Assembly: GCF_031882575.1 (NCBI RefSeq)
Contig: NZ_CP134772.1
Coordinates: 4,972,501-5,036,500, forward strand
Origin: Pseudomonas sp. VD-NE ins
GTDB lineage: Bacteria; Pseudomonadota; Gammaproteobacteria; Pseudomonadales; Pseudomonadaceae
Length of the DNA stretch: 64,000 bases
Direction: 5' to 3'
Part shown: piece by piece, positions 1 through 64,000 of the stretch
Layout of the letters: each line of letters starts with the position of its first letter
How positions within the stretch are numbered: the first letter of the stretch is position 1
Made by a program: the position numbers and the translations under genes
Notes under the pieces: generated by a model
Told to the model about the DNA's origin: nothing
Seen by the model: the letters and a program-made list of their open reading frames with translations, nothing else
Databases searched by the model: none

Positions 1-95
1 AAGGGCATGCAAGCCGCGACTATGCCTCACCTCACGTACGGATTGAGCACCTCAGGACCAGCGAGCATTATAAAGAAGGGAGTTTCAACGATGGA

Positions 96-172
96 TGGTG
101 TCCCAGGGCAGGTTCGAACTGCCAACCTTCCCCTTAGGAGGGGGATGCTCTATCCAATTGAGCTACTGGGAC
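96..172 (-). tRNA. tRNA-Arg (anticodon CCU)
   Basis: Read on the minus strand this 77-nt sequence folds as a complete cloverleaf with encoded CCA (TGG at 96-98), a GTTCGAA T-loop and a seven-base anticodon loop CTCCTAA flanked by TCCCC/GGGGA. The anticodon is CCU, so it decodes the arginine codon AGG. It stands alone, with no other tRNA adjacent on the right. Confidence 0.95.
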
Positions 173-466
173 ATTCGTTTGTCGCAGCAGACGCTGCATA
201 ACGGACGGCGTGCATGTTAACCACCGAACCCCGATTTGTCATGTCGTCCGTAGGCTTTTTAAGTGTAGGCAGGAGCCCTGTGATGCTGCGGGAAGAATTA
301 CCGTGCATTTTGCACTCCCCCTAAAAAGCCATCATTGCAGATTGCAACCTGCACAATCCGAAAAACCCGCTCAAATGCTTGTTTTTAAAGGACTTAACAG
401 AGGTTAAACTGTTGGCACGAGGGCTGCTTTGTCTGTTCTATTAGAAGAACATTCGGAGCTACACCC

Positions 467-703
467 ATGAACAGCACCCTTTTGCTTGCAAACGCAATTG
501 CTCTAGCGGTTTTGGTGGGTTTCCATTTTGTGGCCGAAAGCGACTCGCCGGAGCCATTGGCCCAGCGCATGCCACATTACTTGCAGGTTCAAAGAGCACC
601 CCAACTGGCGGTGCTGAGCGATCAGGACACCTCTACCCCACAGGCCGTCAGCAACTCTGAGCAGGTGCGACCAGCACTGACCTCCGAACGTCTGGTTTTT
701 TGA
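467..703 (+). CDS. small membrane-anchored hypothetical protein (78 aa)
   Basis: No family is recognised. Residues 3-20 form one hydrophobic segment (LLLANAIALAVLVGFHFV), followed by a polar, Pro/Gln-rich tail, so it is probably an inner-membrane protein with a soluble tail. A weak Shine-Dalgarno (CGGAG, near 455) precedes ATG 467. The next small membrane gene begins 20 bp downstream with a good AGGAGT site, suggesting a two-gene unit. The product is inferred from the open frame and start signal only. Confidence 0.55.
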   Translation: MNSTLLLANAIALAVLVGFHFVAESDSPEPLAQRMPHYLQVQRAPQLAVLSDQDTSTPQAVSNSEQVRPALTSERLVF

Positions 704-723
704 AATATTTTCAGGAGTACAAC

Positions 724-903
724 ATGTCCAAGTCAGCTGCGGGATTTCTGATCCTCGCCCTATTGAGCGGCGTTGTGCATTTATCGCTGTTCGAGGGCGC
801 TGAAATCACCCTGCCCCTGATTGGCTGCGCTGTTTGTACCGTGCTATTTGTGCTCGCATTGGCCGCAGGACGAAAGATCAAATTTGATCCGGTTTTACGC
901 TGA
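724..903 (+). CDS. small two-helix membrane protein (59 aa)
   Basis: The ATG at 724 is preferred over the in-frame TTG at 700 because AGGAGT sits at 713-718. The protein is almost wholly hydrophobic, with two predicted transmembrane helices (about residues 7-25 and 30-47) and a short basic tail. It follows the 467-703 gene closely and is probably cotranscribed. Its last 26 bp overlap the convergent phnN gene tail to tail. No function is recognised. Confidence 0.55.
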   Translation: MSKSAAGFLILALLSGVVHLSLFEGAEITLPLIGCAVCTVLFVLALAAGRKIKFDPVLR

Positions 904-1447
904 GCCTGATCAGACGCAAGAGACCATTCACGGCATCCGCCAAGTCTCCGGAATTGTCGATTAGATGTACCGGCGCATCACTTGATCTTCTATCCTTGAA
1001 CAACACGTTGCGAGCCAGCCTTGCGTTAATCTGCTCAAGCGTTTCTCGGCCGCGCCTGAGCAAGCGCTCTCGCAACACTTCATCCCTGACCGTCAACAAA
1101 ACCGGCAGCAGTTCTGGATAGCGCTCCATTGCCTGACGCAGATTGGCCCGCGAGCCATTGACCAATACATGCCGTCCAGCATTCAGCCATTGATCCATTT
1201 TCACTGGAATCCCGTAGGCAAGGCCGTTGGCACGCCAGGCCAGTGAGAAACCGCCGACGAGCTCGCGGCGCTCGAACTCCTCCGGCGTCACGCCAATAGC
1301 ATCCTCCCCCACCGATTCAGCAGATCGCGTGATCACCCGGCGAATCACTTGGCAGTTCAACGCAAGTAATGGCTCGCGCGCGGCCTCAATCAAACTGTCC
1401 TTGCCTGAACCGGACGGCCCCATCAAATAAATTAGCTTGCCATCCAT
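878..1447 (-). CDS. phnN: ribose 1,5-bisphosphate phosphokinase PhnN
   Basis: The 189-residue protein is a guanylate-kinase-like P-loop enzyme. The Walker A motif GPSGSGKD is at about residues 10-17, followed by a VITRSA segment like that of guanylate kinase. PhnN phosphorylates ribose 1,5-bisphosphate to PRPP in the C-P lyase pathway and gives an alternative PRPP route. No phn genes for C-P lyase lie nearby, so this is a stand-alone copy, as is common in Pseudomonas. Length and N-terminus fit the family, and the end overlaps the convergent small gene. Confidence 0.85.
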   Translation of the reverse strand: MDGKLIYLMGPSGSGKDSLIEAAREPLLALNCQVIRRVITRSAESVGEDAIGVTPEEFERRELVGGFSLAWRANGLAYGIPVKMDQWLNAGRHVLVNGSRANLRQAMERYPELLPVLLTVRDEVLRERLLRRGRETLEQINARLARNVLFKDRRSSDAPVHLIDNSGDLADAVNGLLRLIRLSVKPDQI

Positions 1448-1836
1448 CCCGAAAATGCCCTCGGCAGGTGTCTGCCACTAGTAAATCGGCAATTTGCCAC
1501 TATTCTGTAAAGGTAAGGAACAAGGATGCAGAACCCGCATAGCATGCACGTTCTGATGCCATCGGACATCAATTGATGTGCAGCAAGAAGCGGACAAGGA
1601 TGCGGGCAGAGGTAAAGATTTCAAACCAGTCCGCATTTCTGATGATTGGTGCTGGCATTACGCCTTTACCCAGCTCAATATTTGTCACAGAATTGACGCC
1701 AATGATCTGGCAATTTTGAGGCATGATGCGGGCCTCTTAACAATTCAGGTTGAACCATTTGGCGCGGATGCTTGTCCTACCACACATCCTGCGGCCAATC
1801 CCGAGAACCGCTCCCCTGAACTAACCGGTTAAATAT
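1448..1836. other. intergenic region upstream of amrZ
   Basis: This 389-bp stretch lies between the divergent phnN and amrZ genes and I see no convincing gene in it. The plus-strand frame at 1578-1832 has no ribosome site and no family resemblance. The region probably holds the amrZ promoter and leader. A sequence resembling an AmrZ operator occurs at 1653-1664. Confidence 0.5.
1653..1664. promoter_or_regulatory. candidate AmrZ autoregulatory site
   Basis: TGGCATTACGCC resembles, from memory, the GGC-rich sites described for AmrZ, which is known to repress its own gene in P. aeruginosa. It lies about 175 bp upstream of the amrZ start. A second loosely similar TGGCAATTTTGAGGC lies near 1708. 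Assignment is by eye and context only. Confidence 0.3.
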
Positions 1837-2163
1837 ATGCGCCCATTGAAACAGGCAATTTATTCCAGCCGTACGGCTGACAAGTTCGTCGTACGTCTGC
1901 CAGACGGAATGCGTGAACGCATTGCCGAGGTGGCTCGCAATCATCATCGCAGCATGAACTCCGAGATCATCGCGCGCCTTGAGCAGAGTCTTATTCAGGA
2001 AGGCGCACTGGGCGAAGAGCTGAGCATGCGCCTGGACAGCCCGGAGCTGTCGTTGCACGAGCGCGAGCTGTTGCAACGTTTCCGTCAACTGTCTCACCGC
2101 CAACAGAACGCACTGGTGTCCTTGATTGCCCACGACGCCGAAATGGCAGCAGACGCGTCCTGA
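1837..2163 (+). CDS. amrZ: AmrZ ribbon-helix-helix regulator of alginate and motility
   Basis: This 108-residue Arc/MetJ-type protein matches AmrZ almost throughout: MRPLKQA start, the basic arm and beta-strand [19 protein letters not shown], the helical part [23 protein letters not shown], and the C-terminal tetramerisation helix ending AEMAADAS. AmrZ is a global regulator that represses flagellar genes and controls alginate, exopolysaccharide and c-di-GMP genes. The start codon has only a weak Shine-Dalgarno, but the MRPLKQA N-terminus is the family's. The gene is monocistronic, with a strong terminator just after the stop. Confidence 0.95.
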
Positions 2164-2181
2164 GTCATACCGAACATCTCA

Positions 2182-2208
2182 AGCCAGCTTAACCGCTGGC
2201 TTTTTTTT
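2182..2208 (+). terminator. rho-independent terminator of amrZ
   Basis: AGCCAGC-TTAACC-GCTGGCT forms a 7-bp stem followed by eight Ts, 20 bp after the amrZ stop codon. Confidence 0.9.
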
Positions 2209-2235
2209 GCGTGGAATTTGAGATTTCGCAGACAC

Positions 2236-2262
2236 AAAAAAGCCCGCCAATTGGCGGGCAGT
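2236..2262 (-). terminator. rho-independent terminator of mgtE
   Basis: On the minus strand, CTGCCCGCCAATTGGCGGGC followed by TTTTTT forms a GC-rich hairpin with a U-tract, 15 bp beyond the mgtE stop. Confidence 0.9.
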
Positions 2263-2276
2263 TTCGCTAATACCGA

Positions 2277-3719
2277 TCAGAGCAGGAAGATTGTCGCCAA
2301 CCCCAAGAAGATGAAGAAGCCGCCACTGTCAGTCATCGCGGTAATCATCACGCTCGCACCCATGGCAGGGTCCCGCCCCATTTTTGCCAGGGTCATCGGA
2401 ATCAATACCCCCATCAGGGCTGCCAACAACAGATTGAGCGTCATTGCCGCAGTCATTACCACGCCCAACGACCAACTGCCGTAAAGCAGGTAAGCAACCA
2501 CACCAATCACACCACCCCAGACAAGGCCATTGATCAAGCCAACGGCCAATTCCTTGCGCATCAGGCGCGAAGTATTGCCGGTGCTGACCTGGTCGAGCGC
2601 CATGGCGCGAACGATCATGGTGATGGTCTGGTTACCGGAGTTGCCGCCAATACCGGCCACGATCGGCATCAGTGCTGCGAGCGCTACCAGTTTCTCGATC
2701 GAGCCTTCGAACAGACCGATCACTCGAGAGGCGACAAACGCAGTGATCAGGTTGACCGCCAGCCATGCCCAACGGTTGCGTAAAGACTTCCAGACGGAGG
2801 CAAAGATGTCTTCCTCTTCACGCAGACCGGCCATGTTGAGAACTTCGCTCTCACTCTCTTCACGAATCAGGTCAACCATTTCATCAATGGTCAGACGACC
2901 GATCAGCTTGCCGTTCTTGTCGACCACAGGAGCCGAGATCAAGTCGTAACGTTCGAACGCCTGAGCAGCGTCGTAAGCATCTTCGTCCGGATGGAAACTT
3001 ACCGGATCGCTAGCCATCACCTCGGCAACCTGCTTGTCTGGATCATTGACCAACAGACGCTTGATCGGCAGCACACCTTTGAGCACACCGTCGTAGTCGA
3101 CAACGAACAGCTTGTCGGTGTGACCCGGCAACTCTTTGAGGCGACGCAGGTAACGCAGAACCACTTCAAGGCTGACATCCTCACGGATAGTCACCATCTC
3201 GAAGTCCATCAACGCACCGACCTGCTCCTCGTCGTAAGACAAGGCCGACCGCACGCGCTCACGCTGCTGGTTATCCAGACTCTCCATCAGTTCATGGACG
3301 ACGTCTCGCGGCAGCTCGGAAGCCAGGTCAGCAAGTTCATCGGCATCCATGTCCTTGGCGGCAGCCAGGAGCTCGTGATCATCCATGTCGGCGATCAGCG
3401 TTTCACGAACGGAGTCGGATACTTCGAGAAGAATGTCGCCGTCGCGATCAGCCTTGACCAATTGCCAGAGCGTCAGACGATCGTCCAGCGGCAAGGCTTC
3501 AAGGATATAGGCGACGTCGGCGGAGTGCAGATCATCAAGCTTGCGTTGCAGCTCGACGAGATTTTGCCGGTGAACCAGATTTTCGACGCGATCGTGATGC
3601 GCGCCTTCCTGGCGATGAGTCAGGTCTTCGACGACCCGCTGACGCTGCAGCAGTTCGACGACCTGAGCCAGGCGATCCTGCAGGCTTTCTTGTGTTTTCT
3701 TTACTTCGATTTCAGACAT
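2277..3719 (-). CDS. mgtE: magnesium transporter MgtE
   Basis: The 480-residue protein has MgtE architecture. An N-terminal superhelical domain is rich in acidic residues (about 1-150: ADVAYILEALPLDDRL, ELADLASELP). A CBS pair follows (about 155-275: MTIREDVSLEVVLRYLRRL and FERYDLISAPVVDKNG). The C-terminal membrane domain has five helices with the pore segment GIGGNSGNQTITMIVR. It is a Mg2+-gated, membrane-potential-driven Mg2+ channel. The ATG at 3719 is chosen over the upstream in-frame start at 3749 because GGAG is seven bases upstream and family members start MSE. Confidence 0.93.
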   Translation of the reverse strand: MSEIEVKKTQESLQDRLAQVVELLQRQRVVEDLTHRQEGAHHDRVENLVHRQNLVELQRKLDDLHSADVAYILEALPLDDRLTLWQLVKADRDGDILLEVSDSVRETLIADMDDHELLAAAKDMDADELADLASELPRDVVHELMESLDNQQRERVRSALSYDEEQVGALMDFEMVTIREDVSLEVVLRYLRRLKELPGHTDKLFVVDYDGVLKGVLPIKRLLVNDPDKQVAEVMASDPVSFHPDEDAYDAAQAFERYDLISAPVVDKNGKLIGRLTIDEMVDLIREESESEVLNMAGLREEEDIFASVWKSLRNRWAWLAVNLITAFVASRVIGLFEGSIEKLVALAALMPIVAGIGGNSGNQTITMIVRAMALDQVSTGNTSRLMRKELAVGLINGLVWGGVIGVVAYLLYGSWSLGVVMTAAMTLNLLLAALMGVLIPMTLAKMGRDPAMGASVMITAMTDSGGFFIFLGLATIFLL

Positions 3720-4040
3720 AGGCGAACTCCACTCCCAGCAGCGGGGCACGCCGGAAGGATCAATCAGTCAATTCATGATTGGTGAAACTATTTACTGAGT
3801 AACTACTGGGTAAGTCCATGGAGGTTTTCCATAAGCCCCGGCGGGGCTGACGGGCGCAATGATACACCGCCTGACGGTTTTAAACGTTAAAAAATCACGG
3901 TCGAAACAAGCGCTTGCGAAACAAACCTGAGCACTGTCCTGATCCCTGCAAATGCGACGACTCATCCTGAAAAGAAAACACACCGGCACCGAAAAATGCA
4001 TCGACTACCCTTGAGCGTAGATCGTCATGGAGGACGTCGA

Positions 4041-4559
4041 ATGCCATTTAAAACACCTCACCTTGTAGTCGCCAGCCTGCTCTGCCTGCCCCCTGACGCC
4101 GCCGCGATCACGCTTCATCGCTGTGAAGCCGCTGATGGCAGCGTCACGTTCACCTCGATGAGCTGTGCGCACGGTGAACGGCGCTCAGCACAGGAAGTCC
4201 ACCCCTACTCCCCCGGATCAGTCACGGCAGTGATGCCGGAGCACAACCACGAAGAAACATCAGGCATGACAACGCGAAATAGAGAACCAGGCATCATTGG
4301 TCACAATGAAGACAAATGCGGAAACCTGATCGACGCGAGACAACGTCGCGCAGCGATCATCAATCAACGCGTGATTGCCGGCATGAATCAGCAAGACGTC
4401 GAAAGCGCGCTAGGCAAACCGGACAAGGTGAATATTCGAACGTCGACGACGAGCTACCGATACGACCTCAAGCGAGGCCGTAGTGCTCAAATAGATTTTG
4501 ATGAGCGAGGATGCGTAAAGGCAAAAACCAAATCCCGGACAGCAAAAAGCCCGCGTTAA
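4041..4559 (+). CDS. secreted DUF4124 / BamE-like protein
   Basis: ATG 4041 is chosen because GGAGG lies at 4029-4033. Residues 1-20 form a signal-peptide-like segment ending in PPDAAA. The N-terminal part (ITLHRCEAADGSVTFTSMSC) has the DUF4124 pattern with two cysteines. The C-terminal part (VIAGMNQQDVESALGKPDKVN, then TSYRYDLKRG) resembles the SmpA/OmlA/BamE fold. A periplasmic envelope role is inferred but no specific function. Its stop codon lies in the loop of the downstream terminator hairpin. Confidence 0.75.
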   Translation: MPFKTPHLVVASLLCLPPDAAAITLHRCEAADGSVTFTSMSCAHGERRSAQEVHPYSPGSVTAVMPEHNHEETSGMTTRNREPGIIGHNEDKCGNLIDARQRRAAIINQRVIAGMNQQDVESALGKPDKVNIRTSTTSYRYDLKRGRSAQIDFDERGCVKAKTKSRTAKSPR

Positions 4560-4571
4560 ACGCGGGCTTTT
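4545..4571. terminator. bidirectional terminator overlapping a stop codon
   Basis: AAAAGCCCGCGTT / AACGCGGGCTTTT is a perfect 13-bp inverted repeat around one base. It has T-runs on both strands, so it can end both the plus-strand gene 4041-4559 (whose TAA is in the loop) and the minus-strand tRNA-Arg cluster. Confidence 0.85.
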
Positions 4572-4578
4572 CGGTATA

Positions 4579-4655
4579 TGGTGCACTCGACAGGATTCGA
4601 ACCTGTGACCGCTCGGTTCGTAGCCGAGTACTCTATCCAGCTGAGCTACGAGTGC
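4579..4655 (-). tRNA. tRNA-Arg (anticodon ACG), copy 3
   Basis: A complete 77-nt cloverleaf on the minus strand with encoded CCA. The anticodon loop CTACGAA gives anticodon ACG (inosine-modified in vivo, reading CGN codons). The sequence is identical to the copies at 4727-4803 and 4875-4951. It is the promoter-distal member of the array. Confidence 0.97.
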
Positions 4656-4726
4656 ATTTGTGTTTTTAGCCCAGACCACAACTGGATGAAGCCAAGTTAG
4701 CTGCATTACTGCAATCAACTCTTAAA

Positions 4727-4803
4727 TGGTGCACTCGACAGGATTCGAACCTGTGACCGCTCGGTTCGTAGCCGAGTACTCTATCCAGCTGAGCTACGAG
4801 TGC
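4727..4803 (-). tRNA. tRNA-Arg (anticodon ACG), copy 2
   Basis: The sequence is identical to its neighbours and begins exactly 148 bp after the previous copy. The 71-bp spacers on either side are similar but not identical. Confidence 0.97.
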
Positions 4804-4874
4804 ATTTGTGTTTTTAGACCAGATCACATCTGGTTGAAGCCAAGTCATTTACATTGCTGTAACTGACTCTTAAA

Positions 4875-4951
4875 TGGTGCACTCGACAGGATTCGAACCT
4901 GTGACCGCTCGGTTCGTAGCCGAGTACTCTATCCAGCTGAGCTACGAGTGC
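4875..4951 (-). tRNA. tRNA-Arg (anticodon ACG), copy 1
   Basis: The first of the three arginine tRNA genes in transcription order, with the ACG anticodon loop and encoded CCA. It is preceded by tRNA-Ser and is probably part of one tRNA transcript with it. Confidence 0.97.
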
Positions 4952-5058
4952 ATTTGTTGCGCCGCATTATAGCCCGTCTAATCTCTATTCCAACCACTTT
5001 TTCTATTAATTTCAACAACTTACAGAAAAAGCCAGATTACGACGTACTAAGCAAATAA

Positions 5059-5149
5059 TGGCGGAGAACGGGGGATTCGAACCCCCGACACCCTTGTGAG
5101 GTGTACTCCCTTAGCAGGGGAGCGCCTTCGGCCACTCGGCCAGCTCTCC
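5059..5149 (-). tRNA. tRNA-Ser (anticodon GCU)
   Basis: A 91-nt class II tRNA on the minus strand with a long variable arm, a GGAGAGC/GTTCTCC acceptor stem and the anticodon loop CTGCTAA (anticodon GCU, codons AGC/AGU). It follows csrA by about 60 bp, the same neighbourhood as rsmA in P. aeruginosa. Confidence 0.97.
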
Positions 5150-5211
5150 GCAACACGGGGCGTATCTTAACCAACCTTTTCCCCGTTTGCAAACATAAAA
5201 ATCGATAAAAA

Positions 5212-5400
5212 TTAATGGCTTGGTTCTTCGTCCTTCTCTTTCTTTATACGCAGGTAAATTTCCTCACGGTGCACGGCAACCTCTTTCGGGGCGTTGACGC
5301 CGATACGCACTTGGTTTCCTTTAACGCCGAGCACGGTCACGGTGATTTCGCCATCACCAATAATCAGGCTTTCTGCGCACCGACGAGTCAGAATCAGCAT
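5212..5400 (-). CDS. rsmA: carbon storage / secondary metabolism regulator RsmA (CsrA)
   Basis: The 62-residue protein starts [16 protein letters not shown] and contains the RNA-binding [12 protein letters not shown] segment with the essential arginine (R44). Family length is 61-65. RsmA binds GGA motifs in 5' leaders and blocks translation. It is itself titrated by RsmX/Y/Z RNAs under GacS/GacA. ATG 5400 is chosen over the upstream start at 5418 because it gives the family N-terminus and has GAGGAG in front. It lies downstream of lysC, as in other pseudomonads. Confidence 0.96.
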
Positions 5401-5541
5401 ACCTTTCTCCTCACGCAATTCAGTTCAGGGACAACAGTCTGCAAAAAAAAGGCACCCGACCTACAACCGGAGCGATCGTAGCCCTACATGCCTGAGTATT
5501 GACCAGCGCGAGCAAAAGAACAGTTGAGGGCTCGCGCCATT

Positions 5542-5576
5542 CAAAAAATAAAGGGCGCGGTCAGACCGCGCCCTTC
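5542..5576 (-). terminator. rho-independent terminator of lysC
   Basis: On the minus strand an 11-bp perfect stem (AAGGGCGCGGT / ACCGCGCCCTT) with a three-base loop is followed by TATTTTTTG, 12 bp after the lysC stop. Confidence 0.9.
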
Positions 5577-5587
5577 AAGAAACGGAA

Positions 5588-6829
5588 TTACTCGCCTTGA
5601 CGGGCGGGAGCATCCAGTTCGAAAGCCGTGTGCAGGGCGCGCACGGCCAGTTCCAGGTACTTCTCTTCGATGACCACGGAAACCTTGATTTCCGAAGTCG
5701 AGATCATCTGGATGTTGATGCTTTCTTTTGCCAGGGATTCGAACATGCGGCTGGCCACGCCTGCGTGGGAACGCATGCCGACGCCGACGATCGAGACCTT
5801 GGCAATCTTGGTGTCGCCTACGACTTCACGGGCACCGATCTCGCGAGCGGTGTTTTCCAGCACGGTCTGTGCGGCCTGGTAGTCGTTGCGGTGCACGGTG
5901 AAGGTGAAGTCGGTGGTGTTATCGTGCGCGACGTTCTGCACGATCATGTCGACTTCGATGTTCGCGGCACTGATCGGGCCGAGAATCTTGAACGCCACGC
6001 CCGGGGTGTCTGGCACGCCACGGATGGTCAGCTTGGCTTCATCGCGGTTGAAAGCGATGCCGGAAATGATCGGCTGTTCCATGGTTTCCTCTTCATCAAT
6101 AGTAATGAGGGTGCCCGGACCCTCCTTGAAGCTGTGCAGTACGCGCAGCGGAACGTTGTATTTGCCGGCGAATTCCACCGCACGGATCTGCAACACCTTG
6201 GAACCGAGGCTGGCCATTTCCAGCATCTCTTCAAAGGTAATCTTGTCGAGACGCTGAGCGACTGGCACGACACGCGGGTCAGTGGTGTAAACACCATCGA
6301 CGTCGGTGTAGATCTGGCACTCGTCAGCCTTCAACGCAGCAGCCAGCGCCACGCCGGTGGTATCCGAACCGCCACGACCGAGGGTGGTGATGTTGCCGTG
6401 TTCGTCGACGCCCTGGAAACCGGCGACAACCACCACGCGACCCGCTTTCAGATCACCGCGAATCTTCTGGTCATCAATCTGCAAGATACGCGCTTTATTG
6501 TGCGCACTGTCGGTCAGGATCCGCACCTGATTACCGGTGTACGACACCGCTGGCACGCCGCGCTTGATCAGCGCCATGGCCAACAGGGCAATCGTCACCT
6601 GCTCACCAGTGGAAACGATCACATCCAGTTCACGCGGAACCGGTTGAGTGTCGCCACTGATTTGTTTGGCCAGATCGATCAGACGGTTGGTTTCGCCGCT
6701 CATTGCAGACAGCACAACCACCAGGTCATCGCCGGCATCGCGGAATTTCTTAACCTTGTCGGCGACCTGCTCGATTCTCTCGACAGTACCGACCGAGGTG
6801 CCTCCAAATTTCTGTACGATCAAAGCCAT
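5588..6829 (-). CDS. lysC: aspartate kinase LysC
   Basis: The 413-residue enzyme phosphorylates L-aspartate, the first step towards lysine, threonine, methionine and diaminopimelate. The amino-acid-kinase domain has VQKFGGTSVG at residues 4-13 and LGRGGSDTTGVAL near 150. Two ACT domains follow (from about residue 260), which in this family bind lysine and threonine for feedback inhibition. ATG 6829 is chosen since MALIVQKFGGTS is the conserved start. It lies 90 bp after alaS on the same strand and ends at a strong terminator. Confidence 0.96.
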   Translation of the reverse strand: MALIVQKFGGTSVGTVERIEQVADKVKKFRDAGDDLVVVLSAMSGETNRLIDLAKQISGDTQPVPRELDVIVSTGEQVTIALLAMALIKRGVPAVSYTGNQVRILTDSAHNKARILQIDDQKIRGDLKAGRVVVVAGFQGVDEHGNITTLGRGGSDTTGVALAAALKADECQIYTDVDGVYTTDPRVVPVAQRLDKITFEEMLEMASLGSKVLQIRAVEFAGKYNVPLRVLHSFKEGPGTLITIDEEETMEQPIISGIAFNRDEAKLTIRGVPDTPGVAFKILGPISAANIEVDMIVQNVAHDNTTDFTFTVHRNDYQAAQTVLENTAREIGAREVVGDTKIAKVSIVGVGMRSHAGVASRMFESLAKESINIQMISTSEIKVSVVIEEKYLELAVRALHTAFELDAPARQGE

Positions 6830-6882
6830 TTCAAAGCCGCCTCTGCCCATGAAGGGCGCCCAATAATCACTCGAACAGCCGC

Positions 6883-6909
6883 CGGGCCCGCCACTAGACT
6901 GCGGGCCCG
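6883..6909. other. GC-rich hairpin between alaS and lysC
   Basis: CGGGCCCGC and GCGGGCCCG form a perfect 9-bp stem with a 9-base loop in the 90-bp alaS-lysC spacer. There is no U-tract, so it is more likely an RNA stability or attenuation element than a simple terminator. Its role is not known. Confidence 0.45.
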
Positions 6910-6919
6910 ACGGGCCGTC

Positions 6920-9538
6920 TTATAAACCCTGCTCGACGAATGGAACGGTCAGCGCCAGTGCGCCATCCAGTGCGCCGGCGTCAATACCGCCGCCCTGCGC
7001 CATGTCCGGACGACCACCGCCCTTCCCGCCCACTGCCGCAGCAGCCTGCTTCATCAAATCACCGGCTTTGAGTTGGCCAGTCAGGTCCTTGGTTACGCCT
7101 GCAACCAGTACGACCTTTTCCTCATGGACACTGCCGAGCAGGATCACTGCGCGGCCGAGTTTGTTCTTCAACTGATCAACCAGCGCCAGTAGCGCCTTGG
7201 CGTCCTGCCCATCCAGACGTGCGGCCAAGACCTTCACGCCCTTGACGTCCAGTGCCGAAGACGACAGATCGTCACCCGCAGCGCTGGCCGCCTTGGCTTG
7301 CAACTGCTCGAGTTGCTTCTCCAGTTGGCGATTGCGCTCCAGCACAGCCGACAGCTTGTCGATCAGGTTGTCGCGGCTGCCCTTGACCAGGCTGGCCGCT
7401 TCCTTGAGTTGTTCTTCTGCCGCGTTCAAGTAGGCCAGTGCCGCAGCACCAGTGACTGCCTCGATACGACGCACGCCCGATGCCACACCGCCTTCGCTGA
7501 TGATTTTCAGCAGGCCGATGTCGCCGGTACGGTTGGCGTGGATACCGCCGCACAGCTCGACGGAGAAATCACCGCCCATGCTCAGGACGCGCACGTTGTC
7601 GCCGTACTTCTCGCCGAACAGCGCCATCGCGCCTTTGTTCTTCGCGGTTTCGATGTCGGTTTCTTCGGTTTCAACGGCGGAGTTCTTGCGGATCTCGGCG
7701 TTGACGATGTCTTCCAGCGCTTTGATCTGCTCAGGCTTGATCGCTTCGAAGTGGCTGAAGTCGAAACGCAGGCGCTGGCTATCCACCAACGAACCTTTCT
7801 GCTGAACGTGCTCGCCCAGTACCTGACGCAGCGCAGCGTGCAGCAAGTGCGTGGCCGAATGGTTCAGCGAAGTCGCGTGACGCACTTCGGCGTCGACGTG
7901 GGTTTCCACTGGCGCGCCGATGGTCAGGCTGCCCGAATCCAGCACGCCGTGGTGCAGGAAGGCGCCGCCAGTCTTGGTGGTGTCACGTACGTCGAAACGC
8001 GCGCTGCCCGCCTGAAGGAAACCGCAGTCGCCGATCTGGCCGCCGGATTCAGCGTAGAACGGCGTCTGGTTCAGAACGATCACCGCCTCTTCGCCTTCAT
8101 TCAAGACGTCGACCGACTGGCCATCTTTATAGATAGCGACAATTTTTGCCGAACCGCTGGTGTCTTTGTAACCGGTGAACTCGGTGGCCACATCAACCTT
8201 GACCAGGGTGTTGTAGTCCAGACCGAAGGAGCTGGCCGAACGCGCGCGAACACGCTGGGCTTCCATCTCACGTTCGAAGCCGACTTCGTCGACCGTCAGG
8301 CTGCGCTCGCGGGCGATGTCGGCGGTCAGGTCCATCGGGAAACCGTAGGTGTCGTAGAGTTTGAACACCACGTCGCCCGGCACCACGGTGCCTTTGAGTT
8401 CCAGCAGATCCTGCTCGAGAATTTTCAGGCCGTGCTCCAGAGTCTTGGAGAACTGCTCTTCTTCAGCCTTGAGCACGCGCTCGATGTTGCTCTGCTGCTT
8501 CTTCAGTTCCGGGAAGGCTTCGCCCATCTCGGCAACCAGCGCCGCGACGATCTTGTAGAAGAAGCTGCCAGTGGCGCCCAGCTTGTTACCGTGACGGCAG
8601 GCGCGACGGATGATCCGGCGCAGCACATAACCGCGACCTTCGTTGGACGGCAGCACGCCATCGGCAATCAGGAAACCGCACGAACGGATGTGGTCAGACA
8701 CGACTTTCAGCGAAGACTGGTCGCCGTTTTCGCAACCGATTGCCTCAGCCGAAGCTTTCAGCAGGTTCTTGAACAGGTCGATGTCGTAGTTGGAATTGAC
8801 GTGCTGCATCACCGCACTGATCCGCTCCAGGCCCATACCGGTATCGACCGACGGCGCTGGCAACGGATGCAACACGCCGTCGGCGGTGCGGTTGAACTGC
8901 ATGAACACGTTGTTCCAGATCTCGATGTAACGGTCGCCGTCTTCTTCCGGCGAGCCCGGCGGGCCACCCCAGATGTGATCGCCGTGATCGTAGAAAATCT
9001 CGGTGCATGGGCCGCACGGGCCGGTATCGCCCATGGTCCAGAAGTTGTCGGAGGCGTACGGTGCGCCTTTGTTGTCGCCGATGCGGATCATGCGCTCGGC
9101 AGGCACACCGATTTCTTTGGTCCAGATGTCATACGCTTCGTCATCCGAGGCGTAAACGGTAACCCAGAGTTTTTCCTTCGGCAGTTGCAGTACGCCGGTC
9201 AGGAAGGTCCACGCGTAGGTGATCGCGTCCTTCTTGAAATAGTCACCGAAGCTGAAGTTACCGAGCATTTCGAAGAACGTGTGGTGACGAGCGGTATAAC
9301 CGACGTTTTCCAGGTCGCTGTTCTTGCCACCGGCACGCACGCATTTCTGGCTGCTGGTCGCGCGGGTGTACGCACGTTTTTCCTGGCCCAGGAAGCAGTC
9401 CTTGAACTGGTTCATCCCCGCGTTAGTGAACAGCAGGGTTGGGTCGTTGCCCGGAATCAAAGAGCTGGAGGCTACACGGGTGTGGCCTTGCTCTTCGAAG
9501 AAGCGAAGGAAGGCTTCACGGATTTCTGCGCTTTTCAT
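6920..9538 (-). CDS. alaS: alanyl-tRNA synthetase
   Basis: The 872-residue class II synthetase charges tRNA-Ala. The catalytic domain starts [19 protein letters not shown] and includes [17 protein letters not shown]. The editing domain carries [12 protein letters not shown] and [13 protein letters not shown] (zinc-binding His/Cys). A C-terminal coiled coil and DHHA1-like domain end at [14 protein letters not shown]. Length fits the family. ATG 9538 is used; a longer in-frame extension to 9604 lacks family resemblance. The gene order alaS-lysC-rsmA is conserved in Pseudomonas. Confidence 0.97.
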
Positions 9539-9684
9539 TAGGTTCTTCCACGGAGGCTGCGGCCAAAGGCCTGTTCGAAACGTCAACAGACGAAGCGACG
9601 GCAAAGGGCCGCATTATATCGGCCCTGCGCGCGGGGTACAGCGTGTTTATACGATAGAAACGGTCAATTGGACGGCTAACGCTG

Positions 9685-10689
9685 TCACTTGCGCGAAAAG
9701 TCGACGAATGTCGCGATCACTTGCTCGATTTGCGAGCGATTGACGTCCATGTGCGTGACCATGCGCAGACGCGCGGCGGCGCTCAATTTGATCCCGCGCT
9801 CGCCGGCAAAGGCCTTGATCGCTTCGGCTTTGTCGCCCATTTGCACATAAACCATGTTGGTTTGCACCGGTTCGACGATGAAACCTGCTTCACGCAAGCC
9901 GTCGGCGAGCAATTGCGCGTTGGCGTGGTCGTCCGCCAGACGCTCAACGTTGTGATCCAGCGCATACAGACCCGCCGCCGCCAACAGCCCGGCCTGGCGC
10001 ATGCCGCCACCAACCATTTTGCGCAAACGACGAGCCTTGCCGATCAGTTGCTCAGAACCGCACAACACCGAGCCGACCGGCGCGCCAAGACCTTTGGACA
10101 GGCACACCGATACCGAATCAAAGTACTGAGTGATTTCCCGGGCATCGACGCCCAGCTTGACCGCCGCGTTGTACAGGCGCGCGCCGTCGAGGTGCAGTTG
10201 CAAGCCTTTATCCTGAGTGAAGCGGCGGGCCCGAGCCAGATATTCCAGTGGCAGCACTTTGCCCTGCATGGTGTTTTCCAGCGCCAGCAAACGGGTCCGG
10301 GCGAAATGGAAGTCGTCAGGCTTGATCGCCGCCGCGACCTGATCCAGATCCAGCGAGCCGTCAGCCTGCACTTCCAGTGGTTGCGGCTGGATCGAACCGA
10401 GCACCGCCGCGCCACCGCCCTCGTACTTGTAGGTATGCGCCTGTTGGCCAACGATATATTCGTCGCCGCGCTCGCAATGCGCCATCAACCCCAGCAAGTT
10501 GCTCATGGTGCCAGTCGGCACGAACAGCGCGGCGGCAAAGCCCAGACGCTTGGCCAGTTCGGCTTCCAGGCGATTGACCGTCGGATCTTCGCCGTACACG
10601 TCATCACCGGTGTCCGCCGCGGTCATCGCGTCGAGCATGGCGGGAGTCGGTTGGGTGACGGTGTCGCTGCGAAGATCGATAACGCTCAT
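9685..10689 (-). CDS. ltaE: low-specificity L-threonine aldolase
   Basis: The 334-residue PLP-dependent fold-type I enzyme cleaves L-threonine/allo-threonine to glycine and acetaldehyde. Visible motifs are the N-terminal [15 protein letters not shown], the [15 protein letters not shown] segment, [11 protein letters not shown] and the PLP-lysine motif [14 protein letters not shown] (lysine near residue 200). Length is as expected. The gene stands alone between alaS and the divergent FMN riboswitch region. Confidence 0.92.
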
Positions 10690-10890
10690 GAACCTGGCCT
10701 CAAGTCAGCAGGGGAAATCCCTTTACGAAGTTGAATTACTGCGGTCATCGCGCGGATTAATCAAGCCTTGCGCAAGGAAAAGCCGTTTCGAACCGCCAGA
10801 AAATTCGATGGCAATCATCAGAAAGGCGCAATGCACAGAGCCACAATCTGTGTTAAAAACGCTGCGCCGCCCGAGAAAGGGCGGCAAAAA

Positions 10891-11055
10891 CGTTCTCAGG
10901 GCGGGGTGCAATTCCCCACCGGCGGTAATTGCGCGCAATGCGCATAGCCCGCGAGCGCTTGGCGACGAACACGGCAAAAGCTGTGATCGCGGCAAGGTCA
11001 GCAGACCCGGTGTGATTCCGGGGCCGACGGTCATAGTCCGGATGAAGAGAGAACG
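10891..11055 (+). ncRNA. FMN riboswitch (RFN element)
   Basis: The sequence has the hallmark RFN blocks. The closing stem is formed by CGTTCTC and GAGAACG. Conserved segments are CAGGGCGGGGTGCAATTCCC, CACCGGCGGTAATT, AGCCCGCGAGCG, GGTCAGCAGACCCGGTGTGA and TTCCGGGGCCGACGGTCATAGTCCGGATG (the last two read with short gaps between blocks). It lies 105 bp upstream of the lumazine synthase gene and should shut down its expression when FMN binds. Confidence 0.95.
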
Positions 11056-11129
11056 GGATTAACGCCAAAGGGCCGTCCGCGCGATGTTGTGCGTGTGCGC
11101 ACCCTTGAATCCCTTTCGATTCATAACGC

Positions 11130-11150
11130 CCTGTTTTTCACACAAACAGG
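11130..11150 (+). promoter_or_regulatory. hairpin that can bury the ribH2 ribosome-binding site
   Basis: CCTGTTT (11130-11136) and AAACAGG (11144-11150) are perfectly complementary around seven bases. The right arm overlaps the AGGAG Shine-Dalgarno (11148-11152) of ribH2. It may be the translational expression platform of the FMN riboswitch. The competing anti-sequester pairing was not traced. Confidence 0.45.
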
Positions 11151-11159
11151 AGTCAGAAC

Positions 11160-11669
11160 ATGCAACCCACCGCTATCGACAGCAAAAGCAAACACCCTCA
11201 CGGCGAGCGCGTCGCGTTCATCCAGGCCTGCTGGCACAAGGAAATCGTCGACCAGAGCCGTAAAGGCTTCGTCGCCGAAATGATTGCCTTGGGTTATCAG
11301 GAATCGGACATCGATATCTTCGAAGTCGGCGGCGCCTTTGAAATGCCTCTGCACGCGAAGTTGCTGGCCAAGACCGGTCGTTATGCCGGCATCGTCGCCG
11401 CAGCCCTGGTTGTCGACGGCGGCATCTATCGTCACGAGTTCGTCGCTCAGTCGGTGGTCAGCGGCCTGATGCAGGTGCAGCTGGAAACCGAAGTGCCGGT
11501 GTTCTCGGTGTCCCTCACTCCGCACCACTTCCATGCTGGCGACGAACATCAGAAGTTCTTCTTTGACCACTTTGTGCACAAGGGTCAGGAAGCGGCGCGG
11601 ACTTGCGCGGATACGCTGCGCAAGGTTCGCGCTCTGCGCCGCACCGAGCCGCATGCTGTAGCGGTCTGA
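11160..11669 (+). CDS. ribH2: 6,7-dimethyl-8-ribityllumazine synthase, RibH2 type
   Basis: The enzyme condenses 5-amino-6-ribitylaminouracil with 3,4-dihydroxybutanone phosphate in riboflavin synthesis. The 169-residue sequence resembles the decameric type II enzyme of Brucella (RibH2): IAFIQACWHKEIVDQSRK-like start, FEVGGAFEMPLHAKLLAKTGRYAGIV, VVDGGIYRHEFVAQSVVSG and VPVFSVSLTPHHFH. The final HHFH contains the catalytic-site histidines. It sits alone behind an FMN riboswitch, so it is probably a second, flavin-regulated copy besides the main rib operon gene. ATG 11160 follows AGGAG by seven bases. Confidence 0.92.
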   Translation: MQPTAIDSKSKHPHGERVAFIQACWHKEIVDQSRKGFVAEMIALGYQESDIDIFEVGGAFEMPLHAKLLAKTGRYAGIVAAALVVDGGIYRHEFVAQSVVSGLMQVQLETEVPVFSVSLTPHHFHAGDEHQKFFFDHFVHKGQEAARTCADTLRKVRALRRTEPHAVAV

Positions 11670-11673
11670 CGCC

Positions 11674-11695
11674 GAGTGAGGTTTTGACCTCACTC
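11674..11695. terminator. weak hairpin after ribH2
   Basis: GAGTGAGGT-TTTG-ACCTCACTC gives a 9-bp stem directly after the ribH2 stop but without a clear U-tract. It may act with the following REP pair as the transcript end. Confidence 0.4.
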
Positions 11696-11703
11696 AAATC
11701 AAA

Positions 11704-11794
11704 TGCGGGAGCGAGCCTGCTCGCGAAGAGGGACTGCCAGCCGACGACAAGTTGACTGGTAGACCGCTTTCGCGAGCAGGCTCGCTCCCACATT
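11704..11794. repeat. REP pair (GAGCCTGCTCGCGA type)
   Basis: Two inverted copies of the Pseudomonas REP sequence GGGAGCGAGCCTGCTCGCGA (11704-11728 and 11767-11792) face each other between the convergent ribH2 and aruE genes. Such pairs are mobilised by REP-associated transposases and sit outside genes. Confidence 0.85.
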
Positions 11795-11821
11795 GGTTTT
11801 GTGCCGGTTTAGAGATCGCTA

Positions 11822-12832
11822 TCAGGCGAGGTTTTCGTCGGTGGTCGGGACGATCAGGATGCCCGCGCGCAAGCCATTCTTGACCTTGGGATTGGGGAAG
11901 ATGATCCGCGCGCCCTGCTCTTCGATGATCCAGCGGGTATTGGCCAGATCTTCGGCCAGCACATAACCCATCTCCAGCTCTGAAAAGTTCTCGATGTCCT
12001 GCGGCAGGTTCAGGCGGAACGCATCGCTGTGCTTGATGATTTCCCGGGCGACACTGAACAGCTGCAAACCGTCCAGCCCCTGCTCCGCCATCTCCGGCTC
12101 GGTGCCTTCAATGATCTGTTTCAAACGGGTTTCCAGCAGCGATACGTTAACCCCGTCGTTCTGCCCGAACGGCCGCGCCTTGCCCAATTCCAGCGTGAAA
12201 GCCTCGGCACCGAGCTTGTCGTAGGTGTACGAGCTGAACACGATTGAAGGCTTGTTCTGCAACAGCACTGCTTCCATGCCAGCAGCACGCAAACGCGCCA
12301 GCTCAACACGCGAATGCTGGCGACCTTCCTTCCACGGATACAGCGCGAACTGTTCGATCTTCGAGCCACGAATCGCCGTGTGCAGGTCGTAGTGCAGACG
12401 CTGGCGATCCGGCAGGCTGAAGAAACTCGCCGCCAGACGCTCCAGCTCACAGGCACGCAGTGCTTCGCTGCCACTGCTTTGTTCATGACGGCCGTTGAAC
12501 AGCCGATTGACGTCCTGCTCGATGAAACGCTCGCCTTTGCGAATCGCCTCGGGGTTACCGAACAGGAACAGAATGCGTGCGCGCGGCTTCAGATCGCCAC
12601 GTGCGATGTCGTGCAGCAACCGATCAAGCAACTCGATCGGCGCTGTTTCGTTGCCGTGGATACCTGCCGACAGCAGCAGGTCCAGGCCATTGTCGCGGGC
12701 TTCGGGTGGCCGGACTTCCAGCGCACCTTCGCTCAACCAGCGCATACGCACGCCTTCGACAGTCAGTTGAGTCTTCTCCGCCGGTTCGCGGCCGGCGAGG
12801 GTCAGTTCAAGCAGTTTGCCGAGGGCGAGCAT
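11822..12832 (-). CDS. aruE: succinylglutamate desuccinylase AruE/AstE
   Basis: The last enzyme of the arginine succinyltransferase pathway hydrolyses N-succinylglutamate to glutamate and succinate. The 336-residue M14-type zinc hydrolase shows the metal motif [11 protein letters not shown] (His and Glu ligands near residues 59-62), QDVNRLFNG and [11 protein letters not shown] (third zinc ligand). It is the promoter-distal gene of the aru operon, 12 bp after the small ORF 12845-13135. Confidence 0.95.
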
Positions 12833-12844
12833 AGAGCGGTTTCC

Positions 12845-13135
12845 TTAGTGATCGTGGTTGCAATCCGGGCCGTGCACGTGGTCTTCGTCGTCGCCGACAT
12901 CAGCCGGTTCCATTTCCAGTTGCAGACTTACCAGATTAGTCGCCAATGGGCGCAGCAGCAGGTTGGCGTACTCGGCGTCACCTTCTTCAACGTCCACGCC
13001 GATCAGCAGTTGGCCACGGCCGTCCTGCTGGATCCACAGCTCTTTGCCTTGCCACATGACCGCGACGCGGGTGCACGAGGTTTGCAGTTGCGTGCCGTCG
13101 GTGTCTTCAAGGATCAGCTGCAGGGAATCGCTCAT
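12845..13135 (-). CDS. conserved small protein of the aru operon (96 aa)
   Basis: Its function is unknown. The beta-rich, acidic protein starts MSDSLQLILEDTDG and ends in a histidine/cysteine-rich tail (DEDHVHGPDCNHDH) that could bind metal. A gene of this kind occupies the same place between aruB and aruE in P. aeruginosa. ATG 13135 is preferred because GAGAG precedes it at normal distance; an in-frame ATG at 13159 would add eight residues. Confidence 0.8.
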   Translation of the reverse strand: MSDSLQLILEDTDGTQLQTSCTRVAVMWQGKELWIQQDGRGQLLIGVDVEEGDAEYANLLLRPLATNLVSLQLEMEPADVGDDEDHVHGPDCNHDH

Positions 13136-13192
13136 GTTTTTACTCTCTTGGGGAGACAAGCCGCGCGCCGCGTTCAGGCGACGCGCCGGCCA

Positions 13193-14539
13193 TCAATTGA
13201 TCTGGAATGGATAAACCGCGCCCAGTTTAAGGATTTGCGTCAGTTCATCCAGTGCCGTCCGGCATTCAAGCAGCAATTGCGGATCCGCCAGATCGGTTTC
13301 ACTCAGGCGGTCGCGGTAGTGCTTTTCAACCCATGCGGTCAACGAACCGTACAACGGTGGCGTCATGATAACCCCTGGGTTGACCGCCGCCAGTTCGGTT
13401 TCGTTAAGCGCGACACGAAGACGCAGACACGCCGGGCCACCGCCGTTCTGCATGCTTTGCTTGAGGTCGAAGACTTTCACTTCGCGGATCAGACCGCCGG
13501 AGCTGGTCAGACTTTGCAGGTAAGTCCAGACGCGTTCGTTGGCCTGGCACTCTTGCGGCACGATCAACAACATCGAGCCATCAGGACGCGAGAGCAACTG
13601 GCTGTTGAACAGGTAGGAACGCACCGCATCATCCACGGTGACTGCCGAACGCGGCACACACACGGACTGGAAGTTGCCACCGACCTTGGCCAGTTTGCCT
13701 TGCAGTTCGGCCAGCATCTGGTCGGTCTCGAGGAAGGCATCCTCGTGATAGAACAGCACCTCGCCATTGCCCACGGCGATCACGTCGTTGTGGAACACGC
13801 CCTGATCGATCACGTTCGGGTTTTGCTGAGCGTAAACCACGCCTTCATCACGCAGACCGTGCAGACGCGCAACCGCTTGCGAGGCTTCGAGGGTCTGGCG
13901 CGCCGGGTACTTTTGCGGCGCCGGGAAACGATTGTCGAAGGCACTGCGACCGAACACAAAAAACTCGACGCCCGCCTCGCCATATTCACGGCAGAAACGC
14001 GTGTGGTTGGCCGCGCCTTCGTCACCGAACTGTGCCACTGCCGGCAGGGCGGCGTGGTGGGCGAAGTGCTGCTGATTGGCGAACATCGCGCCGAGCACGC
14101 GGCTGGTGGTCGGGTGCTCGATGCTGCGGTGGTATTTGCAGTTGAGGTTGGCGGCGGTGAAATGCACGCGACCGTCAGCGGTGTCGGCACTCGGGCTAAC
14201 CGTGGCGGCGTTGGCCACCCACATGCTCGACGCCGAGCAACTGGCGACCAGCAGCGGCATGGCTTCTTTAGCGGCGCGCTCGATCACCTGAGCGTCGGTG
14301 CCACTGAAACCCAGACGGCGCAGAGCGGCCACGTCCGGACGTTCCTGCGGTGCCAGCACACCTTGCTGAAAGCCCATTTCCATCAGCGCTTTCATCTTCG
14401 CCAGACCTTGCAGCGCCGCTTCCTTCGGGTTCGAGGACTGCTGGCTGTTGCTCTGGGAGGCAACGTTGCCGTAGGACAGACCACCGTAGTTATGGGTCGG
14501 CCCCACTAGACCGTCAAAATTGACTTCATAGGATTTCAT
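13193..14539 (-). CDS. aruB: N-succinylarginine dihydrolase AruB/AstB
   Basis: The 448-residue enzyme converts N2-succinylarginine to N2-succinylornithine, two ammonia and CO2, the second step of the pathway. It belongs to the amidinotransferase fold. Visible segments are the start [43 protein letters not shown] with the catalytic histidine context, and [12 protein letters not shown] carrying the nucleophilic cysteine. Length equals that of known AstB proteins. Confidence 0.96.
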
Positions 14540-14607
14540 CAGCGAGGCTCCACGAGAATCTGTTGTTATAGGCTTCAGTAACTGTTCTTTAAGACCGCGG
14601 TGCGGCC

Positions 14608-14696
14608 ATCGCTGGCAAGCCAGCTCCCACAGGATTGGTGGTGTTCACAGATTCTGTGGACGACTCGACCCCTGTGGGAGCTGGCTTGCCAGCGAT
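14608..14696. repeat. REP pair (GCTGGCTTGCCAGCGA type) inside the aru operon
   Basis: Two inverted REP copies (14608-14632 and 14672-14696) fill the 162-bp gap between aruD and aruB. In the aru transcript they would form a large hairpin and could affect mRNA stability or the relative output of downstream genes. Confidence 0.85.
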
Positions 14697-14701
14697 TGGC
14701 A

Positions 14702-17193
<2,492 letters not shown>

Positions 17194-17244
17194 GCTATCT
17201 CCTCAAACGGGCCGCCTTCGCCACCCGTGAAACTCGCTAAGGCG

Positions 17245-18264
17245 TTAAACCGCCACCAGGCGCACGCTGGCACCTTCACCGACGCCCAGGGCTTCGGCCG
17301 CTTCCAGATCCAGAGTCACCGGTTTGCCCGGCGCGTAATCCAGTTCCAGCAGCACCGCGCGGTAATCCTGCAACTGCGCATTGGCCACCAGATACTGGCG
17401 CCCGGCACCTTTGACCGGCTCGCCGATCTTCACCGGCACCACGCGGCTCTGGGCGATCGAACGGATCCCCGAAACGCGCGCATGCAGGGTCGGGCCACCG
17501 TCGAAAATGTCGATGTAGTGATCGGTCTCGAAGCCTTCGCGCATCAGGATGTCGAAGGTGATCTGCGCACGCGGATGCACCTGGCCCATCGCCTCTTGGG
17601 CGGAATCCGGCAGCAGCGGCACGTAGATCGGGTAATGCGGCATCAGCTCGGCAAGGAACGTGCGGCTTTTCAGCCCGCACAGACGTTCGGCTTCGGCGTA
17701 GTTGAGGTCGAAGAAGTTGCGACCGATCGCATCCCAGAATGGCGAGTCGCCGTTCTCGTCGCTGTAACCGACGATCTCGGTGACCACCGAATCAGCGAAA
17801 CGCTCCGGATGGCTGGCGACGAATAACAGACGGCCACGGGAATTGAGCTCGGACCACGGCGAACCGACCAGCTCGCGCTGCACGTAGAAACTGGTCAGCA
17901 AGCTGTTGCCGGTCAGGTCGTGGCACTGCGAGAGCACGTGGATCTTGTTGTGGATCTTCAGCTCGCGCGAAGCATGCACGAAGGTCTCGTTGCGGAAGCT
18001 GTAGAAAGGTTCCGAATAACCGGCCGAAGCGACGATGGCCGAGCAGCCGACCAGCTTGCCGGTGGTGGAATCTTCAAGGACGAAGAAGTAACTCTCTTCG
18101 CCGTTGAAGCTCACTTCGGCGGCGAACGACGCTTCGCTCGCCGCGATCTTGTCGCTCAGACGTTCCACGTCATCCGGCAAGGAAGTGACACCAATCGGGC
18201 TGTCCGCAGCCAGACGCTGTACCTCGCCCAGATCAGCCATTTGCGCGGGGCGCATCACCAGCAT
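17245..18264 (-). CDS. aruF: arginine/ornithine N-succinyltransferase, alpha subunit AruF
   Basis: This 339-residue paralogue of AruG (MLVMRPAQMADLGEVQRLAADSP start, CHDLTGNSLLTSFYVQ, SPFWDAIGRNFF) is the alpha subunit of the succinyltransferase. The ATG at 18264 is taken over an in-frame upstream start because it gives the family N-terminus. A REP pair and the aruC terminator-like hairpin separate it from aruC, so aruF onwards may be expressed below aruC level. Confidence 0.95.
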   Translation of the reverse strand: MLVMRPAQMADLGEVQRLAADSPIGVTSLPDDVERLSDKIAASEASFAAEVSFNGEESYFFVLEDSTTGKLVGCSAIVASAGYSEPFYSFRNETFVHASRELKIHNKIHVLSQCHDLTGNSLLTSFYVQRELVGSPWSELNSRGRLLFVASHPERFADSVVTEIVGYSDENGDSPFWDAIGRNFFDLNYAEAERLCGLKSRTFLAELMPHYPIYVPLLPDSAQEAMGQVHPRAQITFDILMREGFETDHYIDIFDGGPTLHARVSGIRSIAQSRVVPVKIGEPVKGAGRQYLVANAQLQDYRAVLLELDYAPGKPVTLDLEAAEALGVGEGASVRLVAV

Positions 18265-18312
18265 GGTGTCACTCCTTTCTCTTATCAATTCACAGAAAAA
18301 AACACCGGACAC

Positions 18313-18402
18313 TGTGGGAGCGAGCTTGCTCGCGAAAGCGGTGTATCAGTCAGCATAGATGGCGACTGAAACTCCCTCTTCGCGAGCAAGCTCGCTCCCA
18401 CA
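18313..18402. repeat. REP pair (GAGCTTGCTCGCGA type) between aruC and aruF
   Basis: Inverted copies of GGGAGCGAGCTTGCTCGCGA (18313-18336 and 18378-18402) lie in the aruC-aruF spacer. This REP subtype differs from the one between aruD and aruB. Confidence 0.85.
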
Positions 18403-18420
18403 ATGAATCTCACCGGCATC

Positions 18421-18460
18421 AAAAATTGGGTTCGACGCCTGAAAAACTCCAGGCGTCGAA
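18421..18460 (-). terminator. terminator-like hairpin after aruC
   Basis: On the minus strand TTCGACGCCTG and CAGGCGTCGAA form an 11-bp stem with an 8-base loop, followed by CCCAATTTTT, 8 bp after the aruC stop codon. It could attenuate transcription into aruF. Confidence 0.65.
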
Positions 18461-18467
18461 GGCTCTA

Positions 18468-19833
<1,366 letters not shown>

Positions 19834-19992
19834 AATAGCGTCGCAAAGGCGCAGTTTAACTGGCGCCGCCGATTTGCGGCAGGCCGCAGAGAATACCAAC
19901 TCAACCTCGCTGCAAAGCTATAAATATGTACCGCACCTCGATCCGCACTTGCTGATTTGCTTGGCATCTTCAATGGCCCAAGGATCGACACC

Positions 19993-22900
19993 ATGCAGCA
20001 AGCTGACGGATTGCCCTCCAGCGACTCCACCGATACAGACTCTCCACAGAACCCCGACAGTCATTATCAGCCCCTCAGAGACCGCCTCCCCGACTGGCTG
20101 GGCAGCGCTTCAGAAACCCGGCGTCTGGCACTCACAAATATCACACCGCAACGCTCGAGCAATCTGCACACGGCACCGGCGGCTCAGCACGAAGCACTGA
20201 ACGACCTCAACATCGCTCACTGGAACGCGCAAAGCGCGGTCGACCGAAGCCTGGAACACCTGCAGGACGCCAGCGCCTTTGCCGAACCGCTGCTCAGGCA
20301 AGCACTGAAGAAGGACTTCGATCTGGATGTGGATGTGCGCAATACTTTCGTGCGCCTGTACATCCCCGCGACCACGCCGTGGTTCCCGATCAGGACCGGC
20401 ACGCGCGCCTGGACCGTCTCGCTGCTGGATGCTGCGTTGCATAACTTCGAAGAAAAGGAGACGGACGAAAACGCCTTCGAACCCGACTCCACCTTCATTA
20501 CCCGGCCCTCCGTCACCGGCCAGTTCATGACCTTGCCGTGGATCAAGGCCAAATTGAGCATTGCAGCCTTCACCAGGCTGTGCCGAACACTGGATATCGG
20601 TGCGCAGTACAAAACCCGTCTCGAAGAAAACCTCGGTTACACCGATCCGATGGTGGCGTCCGTCCTGCGCCTGAAAATAGACACCAGCCAGAAAGCCGCA
20701 ATGAAAGCGGCCCTGCAGTGGGCGCGGATGAACCGCGATGTTTCGGAAAGTTATTTTCGCTTGATCGACGCCGTGCTCGACGGCATGAAAGGCCTGTATG
20801 TCGGCGGCGCACCCGTTCTGTGCCATGACATGGGCATGCTGTGTGCGCCGCTCACCGGCATCGTCGTGTTTGCCCCCGACCTGTACATTTCGCGAACCGC
20901 TGCGCGCGTAGTGGCTTACGTCCCGGACGACCCCGAGCACCCCTTCAAGGAGTACGCCACGACCTATGATCTGATCGTCGAACTGACACGCCAGTTACGC
21001 TCGAAGGATTACCAAGAGTTTTTCAGTCGCTTCGTGAACCACGAACATCGAGGGTTTTTCTTCAGCACACTCAACAGTCGCTTGAGCCAGCTGAAGTGGC
21101 ATCCGACCGAACCAGGCAGTTCTCTGCCGGCGTGGCGCGACACCCCTGTCGAGCGACCTGATCTGCAGACCACGCTCACGCCGTTTCAAGACAATCTGTG
21201 GCAACACTTCTATCAGGCGAAACTGAACAAGATCTTCAATGACGCCAGAGTGATCGCCGTGCCCACCGCGGTGGTCGATCAAAAAGCACGCTGGGCTTTC
21301 TGGGACTCCGTCACCAACATCATCTCGACCATCGTGCAGACCGCCGCGCTGATCGTCGCGCCGTTCGTGCCGGTACTCGGCGAAGCGATGATGGCGTACA
21401 TGGCTTATCAAATGCTCGACGAGGTCTTCGAGGGCATCATCGAATGGGGGCAAGGTCGCACTACCGAAGCCTTTGAACACTTGATGGGCACCCTGGAGTC
21501 GATGATTCAACTGGGCATGTTCGCGGTGGGCGGGGCGATTGGCGCCGGTGAATTTCGCAAGGTCCTGCCCAAAGAGATCGTCGCGTTCATCGACCGCTTC
21601 AAACCAGTGCAACTGGCCAATGGCAAAACCCGCTACTGGGATCCCGATCTGGCCCGTTACGAACACCCGGCTGTGCCTGACGCCAGCTCGACACCCAACG
21701 AGTTGGGCCTGCACCCGCACCAGGGCAAACAACTGCTGCCAATCGAAGACGCTCGTTTTGCCGTGAGCGAAAGCCCGGTTCCCGGCCAGTACCGTATTGA
21801 ACACCCGACCCGCGCCGACGCCTACCAACCGGTATTGCGCCACAACGGCGCCGGCGCCTGGCATACCGAACTGGAACAACCACTGGGATGGGACACCGAC
21901 ACCGCACTGCGGCGAATCGGCCCGGCAGTCGAGTCGTTTTCACCCGCCGAGCGCGAGACCATTCTTCAGGTCAGCGGCGTCAACGAAGATGCCGTGCGCA
22001 AGATGCACGCCGACCAGCAAACACCTCCCCCGCTGCTGGCCGACAGCATCCAGCGCTTCAAGATCGATCAGGAGCTGCAACGCCTGGTCGATCGGCTCGA
22101 GAGTGACGTGGCCGACGAATATCGCCGCGCCGATCCCGTAGCCCAACTGCAACTGTTGACCGAGCACGGGCGCTGGCCGAGTAACCAACGCCTGCGTCTG
22201 GTTGATCGACAGGGCGAACTGATCTGGCAATCTTCGGCAGACGAAACCTTGCCGCTGACCGAGCTGGATCAAAGCAGCCTGATCGGTGACGACCTGCTCA
22301 AGACCCTGCTGTATTCGCTCGACGAGCAACAAACCAAAGCCTTGCTCGCAGAACCCTTCGGCGGGCCGACACCTTCGCTGGACGTGCGCAGCCAAACCCT
22401 GCGCAAGCAATTGGCTCATCTCGCCCGACGACACAGAAGTTCCCTGTTCGAAGCGCGCTATCAGGCACTCCAGTCCATCGATGATCCGCTGGCACGACAG
22501 CTGAGCCAACACCCACCGGCATTACCCGCCAGCGTGACCCGCGAACTGCTCGACACCGCCAGTGGCGAAGAACTGCTGCAGATCAGCGCGGGACAATTGC
22601 CACCGCGCCAACAGGAGCTCATGCAACTGGCCAGCCAGGAAGTGCGCATCACCCGCGCTTATGAGGGTCTGGAACTGAACGCCGTGAACAATCCCGATTC
22701 CGACGCTCTTGCGCTGCACAGCCTCAAGCTGTTGCCAGGCTGGAGCGGCGATGTGCGCATCGAGATTCGCGACGGACATTACGAAGGGGCTGCGCTCGAC
22801 AGCATCGGGCGCGAAGATGCCCCCGCGCAAAAAGTCCTGGTTCGCCAGCCTGACGGCCGCTATCAACCTTTTGATGACCGCGGCCAGGAATTGCATTCGT

Positions 22901-25900
22901 CCACGGACTTCTACTCCAGCCTGTTGTACGCGCTGCCGGATGGCGAGCGTCAGAGCCTGAACCTGCAGATCGGCCAGGGTGCTGCGCTGAAAGCGGCAAT
23001 TCGCGAGCGAACACTGGAGCGTAACGCTTTGCGCACAGTGATGTTCGACACACCGATTCGCCAGCCTGCCGTGGACACACTGCGCCTGGCAGGTTTGGGA
23101 GATGAGCAGCCGAACCTATCAAGACGCCTTGAAGATGCGAACTTTTTTGAAGCGGGCGAACTGGGCGCAATCAGCATAGAGAACCAGGACTTTCTGACCA
23201 CCACGGGCCGGCCGATCACCAGCCCCGAAGCGCGCGTGCAAGCGCTCTATCGAGGCATGTCCACCGAAGAAGCGCAAAACTTTGTCGCCGCGTTCCGCAA
23301 TGATCCGGGAGCGTTCAACGCCGAACTGGCCAGGGGTCGCAACGAATACGCCAGACTCAGCGATGACTTGAGCCGCTGGGAGCACGACGTCCCCACCCAT
23401 CACCCAGCGACCGGCCAGCCATTGAGTTACATCGAACGCCGTGCAGCCCAGCAGAATCGTGCGTTGTTCAGGGACGCGGTGCTGCGTTGCTGGCGTCGGG
23501 AAACCCGCGGCCCCGCCGGGCATATGTTGCAGATTGCGCAACCGGTATTGGGTGACCTGCCCGCGCTGGAAGCAGATTTCAGCCACGTCCACATGCTGTC
23601 CATCAATGGCAGCGCCAGCACCGGGGCCGTGGACGCCTTCATGCAACGTTTTCCGAGCCTGAGGTATCTGGATGCACAAAATCTCGATATGCCAAGCCTG
23701 CCCCCGTCCGTTGCTGCAATGCCCAATCTGCGCCAATTGATCTTGCGCAATTGTGGTATCAAGCACTCGGCTGCCAACCAGCAAGTGCTGACATCCTTGC
23801 CCAATCTCTCGTTACTGGATTTGCGGGGCAATCCATTGGGCACGCCTCCCGACATCAGCGCGATGGCCCGGTTACGCTACCTCAATCTGTCGAACACGGG
23901 CATCTCCACGCCGCCCGCCAATGTGCTCGATCATCCGCATCTGATCGTCGGCAATTTCGAAGGCAACCATCTGACGGAAATACCGGAACCCTTTTTCAAC
24001 CTGGCCAGTTCCCTCAGTGACGGTTTCGGTTTCGCCGACAACCCGCTGTCGACCGCCACACGCGAGAAGCTGAAAACGTTCTATGAGCAAACCGGCAAAC
24101 ACTTTGGGGTCGGCGCGGAGCCAGCGGATGTTCTGCGCACCACAACGTTGTTTCCTGCCCTGAGTGCCGAGCAGGCCAGTGAGTTGCTTTATCGACTTCC
24201 AGGCACATGGAGCGAAAGCCTGACCCAGCTCGCCCGTTGGGAAAACGAGTTCACCACGCTACAGATCGAGCTCGGCGAATGGGTCAACCAGATTCCTGCA
24301 CTCGACCCCGTGTTCCAAAGGCCATTGACGCTCAATGAGCAAACGCTGGAACGCGAGGCGAGGCGCGTGTTCAGTCAAAAGCTGGAACAGTTCTGGCGCT
24401 CCAGAACATTCACTGGCAGAGAGTCCGAACTGACCGCAACGCTTGGTTTCATGGGTGACCTGCCGGCACTCAGCGCCAACTTCGACCACGTCTCGCGACT
24501 GACGCTGATGGGCAATAAAACCGTCACGGCAACCCTGCCATTCCTCCAGCGCTTTACCAATCTGACCACGCTGGAGATGCACGCCTTTGACCTGGAACCG
24601 ATTACGCTGTCACAGATCAGGCAGCCTCACCTGCGTGTATTGGAGCTCAACGACTGCGGTGTCGTATTGACCCCGGAGAACGAGGCCACACTGCTTTCTC
24701 TCAACAACCTGCACAGACTGGATTTGAGCAACAACCCCTTGGGGACTTTTCCCGATCTGAACCTTCTCCCCGAACTGACTCACCTCGACCTGTCCAATTG
24801 CGGCATCACCGCAGTGCCCGATGGGGTGGCCAGCCACCCGAATCTGGACACGGCCATTTTCAACGGTAACCGCATCACCGAAATACCCGATGAGCTATTC
24901 GAGCTGTCGGGCGATCTGAGTGACAGCCTGGATTTCTCTGAAAACCCGCTGTCGCTTGCCACACGCAACAAGATCAAGACCTTTTTCCGACGTACCGGTT
25001 ACGATTTTGCGGTGCGCGCCGAAAACACCGACATCGCCCTCACACGACAACTGTTCCCGGCCCTGGACGAGCAACAGGCCAGCGATCTGATCTACGACTT
25101 GCCCGGAACAATCACGGACAGTCGTACGCAGCTCGTGGCATGGCGGGCGGAACTCAATCAAATGACAGCGAACCTGAACTCTTGGGCAACACAGGTTCCA
25201 AGCGTACATCCCGTGACTGGAGAGGTCCTCACGCCGATCGAGGTGTTTGATCAGTTCGCGGCGCGGTCCGAGTTCGGACAACTGCTGGAGCGGTTCTGGC
25301 GCTACAGAAATGGCGAGTCAGGCATGCGCGCGGACTTTCTCGAAGCCGACGCGAAGTTTTTCGGTGACTTCCCCCAACTGACAACCGACTTCAGTCATGT
25401 TTCAACGGTGAAGCTCAAGGGCAACGCTGCCATTGGTGCTCCGGACGGGTTCATCAATCTGTTCACCAATGCACGTGAACTGGCGCTGCGACAGTTTCCA
25501 CTGGGTGAAATCCCCCAGACCGTGACTCAACTGTCCAACCTGACGGAACTCACGCTGAGCGACTGTGGCGTGACACTCACCCCCGCCGATCAGAGCACAC
25601 TCGCCACACTCAACGGCCTTGAACTTCTGGATCTGAGCGACAACCCACTGACGGTAGCACCTGACCTTCAGTCGCTACCGGCCATGCGTGACATCCTGCT
25701 GTCCAATACCGGCATTACGTCGCTGCCAAATGGCCTCGCCACTCACCCGAGCCTGAAAAACGCCCTGCTGAACGGCAACCGCATCACTAACCTGCCCGAG
25801 GCTTTTTTCAGCCTCGATCTGGACCTCGCCGATGGCGTCAGTCTGGCCAGCAACCCGTTGTCCCTGGCCGCTCGCGAACGCATCAAAACCTACTACGTCG

Positions 25901-27813
25901 AGCACGGGCGCCTGTTTGACGTCATGCCGGACGTCGGTGACCTGGCCAGCGCGCAAAGGCTGTATCCGTGGATGGACATCGATGACGCCAGTCACATGAT
26001 CTATCACCTGCCCGGCACACTGCAGGCCGGCACCGATCAACTGGTGCGCTGGGAAGCGGAGATCAGCCAGATGATCAGCGATCTGAGCGCCTGGTCCGAA
26101 CGCGTGCCCGTGCGCAATCCTTCGACAGGCGAACACTGGGACGCTGTAGAACGAACGACAGAACAACTCAGGAGAAAGCGGTTCAGTCAGCAACTTGAGC
26201 AGTTCTGGCGCGCCAGAACCGTCGACAGGCCGGAACTGCGACTCAACACGCTGGAAATCGAGGCGCCTCTCGCCGGTGAGTTACCGACGCTGACGGCCGA
26301 CTTCAATCACGTCATCCGCTTGTCCATCCAGGGTAATCCGGCCTTGAATGCTCCGGATGGGTTTCTCGCACGCTTCGGCGGATTGCAGTCTCTGGAGATG
26401 CGCAATTTCGCCCTGCGCCGGTTCCCCTCGGCACTGACAGCCATGCCGGGTCTCGAAACGCTGACGTTGAGCCGTTGCGGTGTTGAATTCGATGCGGCGG
26501 GACAAGCGACGCTTTCCACGCTGACGCGACTGAAAGAACTGGATCTTTACGGCAATCCCTTGGGCACCGCACCGGATATCCGCACCTTGCCAGCGCTGAC
26601 GACCCTGGACCTCACACGCACAGGGATCAGTCAGATTCCCGTCGGCGTTGGGCAATCGCTGCGGCTGCGTGATGCCTTCCTCGGCGAAAACGCGATCGTG
26701 GAGTTGCCGGAAGACTTGCGAGGCCTTTCCGCCAATGGCGTCGTCCTGAGAGCCAATCCGCTCTCCGCTGCGTCAAGAGAACGCATAAAGATCTTTTCCC
26801 GGGACTCTTATCAGTACCTGGGCGTTACGGCCGACCCGGAGGAAATTGCCTTGGTACGAGCACTGTACCCCGCCATCAGCGAAGTAGAAGCCAACCGCCT
26901 GATCTATCGTCTGCCCGGTACATTGGCCGATGGCCATAGCGAATTGCTGCGGCGCCATAACAACCTCACCACGCTGCTCGGCGAGCTCGATGTGTGGGTG
27001 AGAGAAACGCCACGAGACCCGCTCACGGGCACCGAGCTGGAGGGCGAAGCGCTACGCCTGGAAAATGCCCGGCGCATGGGCTTCAGGGATAACCTGGAAG
27101 GAGAGTTACGCAAGGCGCCAAGGTATCTTCCGTCCACTGAGGTTACGCTCGACCTGTCTTTAAACGGCGAGCTGCCGGCACTGAGCGGACGTTTCGAGCA
27201 AATCAGAGAATTGACGCTGACGAGCACCGCCAATGTACCGCCTCGAGTTGACCGACTGCTTGAGCTGTTCCCGAACCTGGAGGAACTGAATATCAAGGGC
27301 TATCCACTCAACGAAATTCCCCTGGCGGTTTTCGACATGAACCAGCTGACCGACCTGAGATTGCCGCGCTGTCGCATCGTCCTGACTGAGCAAACCGTGA
27401 ACGCACTGGCAGCCATGAAAAACCTGGAAGGACTGGACTTGAGTCACAACCCGCTGGACCGGGCACCCGACCTGAGAAACCTGCAGAAGTGTCAGACGCT
27501 GCGCTTGAACAACACCGGACTGACCGACGTCCCGACCGGCCTGTTTGGCATGCAACGATTGACGTACGCAGACCTTTCGGAAAACGCCATCGCCGAACTC
27601 CCTGACCCACTGCCTGCTCCCGGTGACGACAGGCCGGTGACCTACAACTTCAGTGAAAATCCATTGACCCCCCGGAGTCAGCGCAGCCTGGCGACGTACA
27701 ACGCGGCAAATGACCTACGACTGCTCGAGGAGCGCAGGAGGATGGACGAAATACACAGAGCGCTCGAAGACTTCGAGGATTCAGATTTTTCCAACGGTGA
27801 AGAACAACCATAA
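19993..27813 (+). CDS. giant leucine-rich-repeat, dermonecrotic-toxin-like protein (2606 aa)
   Basis: ATG 19993 is chosen because AAGGA lies eight bases upstream; an in-frame TTG at 19957 has no such site. Residues 1 to about 1080 resemble the N-terminal part of large Pseudomonas proteins called dermonecrotic toxin/DUF6543, with a hydrophobic stretch at about 433-520 (VQTAALIVAPFVPVLGEAMM) that may insert in membranes. From about residue 1085 five modules of some 301 residues follow. Each has a helical part (LYPAISEVEANRLIYRLPGT-like, then a WxRxxP-type segment) and a short LRR block (LxxLDLSxNPLGTxPDLxxLPxLTxLDLSNxGIxxVP). The tail (about 2570-2606) is charged. Relatives often end in a NEL ubiquitin-ligase domain; none is visible here. 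Role in host or competitor interaction is inferred. Confidence 0.85.
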   Translation: MQQADGLPSSDSTDTDSPQNPDSHYQPLRDRLPDWLGSASETRRLALTNITPQRSSNLHTAPAAQHEALNDLNIAHWNAQSAVDRSLEHLQDASAFAEPLLRQALKKDFDLDVDVRNTFVRLYIPATTPWFPIRTGTRAWTVSLLDAALHNFEEKETDENAFEPDSTFITRPSVTGQFMTLPWIKAKLSIAAFTRLCRTLDIGAQYKTRLEENLGYTDPMVASVLRLKIDTSQKAAMKAALQWARMNRDVSESYFRLIDAVLDGMKGLYVGGAPVLCHDMGMLCAPLTGIVVFAPDLYISRTAARVVAYVPDDPEHPFKEYATTYDLIVELTRQLRSKDYQEFFSRFVNHEHRGFFFSTLNSRLSQLKWHPTEPGSSLPAWRDTPVERPDLQTTLTPFQDNLWQHFYQAKLNKIFNDARVIAVPTAVVDQKARWAFWDSVTNIISTIVQTAALIVAPFVPVLGEAMMAYMAYQMLDEVFEGIIEWGQGRTTEAFEHLMGTLESMIQLGMFAVGGAIGAGEFRKVLPKEIVAFIDRFKPVQLANGKTRYWDPDLARYEHPAVPDASSTPNELGLHPHQGKQLLPIEDARFAVSESPVPGQYRIEHPTRADAYQPVLRHNGAGAWHTELEQPLGWDTDTALRRIGPAVESFSPAERETILQVSGVNEDAVRKMHADQQTPPPLLADSIQRFKIDQELQRLVDRLESDVADEYRRADPVAQLQLLTEHGRWPSNQRLRLVDRQGELIWQSSADETLPLTELDQSSLIGDDLLKTLLYSLDEQQTKALLAEPFGGPTPSLDVRSQTLRKQLAHLARRHRSSLFEARYQALQSIDDPLARQLSQHPPALPASVTRELLDTASGEELLQISAGQLPPRQQELMQLASQEVRITRAYEGLELNAVNNPDSDALALHSLKLLPGWSGDVRIEIRDGHYEGAALDSIGREDAPAQKVLVRQPDGRYQPFDDRGQELHSSTDFYSSLLYALPDGERQSLNLQIGQGAALKAAIRERTLERNALRTVMFDTPIRQPAVDTLRLAGLGDEQPNLSRRLEDANFFEAGELGAISIENQDFLTTTGRPITSPEARVQALYRGMSTEEAQNFVAAFRNDPGAFNAELARGRNEYARLSDDLSRWEHDVPTHHPATGQPLSYIERRAAQQNRALFRDAVLRCWRRETRGPAGHMLQIAQPVLGDLPALEADFSHVHMLSINGSASTGAVDAFMQRFPSLRYLDAQNLDMPSLPPSVAAMPNLRQLILRNCGIKHSAANQQVLTSLPNLSLLDLRGNPLGTPPDISAMARLRYLNLSNTGISTPPANVLDHPHLIVGNFEGNHLTEIPEPFFNLASSLSDGFGFADNPLSTATREKLKTFYEQTGKHFGVGAEPADVLRTTTLFPALSAEQASELLYRLPGTWSESLTQLARWENEFTTLQIELGEWVNQIPALDPVFQRPLTLNEQTLEREARRVFSQKLEQFWRSRTFTGRESELTATLGFMGDLPALSANFDHVSRLTLMGNKTVTATLPFLQRFTNLTTLEMHAFDLEPITLSQIRQPHLRVLELNDCGVVLTPENEATLLSLNNLHRLDLSNNPLGTFPDLNLLPELTHLDLSNCGITAVPDGVASHPNLDTAIFNGNRITEIPDELFELSGDLSDSLDFSENPLSLATRNKIKTFFRRTGYDFAVRAENTDIALTRQLFPALDEQQASDLIYDLPGTITDSRTQLVAWRAELNQMTANLNSWATQVPSVHPVTGEVLTPIEVFDQFAARSEFGQLLERFWRYRNGESGMRADFLEADAKFFGDFPQLTTDFSHVSTVKLKGNAAIGAPDGFINLFTNARELALRQFPLGEIPQTVTQLSNLTELTLSDCGVTLTPADQSTLATLNGLELLDLSDNPLTVAPDLQSLPAMRDILLSNTGITSLPNGLATHPSLKNALLNGNRITNLPEAFFSLDLDLADGVSLASNPLSLAARERIKTYYVEHGRLFDVMPDVGDLASAQRLYPWMDIDDASHMIYHLPGTLQAGTDQLVRWEAEISQMISDLSAWSERVPVRNPSTGEHWDAVERTTEQLRRKRFSQQLEQFWRARTVDRPELRLNTLEIEAPLAGELPTLTADFNHVIRLSIQGNPALNAPDGFLARFGGLQSLEMRNFALRRFPSALTAMPGLETLTLSRCGVEFDAAGQATLSTLTRLKELDLYGNPLGTAPDIRTLPALTTLDLTRTGISQIPVGVGQSLRLRDAFLGENAIVELPEDLRGLSANGVVLRANPLSAASRERIKIFSRDSYQYLGVTADPEEIALVRALYPAISEVEANRLIYRLPGTLADGHSELLRRHNNLTTLLGELDVWVRETPRDPLTGTELEGEALRLENARRMGFRDNLEGELRKAPRYLPSTEVTLDLSLNGELPALSGRFEQIRELTLTSTANVPPRVDRLLELFPNLEELNIKGYPLNEIPLAVFDMNQLTDLRLPRCRIVLTEQTVNALAAMKNLEGLDLSHNPLDRAPDLRNLQKCQTLRLNNTGLTDVPTGLFGMQRLTYADLSENAIAELPDPLPAPGDDRPVTYNFSENPLTPRSQRSLATYNAANDLRLLEERRRMDEIHRALEDFEDSDFSNGEEQP

Positions 27814-27850
27814 GCGCAGTGATCACTGGCCAGTGTTGGCCAACCAGTGT

Positions 27851-28831
27851 CTAGCCGCGTTCAGGTGGCACTGACGACAATTCGAACGGGCTGCTGCTGC
27901 GCCGCTGGTTGCGATCTTCCCGCGGCGTGGCACCGAAGAAGTTGCGATAGGCGCTGGAGAAATGCGGCCCCGAAGAGAAGCCACACGAAAGGCCGATCTG
28001 GATGATCGACTTGCTGGTTTGCATCAACATTTGCCGTGCCTTGTTCAGGCGCAATTCCAGGTAATACTGGCTCGGCACACGGTTGAGGTATTGCTTGAAG
28101 ATCCGCTCCAACTGCCGACGGGACACGCACACATGCTGGGCGATTTCGTCGGTGGTCAGCGGTTCTTCGATGTTGGCTTCCATCAGCAACACCGCTTGGG
28201 TGAGCTTCGGATGGCTGGAACCGAGACGGTTCTGCAACGGGATGCGCTGACGCTCGCCACCTTCGCGGATGCGTTCAACCACCAGTTCTTCCGAAACCGC
28301 ACCGGCCAGTTCCGCACCGTGATCACGGGCCAGCACCGCCAGCAACAGATCAAGCACCGACATGCCGCCACACGCGGTCAGACGATCGCGATCCCAGTCG
28401 AACAAGTGACTGGTGGCGATGACTTTCGGGAAGCGCTCGGCGAAATCGTCCTGCCAGCGCCAGTGCACGGCAGCGCGATAACCGTCGAGCAAACCGAGTT
28501 GCGCCAACGGGTACACACCGGCGGACAGACCGCCGATGACCGTGCCCGCACGCACCAGTTGCTTGAGCGCACTGCTAAGAGCCGGGGCCAACGTGGTCGG
28601 CGGCTCATCAGCGAGCAGGAATAGTTTCTGGAAGTTTTCGAGCTTGCCGGTCCAGGCTTCACCGGGTAATTGCCAGGCACCTTCGGCCGGTGGCTCGGCT
28701 TGCAGGAACGACAGTTCGTAAACCACGTCCGGGTGCACACGCTGAGCAACACGCAAGGCTTCCTCCGCCAGCGCCAGCGTCAACGCTTTAGTGCTGGGCC
28801 AAATCAGGAAACCAATTCGATGGGCAGTCAT
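27851..28831 (-). CDS. argR: arginine-responsive AraC/XylS-type regulator ArgR
   Basis: The 326-residue protein has a GATase1/DJ-1-like N-terminal domain (GFLIWPSTKALTLALAEE, VIGGLSAGVYPLAQLGLLDG) that senses arginine, and a C-terminal AraC double helix-turn-helix (about 220-310: LTTDEIAQHVCVSRRQLERIFKQYL, IIQIGLSCGFSSGPHFSSAYRNFF). It is unrelated to the enteric ArgR hexamer. In P. aeruginosa it activates aru and aot and represses arginine biosynthesis. MTAHRIGF at 28831 is the family start. The gene follows aotP, as in P. aeruginosa. Confidence 0.93.
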   Translation of the reverse strand: MTAHRIGFLIWPSTKALTLALAEEALRVAQRVHPDVVYELSFLQAEPPAEGAWQLPGEAWTGKLENFQKLFLLADEPPTTLAPALSSALKQLVRAGTVIGGLSAGVYPLAQLGLLDGYRAAVHWRWQDDFAERFPKVIATSHLFDWDRDRLTACGGMSVLDLLLAVLARDHGAELAGAVSEELVVERIREGGERQRIPLQNRLGSSHPKLTQAVLLMEANIEEPLTTDEIAQHVCVSRRQLERIFKQYLNRVPSQYYLELRLNKARQMLMQTSKSIIQIGLSCGFSSGPHFSSAYRNFFGATPREDRNQRRSSSPFELSSVPPERG

Positions 28832-28924
28832 GGGCGGGCAATCCGAAGCGAAGAACAGTGATGAAGGCATGGGCCAATGCTAGCCCGTAAATGAACACAA
28901 ATCTTGAAACCAACACCGATCCAT

Positions 28925-29014
28925 TGTGGGAGCTGGCTTGCCAGCGATGGCGATATGTCTGTACCAGATATGCAATCTGATACTCCGCTATCGCTGGCAA
29001 GCCAGCTCCCACAG
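28925..29014. repeat. REP pair between aotP and argR
   Basis: Inverted copies of GTGGGAGCTGGCTTGCCAGCGA (28925-28947 and 28990-29014) occupy the 243-bp aotP-argR gap. Confidence 0.85.
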
Positions 29015-29074
29015 GGATTGGAGCCGGCTTTCAGGTCGCGAAGCATGACCTAATCTGGTGCATAACGGCAGCGA

Positions 29075-29839
29075 TTACTTGAGGCTGCCCGAGAGGAATT
29101 GTTGCAGACGTTCCGATTGCGGATTGACCAGCACTTCGCGCGGGTTGCCGCTTTCTTCAACAACGCCTTTGTGCAGGAACACCAACTGGTTAGACACTTC
29201 ACGGGCGAAGCCCATTTCGTGTGTCACCACAACCATGGTGCGACCTTCCTGAGCCAGTGCTTGCATGACCTTCAGCACGTCGCCCACCAGTTCCGGGTCG
29301 AGGGCCGAAGTCGGTTCGTCGAACAGCATCACTTCCGGTTCCATCGCCAACGCACGGGCAATCGCCACACGCTGCTGCTCGCCACCGGACATGTGCCCAG
29401 GGAACGCGTCTTTACGATGGGCCACGCCGACCTTGTTCAGGTAGTGCTCGGCTTTCTCGCGAGCTTCAGCCTTGGAGACGCCGAGTACATGCACCGGCGC
29501 TTCCATGATGTTTTCCAGCGCGGTCATGTGCGACCACAGGTTGAAATGCTGGAACACCATCGACAGGCGCGAACGCATGCGTTGCAGCTGTTTCGGGTCA
29601 GCGGCTTTCAGCGCGCCGTCCTTGTTCGCTACCAGTTTCAGCTCTTCGTTGTTGAGCAGAATCTTGCCCGCGTGCGGCTGCTCGAGCAGGTTGATGCAGC
29701 GCAGGAAAGTACTTTTGCCGGAGCCACTGGAGCCGATGATGCTGATCACATCGCCGGCTACCGCTTTCAGGGACACGCCCTTGAGCACTTCGTGACTGCC
29801 ATAGCGTTTATGCAGGTCTTGGACTTCAAGTTTGTACAT
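29075..29839 (-). CDS. aotP: arginine/ornithine ABC transporter ATP-binding protein AotP
   Basis: The 254-residue ATPase shows Walker A GSSGSGKST, the signature MSGGEQQRVAIARALAMEP, Walker B VMLFDEPTSALDPE and the H-loop VVTHEMGFAREV. It energises uptake through AotQ/AotM. The ATG at 29839 gives the family start MYKLEVQDLHKRYG. It sits 23 bp after aotO in the operon aotJQMOP. Confidence 0.95.
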   Translation of the reverse strand: MYKLEVQDLHKRYGSHEVLKGVSLKAVAGDVISIIGSSGSGKSTFLRCINLLEQPHAGKILLNNEELKLVANKDGALKAADPKQLQRMRSRLSMVFQHFNLWSHMTALENIMEAPVHVLGVSKAEAREKAEHYLNKVGVAHRKDAFPGHMSGGEQQRVAIARALAMEPEVMLFDEPTSALDPELVGDVLKVMQALAQEGRTMVVVTHEMGFAREVSNQLVFLHKGVVEESGNPREVLVNPQSERLQQFLSGSLK

Positions 29840-29862
29840 GCGGTCGGTTCTCACAAAAACAG

Positions 29863-30975
29863 TCAGTCGTTGAGCAAGCGCCCGTGACGCAGCGCTTCGC
29901 GCCCCGCCACCTTGGCCAGCCAGAAACCGGGTTGGGCATAACGCAGCCGTTCAATGGCAAACAGCACCCCGGAGGTACCAGCACACACCGTGCTGACCCG
30001 ATCGGACAGAGGATCAATCACTTCAAAAATCTCGTCGCCGGCCTCGACCCATTCGCCGGGCTTGCGCAGAAAACTCACGACGCCCGGGTGCGGTGCGAGC
30101 AGCAACTCGGTGCCCTCGAAAGGCATGCCTTCACAGGCTTCGTGCGCCGGGTTCGGCCACTCGCCGGTGATCAAGCCCTGCTCGGCGAGGAACGCGAGAA
30201 TGCCTTCTGCATAGGCGCAGGCTTCAGCGCGACCGGTGTCGGCCTGACCGCCCAATTCGATTGTCGTCGCCAGACAGGCCAGCGGAATCTGCGCATCGGG
30301 GAACTGCCGCGACAGACGCAGCCACGGCAACGAGCAGGCTTCATCGAACGAGCTGCCGCCGGAATCTTCCGCGAGCAGCCCCACCTTCACACTCAGGTGC
30401 GCAGCCAGCGAACGCCACTGCGGCCAGTGCTGCGGCAACGCGTACATGTGCAGCGCGGCTTCGGCATCGCAGTGCAAGTCCAGCACCACATCAGCGGTGC
30501 AAGCGTGGCTGAGCAACACGCGCTGCATGCCTTGCAACTGGTTGCTCGCCTCCGGCAATGCCGCCAGATGATCAGCCATCGCCTGACGGATCAGGCGCAC
30601 ATTGGCGTGCGGATCATCACCGAGGCTGTCGGCCAGCGCGGCGGCAACCGGCGCACTCAGCTCGACGAAATCACGGTTGAAATTCTTGCCGCTGCCCGCT
30701 TCAAAACGGCCCTGGTGATTGCCTTGCAGCAATTGCCCGAGACCCAACGGATTGGCGACCGGCACTAGTTCGATGACGCCGTTGAGCAGGCCTTTGGCTT
30801 CGAGTTCGCCGAGGCGCTTTTTCAGCTCCCAAGCGGTGCGCATGCCCGGTAATTCGTCAGCATGGAGGCTGGCCTGAATGTAGGCCTTGCGCTCGCCGTG
30901 GCCAAAGCGGAACACGGAAATCTTGCGCTCGCTGCCCAGATGGCTCCACGGCAATACGTGGTCGATGCGTTCCAT
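29863..30975 (-). CDS. aotO: AotO, succinylglutamate desuccinylase/aspartoacylase-family protein
   Basis: This 370-residue M14-like protein is encoded within the arginine transport operon. Metal-binding motifs are visible: ASLHADELPGM (His/Glu, about residues 37-41) and VLDLHCDAEAALHMY (third ligand). Its P. aeruginosa counterpart lies in the same operon position and was reported as not needed for uptake, so its substrate is unknown; deacylation of an arginine derivative is a guess. It starts one base after the aotM stop. Confidence 0.88.
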   Translation of the reverse strand: MERIDHVLPWSHLGSERKISVFRFGHGERKAYIQASLHADELPGMRTAWELKKRLGELEAKGLLNGVIELVPVANPLGLGQLLQGNHQGRFEAGSGKNFNRDFVELSAPVAAALADSLGDDPHANVRLIRQAMADHLAALPEASNQLQGMQRVLLSHACTADVVLDLHCDAEAALHMYALPQHWPQWRSLAAHLSVKVGLLAEDSGGSSFDEACSLPWLRLSRQFPDAQIPLACLATTIELGGQADTGRAEACAYAEGILAFLAEQGLITGEWPNPAHEACEGMPFEGTELLLAPHPGVVSFLRKPGEWVEAGDEIFEVIDPLSDRVSTVCAGTSGVLFAIERLRYAQPGFWLAKVAGREALRHGRLLND

Positions 30976-30976
30976 A

Positions 30977-31675
30977 TCAGTGCTTCCGCGGGGCCAGGTA
31001 GCTCAACCAGCGACGCTCGGCCAGTTTGAACAGCTTGACCAGAATGAACGTCAGGCACAGGTAGAACACGCCAGCGGTGATGTACGCCTCGAACGGCAGA
31101 TAGAACTGCGCGTTGACCGTGCGCGCCGCACCGGTGATGTCGATCAGGGTGACGATGGAGGCCAGACTGGTGGTCTGCAGCATCATGATCACTTCGTTGC
31201 TGTACTGCGGCAGTGCCCGGCGCAGGGCCGATGGCAGCAGGATGCGTTTGTACAGTTTGAAGCGCGACATGCCCATGGCCTTGGCCGCTTCGATCTCACC
31301 GTTCGGCGTAGCCTTGAGGCTGCCGGCGATGATCTCGGCGGTGTAGGCGCTGGTGTTGACGGCGAAGGCCAGACACGCGCAGAACGTTGCGCTGGACAGC
31401 CACGGCCACAAGAAGCTTTCGCGTACCGCTTCAAACTGCGCCAGACCGTAGTAGATCAGGAACAGTTGCACCAGCATCGGCGTGCCACGGATCACGTAGG
31501 TGTAAAGCCACGCGGCGCCGTTGACGACCGGGTTCTTCGAGACGCGCATCAGCCCCAGCGGCAGGGCAGCGAGCAGACCGAAAAACAGCGACAGCGCGAG
31601 CAATTTGAGGGTGGTCAGCAGGCCGCCGAGGTACAGCGGCATGGCCTCCCAAATGACGTTGTAGTCGAAGATCAT
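30977..31675 (-). CDS. aotM: arginine/ornithine ABC transporter permease AotM
   Basis: A 232-residue HisM-type permease with about five transmembrane helices and the cytoplasmic EAA loop (GEIEAAKAMGMSRFKLYKRILLPSALRRALP) that docks on AotP. The start overlaps the aotQ stop by four bases (ATGA), so the two are translationally coupled. It forms a heterodimeric channel with AotQ. Confidence 0.94.
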   Translation of the reverse strand: MIFDYNVIWEAMPLYLGGLLTTLKLLALSLFFGLLAALPLGLMRVSKNPVVNGAAWLYTYVIRGTPMLVQLFLIYYGLAQFEAVRESFLWPWLSSATFCACLAFAVNTSAYTAEIIAGSLKATPNGEIEAAKAMGMSRFKLYKRILLPSALRRALPQYSNEVIMMLQTTSLASIVTLIDITGAARTVNAQFYLPFEAYITAGVFYLCLTFILVKLFKLAERRWLSYLAPRKH

Positions 31676-32361
31676 AGATCAGCCGCCCTTACGCCTACCG
31701 AGTAGCGCTTCTCAAGGTGACGCAATGCCAGCAACGAGACACTGGTGATCACCAGGTACATCGCCGCCACTGCGAGGAAGAAGGTGAAAGGCTCGCGAGT
31801 GGCATCTGCCGCCTGCTTGGCCTTGAACATCATGTCTTGCAGACCGACCACGGAAATCAGTGCGGTCGCCTTGGTCAGTACCAGCCAGTTGTTGGTGAAG
31901 CCCGGTATCGCCAGGCGAATCATCTGCGGCACCATCACCCGGAAGAACACCTGAAAACTGCTCATGCCGTACGCCATGCCCGCTTCAGCCTGACCTTTCG
32001 GAATGGCCATGAACGCGCCACGGAAGGTTTCCGACAGGTACGCACCGAAGATGAAACCGAGGGTGCCGATACCGGCGGCCAATGGATTCAGGTCGATGTA
32101 ATCGTCATATCCGAGCATCGGTGCGACGCGGTTGAGCAAGTCCTGACCGCCGTAGAAGATCAGCAGGATCAGCACCAGATCGGGAATCCCGCGGATCACC
32201 GTGGAATACAGATCGCCCAGCCAGGCCAGCCAGCGCACCGGCGACAGGCGCAACGCGACACCGATCAGCCCGAGAACGATGGCCAGAGCCATGGACGACA
32301 AGGCGAGCTGAAGCGTCAGCCATGCGCCATCGAGGATGACAGCCCCGTAGCCTTTCAACAT
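31672..32361 (-). CDS. aotQ: arginine/ornithine ABC transporter permease AotQ
   Basis: A 229-residue HisQ-type permease (MLKGYGAVILDGAWLTLQLA start) with the EAA motif KGQAEAGMAYGMSSFQVFFRVMVPQMIR in its C-terminal half. It pairs with AotM in the inner membrane. A 91-bp spacer separates it from aotJ, which probably allows higher expression of the binding protein. Confidence 0.94.
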   Translation of the reverse strand: MLKGYGAVILDGAWLTLQLALSSMALAIVLGLIGVALRLSPVRWLAWLGDLYSTVIRGIPDLVLILLIFYGGQDLLNRVAPMLGYDDYIDLNPLAAGIGTLGFIFGAYLSETFRGAFMAIPKGQAEAGMAYGMSSFQVFFRVMVPQMIRLAIPGFTNNWLVLTKATALISVVGLQDMMFKAKQAADATREPFTFFLAVAAMYLVITSVSLLALRHLEKRYSVGVRAADL

Positions 32362-32452
32362 GATTCAGGTCCTCGAAAGTTGGGATGAAAAAATGGCGCA
32401 AACCGCAGAGATCCTGTTGCTTGCGCCATTTCGGACTTGTCGCAGAGACGTC

Positions 32453-33226
32453 TTACTTGCCGTAGATATCGAAGGCGAAGTACTTGTCCTGGATTGCTTT
32501 GTATTTGCCGTTTTCGCGGATGGCCGCGATGGCAGCGTTGATCTTGTCTTTCAGGGCGTCGCCCTTGCGCACTGCAATGCCTACGCCGTCGCCGAAGTAT
32601 TTGACGTCGGTGAACGCCGGGCCGGCGAAGGCGAAACCTTTGCCGGCGTCGGTGTTCAGGAAGCCGTCTTGCAGCAGGGTAGCGTCAGCCACGGTACCGT
32701 CGAGACGACCGGCAGCCACGTCGAGGTAGATTTCGTTCTGCGAACCGTACGGCTTGATCTCGGCGCCCAGTGGGGCCAGGACTTCGCGAGCGAAGCGCTC
32801 GTGGATCGAACCACGTTGCACGCCGATGTTCTTGCCCTTCAGCTCAGACAGGTTGTCGCTGACAACGGAGCCTTGCTTCATGACCAGACGGGCCGGGGTG
32901 TTGTAGTACTTGTTGGTGAAGTCGACCGACTTCTTGCGATCTTCAGTGATCGACATGGACGACAGAATCGCGTCGATCTTGCGCACTTTCAGTGCCGGGA
33001 TCAGACCGTCGAACTCTTGCTCGACCCACACACACTTGACCTGCATCTGCTCGCACAGAGCGTTGCCGATGTCGTAGTCGAAACCAACGATGCTGCCATC
33101 CGGCGCCTTCGAGGCGAACGGAGGGTAAGCCGCTTCGATACCGATCTTCAGAGGTTTTTCGTCAGCGAAGGCGTTCATCGACAGCACGGACAGTGCCAGG
33201 GCGCCAAGCAGCACAAGTTTCTTCAT
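32453..33226 (-). CDS. aotJ: arginine/ornithine-binding periplasmic protein AotJ
   Basis: A 257-residue family 3 solute-binding protein with signal peptide [21 protein letters not shown] and the mature motif [21 protein letters not shown], then [17 protein letters not shown]. It binds arginine and ornithine in the periplasm and feeds AotQMP. ATG 33226 is chosen because it supplies the signal peptide; the longer open frame to 33364 is upstream leader. Confidence 0.95.
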
Positions 33227-33777
33227 CTTGGGACTCCATCGGTAAAGGGCAAAAACGGCAGAGTGAGCGACAGCCCAATATGCGAATGGGTGAATCGGGA
33301 AATCGGTTGCTGCATCGGTGGGAAATTTCCCGTCGAAACCGTCGGAGGTTTCAACGTCAGCCACGATGAGCGAGTGATCGGCATTCTAACGACAGGCCGG
33401 AAGCCGATATTTCTTCAATGCGACAACTAATTACAGATGCATAGAGAAAGCGACTTTGGCGCATTGACAGCCTTGCAATTTCATGCAAGAGCGAAAGACA
33501 GTGAACCGATCTATGCTGCAAATTGCGGGCCTATTATTCGCAAACCCTTCTAATCCGGCAAGCGCAGCGTTGTGTCTTATTTTTCACCGGGGGTTTGGAG
33601 GCTCTAAAACGGGGCGATGCGTTTCCCTTTGCCCCGTCGCGGGGCGAGCGGTTACACATTCGGTTACGTGGAAGATGTTGGGTAACAGAGGGAAATGTCT
33701 TACGGGGGAGATCGATAATTATTGGTTGGGTGGTCTTGTGTTCCGACAGTGGACTACACAGTTGCCTGACAGATTGC
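33227..33777. other. aotJ upstream region without genes
   Basis: The sequence between aotJ and the REP cluster holds the presumed aot promoter and no convincing gene. The open frame 33483-34043 runs through REP repeats and has no family resemblance. Confidence 0.55.
33410..33425 (-). promoter_or_regulatory. candidate ArgR half-site upstream of aotJ
   Basis: On the minus strand TGTCGCATTGAAGAAA fits TGTCGC-N8-AA. A poorer TGTCGTTAGAATGCC lies near 33380-33394. They are about 160-200 bp upstream of aotJ, where ArgR activation of the aot operon would be expected. Confidence 0.35.
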
Positions 33778-34044
33778 TATCGCTGGCAAGCCAGCTCCCA
33801 CAGGGATATGCGGCGAAGCTGAAATTTCCGACACACCACAAACTCTGTGGGAGCTGGCTTGCCAGCGATGAGGCCAACCCTATCAACCCAAATCCGCGCA
33901 GGACCACAAACTGCCAACACACCACAAAACCTGTGGGAGCTGGCTTGCCAGCGATGAGGCCAACCCTATCAACCCAAATCCGCGCAGGACCACAAACTGC
34001 CAACACACCACAAACTCTGTGGGAGCTGGCTTGCCAGCGATGAG
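33778..34044. repeat. REP cluster with three 86-bp tandem units
   Basis: One REP copy lies in reverse orientation (33778-33803). Three direct copies of CTGTGGGAGCTGGCTTGCCA start at 33845, 33931 and 34017, exactly 86 bp apart. The 60-odd bases between successive copies are also repeated almost perfectly, so this is a recent tandem duplication of REP plus spacer, not separate insertions. Confidence 0.9.
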
Positions 34045-34076
34045 GCCCGCCCAGCCAACACAAAACCTGCAGACAC

Positions 34077-34112
34077 AAAAAAGCCCCGCCCGGCAAAACC
34101 GGACAGGGCTTC
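34077..34112 (-). terminator. terminator of acsA
   Basis: On the minus strand AAGCCCTGTCCGGTTTTGCCGGGCGGGGCTTTTTTG forms a hairpin (with two mismatches) and a U-tract, just after the acsA stop codon. Confidence 0.8.
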
Positions 34113-34126
34113 TATGGTGCTAATGC

Positions 34127-36082
<1,956 letters not shown>

Positions 36083-36555
36083 CTTTCCTACCTCGGTGTA
36101 ATAGTTGTTTTTGTATGACCCTGTTGTAACGGGGCGGGGGCCATAGAACCATTCGACGATGGTAGTAACAAGCCCCTACAAATCCTCCACCTACCTCGTT
36201 TACTAGCCAGACACCAACCTCCAAAACACCCGCGAACCCTGTGGGAGCTGGCTTGCCAGCGATTCAGACAACTCGGTCCCACAGACAAAACACCCGGTTT
36301 TCAATCCAGCCTCTACCCCATCTCAAGGGATTGTTACCAAATCTGCCAAAGGTGTTTATCAAAACCCGCTCTGTTTACCCCCGCCCCATCTCCCTAAAAT
36401 TCACCTCGCCAACAAGGCAAACGCGATTAACAACGATACAGCCCCCACGAAGGCCGTTAATCCAGCTCTCAAGTAATAACTGCAAACGATGAAGTTACAC
36501 ACGCAACCCCATAAAGGTTGCGTGACCCCACTCGACCTCAAAAAGGTAAATCCGA
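36083..36555. other. acsA / DUF2790 intergenic region
   Basis: The 473 bp between two divergent genes contain no convincing ORF. A single REP copy lies at 36238-36264. The rest should hold both promoters. No clear sigma-54 or operator sequence was recognised. Confidence 0.5.
36238..36264. repeat. single REP element
   Basis: One copy of CTGTGGGAGCTGGCTTGCCA followed by GCGATT, without an inverted partner nearby. Confidence 0.8.
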
Positions 36556-36816
36556 ATGAAAGCTTTATTGGTTCTGGCCCTCAGCAGTCTGTGCGCAACC
36601 GCCATGGCAGATGAGGGTCCGACTGATGTCGCGCAGCAACAACCGGTTATCGAGGAATACACTTACTCCACCCACCTGGACATCGCCAACGTTGTATCGA
36701 TGAGTGAAATTCCCAACGTCTGCGAAGTAGTACCGGCAAAAATGGAGTACGACGACTCCAAAGGCCAGCGCCACATCCTGCGTTACAGCGTCATGGGCAA
36801 CGGCTGCACCAATTGA
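36556..36816 (+). CDS. secreted DUF2790 protein
   Basis: The 86-residue protein has signal peptide MKALLVLALSSLCATAMA. Its mature domain ends in NVCEVVPAKMEYDDSKGQRHILRYSVMGNGC, the DUF2790 pattern with two conserved cysteines, probably disulfide-linked in the periplasm. Pseudomonads carry several such small proteins, often linked to metal or stress responses, but no function is established for this one. AAAAGGTAAATCCG precedes the ATG. Confidence 0.82.
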   Translation: MKALLVLALSSLCATAMADEGPTDVAQQQPVIEEYTYSTHLDIANVVSMSEIPNVCEVVPAKMEYDDSKGQRHILRYSVMGNGCTN

Positions 36817-36871
36817 TGATTCGAGACTGCACCGAATTGGATCTCTCAGCGCTTCATTGAGGGTCGATTCC

Positions 36872-36892
36872 AGCCCGACTTCGGTCGGGCTC
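36872..36892 (+). terminator. hairpin terminator of the DUF2790 gene
   Basis: AGCCCGAC-TTCG-GTCGGGCT is an 8-bp stem with a stable UUCG tetraloop, 55 bp after the stop. The following CAGTTGTG is only weakly T-rich. Confidence 0.6.
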
Positions 36893-36926
36893 AGTTGTGT
36901 CTGAAGTCATCAAAAATGCTTGCAAA

Positions 36927-36942
36927 CCACTAGATGTAGTGA
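36927..36942. promoter_or_regulatory. NrdR box upstream of nrdB
   Basis: CCACTAGATGTAGTGA fits the 16-bp palindromic NrdR box (aCACwAtATaTwGTGt) at most positions. NrdR is the ATP-cone repressor of ribonucleotide reductase genes. NrdR boxes usually come in pairs; a convincing second copy was not found. It lies about 430 bp upstream of nrdB. Confidence 0.6.
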
Positions 36943-37358
36943 AAACCGCCGTTTTTTGTTCGTTTTTTGAGCAAATTCACATTGGCGAGATTTTTACGAA
37001 AAAAAATCTATCCCCGGCAAAGCCCTGTAAACCCTCACTCTCGTCGAAAAACCACCCTCCTCGACCGCTCCATGCGCGGATTCGCCTCAGCACAGCCGTG
37101 TTTTTTTCCCTATAATGCCGCCCCATACGGGTCAGCAATATTCCCTTACAGGGAGCAAAAGCCATTCTGAAGCCCCGCAGCAGCGTTCAACGCTGATTGC
37201 GCCCATCAGAGGCTCTCGGAACCCGTCAAAATTTCTGTTTATTTGCCTGCGTGCATCGCTGCAAAAAACGACATCCAACGCGGTCTGTACGACCGTGTGA
37301 AAAACCAACCAATCAGGTTTCACACGGGCACAGGCCCTCACGCAGGAGACGACACGTC
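36943..37358 (+). promoter_or_regulatory. long nrdB leader and promoter region
   Basis: There is no gene in these 416 bp. A perfect TATAAT at 37111-37116 is a likely -10 element, without a clear -35. That would give a leader of about 240 nt before the AGGAG site at 37343-37347. Together with the NrdR box this shows that nrdB has its own promoter here. Confidence 0.45.
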
Positions 37359-38609
37359 ATGCTGAGCTGGGACGAATTCGACAAAGAAGACAGTGAAGTA
37401 GCAACCGTGAAAGGCGCCAACGCCGGCCACGCTACTGAAGCCAACATGGACCGCCTCGACAACGCTGGCGGTGCTGCCGCCATCGAAGCTCGCGCCGTGA
37501 CCGCCGACGACTCGGCCGCTGTCGCCCGCGCCAAGGCTGCACTGAACTCCCTCGACGTCGCCGAAGGCCTCGCCGAACTCGAAGGCGCCTCCGCCCGTGT
37601 CGCCGTTGACGAAAAGCGCATGATCAACTGCCGCGCCGACCTCAACCAACTCGTGCCATTCAAGTACGACTGGGCCTGGCAGAAGTATCTGGACGGTTGC
37701 GCAAACCACTGGATGCCGCAAGAAGTCAACATGACCGCCGACATCGCCCTCTGGAAAGACCCGGAAGGCCTGACCGACGACGAGCGCCGCATCGTCATGC
37801 GCAACCTCGGCTTCTTCTCCACCGCCGACTCCCTGGTTGCCAACAACCTGGTACTGGCCGTTTACCGCCTGATCACCAACCCGGAATGCCGCCAGTACAT
37901 CCTGCGCCAGGCTTTCGAAGAGGCGATCCACACCCACGCCTACCAGTACTGCATCGAATCGCTGGCCATGGATGAAGGCGAAATCTTCAACATGTACCAC
38001 GAGATCCCATCGGTCGCGAAAAAAGCAGCCTGGGGCTTGAAATACACCCGTTCGATCTCCGATCCGAAGTTCGAAACCGGCACCCCGGATACCGATAAAG
38101 AGCTGCTGCGCAACCTGATCGCCTACTACTGCGTTCTGGAAGGCATCTTCTTCTACTGCGGCTTCACCCAAATCCTCTCCATGGGCCGCCGCAACAAAAT
38201 GACCGGCGTCGCCGAGCAGTTCCAATACATCCTGCGCGACGAATCCATGCACCTGAACTTCGGCATCGACGTGATCAACCAGATCAAAATCGAAAACCCG
38301 CACTTGTGGGATGCTGAGATGAAGGAAGAAGCGACCCAGATGATCCTGCAGGGTACGCAGCTGGAGATCGAATACGCGCGTGACACCATGCCTCGCGGGG
38401 TGTTGGGTATGAACGCGGCGATGATGGAGGATTATCTGAAGTTCATCGCTAACCGTCGTTTGTCGCAGATTGGCTTGAAAGAAGAGTATCCAGGGACGAC
38501 TAACCCGTTCCCTTGGATGAGCGAGATTATGGACTTGAAGAAAGAGAAGAATTTCTTTGAGACGCGGGTTATTGAGTATCAGACTGGTGGGGCGTTGAGC
38601 TGGGACTAA
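37359..38609 (+). CDS. nrdB: class Ia ribonucleotide reductase, beta subunit NrdB
   Basis: The 416-residue subunit holds the di-iron tyrosyl-radical cofactor that drives reduction of ribonucleotides by NrdA. The metal ligands lie in [17 protein letters not shown] and in the [16 protein letters not shown] helix. The N-terminal 80 residues are an Ala-rich, low-complexity extension. ATG 37359 ([11 protein letters not shown]) follows AGGAG. Surprisingly nrdA is not adjacent on either side, although P. aeruginosa has nrdA-nrdB together. Confidence 0.95.
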
Positions 38610-38670
38610 CTAACAGTCTCGCTCGCCACGATTTGACGATTGCTGCCTGAGTCGACAAGTCGAGAAAGCA

Positions 38671-38700
38671 AAAAGCCCCGATCTGATCGGGGCTTTTTTA
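38671..38700 (+). terminator. terminator of nrdB
   Basis: AGCCCCGATCTGATCGGGGCT followed by TTTTTT is a strong hairpin with A- and T-runs on both sides, 60 bp after nrdB. It may also stop transcription leaving the restriction gene on the other strand. Confidence 0.9.
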
Positions 38701-38747
38701 TTGGGCATGTCGAAATATAAGCCGGTTGTATGACTAAGCACTTCTTT

Positions 38748-40076
38748 CTACAGAGGAATAATCATTGAAGGACGCTTCGACCTCACCTCATCATCGAAAA
38801 ACTGTCGGAACGTAATGACGTTATCGTAGCCCGCATAAGCAGACTCGTTAGCTTTCTTCAAGGACTCCGGTACGATCAGGGTGATTGAATTTTTATCCAT
38901 CTCAGTAATGGCCTCACCCGACACACGATCATCAACAGTCGCGAGAAAAATTGCCCCAAACGGTTTCTCTAGCGCCAACTGTTTCCATCTTTCACGCAGG
39001 GTTGTCTTCAAGGAAACGATTACAGCGTCCCCCTTGATGTTGAGTTCCTTAACGTCCGGCAAAACAAAGTCCGGGCGACGACCACCAAAGACAGCCTGCG
39101 CTTCGTGGCGAATTCGGCCGTCCTTGAAAAGTCTACCTACATGATGCTCGAACGATAGCCCCGCCCTGCTCTTTCGGGTTTGCGCCGCACTGAGAAATAT
39201 TGAGTCGAGCTCAGAGAACGCCCGAACCAGATTTCCAACAGGATCACCTCCTCCATGAAGGAGAAGTCGGGCGACCTGAGCTGCACGAAAACGGAGTTCC
39301 GCCTGCTTGTAGATAGAATATTCAATGTCCCTGCTAATGCGCATTACCGCGTCACCAGGCATGGAGACACAGTACGGATTCATATCACTCAGATCATTTT
39401 CACCGAGCCATTTTTCCTGGGCCATTCCCGCTAGTGTCTCTGGAGATGGCAGAGTCTGCTTCTTGATAAATTGCTCTAACGTTCCATCCTTGATCGCCTG
39501 CGACAATTCAGCAATGAGCTGGTCGGTTTCGGAAGCAGGCTTGGCAAGAGCAGTCGGATCGAATAATCCATAGTGAAAATCGGCCCCCAACTCGAACGCA
39601 GTCTCAATAATTTCTGCTTCTTCGCTCACCGAATCGACGACGATGAACCAATAGCTTGAACCAAAATGCGCTTGCTTGAGCTTTCCAATAACGAGCAGCG
39701 ATGCTGGAGAAAGCTGCTGGAATTGCTCCTTAGGTATACCCGTATGCTGCCACTCGTACCTTGGCCTTGCCTTCTCTTTATCAGCCGGATTACGCATCGA
39801 AAAATATTTGATTGTCGATGTTTTGATCTCGCCAGAGGCTGGCCAGAACGTTGGATACTCCACATCGTAAATATGCGGTTTTTCCGGATTTGAATTACTC
39901 AGCTTGGGAAAGAAGTCAGACTCAGCCACAGGACGAGGGATAAAAAATCCGTTCTGATGCCCATTCTTGGAACTATCCGCCCATGATGAGTCATTGCGAG
40001 ACAGCTTCTTAATGAAGATGCTCTCGCTTTGATTGACCAAAGCAGAAATATCATTCCATTCAGGATGGAAACCCAT
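38748..40076 (-). CDS. EcoRII-type type II restriction endonuclease (CCWGG predicted)
   Basis: The 442-residue protein has the EcoRII C-terminal nuclease pattern in order: RKSRAGLSFEHHVGRLF (301-317), GGRRPDFVLPD (331-341) and SLKTTLRERWKQ (355-366). D336 or D341 and K357 are the likely PD-(D/E)xK residues. The N-terminal 200 residues should be the effector-DNA-binding domain that makes EcoRII need two sites. AAGGAATTACG precedes the ATG. Next to a Dcm homologue and Vsr, the target is inferred as CCWGG. Base composition is visibly less GC-rich than its surroundings, consistent with acquisition. Confidence 0.85.
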   Translation of the reverse strand: MGFHPEWNDISALVNQSESIFIKKLSRNDSSWADSSKNGHQNGFFIPRPVAESDFFPKLSNSNPEKPHIYDVEYPTFWPASGEIKTSTIKYFSMRNPADKEKARPRYEWQHTGIPKEQFQQLSPASLLVIGKLKQAHFGSSYWFIVVDSVSEEAEIIETAFELGADFHYGLFDPTALAKPASETDQLIAELSQAIKDGTLEQFIKKQTLPSPETLAGMAQEKWLGENDLSDMNPYCVSMPGDAVMRISRDIEYSIYKQAELRFRAAQVARLLLHGGGDPVGNLVRAFSELDSIFLSAAQTRKSRAGLSFEHHVGRLFKDGRIRHEAQAVFGGRRPDFVLPDVKELNIKGDAVIVSLKTTLRERWKQLALEKPFGAIFLATVDDRVSGEAITEMDKNSITLIVPESLKKANESAYAGYDNVITFRQFFDDEVRSKRPSMIIPL

Positions 40077-40186
40077 CGTAATTCCTTATTTATGATATTC
40101 AGGTGAACCTTAATAGGCTCAAACAGCTCGACTGGGATCACTACAATTGCATATTTTAGCGAACTGCCAATGAGCTTCAGCCCACG

Positions 40187-40669
40187 CTAATGTGAGGAGC
40201 CACATCCCGGACTCAACATATTTTCGTCGATCTGGATATATTTAGATCCATTTTTAAGCCAGCTAGCAATCAGGTCAACAAGCAATAAGGACTTCTCTTT
40301 TCTCATCGACCTTACAGCACACTCCCAAACGACAAGAATTCTCCAGCCCATCGCTTTGAGCGCTTCTTCCTGCAGGCTATCGCGTCTTTGATTTTTGCCG
40401 ATCTTCTCCAGCCAGAACTCGGGGCGAGTCTGAGGAACCTTGAAATATCTACACGCATGCCCGTGCCAAAAACACCCATGTACGAAGATGAGAGCGCGAT
40501 ATTTCGGCAACACCAGATCTGGTTTACCGGGAAGGTCTTTGACGTGCAAACGAAAGCGAAAGCCCCGCGCATGCAGGGCTTTGCGGATTAGAATTTCAGG
40601 CTTGGTATTTTTACCCTGAATTCCAGCCATCATTCTTGAACGAGTAGCTACATCCACGACATCAGTCAT
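40187..40669 (-). CDS. vsr: very short patch repair endonuclease Vsr
   Basis: The 160-residue enzyme nicks at T:G mismatches that arise by deamination of 5-methylcytosine at Dcm sites. The key residues of E. coli Vsr are present at the same positions: D51 in PGKPDLVLP, H64, F67-W68, H69, H71 and C73 in VHGCFWHGHAC, and the cysteine of VWECAVRS. It starts 44 bp after dcm instead of overlapping it as in E. coli. It is probably cotranscribed with the methyltransferase and restriction gene. Confidence 0.95.
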   Translation of the reverse strand: MTDVVDVATRSRMMAGIQGKNTKPEILIRKALHARGFRFRLHVKDLPGKPDLVLPKYRALIFVHGCFWHGHACRYFKVPQTRPEFWLEKIGKNQRRDSLQEEALKAMGWRILVVWECAVRSMRKEKSLLLVDLIASWLKNGSKYIQIDENMLSPGCGSSH

Positions 40670-40713
40670 TTCGCATCCATATTGTCGTCAGATCGGCCGA
40701 AGCGTCTCCAGCA

Positions 40714-42150
40714 TCAAGTGGGAAGGGCGAACTCCAATTGAGGCTGCCCAGTATCGGCCATTTTCTCCTTCGCTTTCAGGATGCGCTCTTTCATCAACTG
40801 GGCCACCGCTTCGAAAACCGGAACGGCAACCGAGTTTCCAAACTGACGATATGCCTGGGTATCAGATACTGGAATCACAAACTTGCTTTCCCCCGGCTTG
40901 TCGAAACCCATCAGGCGCGAGCACTCATGCGGAGTCAGACGACGCGGACGATTGAGCTGATTCAATTCACTGTTGAAGTCCAGCGTTTCCACAAATCCAC
41001 GGTCAACCAGAATTTCCGACCCGTCTTTGTGATATCTCGCGGAGAGGGTGCGAGCAACGTCGTTAGGACGGGTCAAACCAAAACCAAAGCCGTTGCCCTT
41101 CTCACGATGCTTGGCAGCGTAGCGGTAGAGGTAATCCCAAAGCTTCGGAGTCAGGATGTATTTTTCGTCCACTTCCTTATCAAGCAGATCACCGAAACTA
41201 GGTCGCTGCTTTGGTATGAGCTTACTGATTTCGCTCAGCGTGAATCCTTGGTGAACGTTCAAGTCGCGGCGGAAGCCGACCAGCACGATTCGCTCACGAT
41301 GCTGTGGCACGAAATGCCTGGCATCAATGACCTTCGGATCTGATCCCTTTGGCGCATTTACATCTGCAACCTCATAGCCCAATTCATCCAGCGCTTCGCA
41401 AATGATCCGGAAGGTATTGCCCTTGTCATGGCTTTTCAGGTTTTTTACGTTTTCAAGCAAGAATGCGGCTGGCCGCTTCGCGGCAATGATCCGGGCCACG
41501 TCGAAGAACAGAGTGCCTTGGGTCTCACATTCAAAACCGTGCTTGCGCCCCAAAGAGTTCTTCTTGGATACACCTGCAAGCGAAAACGGCTGGCATGGGA
41601 AACCTGCCAGCAGAACATCGTGGTCAGGAATTTCGCGATCAATGTTCTTGTAGGCTTCCTCGTCACTGATTTCTGGCTTGTCTGAGAGCGTGACCGAGCG
41701 GATATCGAGATTGAAGCGATGACGGGCAGGATCGCAATAGTGGTTCGCTTTGTACGTTTTAACGGCGTACTTGTTCCATTCGGATGTGAACAAGCACTCG
41801 CCACCGATGGCTTCAAACCCTTTCCTAATACCGCCAATGCCGGCAAAGAGATCGATAAAGGTGAATGAAGGTTTGTGGTTCAAACGCTTGGGCAAAAGAT
41901 CCTTGAGACGAGTGAACTCAATATGGGAGAGCTTCGGCGAGGCCTTGCCCTTGATCCAGCGATTGATGGTTTCTCGGCACCAGTGGCTCGGGCTAACGTC
42001 GTTGAGAATTTCGGCCAGCTGCCCTTGGTCGTAAATCTCCAAGAGCTTGTTCAGCAGCGCCAAGTCGGTCACAGGATGGGTATCAGGCTCGTACGAACCC
42101 GAGGTTGTTTCGCTCAAGGATTCAAAAGACGGTATTTCAAAAAGATTCAT
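40714..42150 (-). CDS. dcm: DNA cytosine-5 methyltransferase Dcm (CCWGG)
   Basis: The 478-residue protein is closely similar along its length to E. coli Dcm/M.EcoRII. Residues 1-95 are the variable N-terminal helical domain. Motif I is [16 protein letters not shown] (98-113), the catalytic GFPCQPF has C186, [10 protein letters not shown] is motif VI and [15 protein letters not shown] motif [14 protein letters not shown] is near the C-terminus. It methylates the inner cytosine of CCWGG. ATG 42150 with GAGGA upstream is chosen over the in-frame TTG at 42174. It is first in a dcm-vsr-restriction gene order. Confidence 0.95.
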
Positions 42151-42183
42151 GAGCCCGAAATTCCTCTGGGTCAAAGCTGTGAC

Positions 42184-42198
42184 GAATGGTCACCATTC
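42184..42198. promoter_or_regulatory. perfect palindrome upstream of dcm
   Basis: GAATGGT-C-ACCATTC is a 7+1+7 inverted repeat centred 41 bp upstream of the dcm ATG. Methyltransferases of the EcoRII/SsoII group are known to repress their own promoters through their N-terminal domain, so this is a candidate autoregulatory operator. Confidence 0.4.
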
Positions 42199-42518
42199 TA
42201 GCCCGCAAAACTTCAAAGTAAATGAAATTTCCTGGATTCCGTGAGATGAGTCATGGCTACACGGATGTGGGAGCTGCGGGGTTCGATGGCGACCAAAGGC
42301 TGGATATAAACACAGCATAATTTACTCCGCATCTTTGTCCAGGTTTCCTTTCGCCTCAGGACCAGTAGGAAAAGTCGCTGGTTGACGACCATCCCTGATG
42401 CCCCTACCCTCAGCTCCGAGCCTAAGAAACTCTAAAAACCAGAGCGGTTCTCCGCACCCGACAGTCATGCGGCTTTTTTTCGTCTGCGGTTTCTCTACGT
42501 CTGCGAAAAATCCCGTTA
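42199..42518. other. region between dcm and the C4-like RNA
   Basis: No gene is supported in these 320 bp. The right part (42398-42518) is structured. It includes CCTAAGAAACTCTAAAAACC and then AGAG at 42421-42444, which resembles the downstream antisense target, and a GCGGCTTTTTTT run ending near 42480 that could be a terminator. The promoter of the C4-like RNA should lie here. Confidence 0.4.
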
Positions 42519-42596
42519 TGTCGGGAGTGGGCGAATACAAGACCCGAAAGGGGAATATGTCCGGCCCGTCTCTGGTGGGTTTCTTAGCTCCCGACA
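42519..42596 (+). ncRNA. candidate C4-type antisense RNA
   Basis: TGTCGGGAG (42519-42527) and CTCCCGACA (42588-42596) close a 9-bp stem around inner hairpins, one being CCC-GAAA-GGG at 42543-42552. Between them CTCTGG (42570-42575) and TTTCTTAG (42580-42587) are complementary to CCAGAG (42623-42628) and CTAAGAAA (42611-42618). The order is collinear and both spacers are four bases, so this is an antisense-target pair. The position ahead of a leader ORF and an antirepressor-like gene matches the c4 RNA of phages P1/P7, which blocks leader translation and thus the antirepressor. Confidence 0.7.
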
Positions 42597-42632
42597 CCCT
42601 AACGAATGCCCTAAGAAAGCAGCCAGAGGTAA

Positions 42633-42731
42633 ATGGAAATGCCTGGATATCAAACCTTCATGATGAAGGTGAATCGCTGTACCCGCCGTTCGAATCCCGT
42701 GCTTCCAGGTCAGGAGGCATACCATGTCTGA
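42633..42731 (+). CDS. 32-codon leader ORF coupled to the BRO-N gene (icd-like)
   Basis: ATG 42633 is preceded by AGAGGT at 42625-42630, part of which is the predicted C4 target. The frame reads MEMPGYQTFMMKVNRCTRRS and 12 more residues, and its TGA at 42729-42731 overlaps the first eight bases of the BRO-N gene. This layout fits translational coupling, as for icd and ant in P1: when the RNA blocks the leader, the downstream gene is not translated. The peptide itself has no recognised function. Confidence 0.6.
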   Translation: MEMPGYQTFMMKVNRCTRRSNPVLPGQEAYHV

Positions 42732-43233
42732 ACCACTTCTCCCGACTCGTTTCATACGCAACAAAACCCACCTGCACGCCCTTCTGGTTGAGAACCAAGC
42801 GTGGTTCTGTGTCCATGAACTGGGCCGGTTGATGGGCAAACATCTTGATGAGCGCCAATTGCGTAAACTCGACGCTGATCAGCAGCAGATGATGCGCGTG
42901 GAGATCTATGGCGAAGCTGAGGACCACATGATGGTGAGTGAGTCCGGCGTATATGCGCTACTGATCTATCACTACTGTCCTGAGCATCGGCAGCTTCGTG
43001 AGTGGCTGACGCATCAGGTTGTGCCTGCTCTGCGTGATGCTCGTAAGGCGCGCTCGGTTGAGCGTCCGACGTTGAGTGTTTTGAGTTGGCCGCGAATGTC
43101 GTTGAGTACGTTGCACTGGCAGGACGAGCCGTGGATTCGGTTGCGGGATATGCCTTGTTTGTTGGCGGAGGATCCGTTCAATCGGCAGGAATCCTGGTGG
43201 CGTAGAGCTTCGCGATTGTTGCGTGGTTGCTGA
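42724..43233 (+). CDS. BRO-N domain antirepressor-like protein
   Basis: The 169-residue protein carries a BRO-N-like domain (about 8-105: FIRNKTHLHALLVENQAWFCVHELGRLM, then VSESGVYALLIYHYCPEHRQLREWLTHQVVPALR), the DNA-binding domain of prophage antirepressors. The C-terminal 60 residues are not recognised. AGGAGG lies seven bases before the ATG, inside the leader ORF. No other phage genes are near, so it is either a remnant or a domesticated regulator. Its target repressor is unknown. Confidence 0.82.
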   Translation: MSEPLLPTRFIRNKTHLHALLVENQAWFCVHELGRLMGKHLDERQLRKLDADQQQMMRVEIYGEAEDHMMVSESGVYALLIYHYCPEHRQLREWLTHQVVPALRDARKARSVERPTLSVLSWPRMSLSTLHWQDEPWIRLRDMPCLLAEDPFNRQESWWRRASRLLRGC

Positions 43234-43243
43234 GGGTTTCAAG

Positions 43244-43278
43244 ATCCGCTGTTTGAGGTTCAAGCAGCGGATTTTTTG
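43244..43278 (+). terminator. terminator of the BRO-N gene
   Basis: ATCCGCTG and CAGCGGAT form an 8-bp stem with a 13-base loop followed by TTTTT, 10 bp after the stop codon. Confidence 0.8.
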
Positions 43279-43307
43279 TGCCTCAAAATGCTTGGGGCTG
43301 TTTCGCA

Positions 43308-43425
43308 GTCCAGCGGGAGCAAGCTCCCTCGACACAGCGTGATGCGTGGCCTGCGATGTCGGCGTGAGTATTGAATCTGGTTGATGCCGAGAATCCCCAG
43401 CAGTCTTGCTCCCACAGGTTTTGCA
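43308..43425. repeat. degenerate REP-like pair
   Basis: AGCGGGAGCAAGCTCCCTCG (43312 onwards) and CTTGCTCCCACAGG (43404 onwards) are inverted, partly decayed REP-like sequences in the 273-bp gap before the next gene. Confidence 0.5.
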
Positions 43426-43506
43426 TCATCCTGAAAACAATCAGTGCAACCCGCGCCGCCTCCCGCTATTAATACCCCTCCCCCACTCAAGGAACCGAGC
43501 CCCACC

Positions 43507-44493
43507 ATGAAATTCGATCTCGCCTACTGCCTCAGCCTCGACGACAAGTTGTCGATCTATGATGTTCGCGATCTCAATTTCGATGAGACGGTGGCCTTCG
43601 ACTCCGCGAAGGAACACTTCCAGTGCCCCAACGATGCCTGTCGTTCGGCGTTCGAGGCTTCCAATGAGTTGGGCACGTTCAACGCCAAGAATGTGAATTA
43701 CGTGCGCACGCCGCACTTCAAGAATCTGCCCACGACGCAGCATGTGGCGGGTTGTCCGTATGTGAGTTTGAAGGCTTCAGCGTCTGGTGTTGAGACAGCG
43801 GATGGTGAGGTGGATGACGGTCGCGAAGAACACTTCCCATCAGAGTTGTTACTGACCCGGCGTGAGTATGTGCGCAAGCCTGTCGCGCCAGCGGGGGTGG
43901 CGGATGTGTTGCGGGATGATCCGGTGCGGGTGGCGGCGGAGAGTGGTAGAGAGTCGGCGGGTCGTGAGTCGGCGCCGGACAAGACCAGTGTGTTTGCGCA
44001 TCCGGTGGAGTGTTTTGTTTCGAACTTCGCCGACAAGGAGTTGCTTAAGCGGATGCCGTTGAAGGTCGGTGAGCATTCGGCGCCGTACAGTTCGTTCTTC
44101 AAGAAGATCGAGTATCTGACGGACAACAAGGGGCTGATTTACTGGGGGCGGATCAAGAAGATCGAGGACTTCCACAGTGCCAGTTTTCGTATCGATTTCG
44201 AGGATAAGGTCTGGTTCAAGAAGCCCGAGGACAGTAAGAAGAAGCCGTATCCGGTCAGCGTTTATCTGAACAAGAAGCTGATCGACAACTACCGCAAGCG
44301 CAAGGCGTTTCTGGAGGAGATCAAGCACGCGGTGGATAGCGACAAGGCGTTGTTCTGTTTCTTCTATGGGGTGACGCCGGAGTTGAAGCAGGTGCCGGGC
44401 AAGAAGAACCCCGAAAAGCCTTTCGAGGTCTTCAATGCCAATATCGAGAATCTGGATCACTTCATTATTCGTGAAGCGCCGGGGCTGGAGTGA
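43507..44493 (+). CDS. hypothetical protein with CoiA-like zinc-finger pattern (328 aa)
   Basis: No family is firmly recognised. Near the N-terminus FQCPNDACRSAFEA is followed by VNYVRTPHFKNLPTTQHVAGC, a Cys-x4-Cys ... His ... His-x3-Cys arrangement like the zinc finger of CoiA-like and nuclease-associated proteins. A low-complexity acidic linker follows (about residues 95-155), then a lysine-rich C-terminal domain. ATG 43507 has AAGGA 13 bases upstream; an in-frame extension to 43444 is Pro-rich and unlikely. A nucleic-acid role is only a guess. Confidence 0.65.
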   Translation: MKFDLAYCLSLDDKLSIYDVRDLNFDETVAFDSAKEHFQCPNDACRSAFEASNELGTFNAKNVNYVRTPHFKNLPTTQHVAGCPYVSLKASASGVETADGEVDDGREEHFPSELLLTRREYVRKPVAPAGVADVLRDDPVRVAAESGRESAGRESAPDKTSVFAHPVECFVSNFADKELLKRMPLKVGEHSAPYSSFFKKIEYLTDNKGLIYWGRIKKIEDFHSASFRIDFEDKVWFKKPEDSKKKPYPVSVYLNKKLIDNYRKRKAFLEEIKHAVDSDKALFCFFYGVTPELKQVPGKKNPEKPFEVFNANIENLDHFIIREAPGLE

Positions 44494-44496
44494 CGG

Positions 44497-45693
44497 TTAA
44501 CCCTGGGGCAGTTGCAGGTTGACGGCGCCGGGGTGTTGTTTGACGAGTGAGTACGGCAGGATCGACCAGTCGGGTGAATCGCAGGCTCGCTCGACGCGGG
44601 CGAAATACGCGCCGATGTACAAACCTTTTTCGGTGAAGTGCCAGTTGGAATAGCTCCAGTTATCTTCATTGGTGAAGTCGCAACTGTCTTCATCTCCGCC
44701 TACCGGTTTCTTCATTTCATCCGGATACAGCGCGGTGAGTTGTTTGATCAGCCACGGCTTGAAGACTTCGCTTTGGTACTTTGAGCGCGCTGCGTCTTCG
44801 GCCTCGGTCAATGGCTGGTCACCACCTCGGTAGCGATCAGCGTGAAGGATTGGCTGACCCTCGCCCACCCAGAGCACGTCTTCGAGCGACAACGGATGGC
44901 CGGTTTTCACATCGATGTTAAGTGGTGAATCGCCGAAGTCTGGGTGCGCACCGCCGCAGTCGTAGCTGGTGGAAATGTTCAGGCTGATGACGCTGGGCGA
45001 GATAAATGTCGGGGTGACGTCCTGAAGGAATTCGGCGTAACCGCGACCTCGCAACTGGCAACCGTAGTAACTGATGGCCTCGTCCCACAAGCGCCCGAGC
45101 AACTGCTGGTTAACCCGTTGCAGATCTTCTTTTGGCATCCCGGATTCGATGCTGAACATGGACATCTTGGTATCAGGCTCTTCCCACCATTGCAGGGAGT
45201 AGCCCATGAAGTCCTGCTTTTTACCAGGTTTGAGTTTCAATCCCTGAAGCCGCAGATATTCGTAGGGCTCGCTCTTGGGCAACTTGGCGATGTAGGGCAA
45301 TGCATTCGCCGGCACTTCGGGAAGTGGCGTATCAGTGACGAGTACGGGCAACTTTTTGCCCTTCGGGTTTTGCCATTCGCCCTTCCAGCCGCCATCAATC
45401 TGTTGCAGTTTCAGCGTGGGTAACGGCTTGCCCGGCTCCATACGATCACTGCCCTCTGTGAGCAGCAAGACGTCATTTTTATAGGTGCCGTTAAGCTCTA
45501 GATCGCGGTGAAATTTCTCATAAAAGTAACGACCGGTGACTTGCTCCGGGTCACTAATATCGACTTCGAAAACGATCGGCATTTTGCCCAACGTGCCGGT
45601 GAACACCATCCGGTTATCTTCGGCGTGTGCGAAGGATAGCAGCGAGAACAGCACAGCGGCGCAGGTTGCCAGACGCATCAGTCCCTTGAGCAT
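44497..45693 (-). CDS. secreted protein of unknown function, paralogue 2 (398 aa)
   Basis: A signal peptide (MLKGLMRLATCAAVLFSLLSFAHA) precedes a beta-rich N-terminal part (VFTGTLGKMPIVFEVD, GRYFYEKFHRDLELNG) and a C-terminal part with ISTSYDCGGAHPDFG, LNIDVKTGHPLSLEDVLW and LTALYP. The last block resembles the DUF3298/RsiV-type lysozyme-binding domain. It is clearly a paralogue of the adjacent gene 45819-46967, about 125 bp upstream. Four cysteines in the C-terminal half suit periplasmic disulfides. No function is assigned. Confidence 0.75.
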   Translation of the reverse strand: MLKGLMRLATCAAVLFSLLSFAHAEDNRMVFTGTLGKMPIVFEVDISDPEQVTGRYFYEKFHRDLELNGTYKNDVLLLTEGSDRMEPGKPLPTLKLQQIDGGWKGEWQNPKGKKLPVLVTDTPLPEVPANALPYIAKLPKSEPYEYLRLQGLKLKPGKKQDFMGYSLQWWEEPDTKMSMFSIESGMPKEDLQRVNQQLLGRLWDEAISYYGCQLRGRGYAEFLQDVTPTFISPSVISLNISTSYDCGGAHPDFGDSPLNIDVKTGHPLSLEDVLWVGEGQPILHADRYRGGDQPLTEAEDAARSKYQSEVFKPWLIKQLTALYPDEMKKPVGGDEDSCDFTNEDNWSYSNWHFTEKGLYIGAYFARVERACDSPDWSILPYSLVKQHPGAVNLQLPQG

Positions 45694-45818
45694 TGATCGT
45701 TCCTTGAAAGAGGCGGAGGCCGCGCCGCCATTGGAGGACCGGCGCGGATAAATTCGCGGCGATTATGGCGGGGTTACGCCTGGTAATCGAGAGTCTGCGC
45801 TTGAAAGATAACGCCACC

Positions 45819-46967
45819 TCAAGGCAGTTGCAGTGCAACCCCGCCCGGATGTTGTTTGACGATTGTGTACGGCAGAACGCTCCAGTCCACGAATCCGCAG
45901 ACCGCCGCGACGTGGGCAAATGATGGCTCGAGCTTGATGCCCTGTTCCGTGAAGTACCAACCCGGATAATGCCAGGGATAATCCTCGTCGTAGCCGCAAT
46001 CGTTTTCACCCTCGGGGGTGACGGTCATTTCGTTTGGGTAGAGTTTCAGCAACTGTGCGACCAACCAAGGTGCCAGTTCAGTGTTGCGGTAGTTCGACCA
46101 CGCTGTCGAAGAGCCGGGTGAGCCCGCGGCGAAATCTTCATGTTCCTCGTAGTGCAACGGCTTGCCCTGCCCCACCCACAAAACATCATCAAGGGTCAGA
46201 AGCTTGCCTGTCTTGGTATCGATGTTGAGCGCGTCGTGGCTTTGATCCGGATAGGCACCGCCACAGTAATAGTCCGATGAAATCCGCACACTCATCACTG
46301 TGGGCGACATCCACAGTGGCTGGCTCCACTGCGCATAACTTCCAGAACAGCCATAAGACGACAACACTTCGCCCCACAAACGCGCCATCAATTGTTGGTT
46401 GATACGTCGACGCTCTTCGAGGGAGTAACCGGTCACCACTTCGAACAGAGAAGTGTCTGTCTTCGGCTCGGTCCACCACTGCAGCGTGTAGCCCATGAAG
46501 GTGTCGGTCTTGCCTTTTTTGAGGGTGACGCCCTGCAGTCGCAGATATTCGTAAGGATACTTGTCGTGAAGGATGGTGAAAAAGGGCAAGGCATCGTCGG
46601 GTACATCGGGGATGACGGCTGGTTCTAACTCGACCTTCAGGATTTTCCCAGCGGTACTCGTCCACTCGCCATACCAACCATGAGTTGTCGGCTGCAGACG
46701 AAGGGTCGGGCGCGAGTCTTCCATCCGCGAACCTTCTTCCAGCATCAGTGTTTCCCCGTCCAGGGCACCGTCGAGTGGCAGATCCTTGCGATACTTCTTA
46801 TAGAAGTAACGACCGTCTCCAGTGCGAGTATTTATTTCGAGGACGATGGCCGCTTTACCCAAGGTGCCGGTGTACACCTGCGCGCCGTTGTCGGCCCACG
46901 TTGCAGTCGAGACAAACAAGCCCGTCAGAAAAAGAACAGCGAACAGGCGTAACAATCCTCGGAACAT
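45819..46967 (-). CDS. secreted protein of unknown function, paralogue 1 (382 aa)
   Basis: It has the same architecture as 44497-45693: a signal peptide ending about ATWA, YTGTLGKAAIVLEI, GRYFYKKYRKDL, YEYLRLQGVTLKKGKTDTFM, SDYYCGGAYPD, LNIDTKTGKLLTLDDVLWVG and SVLPYTIVKQHPGG. ATG 46967 with AAGGA seven bases upstream is preferred to the GTG at 46970. The two genes form a tandem duplication old enough to have diverged widely. Confidence 0.75.
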   Translation of the reverse strand: MFRGLLRLFAVLFLTGLFVSTATWADNGAQVYTGTLGKAAIVLEINTRTGDGRYFYKKYRKDLPLDGALDGETLMLEEGSRMEDSRPTLRLQPTTHGWYGEWTSTAGKILKVELEPAVIPDVPDDALPFFTILHDKYPYEYLRLQGVTLKKGKTDTFMGYTLQWWTEPKTDTSLFEVVTGYSLEERRRINQQLMARLWGEVLSSYGCSGSYAQWSQPLWMSPTVMSVRISSDYYCGGAYPDQSHDALNIDTKTGKLLTLDDVLWVGQGKPLHYEEHEDFAAGSPGSSTAWSNYRNTELAPWLVAQLLKLYPNEMTVTPEGENDCGYDEDYPWHYPGWYFTEQGIKLEPSFAHVAAVCGFVDWSVLPYTIVKQHPGGVALQLP

Positions 46968-47057
46968 CACTTCATCCTTGAATAAACGAGCAACTGCCCG
47001 CCAAAAGAAGCTGCGGATTATGTCGAGGTTGCGCGAGGGAATCGAGCGCTGTCGCCT

Positions 47058-47873
47058 TCAACTCAAGCACATGCTGATCATCACCATCAGCAACAGCCCG
47101 ATGTACACACGCGCATGCACCCGATCCGGGATCCGCCCAATCCATGGCTCGGCCAATCGAATCCCGATGAGCGCCCCCACCGTCAGCACCGCAAACGCCA
47201 GCAAATCCACATACCCGACAAACCATGCGCCCAGGTCAGCCTGACTGAACCCGGCCAACGCCATATACGTCAGCGTCCCGGCCAATGCCACCGGCACGCT
47301 CAACGGATTGGCCATGGACGTCGCTTGCGACATGCTCAATCCACAACGGCGCAACAACGGCACGGTCATGACGCTTCCTCCTACACCGAGAAACGTCGCG
47401 ATGGCGCCAATGCCTACACCACCTGCGGAAGTTTCCGTAGTGCCAAGTCGGCGTGGGATGACATCTGCATTTTGAGTGAGGAATCCGCGTCGTAACAGGC
47501 AATCGATAATGGTCACGCCGAGGTAGCCGATGAACGCATAGCGAATCACGTCGCCGCTAACCCACGCCGCCGCTATTGCACCCACGACCGCACCCACTCC
47601 GATGAACCCTCCCAACGGCCACAGGTAATGGCGGATGAGATTGCCAGCGCGACGGTGTTTGTCGGTGGCGATCAGGGCGTTGACGATCATCACGCAGGTC
47701 GAGGTGGCGACGGCGATGTGCATCGCCGATTGGCTGATCGGGCCGTCGGCGCCGTGGCTCGAGGTGAGCAGGCGATACAGCAGCGGCACCACGACGAAGC
47801 CGCCGCCGAAGCCGAACAGGACTGCGGTGATGCCGGTCAGGCAGCCGAAGAGGGTCAGCAGTAAATAGAACAT
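47058..47873 (-). CDS. TauE/SafE-family anion exporter
   Basis: The 271-residue membrane protein has about eight helices. It carries the repeated family motifs FGFGGGFVVVPLL (N-terminal) and FLGVGGSVMTVPLLRRCGLSMSQATSMANPLS (C-terminal). Such proteins export sulfite, sulfoacetate or other organosulfur anions; the substrate here is unknown. It is transcribed away from an AraC-type regulator 112 bp distant, which probably controls it. Confidence 0.87.
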   Translation of the reverse strand: MFYLLLTLFGCLTGITAVLFGFGGGFVVVPLLYRLLTSSHGADGPISQSAMHIAVATSTCVMIVNALIATDKHRRAGNLIRHYLWPLGGFIGVGAVVGAIAAAWVSGDVIRYAFIGYLGVTIIDCLLRRGFLTQNADVIPRRLGTTETSAGGVGIGAIATFLGVGGSVMTVPLLRRCGLSMSQATSMANPLSVPVALAGTLTYMALAGFSQADLGAWFVGYVDLLAFAVLTVGALIGIRLAEPWIGRIPDRVHARVYIGLLLMVMISMCLS

Positions 47874-47985
47874 GTCGAGGCGTCCGTGGTGGGAGAGCGG
47901 TCGACGATAGAGCGGTGGCGCTTGGCCTGCTTCAGCAAGTCAGCCAATAATGTTTGCGTTTACGCCAACCACCGGGAAAAGCCTG

Positions 47986-48753
47986 ATGCGCAATGTTTCG
48001 ATCAATCTGCTGGATGACACGCCGCGCGCGGTGGTGGCGATCGGTACGGATTATTCCCACGGTCACTTGCTGCCTTTTCATACGCATAGACGGGCGCAGT
48101 TGCTGTACGGCGCGACCGGGGTGATGCAGGTAAGTACCCATGACGGCAATTGGGTGGTGCCGCCGCAGCGAGCGGTGTGGATTCCGCCGGGTGTGGCGCA
48201 TGAGGTGTTGATGCTTGGGGTCAGCACTCGCAGCTTGTATATCGAACCCGGTGCGGTGGATTTGGGTGAGCGCTGCCAGGTGATCAGTGTGTCGCCGTTG
48301 ATGCGGCATTTGCTGATGGAGGCCGTGGAGTTACCGCTGACCTATGACTTGGGCGGACGCGATGGCGTGTTGATCGACCTGTTGTTGCATGAACTGAGGC
48401 GCAGTGCGCCGCTGCCGTTGCACATTCCGCTGCCGACTGACGGAAAGCTCCTGTCTCTGTGTCAGACCTTTCTGCATCAGCCGTACGCCCATCAATCTCC
48501 ACAGCAGTGGGCCGAGCAGTTACACATAAGCTTGCGCACCTTCAACAGGATGTTTCGGCAACAGACCGGATTGAGCTTCAGGCAATGGCGGCAGCAGGCG
48601 TGCGTGGTCCTGGCGCTGGCGCGACTGGCCTCGGGTGAAGCGGTGACGCGCATCGCGCTGGACTTCGGTTATGAAAGCCCGGCGGCGTTCTCGACGATGT
48701 TCCGGCGGATCCTCGGGCAGGCACCGTCCGTCTGGTTGGAGGCGGCGAATTAG
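47986..48753 (+). CDS. AraC-family transcriptional regulator with cupin sensor
   Basis: The 255-residue protein has an N-terminal cupin (HGHLLPFHTHRRAQLLYGATGVMQV, VPPQRAVWIPPGVAHEV) and a C-terminal AraC HTH pair (about 160-250: QQWAEQLHISLRTFNRMFRQQTG and AVTRIALDFGYESPAAFSTMFRRILG). It is of the NimR/YeaM type that regulates divergent transporter genes, so control of the TauE/SafE gene is inferred. ATG 47986 (MRNVSINLL) has only a weak ribosome site. Confidence 0.85.
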   Translation: MRNVSINLLDDTPRAVVAIGTDYSHGHLLPFHTHRRAQLLYGATGVMQVSTHDGNWVVPPQRAVWIPPGVAHEVLMLGVSTRSLYIEPGAVDLGERCQVISVSPLMRHLLMEAVELPLTYDLGGRDGVLIDLLLHELRRSAPLPLHIPLPTDGKLLSLCQTFLHQPYAHQSPQQWAEQLHISLRTFNRMFRQQTGLSFRQWRQQACVVLALARLASGEAVTRIALDFGYESPAAFSTMFRRILGQAPSVWLEAAN

Positions 48754-48792
48754 CGCAAATCAAAAAATGCGTTTGATCCCGGCCGAAAACAA

Positions 48793-48808
48793 CTGTACAA
48801 AAACACAG
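48793..48808 (+). promoter_or_regulatory. LexA-box-like site
   Basis: CTG-TACAAAAACA-CAG is a CTG-N10-CAG palindrome with an AT-rich core, as in Pseudomonas SOS boxes. It ends 38 bp upstream of the XRE gene start and could place that gene under LexA control. Confidence 0.55.
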
Positions 48809-48846
48809 TACATTTTCAATCAGCACTCTTGAGCCCGGAGCACACC

Positions 48847-49164
48847 ATGGCCTCTCTTGCGATGAACCACATCCTCGAACGCATTGCCCTTTTCCAGTTC
48901 ACCCCGACGCACTGCGTCCAGGCCCGAGCGATGCTGGGCTGGAGCGTGGAACAGCTATCGCGGGAGGCTGAAGTTTCGGTTGAAGACATTCAACGCTTTG
49001 AAACGCAGCAGGATGTCGCGGATGCGGCGCGGCTGGCGTTGGCTTACCGGTTCGAGGCGCAGGGGCTGGTGTTCTTTCCCGGGTTTGCACCGGGGCGTAG
49101 TGCGAGTGTTCAGGGCGTGTCATCGGAAGCGGTGGGACGTGGGGATTTTGCGATGGCTGAGTAA
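48847..49164 (+). CDS. XRE-like helix-turn-helix protein (105 aa)
   Basis: A small single-domain regulator. The HTH covers about residues 25-60 (ARAMLGWSVEQLSREAEVSVEDIQRFE). The C-terminal third is Gly/Ala-rich and unrecognised. ATG 48847 with GGAG upstream is preferred to the in-frame ATG at 48829. A LexA-like box lies just upstream, so SOS induction is possible. It converges on the metallo-hydrolase gene; no partner gene is evident. Confidence 0.75.
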   Translation: MASLAMNHILERIALFQFTPTHCVQARAMLGWSVEQLSREAEVSVEDIQRFETQQDVADAARLALAYRFEAQGLVFFPGFAPGRSASVQGVSSEAVGRGDFAMAE

Positions 49165-49169
49165 GACAA

Positions 49170-49187
49170 TCGCCCCCGAAGGGGCGA
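49170..49187. terminator. weak hairpin between convergent genes
   Basis: TCGCCCC-CGAA-GGGGCGA is a 7-bp stem with a four-base loop between the XRE gene and the convergent MBL gene. U-tracts are absent. Confidence 0.4.
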
Positions 49188-49202
49188 ACTGGCGAAGATC
49201 TA

Positions 49203-50258
49203 TCAGGCGCTCTGCACCACCGCCTCACTCTCCCCTTCAACCGCCAACCACCACGCCTCCCCGCGTTGCGGTTGAGCGATGTTAAACGCCTGCCCCATCT
49301 GCGGCGTGGTAATGGAAATACTACGTTCCCACGCCAGTGCCAGAATACGGTCGAACGGTTCGTGCCAGGCGTGCATCGCCAAGTCGAAGGTGCCGTTGTG
49401 GATCGGGAAGAGCCAACGGCCCTTGAGGTCGATGTGCGCTTGCAGGGTTTCTTCTGGCTGCATGTGCACGTGCGGCCATTCGACGTTGTAGGCGCCGGTT
49501 TCCATCAGGGTCAGGTCGAACGGGCCGTATTGTTCGCCGATGCGTTTGAAGCCGTCGAAGTAACCGCTGTCGCCGCTGAAGAAAATCCGGGTGTCGCCGT
49601 CGATCATCACCCAGGACGCCCACAGGGAGCTGTTGCCATCGAACAGGCCACGGCCGGAAAAGTGTTGCGACGGTGTGGCGACGAAACGGATGCCGGCAAT
49701 CTCGGCGCCCTGCCACCAGTCGTACTGGCGGACTTTGCTGGCGTCGATGCCCCATTTGATCAGGGTATCGCCGACGCCCAGCGGGGTCAGAAACAGGTTG
49801 GTTTTGGCCGCCAGTCTGAGCACGGCCTGGTAATCGAGGTGGTCGTAATGGTTGTGCGACAGGATCACCGCTTCGATCGGTGGCAACTGGTCGATGCTGA
49901 TCGGTGGCTGGTGGAAACGTTTCGGCCCGGCCCATTGTACCGGCGATGCGCGCTCGGCGAAGACCGGGTCAGTGATGAAGAATTTGTCGCGCAGCTTCAG
50001 CAACAGGGTCGAGTGACCGAGGCGATAGACGCTGTGGTTGGGCGCTGCCAACAGTTCTTCCCGGGTCAACGCTTGCACCGGGATTGGTGCTGCGGGCCGG
50101 GTGTTGCGCGGTTTGTGGAAAATCATGTTCCACATGATCCGCAGCATTTTGCGCAGGCCTTCGCGTTGCACAGGTGCGTGGTTGCGAAACAGCCCCTGAT
50201 GCTGCCGCGAGGCTTCAGGCGTGGATGTGTTATCCGGGATCGAAACTGGATTGGCCAT
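49203..50258 (-). CDS. MBL-fold metallo-hydrolase (NAPE-PLD/UlaG-like)
   Basis: The 351-residue protein shows the metallo-beta-lactamase metal motif SHNHYDHLD, then TPSQHFSGRG, FFSGDSGYFDGF and HNGTFDLA as further ligand blocks. The family includes phospholipase-D-like N-acylphosphatidylethanolamine hydrolases. The bacterial members near TetR regulators are of unknown substrate. It is divergent from a TetR gene 216 bp away with palindromic repeats between them, which suggests local repression. Confidence 0.85.
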   Translation of the reverse strand: MANPVSIPDNTSTPEASRQHQGLFRNHAPVQREGLRKMLRIMWNMIFHKPRNTRPAAPIPVQALTREELLAAPNHSVYRLGHSTLLLKLRDKFFITDPVFAERASPVQWAGPKRFHQPPISIDQLPPIEAVILSHNHYDHLDYQAVLRLAAKTNLFLTPLGVGDTLIKWGIDASKVRQYDWWQGAEIAGIRFVATPSQHFSGRGLFDGNSSLWASWVMIDGDTRIFFSGDSGYFDGFKRIGEQYGPFDLTLMETGAYNVEWPHVHMQPEETLQAHIDLKGRWLFPIHNGTFDLAMHAWHEPFDRILALAWERSISITTPQMGQAFNIAQPQRGEAWWLAVEGESEAVVQSA

Positions 50259-50380
50259 GACTGAATGACTCCAGAAAAACCGCGCAATTCACGGTTTTTC
50301 CACGGTGGGACGATAAATGGCCAAAGCTGCACGCATAGGCCGAACTGTCTGGTTTTTAAGTTACGAGGATTAACGCAACA

Positions 50381-50445
50381 TTACACTGCTCGGTGTAGTT
50401 TCTAGGTTGCATCAAAGCGGATGACAAGTAAACTGCCAAGTGTAA
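50381..50445. promoter_or_regulatory. candidate TetR operators between MBL and tetR genes
   Basis: TACAC-N6-GTGTA lies at 50382-50397. TTACACT (50381-50387) is repeated in inverted form as AGTGTAA (50439-50445). Such inverted repeats in a divergent TetR/target promoter region are typical operators. Confidence 0.45.
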
Positions 50446-50474
50446 TTTCATCTTTTCTCTGCCGAAGCGTACTT

Positions 50475-51083
50475 ATGACAGCTCCACTGCGACTCACCGA
50501 CCGTAAACGCGAAGCCATTATTCAGGCGGCGATTGCCGAATTCCGTGCCCACGGTTTCGAGATCACCAGCATGGACAAGATCGCGGCCACCGCCGGTGTG
50601 TCGAAGCGCACGGTGTACAACCATTTCCCCAGCAAAGAAGAGTTGTTCGCCGAAATTCTCAACCAGTTGTGGGCACGAATCAGCGCCGAGCAAGCAGTGA
50701 CCTACAGCCGCGATCAGCCGTTGCGCGAGCAATTACGGCAGATGCTGCAGGCCAAGGTGCAGTTGATGGCTGACGAAAATTTTCTGACCCTGGCACGGGT
50801 GGCGATTGCTGCGACCATTCACTCGCCTGAGCGCGCGCAGAACATGGTCGAGCGTATGGGCGAACGCGAAGAAGGTCTGACCGTGTGGATTCGCGCCGCG
50901 CAGGCCGATGGACGATTGAAACCGGTCGACCCGGAATTCGCCGCGCATCAAGTGCAAGGCCTGCTCAAGACCTTTGGCTTCTGGCCACAGATGTCGATGG
51001 GCCGCGCCGCTCTTGATGTCGACATGCAGAACACCGTCGCCGAATCGGCGCTGGAAATGTTTTTGGCCCACTATCAGCTCTAA
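50475..51083 (+). CDS. TetR-family transcriptional regulator
   Basis: The 202-residue repressor has an N-terminal HTH (about 13-58: REAIIQAAIAEFRAHGFEITSMDKIAATAGVSKRTVYNHFPSKEELF) and an AefR-like C-terminal ligand domain (ending GFWPQMSMGRAALDVD...). ATG 50475 gives the usual short arm before the HTH; upstream in-frame starts add a non-family extension. It probably represses itself and the divergent metallo-hydrolase. Confidence 0.9.
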   Translation: MTAPLRLTDRKREAIIQAAIAEFRAHGFEITSMDKIAATAGVSKRTVYNHFPSKEELFAEILNQLWARISAEQAVTYSRDQPLREQLRQMLQAKVQLMADENFLTLARVAIAATIHSPERAQNMVERMGEREEGLTVWIRAAQADGRLKPVDPEFAAHQVQGLLKTFGFWPQMSMGRAALDVDMQNTVAESALEMFLAHYQL

Positions 51084-51239
51084 ATCGCCCTTTTCCTGTG
51101 CGAGTCATCGATTAAATGGCTCGGAAGGACACTGATTATTCCCGTTGGAATAAATGACAATGTCCGACAATCGACCGACGAACGGTTAGCCTGAGAAAAT
51201 ACTGCAAAGTATTTCAGGATGAATTTCGCGCAGGGCACC

Positions 51240-52307
51240 ATGGAAAACCAACGCGGCAAAGGCTTGTCATTCGCCCGACGCATTTACCTGCCCAGGGCCA
51301 TCGGTCTGGGGATCGGCTTCTTCAGCGTCGGTGCTGCGTTGTATCCGCTGAACATGCCCGGCTGGGTCTGGGCGCTGTTGCTGTTCAACGGCTTCGCCTG
51401 GCCACATCTGGCTTATCAACTCTCCACTCGCTCGGCGTTCCCGTATCAGGCTGAACGCCGCAACTTGCTGTATGACTCGCTGTGCGGGGGATTCTGGGCG
51501 GCGAGCTTTCAATTCAGTCCGCTGACCACCGTGACCATCCTGTCGATGATGACCATGAACAACGTCGCCGCTGGCGGCTATCGACTGTTCGTGTTCGGTG
51601 CCCTCGCCCAACTTGCTGGTGTGCTGCTGGGCTGGGCGATGTTTGGCGTCAAATTCAGCCTGACGATGACACAGGAGCAAGTCTGGGCCTGCCTGCCGAT
51701 GCTGACTCTTTATCCGCTGGCGCTGGGCATGGTCTGTTATCGGCTGGCGATCAAACTCTCCCAACACAAACGCGCACTGAGCGCCCTCAGCCGTACCGAC
51801 AGCCTCACCGGCCTGCTCAACCACGGTGCCTGGAAAGACCTGCTGCACCTGAAATTTCAGCAGTGCCGCCAACACAACAGCCAAGCCACGCTGGCGTTGA
51901 TCGACATCGACCATTTCAAGGACATCAACGACAGCTTCGGGCACATCGTCGGCGATGCGGTGCTGCGGCAATTGAGTCACGACCTCAAACGCCTGCTCGA
52001 TCAATACGAACTGGCCGGACGCTACGGCGGTGACGAGTTCTGCGTGATCCTGCCGACACTGCCGCTGAACAAGGCTGAAGCGCTGATGGAGCAGTTGCGC
52101 GAGGCATTGCAGCAGTATCGTCATCCGCAGGTGCCAGACTTGCGAGTGGGTCTGAGTATCGGTCTGGCGCGGTATCAGCCTTTGTACAAGGATGCCCTCG
52201 ACTGGCTGGACGATGCCGACAAAGCGCTCTACACCGCCAAACATACGGGCCGCAACACCATCAGCACTGCCTTGAGCCATGCCGTGGCGGACAATGCCTG
52301 CGCCTAA
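51240..52307 (+). CDS. membrane diguanylate cyclase, MASE2-GGDEF
   Basis: The 355-residue protein has an N-terminal MASE2 sensor of several helices (about 15-175: PRAIGLGIGFFSVGAALYPL, VWALLLFNGFAWPHLAYQLS) and a C-terminal GGDEF domain. The active site is intact: DIDHFKDINDSFGHIVGD and the signature RYGGDEF. The canonical inhibitory RxxD five residues before GGDEF is absent, so product inhibition at an I-site is not expected. It resembles AdrA/DgcC cyclases. ATG 51240 is preferred; an ATG at 51219 would add seven residues. Confidence 0.9.
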   Translation: MENQRGKGLSFARRIYLPRAIGLGIGFFSVGAALYPLNMPGWVWALLLFNGFAWPHLAYQLSTRSAFPYQAERRNLLYDSLCGGFWAASFQFSPLTTVTILSMMTMNNVAAGGYRLFVFGALAQLAGVLLGWAMFGVKFSLTMTQEQVWACLPMLTLYPLALGMVCYRLAIKLSQHKRALSALSRTDSLTGLLNHGAWKDLLHLKFQQCRQHNSQATLALIDIDHFKDINDSFGHIVGDAVLRQLSHDLKRLLDQYELAGRYGGDEFCVILPTLPLNKAEALMEQLREALQQYRHPQVPDLRVGLSIGLARYQPLYKDALDWLDDADKALYTAKHTGRNTISTALSHAVADNACA

Positions 52308-52311
52308 AAAG

Positions 52312-52367
52312 TTATACAAAATTACAAATAATTACTTCCTTGTACAACTTTATGAAGTTTTGTATAA
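52312..52367. promoter_or_regulatory. AT-rich inverted repeats upstream of the BdlA-like gene
   Basis: TTATACAAAA (52312-52321) and TTTTGTATAA (52358-52367) are perfect inverted copies. Between them lie TTGTACAA and ACTTC/GAAGT arms. The dyad sits after the cyclase stop and 130 bp upstream of the chemoreceptor gene, so it may be a terminator-like structure or a multi-site operator. Confidence 0.45.
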
Positions 52368-52497
52368 GTAGCCATCTGCCAGTTAAGGAATGCTGGCATT
52401 GAGCAGCCACCGCCGAATGCCGTCCGCGCATTCGGTCTGCCAGCGCGGAAATAGGGACTGAATCCTCGATATTCCCCTCTTCCAGAGTACTGCGAGC

Positions 52498-53817
52498 ATG
52501 TTCTTCAATCGCCACAAAGCCGTCGTCGACGATCTTCAGCGCACCCTCACCGAACAAGCCGGCCTGCTCGATGCGATCAATCGCTCGATGGCGGTGATCG
52601 AGTTCGACCTCGATGGCGTGGTGCTGCGCGCCAACGACAACTTTCTCAAAACCATGGGTTACACCGCCGAACAAGCGATCGGTCAACCGCATCGGCGCTT
52701 TTGCACACCAGAGTTCGGCCGTAGTGCTCAGTACACGGATTTGTGGTCTCGCCTGAAAAACGGCCAGTTTCAGTCCGGTACGTTTGAACGGGTCGACGGC
52801 AAGGGCCAGCCGATCTGGCTGGAAGCCAGTTACAACCCGATCAAGGATGCCTCGGGCCGTGTGGTGAAAGTGGTCAAGTACGCCATGGACGTGACCGCCA
52901 AGGTGCAGCAGGAAAGTGAGGCCAATGCCAAGTTGCAGGCGATTGACCGGGCAATGGCGGTCATCGAGTTCAATCTCGACGGCAGTATTCTTACGGCCAA
53001 TCAGAATTTTCTGACGCGCATGGGTTACACCCTCGCCGAGCTGAAAGGTAAACATCACCGTTTGTTCTGCACGTCGGCACTGGTCAACAGCAGCGCCTAT
53101 GAGGATTTCTGGCGGCGTTTGAATCAGGGCGAGCTTTTCCAGGGCCAGTTCGAACGCGTGGATAAACGCGGGCAAACGGTGTGGCTCGAAGCCAACTACA
53201 ACCCGGTTTACGACGCTGCCGGACGCTTGTGCAAAGTGGTGAAGTTCGCCTCCGACGTGACTAACCGCGTCGAGCAACACGAACAGGACGCGCGCAGTGC
53301 CAGCGCGGCGTATCACATCTCGGTGGCGACACGAAAAGTCGCCGAGCAAGGTACGCAGGTGATCCAGCAAGCCGCCAGCGAAATGCGCGAAATCGCCGAG
53401 GACATTGCCGAGTCTTCAACGCTGATTGCACAACTGGGGGAACGCTCCGAGCAGATCACCGCGATCGTCAACACCATCCGCGCGATTGCCGACCAGACTA
53501 ATTTGTTGGCGCTCAATGCCGCGATTGAAGCCGCGCGTGCCGGTGAACAGGGGCGAGGGTTTGCCGTGGTCGCCGATGAAGTGCGGCAATTGGCGGCTCG
53601 AACCAGCGGCTCGACCGCGGAGATTTCCAGCATGATCGGGCTGATCCAGAACGAGACCCGCCAAGCCATCAAGAGCATGGAAGGCACCCGGGGTCGCGCG
53701 GCTGAAGGGGTCGAGTTGGCGAATCAAGCGGGGACGGTGATTCTGCAGATTCGTGATGGCGCCAGCGAGGCGGTGGATGCGGTGAGCATGTTTGCCAATG
53801 AGCGGGTGCCGGGTTAA
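52498..53817 (+). CDS. soluble PAS-PAS chemoreceptor, BdlA-like
   Basis: The 439-residue protein has no transmembrane segment. Two tandem PAS domains (about 22-140 and 145-262, each with MAVIEFxLDG and FERVDxxGQxxWLEAxYNP) are followed by a methyl-accepting signalling domain with the hairpin tip [39 protein letters not shown]. The layout and length match BdlA of P. aeruginosa, a regulator of biofilm dispersal linked to c-di-GMP. The adjacent diguanylate cyclase strengthens that reading. Whether it is the functional orthologue is not decided. Confidence 0.85.
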
Positions 53818-53850
53818 GGCTTGTGCAAGGCAGGTAGACCGCGTCGCGGC

Positions 53851-53918
53851 CTTCGCGAGCAGGCTCGCTCCCACAGGGAAATGCATTCCAGTGTGGGAGC
53901 GAGCCTGCTCGCGAAAGG
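53851..53918. repeat. REP pair
   Basis: Inverted copies of the GAGCCTGCTCGCGA-type REP (53851-53875 and 53892-53918) in the gap before the DUF1003 gene, with a short 16-bp spacer. Confidence 0.85.
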
Positions 53919-53978
53919 GCCATGAGCTGCAATGCAGGACTATAGTGACTTTCAGTCCCAAGCCCTGCCGAGTGCATC

Positions 53979-54509
53979 ATGACCACTGATAAACCCGCCC
54001 CCACCACCGCTCCCGTCGATCACCTGCGCTTCCACCGCCCCCACGCCCACCTCAGCACCACCTTCGGCAACGACAAATTCGCCCTGCGCGCCGAGGCGTT
54101 TGCACGTTTTTTCGGTACGCCGATGTTTCTCGGCGCACAAACCCTGATTGTGCTGTTGTGGGTTTGCCTCAACGTGTTTGGCGTGACCACTTTCGACGTC
54201 TACCCGTTCATTCTGTTGAACCTCGCTTTCAGCCTGCAATCGGCCTACGCCGCGCCGCTGATTCTGCTGGCACAAACCCGTCAGGCCGCCCGCGACAAGG
54301 CGCAAGCCGATGCCGATGCGCAACACCGTGAAGCGCTGGCACAGGCCAATACCGAGCGCCAGGCCCAAGCCGCGAAGAACACCGCGCAACTGCTTGAACT
54401 GCTGGAGCAGAACACCCGCCTCACCGAAATGACCAAAAACCTCACCGAACGCATCGCCAGCCTGACCAGCGAGCTGCACGATCACATGCGCCAGAACCCG
54501 CAGCGCTGA
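53979..54509 (+). CDS. DUF1003 membrane protein
   Basis: The 176-residue protein has the DUF1003 core: a cytoplasmic start (LRFHRPHAHLSTTFGNDKFALRAEAFARFFGTP), two transmembrane helices (about 47-68 and 76-98) and QSAYAAPLILLAQTRQAARDK. A long Ala/Gln/Glu-rich coiled coil (about 105-170) follows. Function is unknown in the family. It abuts the convergent lysR gene without a gap. Confidence 0.85.
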   Translation: MTTDKPAPTTAPVDHLRFHRPHAHLSTTFGNDKFALRAEAFARFFGTPMFLGAQTLIVLLWVCLNVFGVTTFDVYPFILLNLAFSLQSAYAAPLILLAQTRQAARDKAQADADAQHREALAQANTERQAQAAKNTAQLLELLEQNTRLTEMTKNLTERIASLTSELHDHMRQNPQR

Positions 54510-55388
54510 TCACGGCAACCGCAGCGCCCGCCCCAATTCATCGAACAGCGTCACCACCGAGCGCAGCGCCCGGCAATCCGGGCGAGTCAGCAGCCACAGC
54601 GCGGTGTCGTAACCGTGCAGCGGCTCGCTCAACGCCTGCATACCCTCGGTGATCAGAAAGTCCGGTAACGCCGCCACGCCGAGGCCCGCGCGAACCAGCT
54701 CAGTGACTGACAACATGCTGTTGCATCGATAGCCCGGTGTCACGCCCGGCAGGTGTTGCCGACGCCAGGCGATGGTTGGGTGATCGGGGAGAAAGTCGTC
54801 CGGGGCGATCCAGGTCAGCGCTGCCAGATCCGCCGCATCGACGTTTTGCAGATAGCGCGTACTGGCGCAGACCCGGTAGGAAATCTTCGCCAGTTGCCGT
54901 CCGACCAGATGCTCCGGCGGTGTACGCGTCAGGCGCAGGGCAATGTCGGCATCGCGACGGCTGAGATTGGCAAAATCGTTGGAGGTGCTCAATTCGAGGG
55001 TCAGCGCCGGGTAATTGGGCATGAAGTGCGCCAGCGCCGGCAGCAGCAAGCTCTGCAACACCGAATCGGTGCAGGTCAGCCGCACCGTGCCGCTGACCAC
55101 TTCGCCGCCCTGCTCCACGCCAATGCGCGCGGCCTCTAGTGCTTGTTCGGCACGTTCGGCTTGTTCGGCCAGCGTCTGCGCGAGAGTTGTCGGTAAATAG
55201 CCGGCGCGGCTTTTTTCGAACAGTTGCTGACCGAGTGCAGCTTCGAGACGGCGCACGGCGCGAAACACCGTCGACACGTCGACTTTCAACAGCTGCGCGG
55301 CCCGGGCCAGCGAGCCGCCGCGCACCAAGGCCAGAATCAGGGCGAGATCGGGGTAATCGAGTCGATAGTGCGTCGCTGCATTAATCAC
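54510..55388 (-). CDS. LysR-family transcriptional regulator
   Basis: This LysR regulator has an N-terminal winged HTH (LALILALVRGGSLARAAQLLKVDVSTVFRAVRRLEAALGQQLFEKS) and a periplasmic-binding-like effector domain (VVSGTVRLTCTDSVLQSLLLPAL onwards). The start is uncertain. GTG 55388 gives 292 residues, normal for the family, but it lacks a clear ribosome site, and no in-frame ATG lies between it and the divergent gene. It is divergent from the amidotransferase-like gene 55467-56171 and probably regulates it. Confidence 0.85.
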   Translation of the reverse strand: MINAATHYRLDYPDLALILALVRGGSLARAAQLLKVDVSTVFRAVRRLEAALGQQLFEKSRAGYLPTTLAQTLAEQAERAEQALEAARIGVEQGGEVVSGTVRLTCTDSVLQSLLLPALAHFMPNYPALTLELSTSNDFANLSRRDADIALRLTRTPPEHLVGRQLAKISYRVCASTRYLQNVDAADLAALTWIAPDDFLPDHPTIAWRRQHLPGVTPGYRCNSMLSVTELVRAGLGVAALPDFLITEGMQALSEPLHGYDTALWLLTRPDCRALRSVVTLFDELGRALRLP

Positions 55389-55466
55389 TTGGGTAAACGC
55401 CCATATTGAGTGCGTGAACGCCAATCTATAGTGAGTGCCATCAATCAACAAGCGCAGGGAACTCCC

Positions 55467-56171
55467 ATGGAAAACAGCGCCATCCTTATCGCTCTGATCG
55501 GCGATTACGACCCGCAGGTCACCGCTCACCAAGCCATTCCCGTCGCCCTCGGGCTGGTCGCCGAACACCTCAACCGCGACGTGCAATTCGAATGGTTGCC
55601 CACCGAGCAGATCCACGCCGATACGCCGCTCGAGCGGTTCGACGGTTTCTGGTGCGTACCGGCCAGCCCTTACAAAAGTGAAGCCGGCGCACTGCGAGCA
55701 ATCCGTTTTGCCCGCGAACACCAGCGACCTTTTCTCGGCACTTGCGGCGGTTTTCAGCATGCGGTGCTGGAATTTTCCCGCAACGTGTTGGGTTGGGAGG
55801 ATGCGGAACACGGTGAAACATCGCCCGACTCTGAACGCGCGGTACTCACTCCGTTGACCTGTTCGCTGGTCGAAGCAGTGGACAGCATTCACTTGGTTCC
55901 CGGTTCGTTGATCGCCCGGGCGTACGAAACGTCGCAGATTCGTGAAGGCTATCGCTGCCGCTTCGGTGTGAATCCGCTGTTCGAACGGGAATTGTTGAAC
56001 GATCGGCTACAAGCTGTCGGTCATGATTCGTCAGGGGATTTACGCGCGATTGAACTCAAGGATCATCCATTCTTTGTGGCGACGTTGTTCCAACCGGAAC
56101 GCGCGGCGCTCAAAGGGTTGATGCCGCCGCTGGTGCGCGCGTTTGTTGAAGCCTGCGCGGAGCGACGCTGA
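55467..56171 (+). CDS. class I glutamine-amidotransferase-like protein (CTP-synthase related)
   Basis: The 234-residue protein resembles the stand-alone glutaminase-like domain of CTP synthase. The nucleophile-elbow block is PFLGTCGGFQHAVLEFSRNVLG (cysteine near residue 92). The C-terminal FFVATLFQPERAAL is where the catalytic His-x-Glu normally sits; here the glutamine-proline-glutamate sequence shows no clear histidine, so glutaminase activity is doubtful. ATG 55467 follows AGGGA. It is coupled by one base to the downstream monooxygenase-like gene. Confidence 0.8.
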   Translation: MENSAILIALIGDYDPQVTAHQAIPVALGLVAEHLNRDVQFEWLPTEQIHADTPLERFDGFWCVPASPYKSEAGALRAIRFAREHQRPFLGTCGGFQHAVLEFSRNVLGWEDAEHGETSPDSERAVLTPLTCSLVEAVDSIHLVPGSLIARAYETSQIREGYRCRFGVNPLFERELLNDRLQAVGHDSSGDLRAIELKDHPFFVATLFQPERAALKGLMPPLVRAFVEACAERR

Positions 56172-56476
56172 TGACTTCTTGCTTTGCGGTGATTTTTACG
56201 TCGACCCGCACCGAGGGTGACAACGGGTATGCCGAGGCGGCTGAGCGCATGGCCGCGTTAGTGAGTGAGCAGCCGGGGTTTCTGGGTGTCGAGTCGGTTC
56301 GTGGGGCGGATGGCGTGGGGATTACGGTGTCTTATTGGGAAAGCGAAGCGGCGATTCTGGCGTGGCGGCAGCATCCTGAGCATCGGGAGATTCAAGCGCG
56401 TGGTCGCTCGCAATGGTATTCGGCTTTTCATACGCGGGTGTGTCGGGTTGAGCGGGAGTATCAATTCAGCCTGTGA
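56171..56476 (+). CDS. ABM-domain (antibiotic biosynthesis monooxygenase-like) protein
   Basis: A 101-residue ferredoxin-like-fold protein: FAVIFTSTRTEGDNGYAEAAERMAALVSEQPGFLGVESVRG and ITVSYWESEAAILAWRQHPEHREIQARGRSQWYSAFHTRVCRVER are the family pattern. Members are small oxygenases, heme-degrading proteins or stress proteins; the substrate is unknown. Its ATG overlaps the stop codon of the preceding gene (TGATG), so the two are coexpressed. Confidence 0.87.
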   Translation: MTSCFAVIFTSTRTEGDNGYAEAAERMAALVSEQPGFLGVESVRGADGVGITVSYWESEAAILAWRQHPEHREIQARGRSQWYSAFHTRVCRVEREYQFSL

Positions 56477-56501
56477 TATTGGTGGTGAATTCACCGGCCT
56501 C

Positions 56502-56582
56502 ATCGCTGGCAAGCCAGCTCCCACAGGTTATGCGCGGCTCGGAGGATTACATCGTACCTGTGGGAGCTGGCTTGCCAGCGAT
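56502..56582. repeat. REP pair
   Basis: Inverted GCTGGCTTGCCAGCGA-type REP copies (56502-56527 and 56557-56582) between the ABM gene and the convergent small gene. Confidence 0.85.
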
Positions 56583-56608
56583 GGGGCCAGTACAGCCACT
56601 ACAAAATC

Positions 56609-56935
56609 TCAGCCGCGCACCAGACTCCGCAACGCGACAATCTCCGGCACCTCGACCTTGCTCATATAAACGCGCAACGGCTCGGTGATGTTGATCCGGT
56701 CATCAATATTCTGATCCAGTAGCAACTGAATCAACTCGCGTTTAAGCGTCATGGTCTGCGCTGTCGCCGGCGCCCAGACGAATTCGTTCACAGGAATAAT
56801 GCCGTCATCGGCCACGTCCATGCCGAACGAATCTTCGCTAAATCTGACGATGTACTGACCGGTCTTGCGGTTGAGGCCGACAAAACCCTTGAGATCGTCG
56901 GCAGCCTGGCAGATGAGTTGGGAGGTGATGCGCAT
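56609..56935 (-). CDS. conserved hypothetical protein (108 aa)
   Basis: No function is recognised. The mostly soluble protein begins MRITSQLICQAADDLKGFVGLNRKTGQYIVRFSEDSFGMDVADDG and ends RVYMSKVEVPEIVALRSLVRG. The sequence looks like a small alpha/beta domain without signal peptide or membrane helix. ATG 56935 gives a compact start; an in-frame start at 56947 adds four residues. It is divergent from glpQ. Confidence 0.6.
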   Translation of the reverse strand: MRITSQLICQAADDLKGFVGLNRKTGQYIVRFSEDSFGMDVADDGIIPVNEFVWAPATAQTMTLKRELIQLLLDQNIDDRINITEPLRVYMSKVEVPEIVALRSLVRG

Positions 56936-57156
56936 GGTAAACCTCACGAAAAATGATCGATGGTTTACACGCAGGGCAACGGAGCGGCGCGCCCTCTACC
57001 GTGACGTCTGCCGTGGGCAAGCGTACTGCAAACCGCGCCACAAAAGTGCAGGAAAAATCGCTTTTAATACGTTTATGTCGGTCCTGCGATAGCACGCAAT
57101 CGATTCAGTTGTTAAAAGGTACGTCTTTGAAAATGCCCTGCGAAAGGAACTCGAAC

Positions 57157-58284
57157 ATGCCCGCCACTTTCACCAAAAGCGCTCTGGTCCTGAGCCTGCT
57201 GCTCGGTCTTGGTCAGGCACACGCTGCCAGCCAAACCGATCCGAAAGCGATCGCTGCCGCCAACGGCATCCCGCACCCAGCGGTTATCGCTCACCGTGGC
57301 GCGTCTTTCGATGCACCGGAATCCACCGCTGCCTCCTACAAACTGGCTCGCGATCTGGGCGCCGATTACCTGGAAATGGACTTGCAGCGCAGCAAGGACG
57401 GCGTGCTGTTCGCCCTGCACGACGACAATCTGCAACGCACTACCGACGTCGCCACCAGGTTTCCGGAGCGTAAAGACAGTTCGGCCACCGCGTTCACCAT
57501 GGCCGAACTGAAAACCCTCGATGCCGGTAGCTGGTTTAACGCCAAGTACCCGGATCGCGCTCGCCCGTCCTACGCCGGGCTGAAAATTCTGACCCTCGAT
57601 GAAATCATCGACATCGCCCAGGCCAACCCGCAACACAAACCGGGCCTGTACATCGAGACCAAAGAGCCGCAGCTGTTTCCCGGGATCGAGAAAGACCTGA
57701 AAGAGAAATTGCAGGATCGAGGCTGGCTGAGCCCGGCCGGTTCGAAACTGGCGAAAAGCGCATTGGGCGTGGGTCAGGGCAAAGGCAAGGTGATCCTGCA
57801 AACGTTCGAGAAAAACAGCCTCGAACTGCTGGAAAAAGAAATGCCGCAGGTGCCGAAAATCCTTCTGTTGTGGGTGGGCGAAGGCAGCATCGAGCCGAAA
57901 TCGAAAGTGACGTTTGCCGAATCCGGCGAGAAAGACAAAAACGTTTTTTACGGCAAACAAGAGCCGAAGTCTGAAGCTGAATTCAAGCAATGGGTGGACT
58001 ACGCGAAGTCGCAAGGTGCCATCGGTACCGGTCCGTCGGCGAAGCTGACCAAGGGCGGCGACCAGAGCTATTCGGATCTGGTGCAACCGTGGATGAATAA
58101 ATACACCCACGATCAAGGCCTGCTGGTGCACGTCTACACCGTCGACGAGCCGGTGGACTTCGAGAAAGTCATGGCGGCCGGTGTCGACGGCATCTTCACC
58201 AACCGCGCCAGCGAGCTGTTGAAATTCTACAAACGCCCGGCGGCCGGCAGTGTTGATCAGGTGTTGAAGAACAACGGTTTCTGA
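57157..58284 (+). CDS. glpQ: periplasmic glycerophosphodiester phosphodiesterase GlpQ
   Basis: The 375-residue enzyme hydrolyses deacylated phospholipids to glycerol 3-phosphate and alcohol. A signal peptide (about 1-25: LVLSLLLGLGQAHA) precedes the GDPD TIM barrel with VIAHRGASFDAPESTAASYKLA, ADYLEMDLQRSKDGVLFALHDD (catalytic His, metal ligands Glu/Asp), GLYIETKEPQ and VDGIFTNRASELLKFY. ATG 57157 follows AAGGA. Length fits GlpQ. Confidence 0.93.
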   Translation: MPATFTKSALVLSLLLGLGQAHAASQTDPKAIAAANGIPHPAVIAHRGASFDAPESTAASYKLARDLGADYLEMDLQRSKDGVLFALHDDNLQRTTDVATRFPERKDSSATAFTMAELKTLDAGSWFNAKYPDRARPSYAGLKILTLDEIIDIAQANPQHKPGLYIETKEPQLFPGIEKDLKEKLQDRGWLSPAGSKLAKSALGVGQGKGKVILQTFEKNSLELLEKEMPQVPKILLLWVGEGSIEPKSKVTFAESGEKDKNVFYGKQEPKSEAEFKQWVDYAKSQGAIGTGPSAKLTKGGDQSYSDLVQPWMNKYTHDQGLLVHVYTVDEPVDFEKVMAAGVDGIFTNRASELLKFYKRPAAGSVDQVLKNNGF

Positions 58285-58299
58285 TCTGAAATCGAGGCG

Positions 58300-58332
58300 C
58301 CTTCATCGCGGGCAGCCACGCTCCCACAGGTT
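58300..58332. repeat. degenerate single REP-like element
   Basis: TTCATCGCGGGCAGCCACGCTCCCACAGG resembles a decayed REP copy just after glpQ. Confidence 0.45.
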
Positions 58333-58445
58333 CTGTGCAGGTGCATGGCTTGCCCGTTTTGTTTGGGGTTGGCGTTTTAAGGGTAAGTTAAGTTGTGGCG
58401 GTTAACCTGAGGCCACTTAAACGAATCACCCCAAGGAACGAACCG

Positions 58446-58751
58446 ATGAAAACTTTGACTGCTCTGTTTACCGCCGCTGCCCTGACTCTTACCGCTGGCC
58501 TGGCCCAGGCTGATGTTCGCGTCGACCAGATTCCTGAACTGGTTAAGTCGGGCAAGATCAAGCCGCTGGAGTCGATGAACGCCGAAGCGCTGAAACTGCA
58601 TCCGGGTGCGACTATTACTGACACTGACCTGGATAACCACTTCAATGGTTATGAGTACGAAGTTGAGCTGAAGACGGCTGACGGTAAAGAGTTCGATGTG
58701 GACTTTGATGCGACCACTGGCAAGGTGTTGAGCAACAAGCAAGACACTTGA
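58446..58751 (+). CDS. secreted PepSY-domain protein
   Basis: The 101-residue protein has a signal peptide (MKTLTALFTAAALTLTAGLAQA) and one PepSY domain: VDQIPELVKSGKIKPLESMNAEALKLHPGATITDTDLDN and YEYEVELKTADGKEFDVDFDATTGKVLSNK. PepSY proteins often inhibit proteases or act in envelope sensing. The ATG has AAGGAACGAACCG in front and a strong terminator follows, so it is monocistronic. Confidence 0.88.
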   Translation: MKTLTALFTAAALTLTAGLAQADVRVDQIPELVKSGKIKPLESMNAEALKLHPGATITDTDLDNHFNGYEYEVELKTADGKEFDVDFDATTGKVLSNKQDT

Positions 58752-58767
58752 TACCGAGCATAAAGAA

Positions 58768-58801
58768 AGCCGCACGATTGAGAGATCGTGCGGCTTTTTT
58801 G
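58768..58801 (+). terminator. terminator of the PepSY gene
   Basis: AGCCGCACGAT-TGAGAG-ATCGTGCGGCT is an 11-bp stem followed by TTTTTT, 16 bp after the stop codon. Confidence 0.92.
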
Positions 58802-58836
58802 TGTTCGGCTTTTTAATTGGTTGTCAGTGAGATTTT

Positions 58837-59003
58837 CTCCCCCTCACCCCAGCCCTCTCCCCCAGGGGGGCGAGGGGGAAAGGGAGCCGATCGGGGGCTA
58901 TTCAAGTCCTGAGCGCGCCTCGATATTTCAGGTCGGCGTACCTCAAATAGTCACCACGGTCAGTCCCCTCTCCCTCTGGGAGAGGGCTAGGGTGAGGGGA
59001 AAA
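58837..59003. repeat. C/G-skewed inverted repeat pair
   Basis: TCTCCCCCTCACCCCAGCCC and following TCTCCC (58835-58862) is matched in inverted form by GGGAGAGGGCTAGGGTGAGG and following GGA (58978-59000). About 115 bp separate the arms. This is a non-coding repeat family distinct from the REPs, in the PepSY-flxA gap. Confidence 0.7.
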
Positions 59004-59007
59004 GGCA

Positions 59008-59454
59008 TCACGCCGAGGTGCTGACCAGCGAACCGGAAGTGCTGCTGTCGGAATCCTGCAACGCCTGCAACAGCGAGGCTGTGGCGGTTGACAGAGAAGC
59101 CGAGGTAGCGGTGATCTGCGCCTGTGCGGCAGCGACCTCGGCGACCTTCGCATCAGATTTTTCCTGCTTCGCCTGTGCCGCTTGCAATGCCTGCTGTTCT
59201 TCCTGCAATTGCTTCTGCAACTCGGCAATCTGCTTGCGCAGTTCCTTCACCGAATCCGATTCTTCACTGCTGCCGGAACCGCTGTCACCCGCCGGAGCGG
59301 CACCACCACCGGCGGCGACTTTACCGGTATCGGCAGTCGCACCCGTGCTGGCGGTTGCGGTAGTAGACGTGTCGTCACCAACGTCACTGATCGACGTTTT
59401 GCTGGTCGGTGCGCTGACGGTCTGATTGATCGAAACAGAAGTGATGCTGACCAT
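59008..59454 (-). CDS. FlxA-like coiled-coil protein
   Basis: The 148-residue protein has a Ser/Thr/Gly-rich N-terminal half and a central coiled coil (about 66-100: SVKELRKQIAELQKQLQEEQ), as in FlxA, a flagellar-regulon protein of E. coli of unknown role. The C-terminal part is again Ser/Ala-rich. It has no signal peptide. A chemoreceptor gene lies 110 bp upstream on the same strand, so the pair may belong to motility/chemotaxis, but no function is shown. Confidence 0.7.
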   Translation of the reverse strand: MVSITSVSINQTVSAPTSKTSISDVGDDTSTTATASTGATADTGKVAAGGGAAPAGDSGSGSSEESDSVKELRKQIAELQKQLQEEQQALQAAQAKQEKSDAKVAEVAAAQAQITATSASLSTATASLLQALQDSDSSTSGSLVSTSA

Positions 59455-59519
59455 GGAAAGGCTCCAATGCCGGTTATAGATAACCGGTCATCGACCACGG
59501 CCGCCTCAATTTGAGATCG

Positions 59520-59556
59520 ACTGTGTACCGACTCGGTATCCGAACCGGTACACAGT
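59520..59556. other. 11-bp hairpin between the MCP and flxA-like genes
   Basis: ACTGTGTACCG (59520-59530) pairs perfectly with CGGTACACAGT (59546-59556), and the loop can form a further small stem (CGGTATCCG). There is no U-tract. It lies 8 bp after the MCP stop codon. Confidence 0.5.
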
Positions 59557-59564
59557 CAATTGCG

Positions 59565-61187
59565 TCAGGCGCTCAGGCGCGCAGTGACTTCGTTCAGTTG
59601 CCCGGACAGACCATGCAGGTTCTGGCTGGCGCTTTCGGTGCGCTGCACGTTGTCGAGGTTGGTGCTGGCGATCGAGGTGATCTCGGTGAGGTTGCGCGAG
59701 ATGTCTTCGGCCACCGAGGTCTGCTCTTCCGCAGCAGTAGCGATCTGACGGTTCATGTCGCGGATCGCTTCCACGGCGTGCGTGATGCGCTCCAGCATCG
59801 CGCCCGCCTGGGTCACTTGCTCAACGCTTTCATCACTGCGCGTCTGGCCGCTGTCGATGGCTTGTGCGGCGTCCACCGCACCGGTCTGCACGCTCTGAAT
59901 GATTTGGTTGATCTCGATAATCGACTCGGCGGTGCGCTGCGCGAGATTACGCACTTCATCGGCGACCACGGCAAAACCACGCCCGGCCTCACCAGCCCGC
60001 GCCGCCTCGATCGCAGCATTGAGCGCCAGCAGGTTGGTCTGTTCGGCGATGCCGCGAATCACTTCCAGCACTTTGCCGATACGGCCGCTGTCGGCTTCGA
60101 GACGACGAATCACCGAGGCGGTATTGGCGATTTCACCGCGCATCTGGGTGATCGAGTGGATGGTGCTCTGCATGACCTTTTCACCCTGCTGCGCAGACTG
60201 ATCGGCATCGTCAGCCGCACGCGCGGCGTCTGCGGCGTGACGCGCCACTTCCTGGGCGGTGGCGGACATTTCGTTCATCGCCGTGGCCACTTGGTCGGTG
60301 CGATTGAACTGCTCGTTGGTGCCGCCGGCCATGGTCGTGGCGATCGCATTCAACTCACCGCTGGCGCTGTCCAGATCACTGGCGCTGCGTTGCAAACGGG
60401 TGAAGGTGTCGGCGAGGAAATCGCGCAGGGTGTTGGCAGCGGCGGCAAGATTGCCCAGTTCATCCTGACGGTCGCTGACCACACGCTCGGCCAGTTTGCC
60501 GCGACTCAACTGCGTGACGTAATCGATCAGTTTGCGGATCGGTTCGACCAGGTTGCGGTTGACCAGCCACAGGCTGAGCAGGCCGATCAACAGGCCCGAC
60601 GCGAGCATCACCAGCAGACCGAACAACACCGTACGATCGGCCTCGGCACTGATCAGCGCCGACTGCTCTGTCCCTTGCTTGCGCAACTCGCTGACCAGTT
60701 CGCTCATCTGATCGCTGGTGGCGCGGTCAACGCCTTTGACCGCGGCGTCACCTGCCGTTGGATCGCCACCAGCCGCCACGTAGGCATCGCGGCCCTTCTG
60801 ATAGGCGGAACCGAGTTGACGATGCTCATCACGCAAACGTTCGATGCGGCTTTTCAGGCTCGGCTCGAGGCCTTTCTGGCTGGCCAGTTCTCCGAGGATG
60901 TTTTGCACATCGCGCTGGCGATCTTCGAACTGGCTCCAGTATTTGGCCAGGTCCGCCGGTTGTTTGCCGCGCAGCAGAACGTTTTTCCACTCCTGCACCT
61001 GCACCTTGAATTGCAGGTTGGCTTCGTCGATCAATTGCGAGGTGTGCAAGGGACCGGCGATCAACTGGCTGTAGCTTTGCACGCCGTTGGACAGGAAATG
61101 AAAACACGCCAGCGCAATCAACAGCATCGCCAGCAGGCTGCCGCTCAGCAGGGCGAGAATTTGCGCTCTCAAGGATTTTTGCAGCAT
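59565..61187 (-). CDS. methyl-accepting chemotaxis protein
   Basis: The 540-residue receptor has a first transmembrane helix (about 12-33), a helical periplasmic sensor of some 150 residues, a second helix (about 190-210), a HAMP domain ([25 protein letters not shown]) and a signalling domain with hairpin tip [44 protein letters not shown]. The sensor is of the four-helix-bundle type; the ligand is unknown. ATG 61187 gives the [16 protein letters not shown] start. No che genes are adjacent. Confidence 0.93.
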
Positions 61188-61463
61188 CGAAAGATACTCA
61201 GGACAAGGATGAGGCACGCCCGGTAAGGCGTGAAAGTTTGCCGGACATCCATGTCGGCGAGCCTTGGCTCATGGCCAAGCGCGCGCAACGTAACCTAAGC
61301 GTGATCGGCGCACCAGAGCGCTTCTTGAAGAGAATCCGACCACCGGTAAGTCGCTGATTTGACGTCACTTTGCTGTCACATAAATGTCATGTGACATTGC
61401 GATGATGCGGCTCAGTGAACCTGCCATTTGCGCACCGACGCACCCTCCTCGCAGCGAGCCTTC

Positions 61464-62486
61464 ATGAACCACAGCCTCGATATCAGTCATCGCGATCCTG
61501 ATCTGTTTGGCCTGCTCTACGGCTATCGCTTCCTGCCCGGCGAACGGGGCCGCGAGGTCGACTCGGCCACGGCGTTGCGCTGTTTGCAGGACGACAGCGA
61601 CAGTGGCGAATTTCTTTGGCTGCACCTCAATCTGGCGCATGCGGCGTGCGAGCGCTGGATGAAAAGTCATCTGCAATTGCCCGAAGAATTTTTCGAGGCG
61701 CTGCACGAAGGCTCGCGTTCGACGCGCATTGAGCATGTCGACTCGGCGTTGCTGGCGGTGGTCAACGATGTGGTGTTCAACCTCAGCAGCATGGTCTCCT
61801 CGGATGTGTCGACGCTGTGGGTTTGTGTGCGCAGCAAACTGATCGTCAGCGCGCGCTTGCAACCGCTGCACTCGGTGGACAAATTGCGTTCGTCGGTGAA
61901 GGCCGGCGAGCGCTTTCGTTCGCCCTCGGAACTGCTGGTGCACCTGCTCCGTGATCAAGGCGAAGTGCTGACGCAGATCGTGCGCAAGACCAGCCTGAGC
62001 GTCGATCAGGTCGAGGACGAATTGCTTTCCTCGCGACTGTCGACCAACCGCGCCGAACTCGGTGCCAATCGTCGGGTGCTGGTGCGTTTGCAACGGCTGC
62101 TGGCGCTGGAACCCGGATCGCTGCTGCGTCTGCTTAACCGGCCGCCGCCGTGGTTGCAGAAGGAGGACGTCAAGGAACTGCGCAAATCCACCGAGGAGTT
62201 TGCGCTGATCATCAACGACCTCACTGCCCTCGGTGAGCGGATCAAATTGCTCCAGGAAGAGATCGCCGCCAACCTCAACGAACAGAGCAACCGCACGCTG
62301 TTCACCCTGACGGTGGTCACGGTGCTGGCGCTGCCGATCAACATCATTGCCGGTTTTTTCGGGATGAATGTGGGTGGCGTGCCGTTGTCGCAGGATCCAC
62401 AAGGGTTCTGGATATTGGTCGCGCTGGTGGCGACGTTTACCGTGATTGCCGGGCGTTGGGCGTTTCGCAAGCGCGGGGATTATTGA
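61464..62486 (+). CDS. CorA-family transporter, ZntB-like
   Basis: The 340-residue protein has a large cytoplasmic N-terminal domain (DPDLFGLLYGYRFLPG, FLWLHLNLAHAACERWM), a long stalk helix, and two C-terminal helices with the signature GMNVGGVPL. GMN is shared by all CorA proteins, and the N-terminal features are those of the zinc transporter ZntB. Substrate (Zn2+ or another divalent cation) is inferred. ATG 61464 (MNHSLDISHRD) has a weak ribosome site. A REP pair separates it from the next gene. Confidence 0.85.
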   Translation: MNHSLDISHRDPDLFGLLYGYRFLPGERGREVDSATALRCLQDDSDSGEFLWLHLNLAHAACERWMKSHLQLPEEFFEALHEGSRSTRIEHVDSALLAVVNDVVFNLSSMVSSDVSTLWVCVRSKLIVSARLQPLHSVDKLRSSVKAGERFRSPSELLVHLLRDQGEVLTQIVRKTSLSVDQVEDELLSSRLSTNRAELGANRRVLVRLQRLLALEPGSLLRLLNRPPPWLQKEDVKELRKSTEEFALIINDLTALGERIKLLQEEIAANLNEQSNRTLFTLTVVTVLALPINIIAGFFGMNVGGVPLSQDPQGFWILVALVATFTVIAGRWAFRKRGDY

Positions 62487-62516
62487 CCACCGAACCTTAT
62501 GTCCAGCACAGATCCC

Positions 62517-62610
62517 CTGTGGGAGCGAGCCTGCTCGCGAAAGCGATCTGTCATTCAACAATGATGGTGACTGACACTCCGTCTTCGCGAGCAGGCTCGC
62601 TCCCACAGGG
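62517..62610. repeat. REP pair
   Basis: Inverted GAGCCTGCTCGCGA-type REP copies (62517-62543 and 62583-62610) between the CorA-type gene and the phosphate transporter gene. Confidence 0.85.
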
Positions 62611-62736
62611 GACCTCATCGGCCTTAAGACCGACGGCGGGATTAATCAGCCCAAACACTGACATGGCGCAGTCTCTCTGTAACATTCTGCAACGATCATG
62701 GGCGACATTCCTTCCCTCGCTCAGGATTGTCCGCTC

Positions 62737-64000
62737 ATGGCTACTCCCTCCCTGACCGCCAGCCCCGCGTCCGCCGCCAGCGGCAGGCCGGCCCTCGACA
62801 AGAAAACCGGCCCGTTTACCTACGTGATCTTTTTCGCCGTGCTGGCGATGGGAATGCTGTTCACCGCTTACAGCCTGATGCACGACATGCACGAACTCGG
62901 CACGGTGGTCACCACGTGGACGCCGTTCCTGCTGCTCGGAGTGGCGCTGCTGATTGCCCTGGGCTTTGAGTTCGTTAACGGTTTCCATGACACCGCCAAC
63001 GCCGTCGCGACGGTGATCTACACCCACTCGCTGCCACCGAATGTCGCGGTGGTCTGGTCGGGGTTCTTCAACTTTCTCGGTGTGCTGCTTTCGAGTGGCG
63101 CGGTGGCGTTCGGCATCATTGCGTTGCTGCCGGTGGAGCTGATTCTGCAGGTCGGTTCGTCTGCCGGCTTCTCGATGATTTTCGCCCTGCTGATCGCGGC
63201 GATCCTGTGGAACCTCGGCACCTGGTGGTTGGGCTTGCCGGCCTCGTCGTCGCACACCTTGATCGGTTCGATCATCGGCGTCGGTGTGGCCAATGCCTTG
63301 ATGCACGGCCGCGACGGCACCAGCGGTGTCGACTGGGCGCAGGCGACCAAAATCGGTTACGCCTTGCTGCTGTCGCCGCTGGTGGGTTTCGGTTGTGCGG
63401 CGCTGTTGCTGTTGGCACTGCGGGCGTTCGTGAAGAATCGTTCGCTGTATAAAGCGCCGGAAGGCAACACGCCGCCGCCATGGTGGATTCGCGGTTTGCT
63501 GATTCTGACCTGCACCGGCGTGTCCTTCGCTCACGGCTCCAACGACGGCCAGAAAGGCATGGGCCTGATCATGTTGATTCTGGTCGGCACCTTGCCGATG
63601 GCCTATGCCTTGAACCGCACCATGCCGGAAGAACAGTCGTTGCAGTTTGCCGCCGTGGCGCAAGTCACCCAGCAAGCGCTGGTGAAAAGTGCACCGCTGC
63701 CGACGCCGGCCGATCCGCGTGCGGTGCTCTCCGATTACGTGCGCAGCAAGGACGCCACGCCACAACTGATTCCCGCCCTCGCCGCCCTCACCGGGCACAT
63801 TGGCGAAGAAGTCAGGGGCTACGGCTCGCTGGCAAAAGTCCCGGCCGAAGCCATGGGCAACGTCCGTAACGACATGTACCTGGCCAGCGAAAGCATTCGC
63901 CTGATGGACAAGAACAAGGTCGGCAATTTCGACGCTGACACCAGCAGCAAGCTGCAACTGTTCAAGCAACAGATCGACAACGCCACGCGGTTTATTCCGC
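62737..64000 (+). CDS. PiT-family inorganic phosphate transporter (3' end beyond window)
   Basis: ATG 62737 begins an open frame that runs off the window after 421 codons, so the C-terminus is not seen. The two PiT signature repeats are present: FEFVNGFHDTANAVATVIYT (about residues 76-95) and SFAHGSNDGQKGMGLIMLIL (about residues 265-284). Between and around them are about nine hydrophobic helices. The family takes up phosphate or metal-phosphate with H+ or Na+. The soluble segment after residue 300 (VAQVTQQALVKSAPLPTPAD) is the central cytoplasmic loop. The part seen has no frameshift. Confidence 0.92.
   Translation, partial: MATPSLTASPASAASGRPALDKKTGPFTYVIFFAVLAMGMLFTAYSLMHDMHELGTVVTTWTPFLLLGVALLIALGFEFVNGFHDTANAVATVIYTHSLPPNVAVVWSGFFNFLGVLLSSGAVAFGIIALLPVELILQVGSSAGFSMIFALLIAAILWNLGTWWLGLPASSSHTLIGSIIGVGVANALMHGRDGTSGVDWAQATKIGYALLLSPLVGFGCAALLLLALRAFVKNRSLYKAPEGNTPPPWWIRGLLILTCTGVSFAHGSNDGQKGMGLIMLILVGTLPMAYALNRTMPEEQSLQFAAVAQVTQQALVKSAPLPTPADPRAVLSDYVRSKDATPQLIPALAALTGHIGEEVRGYGSLAKVPAEAMGNVRNDMYLASESIRLMDKNKVGNFDADTSSKLQLFKQQIDNATRFIP

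Follow-up and report, generated by a model that had tools for sequence, protein, structure and literature searches.

An sRNA-Xcc1 family RNA probably forms a C4-type antisense gate in front of a BRO-N antirepressor-like gene in Pseudomonas

We analysed a chromosomal locus in a 64-kb stretch of Pseudomonas DNA (64,000 nucleotides, called the window here; positions count from its first letter). The locus is very probably a self-contained C4-type antisense gate, built from an RNA of the sRNA-Xcc1 family, that silences a domesticated, antirepressor-like BRO-N regulator. Computation yielded the family of the RNA, two copies of its target that are both coupled to it across relatives, a covarying terminator-like hairpin and a leader ORF overlapping the BRO-N gene.

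Organization of the locus

The elements are arranged on the forward strand as follows.

42382..42410, + strand: candidate promoter TTGACG-17-TACCCT, read from the sequence
42418..42432, + strand: putative small hairpin displaying the upstream target a1 (CTAAGAAA, 42422-42429), by inspection
42439..42447, + strand: upstream target b1 (CCAGAG) plus CGG, from cross-locus coupling with the RNA loop
42452..42481, + strand: terminator-like hairpin CCGCA...TGCGG with a T-run, which may serve as attenuator or terminate a short leader RNA, from an alignment of 56 leaders
42520..42603, + strand: sRNA-Xcc1 family antisense RNA (RF02221, 69 bits; gathering score 53)
42570-42575, + strand: b' (CTCTGG), in the P3 loop region of the RNA, from the sequence
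42580-42587, + strand: a' (TTTCTTAG), in the RNA, from the sequence
42611..42618, + strand: downstream target a2 (CTAAGAAA), from sequence and comparative coupling
42623..42629, + strand: downstream target b2 (CCAGAG, 42623-42628), overlapping the Shine-Dalgarno AGAGG, from sequence and comparative coupling
42633..42731, + strand: leader ORF of 32 codons whose stop overlaps the BRO-N start, from the sequence
42724..43233, + strand: BRO-N domain protein of 169 aa, antirepressor-like (Pfam Bro-N, 5.2e-8; PHROG anti-repressor Ant, 1.5e-8)
43244..43277, + strand: terminator-like inverted repeat with a T-run 3' of BRO-N, by inspection only

A first-pass annotation of this DNA had proposed that CTCTGG and TTTCTTAG inside the RNA face CTAAGAAA and CCAGAG behind it in collinear antisense order, with four-base spacers, and this was confirmed at the positions it gave. 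The outer stem of the RNA comprises 9 base pairs (42519-42527 with 42588-42596). It had also placed the second target segment on the Shine-Dalgarno of a 32-codon ORF whose stop overlaps BRO-N. That too holds: CCAGAG overlaps AGAGG, and the leader ORF shares 8 bases with the BRO-N gene, which starts at 42724. By inspection, a second ATG at 42639 has the better Shine-Dalgarno spacing, and it is the likely start of the leader ORF. The annotation missed the upstream copy of the target. On the + strand of the window, CTAAGAAA followed by CCAGAG within 25 bases occurs in two places, at 42422/42439 and at the downstream site.

Support for the elements 5' of the RNA differs among them. TTGAC was seen at about the same distance 5' of a1 in 20 of 26 loci inspected, the window's own among them; on the + strand, the candidate promoter and both terminator-like repeats escaped a simple consensus scan. 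The a1 hairpin recognized by inspection is absent from a consensus fold of 56 leaders. In an alignment of the same number of leaders, two of the four base pairs of the terminator-like hairpin changed on both sides. A leader model, R1, built from 56 RF02221 leaders, matches positions 42405-42485, the window's leader being part of its training set. The loop of the terminator (42457-42463 in the window, and its counterparts in relatives) often reads CTCCCGA or CCCGACA, which by eye is complementary to the 5' arm of the outer stem of the RNA; the two might form a possible third contact, in collinear order.

The RNA belongs to the sRNA-Xcc1 family

Membership in RF02221 follows from a covariance score of 69.0 bits against the gathering score of 53, and the genome contains no other RF02221 match at E<=0.001. 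The first-pass assignment to C4 did not survive at the level of family: the Rfam C4 model (RF01695) was rejected, with no match at E<=10 here and none at E<=0.5 in 11 relatives, an outcome that the annotation itself had listed as speaking against its reading. Likewise, the Rfam isrK model gave no match at E<=0.5 in 11 RF02221 loci. Within Rfam, C4 and c4-a1b1 share one clan, and sRNA-Xcc1 is in none.

At E<=0.001, RF02221 was found in 56 of 249 genomes sampled from the genus, 13 of 194 from the order, 26 of 369 from the class and 58 of 398 from the phylum; these samples overlap slightly. We oriented 151 loci, comprising all 61 genus-sample matches and part of those from the other samples (L074 duplicates L036). 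In these RNAs, the second inner hairpin has a hypervariable loop, whose reverse complement precedes the downstream start codon and recurs upstream. Two genomes of the phylum sample, G527 and G637, hold nine and five RF02221 matches, with loops that differ among those fetched, which suggests multiple parallel codes within one cell.

Coupling of the RNA to its own target sites

In the window itself, the RNA segment 42567-42590 pairs with the upstream site at -29.7 kcal/mol, an energy reached by 0 of 500 mononucleotide shuffles, and with the downstream site at -23.5 kcal/mol, reached by 8 of 500. The b' pairing is short here, with 6 Watson-Crick pairs plus a G-U. Judged from this one sequence, the downstream pairing is only moderately beyond chance, so it is the swap tests on relatives that make it secure.

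In these tests, the pairing score of each RNA with its own flanks was set against its scores with the flanks of other loci, for 118 distinct RNAs with full flanks. The z values were 14.5 for b' downstream, 10.9 for b' upstream, 7.7 for a' downstream and 15.5 for a' upstream. Own flanks were best or tied best of all 118 in 9, 4, 5 and 16 cases, respectively, many codes being shared or similar. The annotation had made conservation of the two complementary segments in relatives a check on its reading, and conservation is strongly present. We also counted three-way exact matches, in which the reverse complement of a segment of the variable P3 equals both an upstream and a downstream word. Matches of at least 7 bases occurred in 49 of 118 loci, compared with 1.1% after swapping of the RNA; 51 distinct cores had a match of at least 6 bases, and the match was at most 4 bases in 40 of 118 loci and 5 bases in 15. 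Between loci of the genus with different cores, the figures were 13 of 28 own against 2.5% swapped.

An independent viral set (IMG/VR; at least 156 matches in at least 153 contigs, of which 110 were distinct among the matches listed) behaved in the same way, with 70 of these 110 carrying a three-way match of their own against 1.9% after swapping. In part of the loci, the tested segment reaches into a', and several cores, above all viral ones, resemble a' words. When the segment was trimmed to exclude more of a', 26 of 118 genomic loci (0.6% swapped) and 55 or 54 of the 110 viral ones among the matches listed (1.0% or 0.9% swapped) retained a match. With the genomic segment shortened further, so that part of the window's own loop is lost, none of the 118 loci kept a match of 7 bases, and 2 had one of 6. 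Swapping leaves shared ancestry in place. Ancestry alone, however, gives no better loop match to an RNA's own flanks than to those of a relative, and the better match is seen with many different codes.

The same coupling bears on what the RNA regulates. Because many trans targets have been predicted for the family in Xanthomonas (PMC2996969) and Xylella (PMC12189769), as the available parts of those papers describe, the RNA could be a trans regulator of many chromosomal genes with the neighbouring complementarity secondary. We consider this very improbable, as the variable segment tracks its own two sites over many cores and in two sets, which is unexpected for a regulator of conserved genes. 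Acinetobacter C4 copies have been proposed (PMC5320573, seen in part) to act in trans as immunity RNAs against phages with the same code in their ant leader, and the chromosomal RNA might do likewise. Such a role is unlikely here: with four cores tried over at least 156 viral matches, 5 had a fitting loop and site, and 0 of these 5 carry the window's a' arm. In a comparison restricted to viral contigs with one of two exact patterns, no code with both arms was common to the window's genus and the viral contigs among the matches listed.

Comparison with C4 and other leader RNAs

The C4 system is represented by Rfam entries RF01695 and RF03163 and by phages P1 and P7, and we made the comparison on P1. 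The P1 record has a1 and b1, C4, a2, b2, icd and ant1, which is the order of the window (a1 b1, terminator-like repeat, RNA, a2 b2, small ORF, antirepressor). The upstream element of P1 runs b1, GCGG, CCGC, GCGG and a T-run, and the same series is found in 65 of 85 parsable RF02221 leaders. The two RNAs also share a fold of one outer stem enclosing two hairpins; b' lies in the second hairpin, and a' in the strand that precedes the closing arm. On account of this shared element order, upstream element and RNA architecture, the sRNA-Xcc1 module is predicted to work like C4. It differs from C4 in being a separate Rfam family with no cross-match either way (RF02221 does not match P1) and in having an AUACAA/GAAU internal loop in the first inner hairpin. 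Moreover, unlike the C4 loci of P1 and P7, the window's locus is chromosomal, and no phage genes were seen around it, in line with what the first-pass annotation had stated. That annotation's c4-icd-ant reading is therefore upheld in its logic, which an upstream a1/b1-like copy now extends; the RNA itself is sRNA-Xcc1 and not C4. Cumulatively, the locus shows the following: 1) an antisense segment paired with the Shine-Dalgarno of the downstream ORF, by sequence coupling; 2) a second, upstream target copy (a1/b1); and 3) a leader ORF joined to an antirepressor-type gene, by gene arrangement.

We also considered leader model R1 as proof of common descent with P1 and rejected it, as its match to the P1 a1/b1 element (22.3 bits) scores below a false positive in coding sequence (24.0 bits). 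The model's false positive in the window is a 2618-aa ORF at 19957-27813 that by eye resembles leucine-rich repeats.

The upstream element raises the possibility that the upstream copy is a true attenuator, in which the RNA would bind a1/b1 with the adjoining GCGG and free CCGC for the terminator, so that the operon would shut itself off at transcription too. The GCGG-CCGC-GCGG triple in 65 of the 85 leaders that the pattern could parse, its presence in P1 and the stronger upstream duplex in the window speak for such a device. The triple is nevertheless absent from 20 of the 85, and in some clades the terminator arms have co-changed from GC to AU while GCGG stayed unchanged, so an antiterminator is not general. 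We regard attenuation as possible, on the doubtful side of even.

Among other leader RNAs, the IsrK-orf45-anrP system of Salmonella Gifsy-1 is alike in its short terminated leader, small ORF and antirepressor, with read-through yielding the mRNA (PMC4825925, available part), and a sub-threshold match of the Rfam isrK model (35.1 bits, cut-off 50) overlaps the P1 leader. It differs in that the available Gifsy-1 text (PMC4825925) contains neither 'C4 RNA' nor 'C4-like'.

Genes behind the RNA

Pfam families were assigned to 81 downstream ORFs, the window's own and 80 chosen by rule from loci L053-L147; in this and the viral tally one protein may count under several families. The result was Bro-N 16, SymE 10, Rha 5, P22_AR_N 3, KilA-N 2 and AntA 1. 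At least 44 of the 81 lack any antirepressor or SymE family, the rule having perhaps taken the wrong ORF in some. For the viral set, the rule gave no ORF for 20 of the 112 distinct loci among the matches listed. The 92 ORFs obtained gave Bro-N 15, Rha 13, KilA-N 13, P22_AR_C 12, AntA 9, P22_AR_N 8 and ORF6N 6 among the matches listed, with no SymE. In named temperate phages, a gap of 34-39 bases separates RF02221 from the gene behind it, which is ant in Haemophilus phage Aaphi23 (86.1 bits) and phage Rac-SA53 (78.1 bits), a KilA-N gene in phage 4316 of Acinetobacter (79.7 bits) and a hypothetical gene in Moraxella phage Mcat15 (71.0 bits).

A SymE/SymR type I toxin-antitoxin locus would have SymE downstream; the window has BRO-N instead. 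At loci L090, L092, L115, L116 and L130, small ORFs that by eye resemble SymE stand behind the same arrangement of RNA and targets (the Pfam tally does not name its members). As read by eye, a C4-like gate may act on such SymE-resembling toxin ORFs in place of SymR. In Xanthomonas integrons, sRNA-Xcc1 has been placed upstream of symE, and 'a divergent regulatory mechanism' was suggested in a 2025 paper, as its available part states (PMC12444791).

The BRO-N module in Pseudomonas

Within the genus sample, all 59 loci L001-L059 have a BRO match behind the RNA; L060 and L061 have an RNA below the gathering score and a different protein downstream. In the Pseudomonas relatives, the protein is a compact BRO-N and the module is often 3' of nrdB, beside defence genes. 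Compared with 50,697 phage records, BRO-N gave 159 matches, all below 60% identity, with 25-30% among the matches listed (20 of 159). Among 60 BRO loci, 41 have a separate leader ORF of 21-35 codons that overlaps or adjoins the BRO-N start, and in another 14 the leader ORF is in frame with BRO-N (that of L050 stops after 50 codons). The others have a shorter ORF ending before BRO-N (2 loci), another arrangement (1) or no ORF by the rule (2). Thus the Shine-Dalgarno targeted by the antisense RNA leads to BRO-N in 55 of 60, an arrangement that fits translational coupling and falls short of proving it.

We kept 80 of 102 named BRO-N homologues found, all 80 titled Pseudomonas. The core pattern of the RNA occurs within 420 bases upstream in 41 of them and is absent from 39. 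Of these 39 loci, 14 were scanned with Rfam; L349 has RF02221, and the other 13 matched no family at E<=0.05. BRO-N is therefore independent of sRNA-Xcc1 in places. Before the leader ORF, 29 of the 39 pattern-less loci have an a1-like CCTAAGAAAC box, then CTCTAYGT, and then ACGTAGAGG on the Shine-Dalgarno. Such leader loci include L356, L360, L367, L369, L373, L378, L389 and L403 (of L328-L407), at bases 1740-2000. In a fold of L369 (-60.8 kcal/mol, for one sequence and without a shuffle control), the segment containing CTAAGAAA pairs with a later strand, and the Shine-Dalgarno is closed in a second hairpin. These shared motifs and the L369 fold make it seem that a different, unnamed structured leader gates the same site in BRO-N loci without sRNA-Xcc1. 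Two loci, L363 and L366, have neither the RNA nor the unnamed leader, and their BRO matches are partial, covering part of the protein only in L366 and beginning at residue 8 in L363, which directly follows the end of nrdB.

These partial matches and the early stop in L050 appear to be broken or partial copies, and phages often carry BRO-N as well as RF02221 RNAs, as would be expected if the module were a functionless remnant of a decayed prophage. That reading is the least probable of those considered here. Against it stand the BRO match behind the RNA in every one of loci L001-L059, the co-change of loops and targets, the leader arrangement retained in 55 of 60 loci, and the presence of the RNA in 56 of the 249 genomes of the genus.

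Proposed mechanism of the gate

For the C4-type gate that we favour, we infer a single promoter, processing of the transcript, repression, a decoy role for the upstream copy and an object for BRO-N to act on. A single transcript would start near 42417, and its first product would be a short leader carrying target copy a1/b1, which would mostly end at the terminator at 42480. Transcripts reading through would carry the antisense RNA, to be freed by processing, a step put forward because RNase P cleavage of C4 precursors has been reported (PMC5320573, available part). The freed RNA would pair, through its P3 loop (b') and the strand that follows (a'), with the Shine-Dalgarno of the leader ORF. 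This pairing would block translation of the leader and, through the 8-base overlap, that of BRO-N. The upstream copy may serve as a decoy that titrates the antisense RNA or may sense the RNA by attenuation. The decoy step is modelled on Gifsy-1, where the short IsrK leader RNA is reported to activate the isrK-orf45-anrP read-through transcript and anrP (PMC4825925, available part).

Scope beyond the locus

The title of Chen 2011 calls sRNA-Xcc1 trans-acting and carried by integron, transposon and plasmid. In the literature on sRNA-Xcc1 combined with C4, antirepressor, antisense, prophage, integron or symE, a partial coverage that leaves absence unproved, we found no C4-like mechanism. Within the available sRNA-Xcc1 literature, 'C4 antisense' co-occurs in one paper, as separate Rfam matches, and 'antirepressor' never does. 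A search also never found nrdB, hotspot, Pseudomonas and restriction-modification together. The core defence hotspots of P. aeruginosa are alike in their fixed flanks and variable defence cargo, with frequent symE in cDHS1 (PMC10250203, available part). They differ from the slot described here, which is 3' of nrdB and in other species, and the available main text (PMC10250203) contains neither 'nrd' nor 'antirepressor'.

It is conceivable, and to us somewhat short of an even prospect, that sRNA-Xcc1 RNAs as a whole represent a second C4-type lineage of cis-antisense switches, distinct in sequence and with dozens of pairing codes. Temperate phages would use them to control antirepressors, and integrons and islands to control SymE toxins. 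In Pseudomonas they would have been domesticated as the resident regulator of a defence hotspot, in which BRO-N, once released, could switch the anti-phage genes nearby; half of the Pseudomonas copies would have exchanged the RNA for the unnamed structured leader on the same Shine-Dalgarno. Such a family-wide assignment is of more interest than the single locus. A widespread RNA family treated as trans-acting sRNA would gain a cis mechanism that can be tested and a code that can be read. Immunity RNAs of phages would be linked with SymE toxins and with a regulator on the chromosome next to defence genes, and a large set of natural antisense/target pairs that differ in code would become available.

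Elsewhere in the window, an FMN riboswitch was found at 10888-11058 (108.2 bits).
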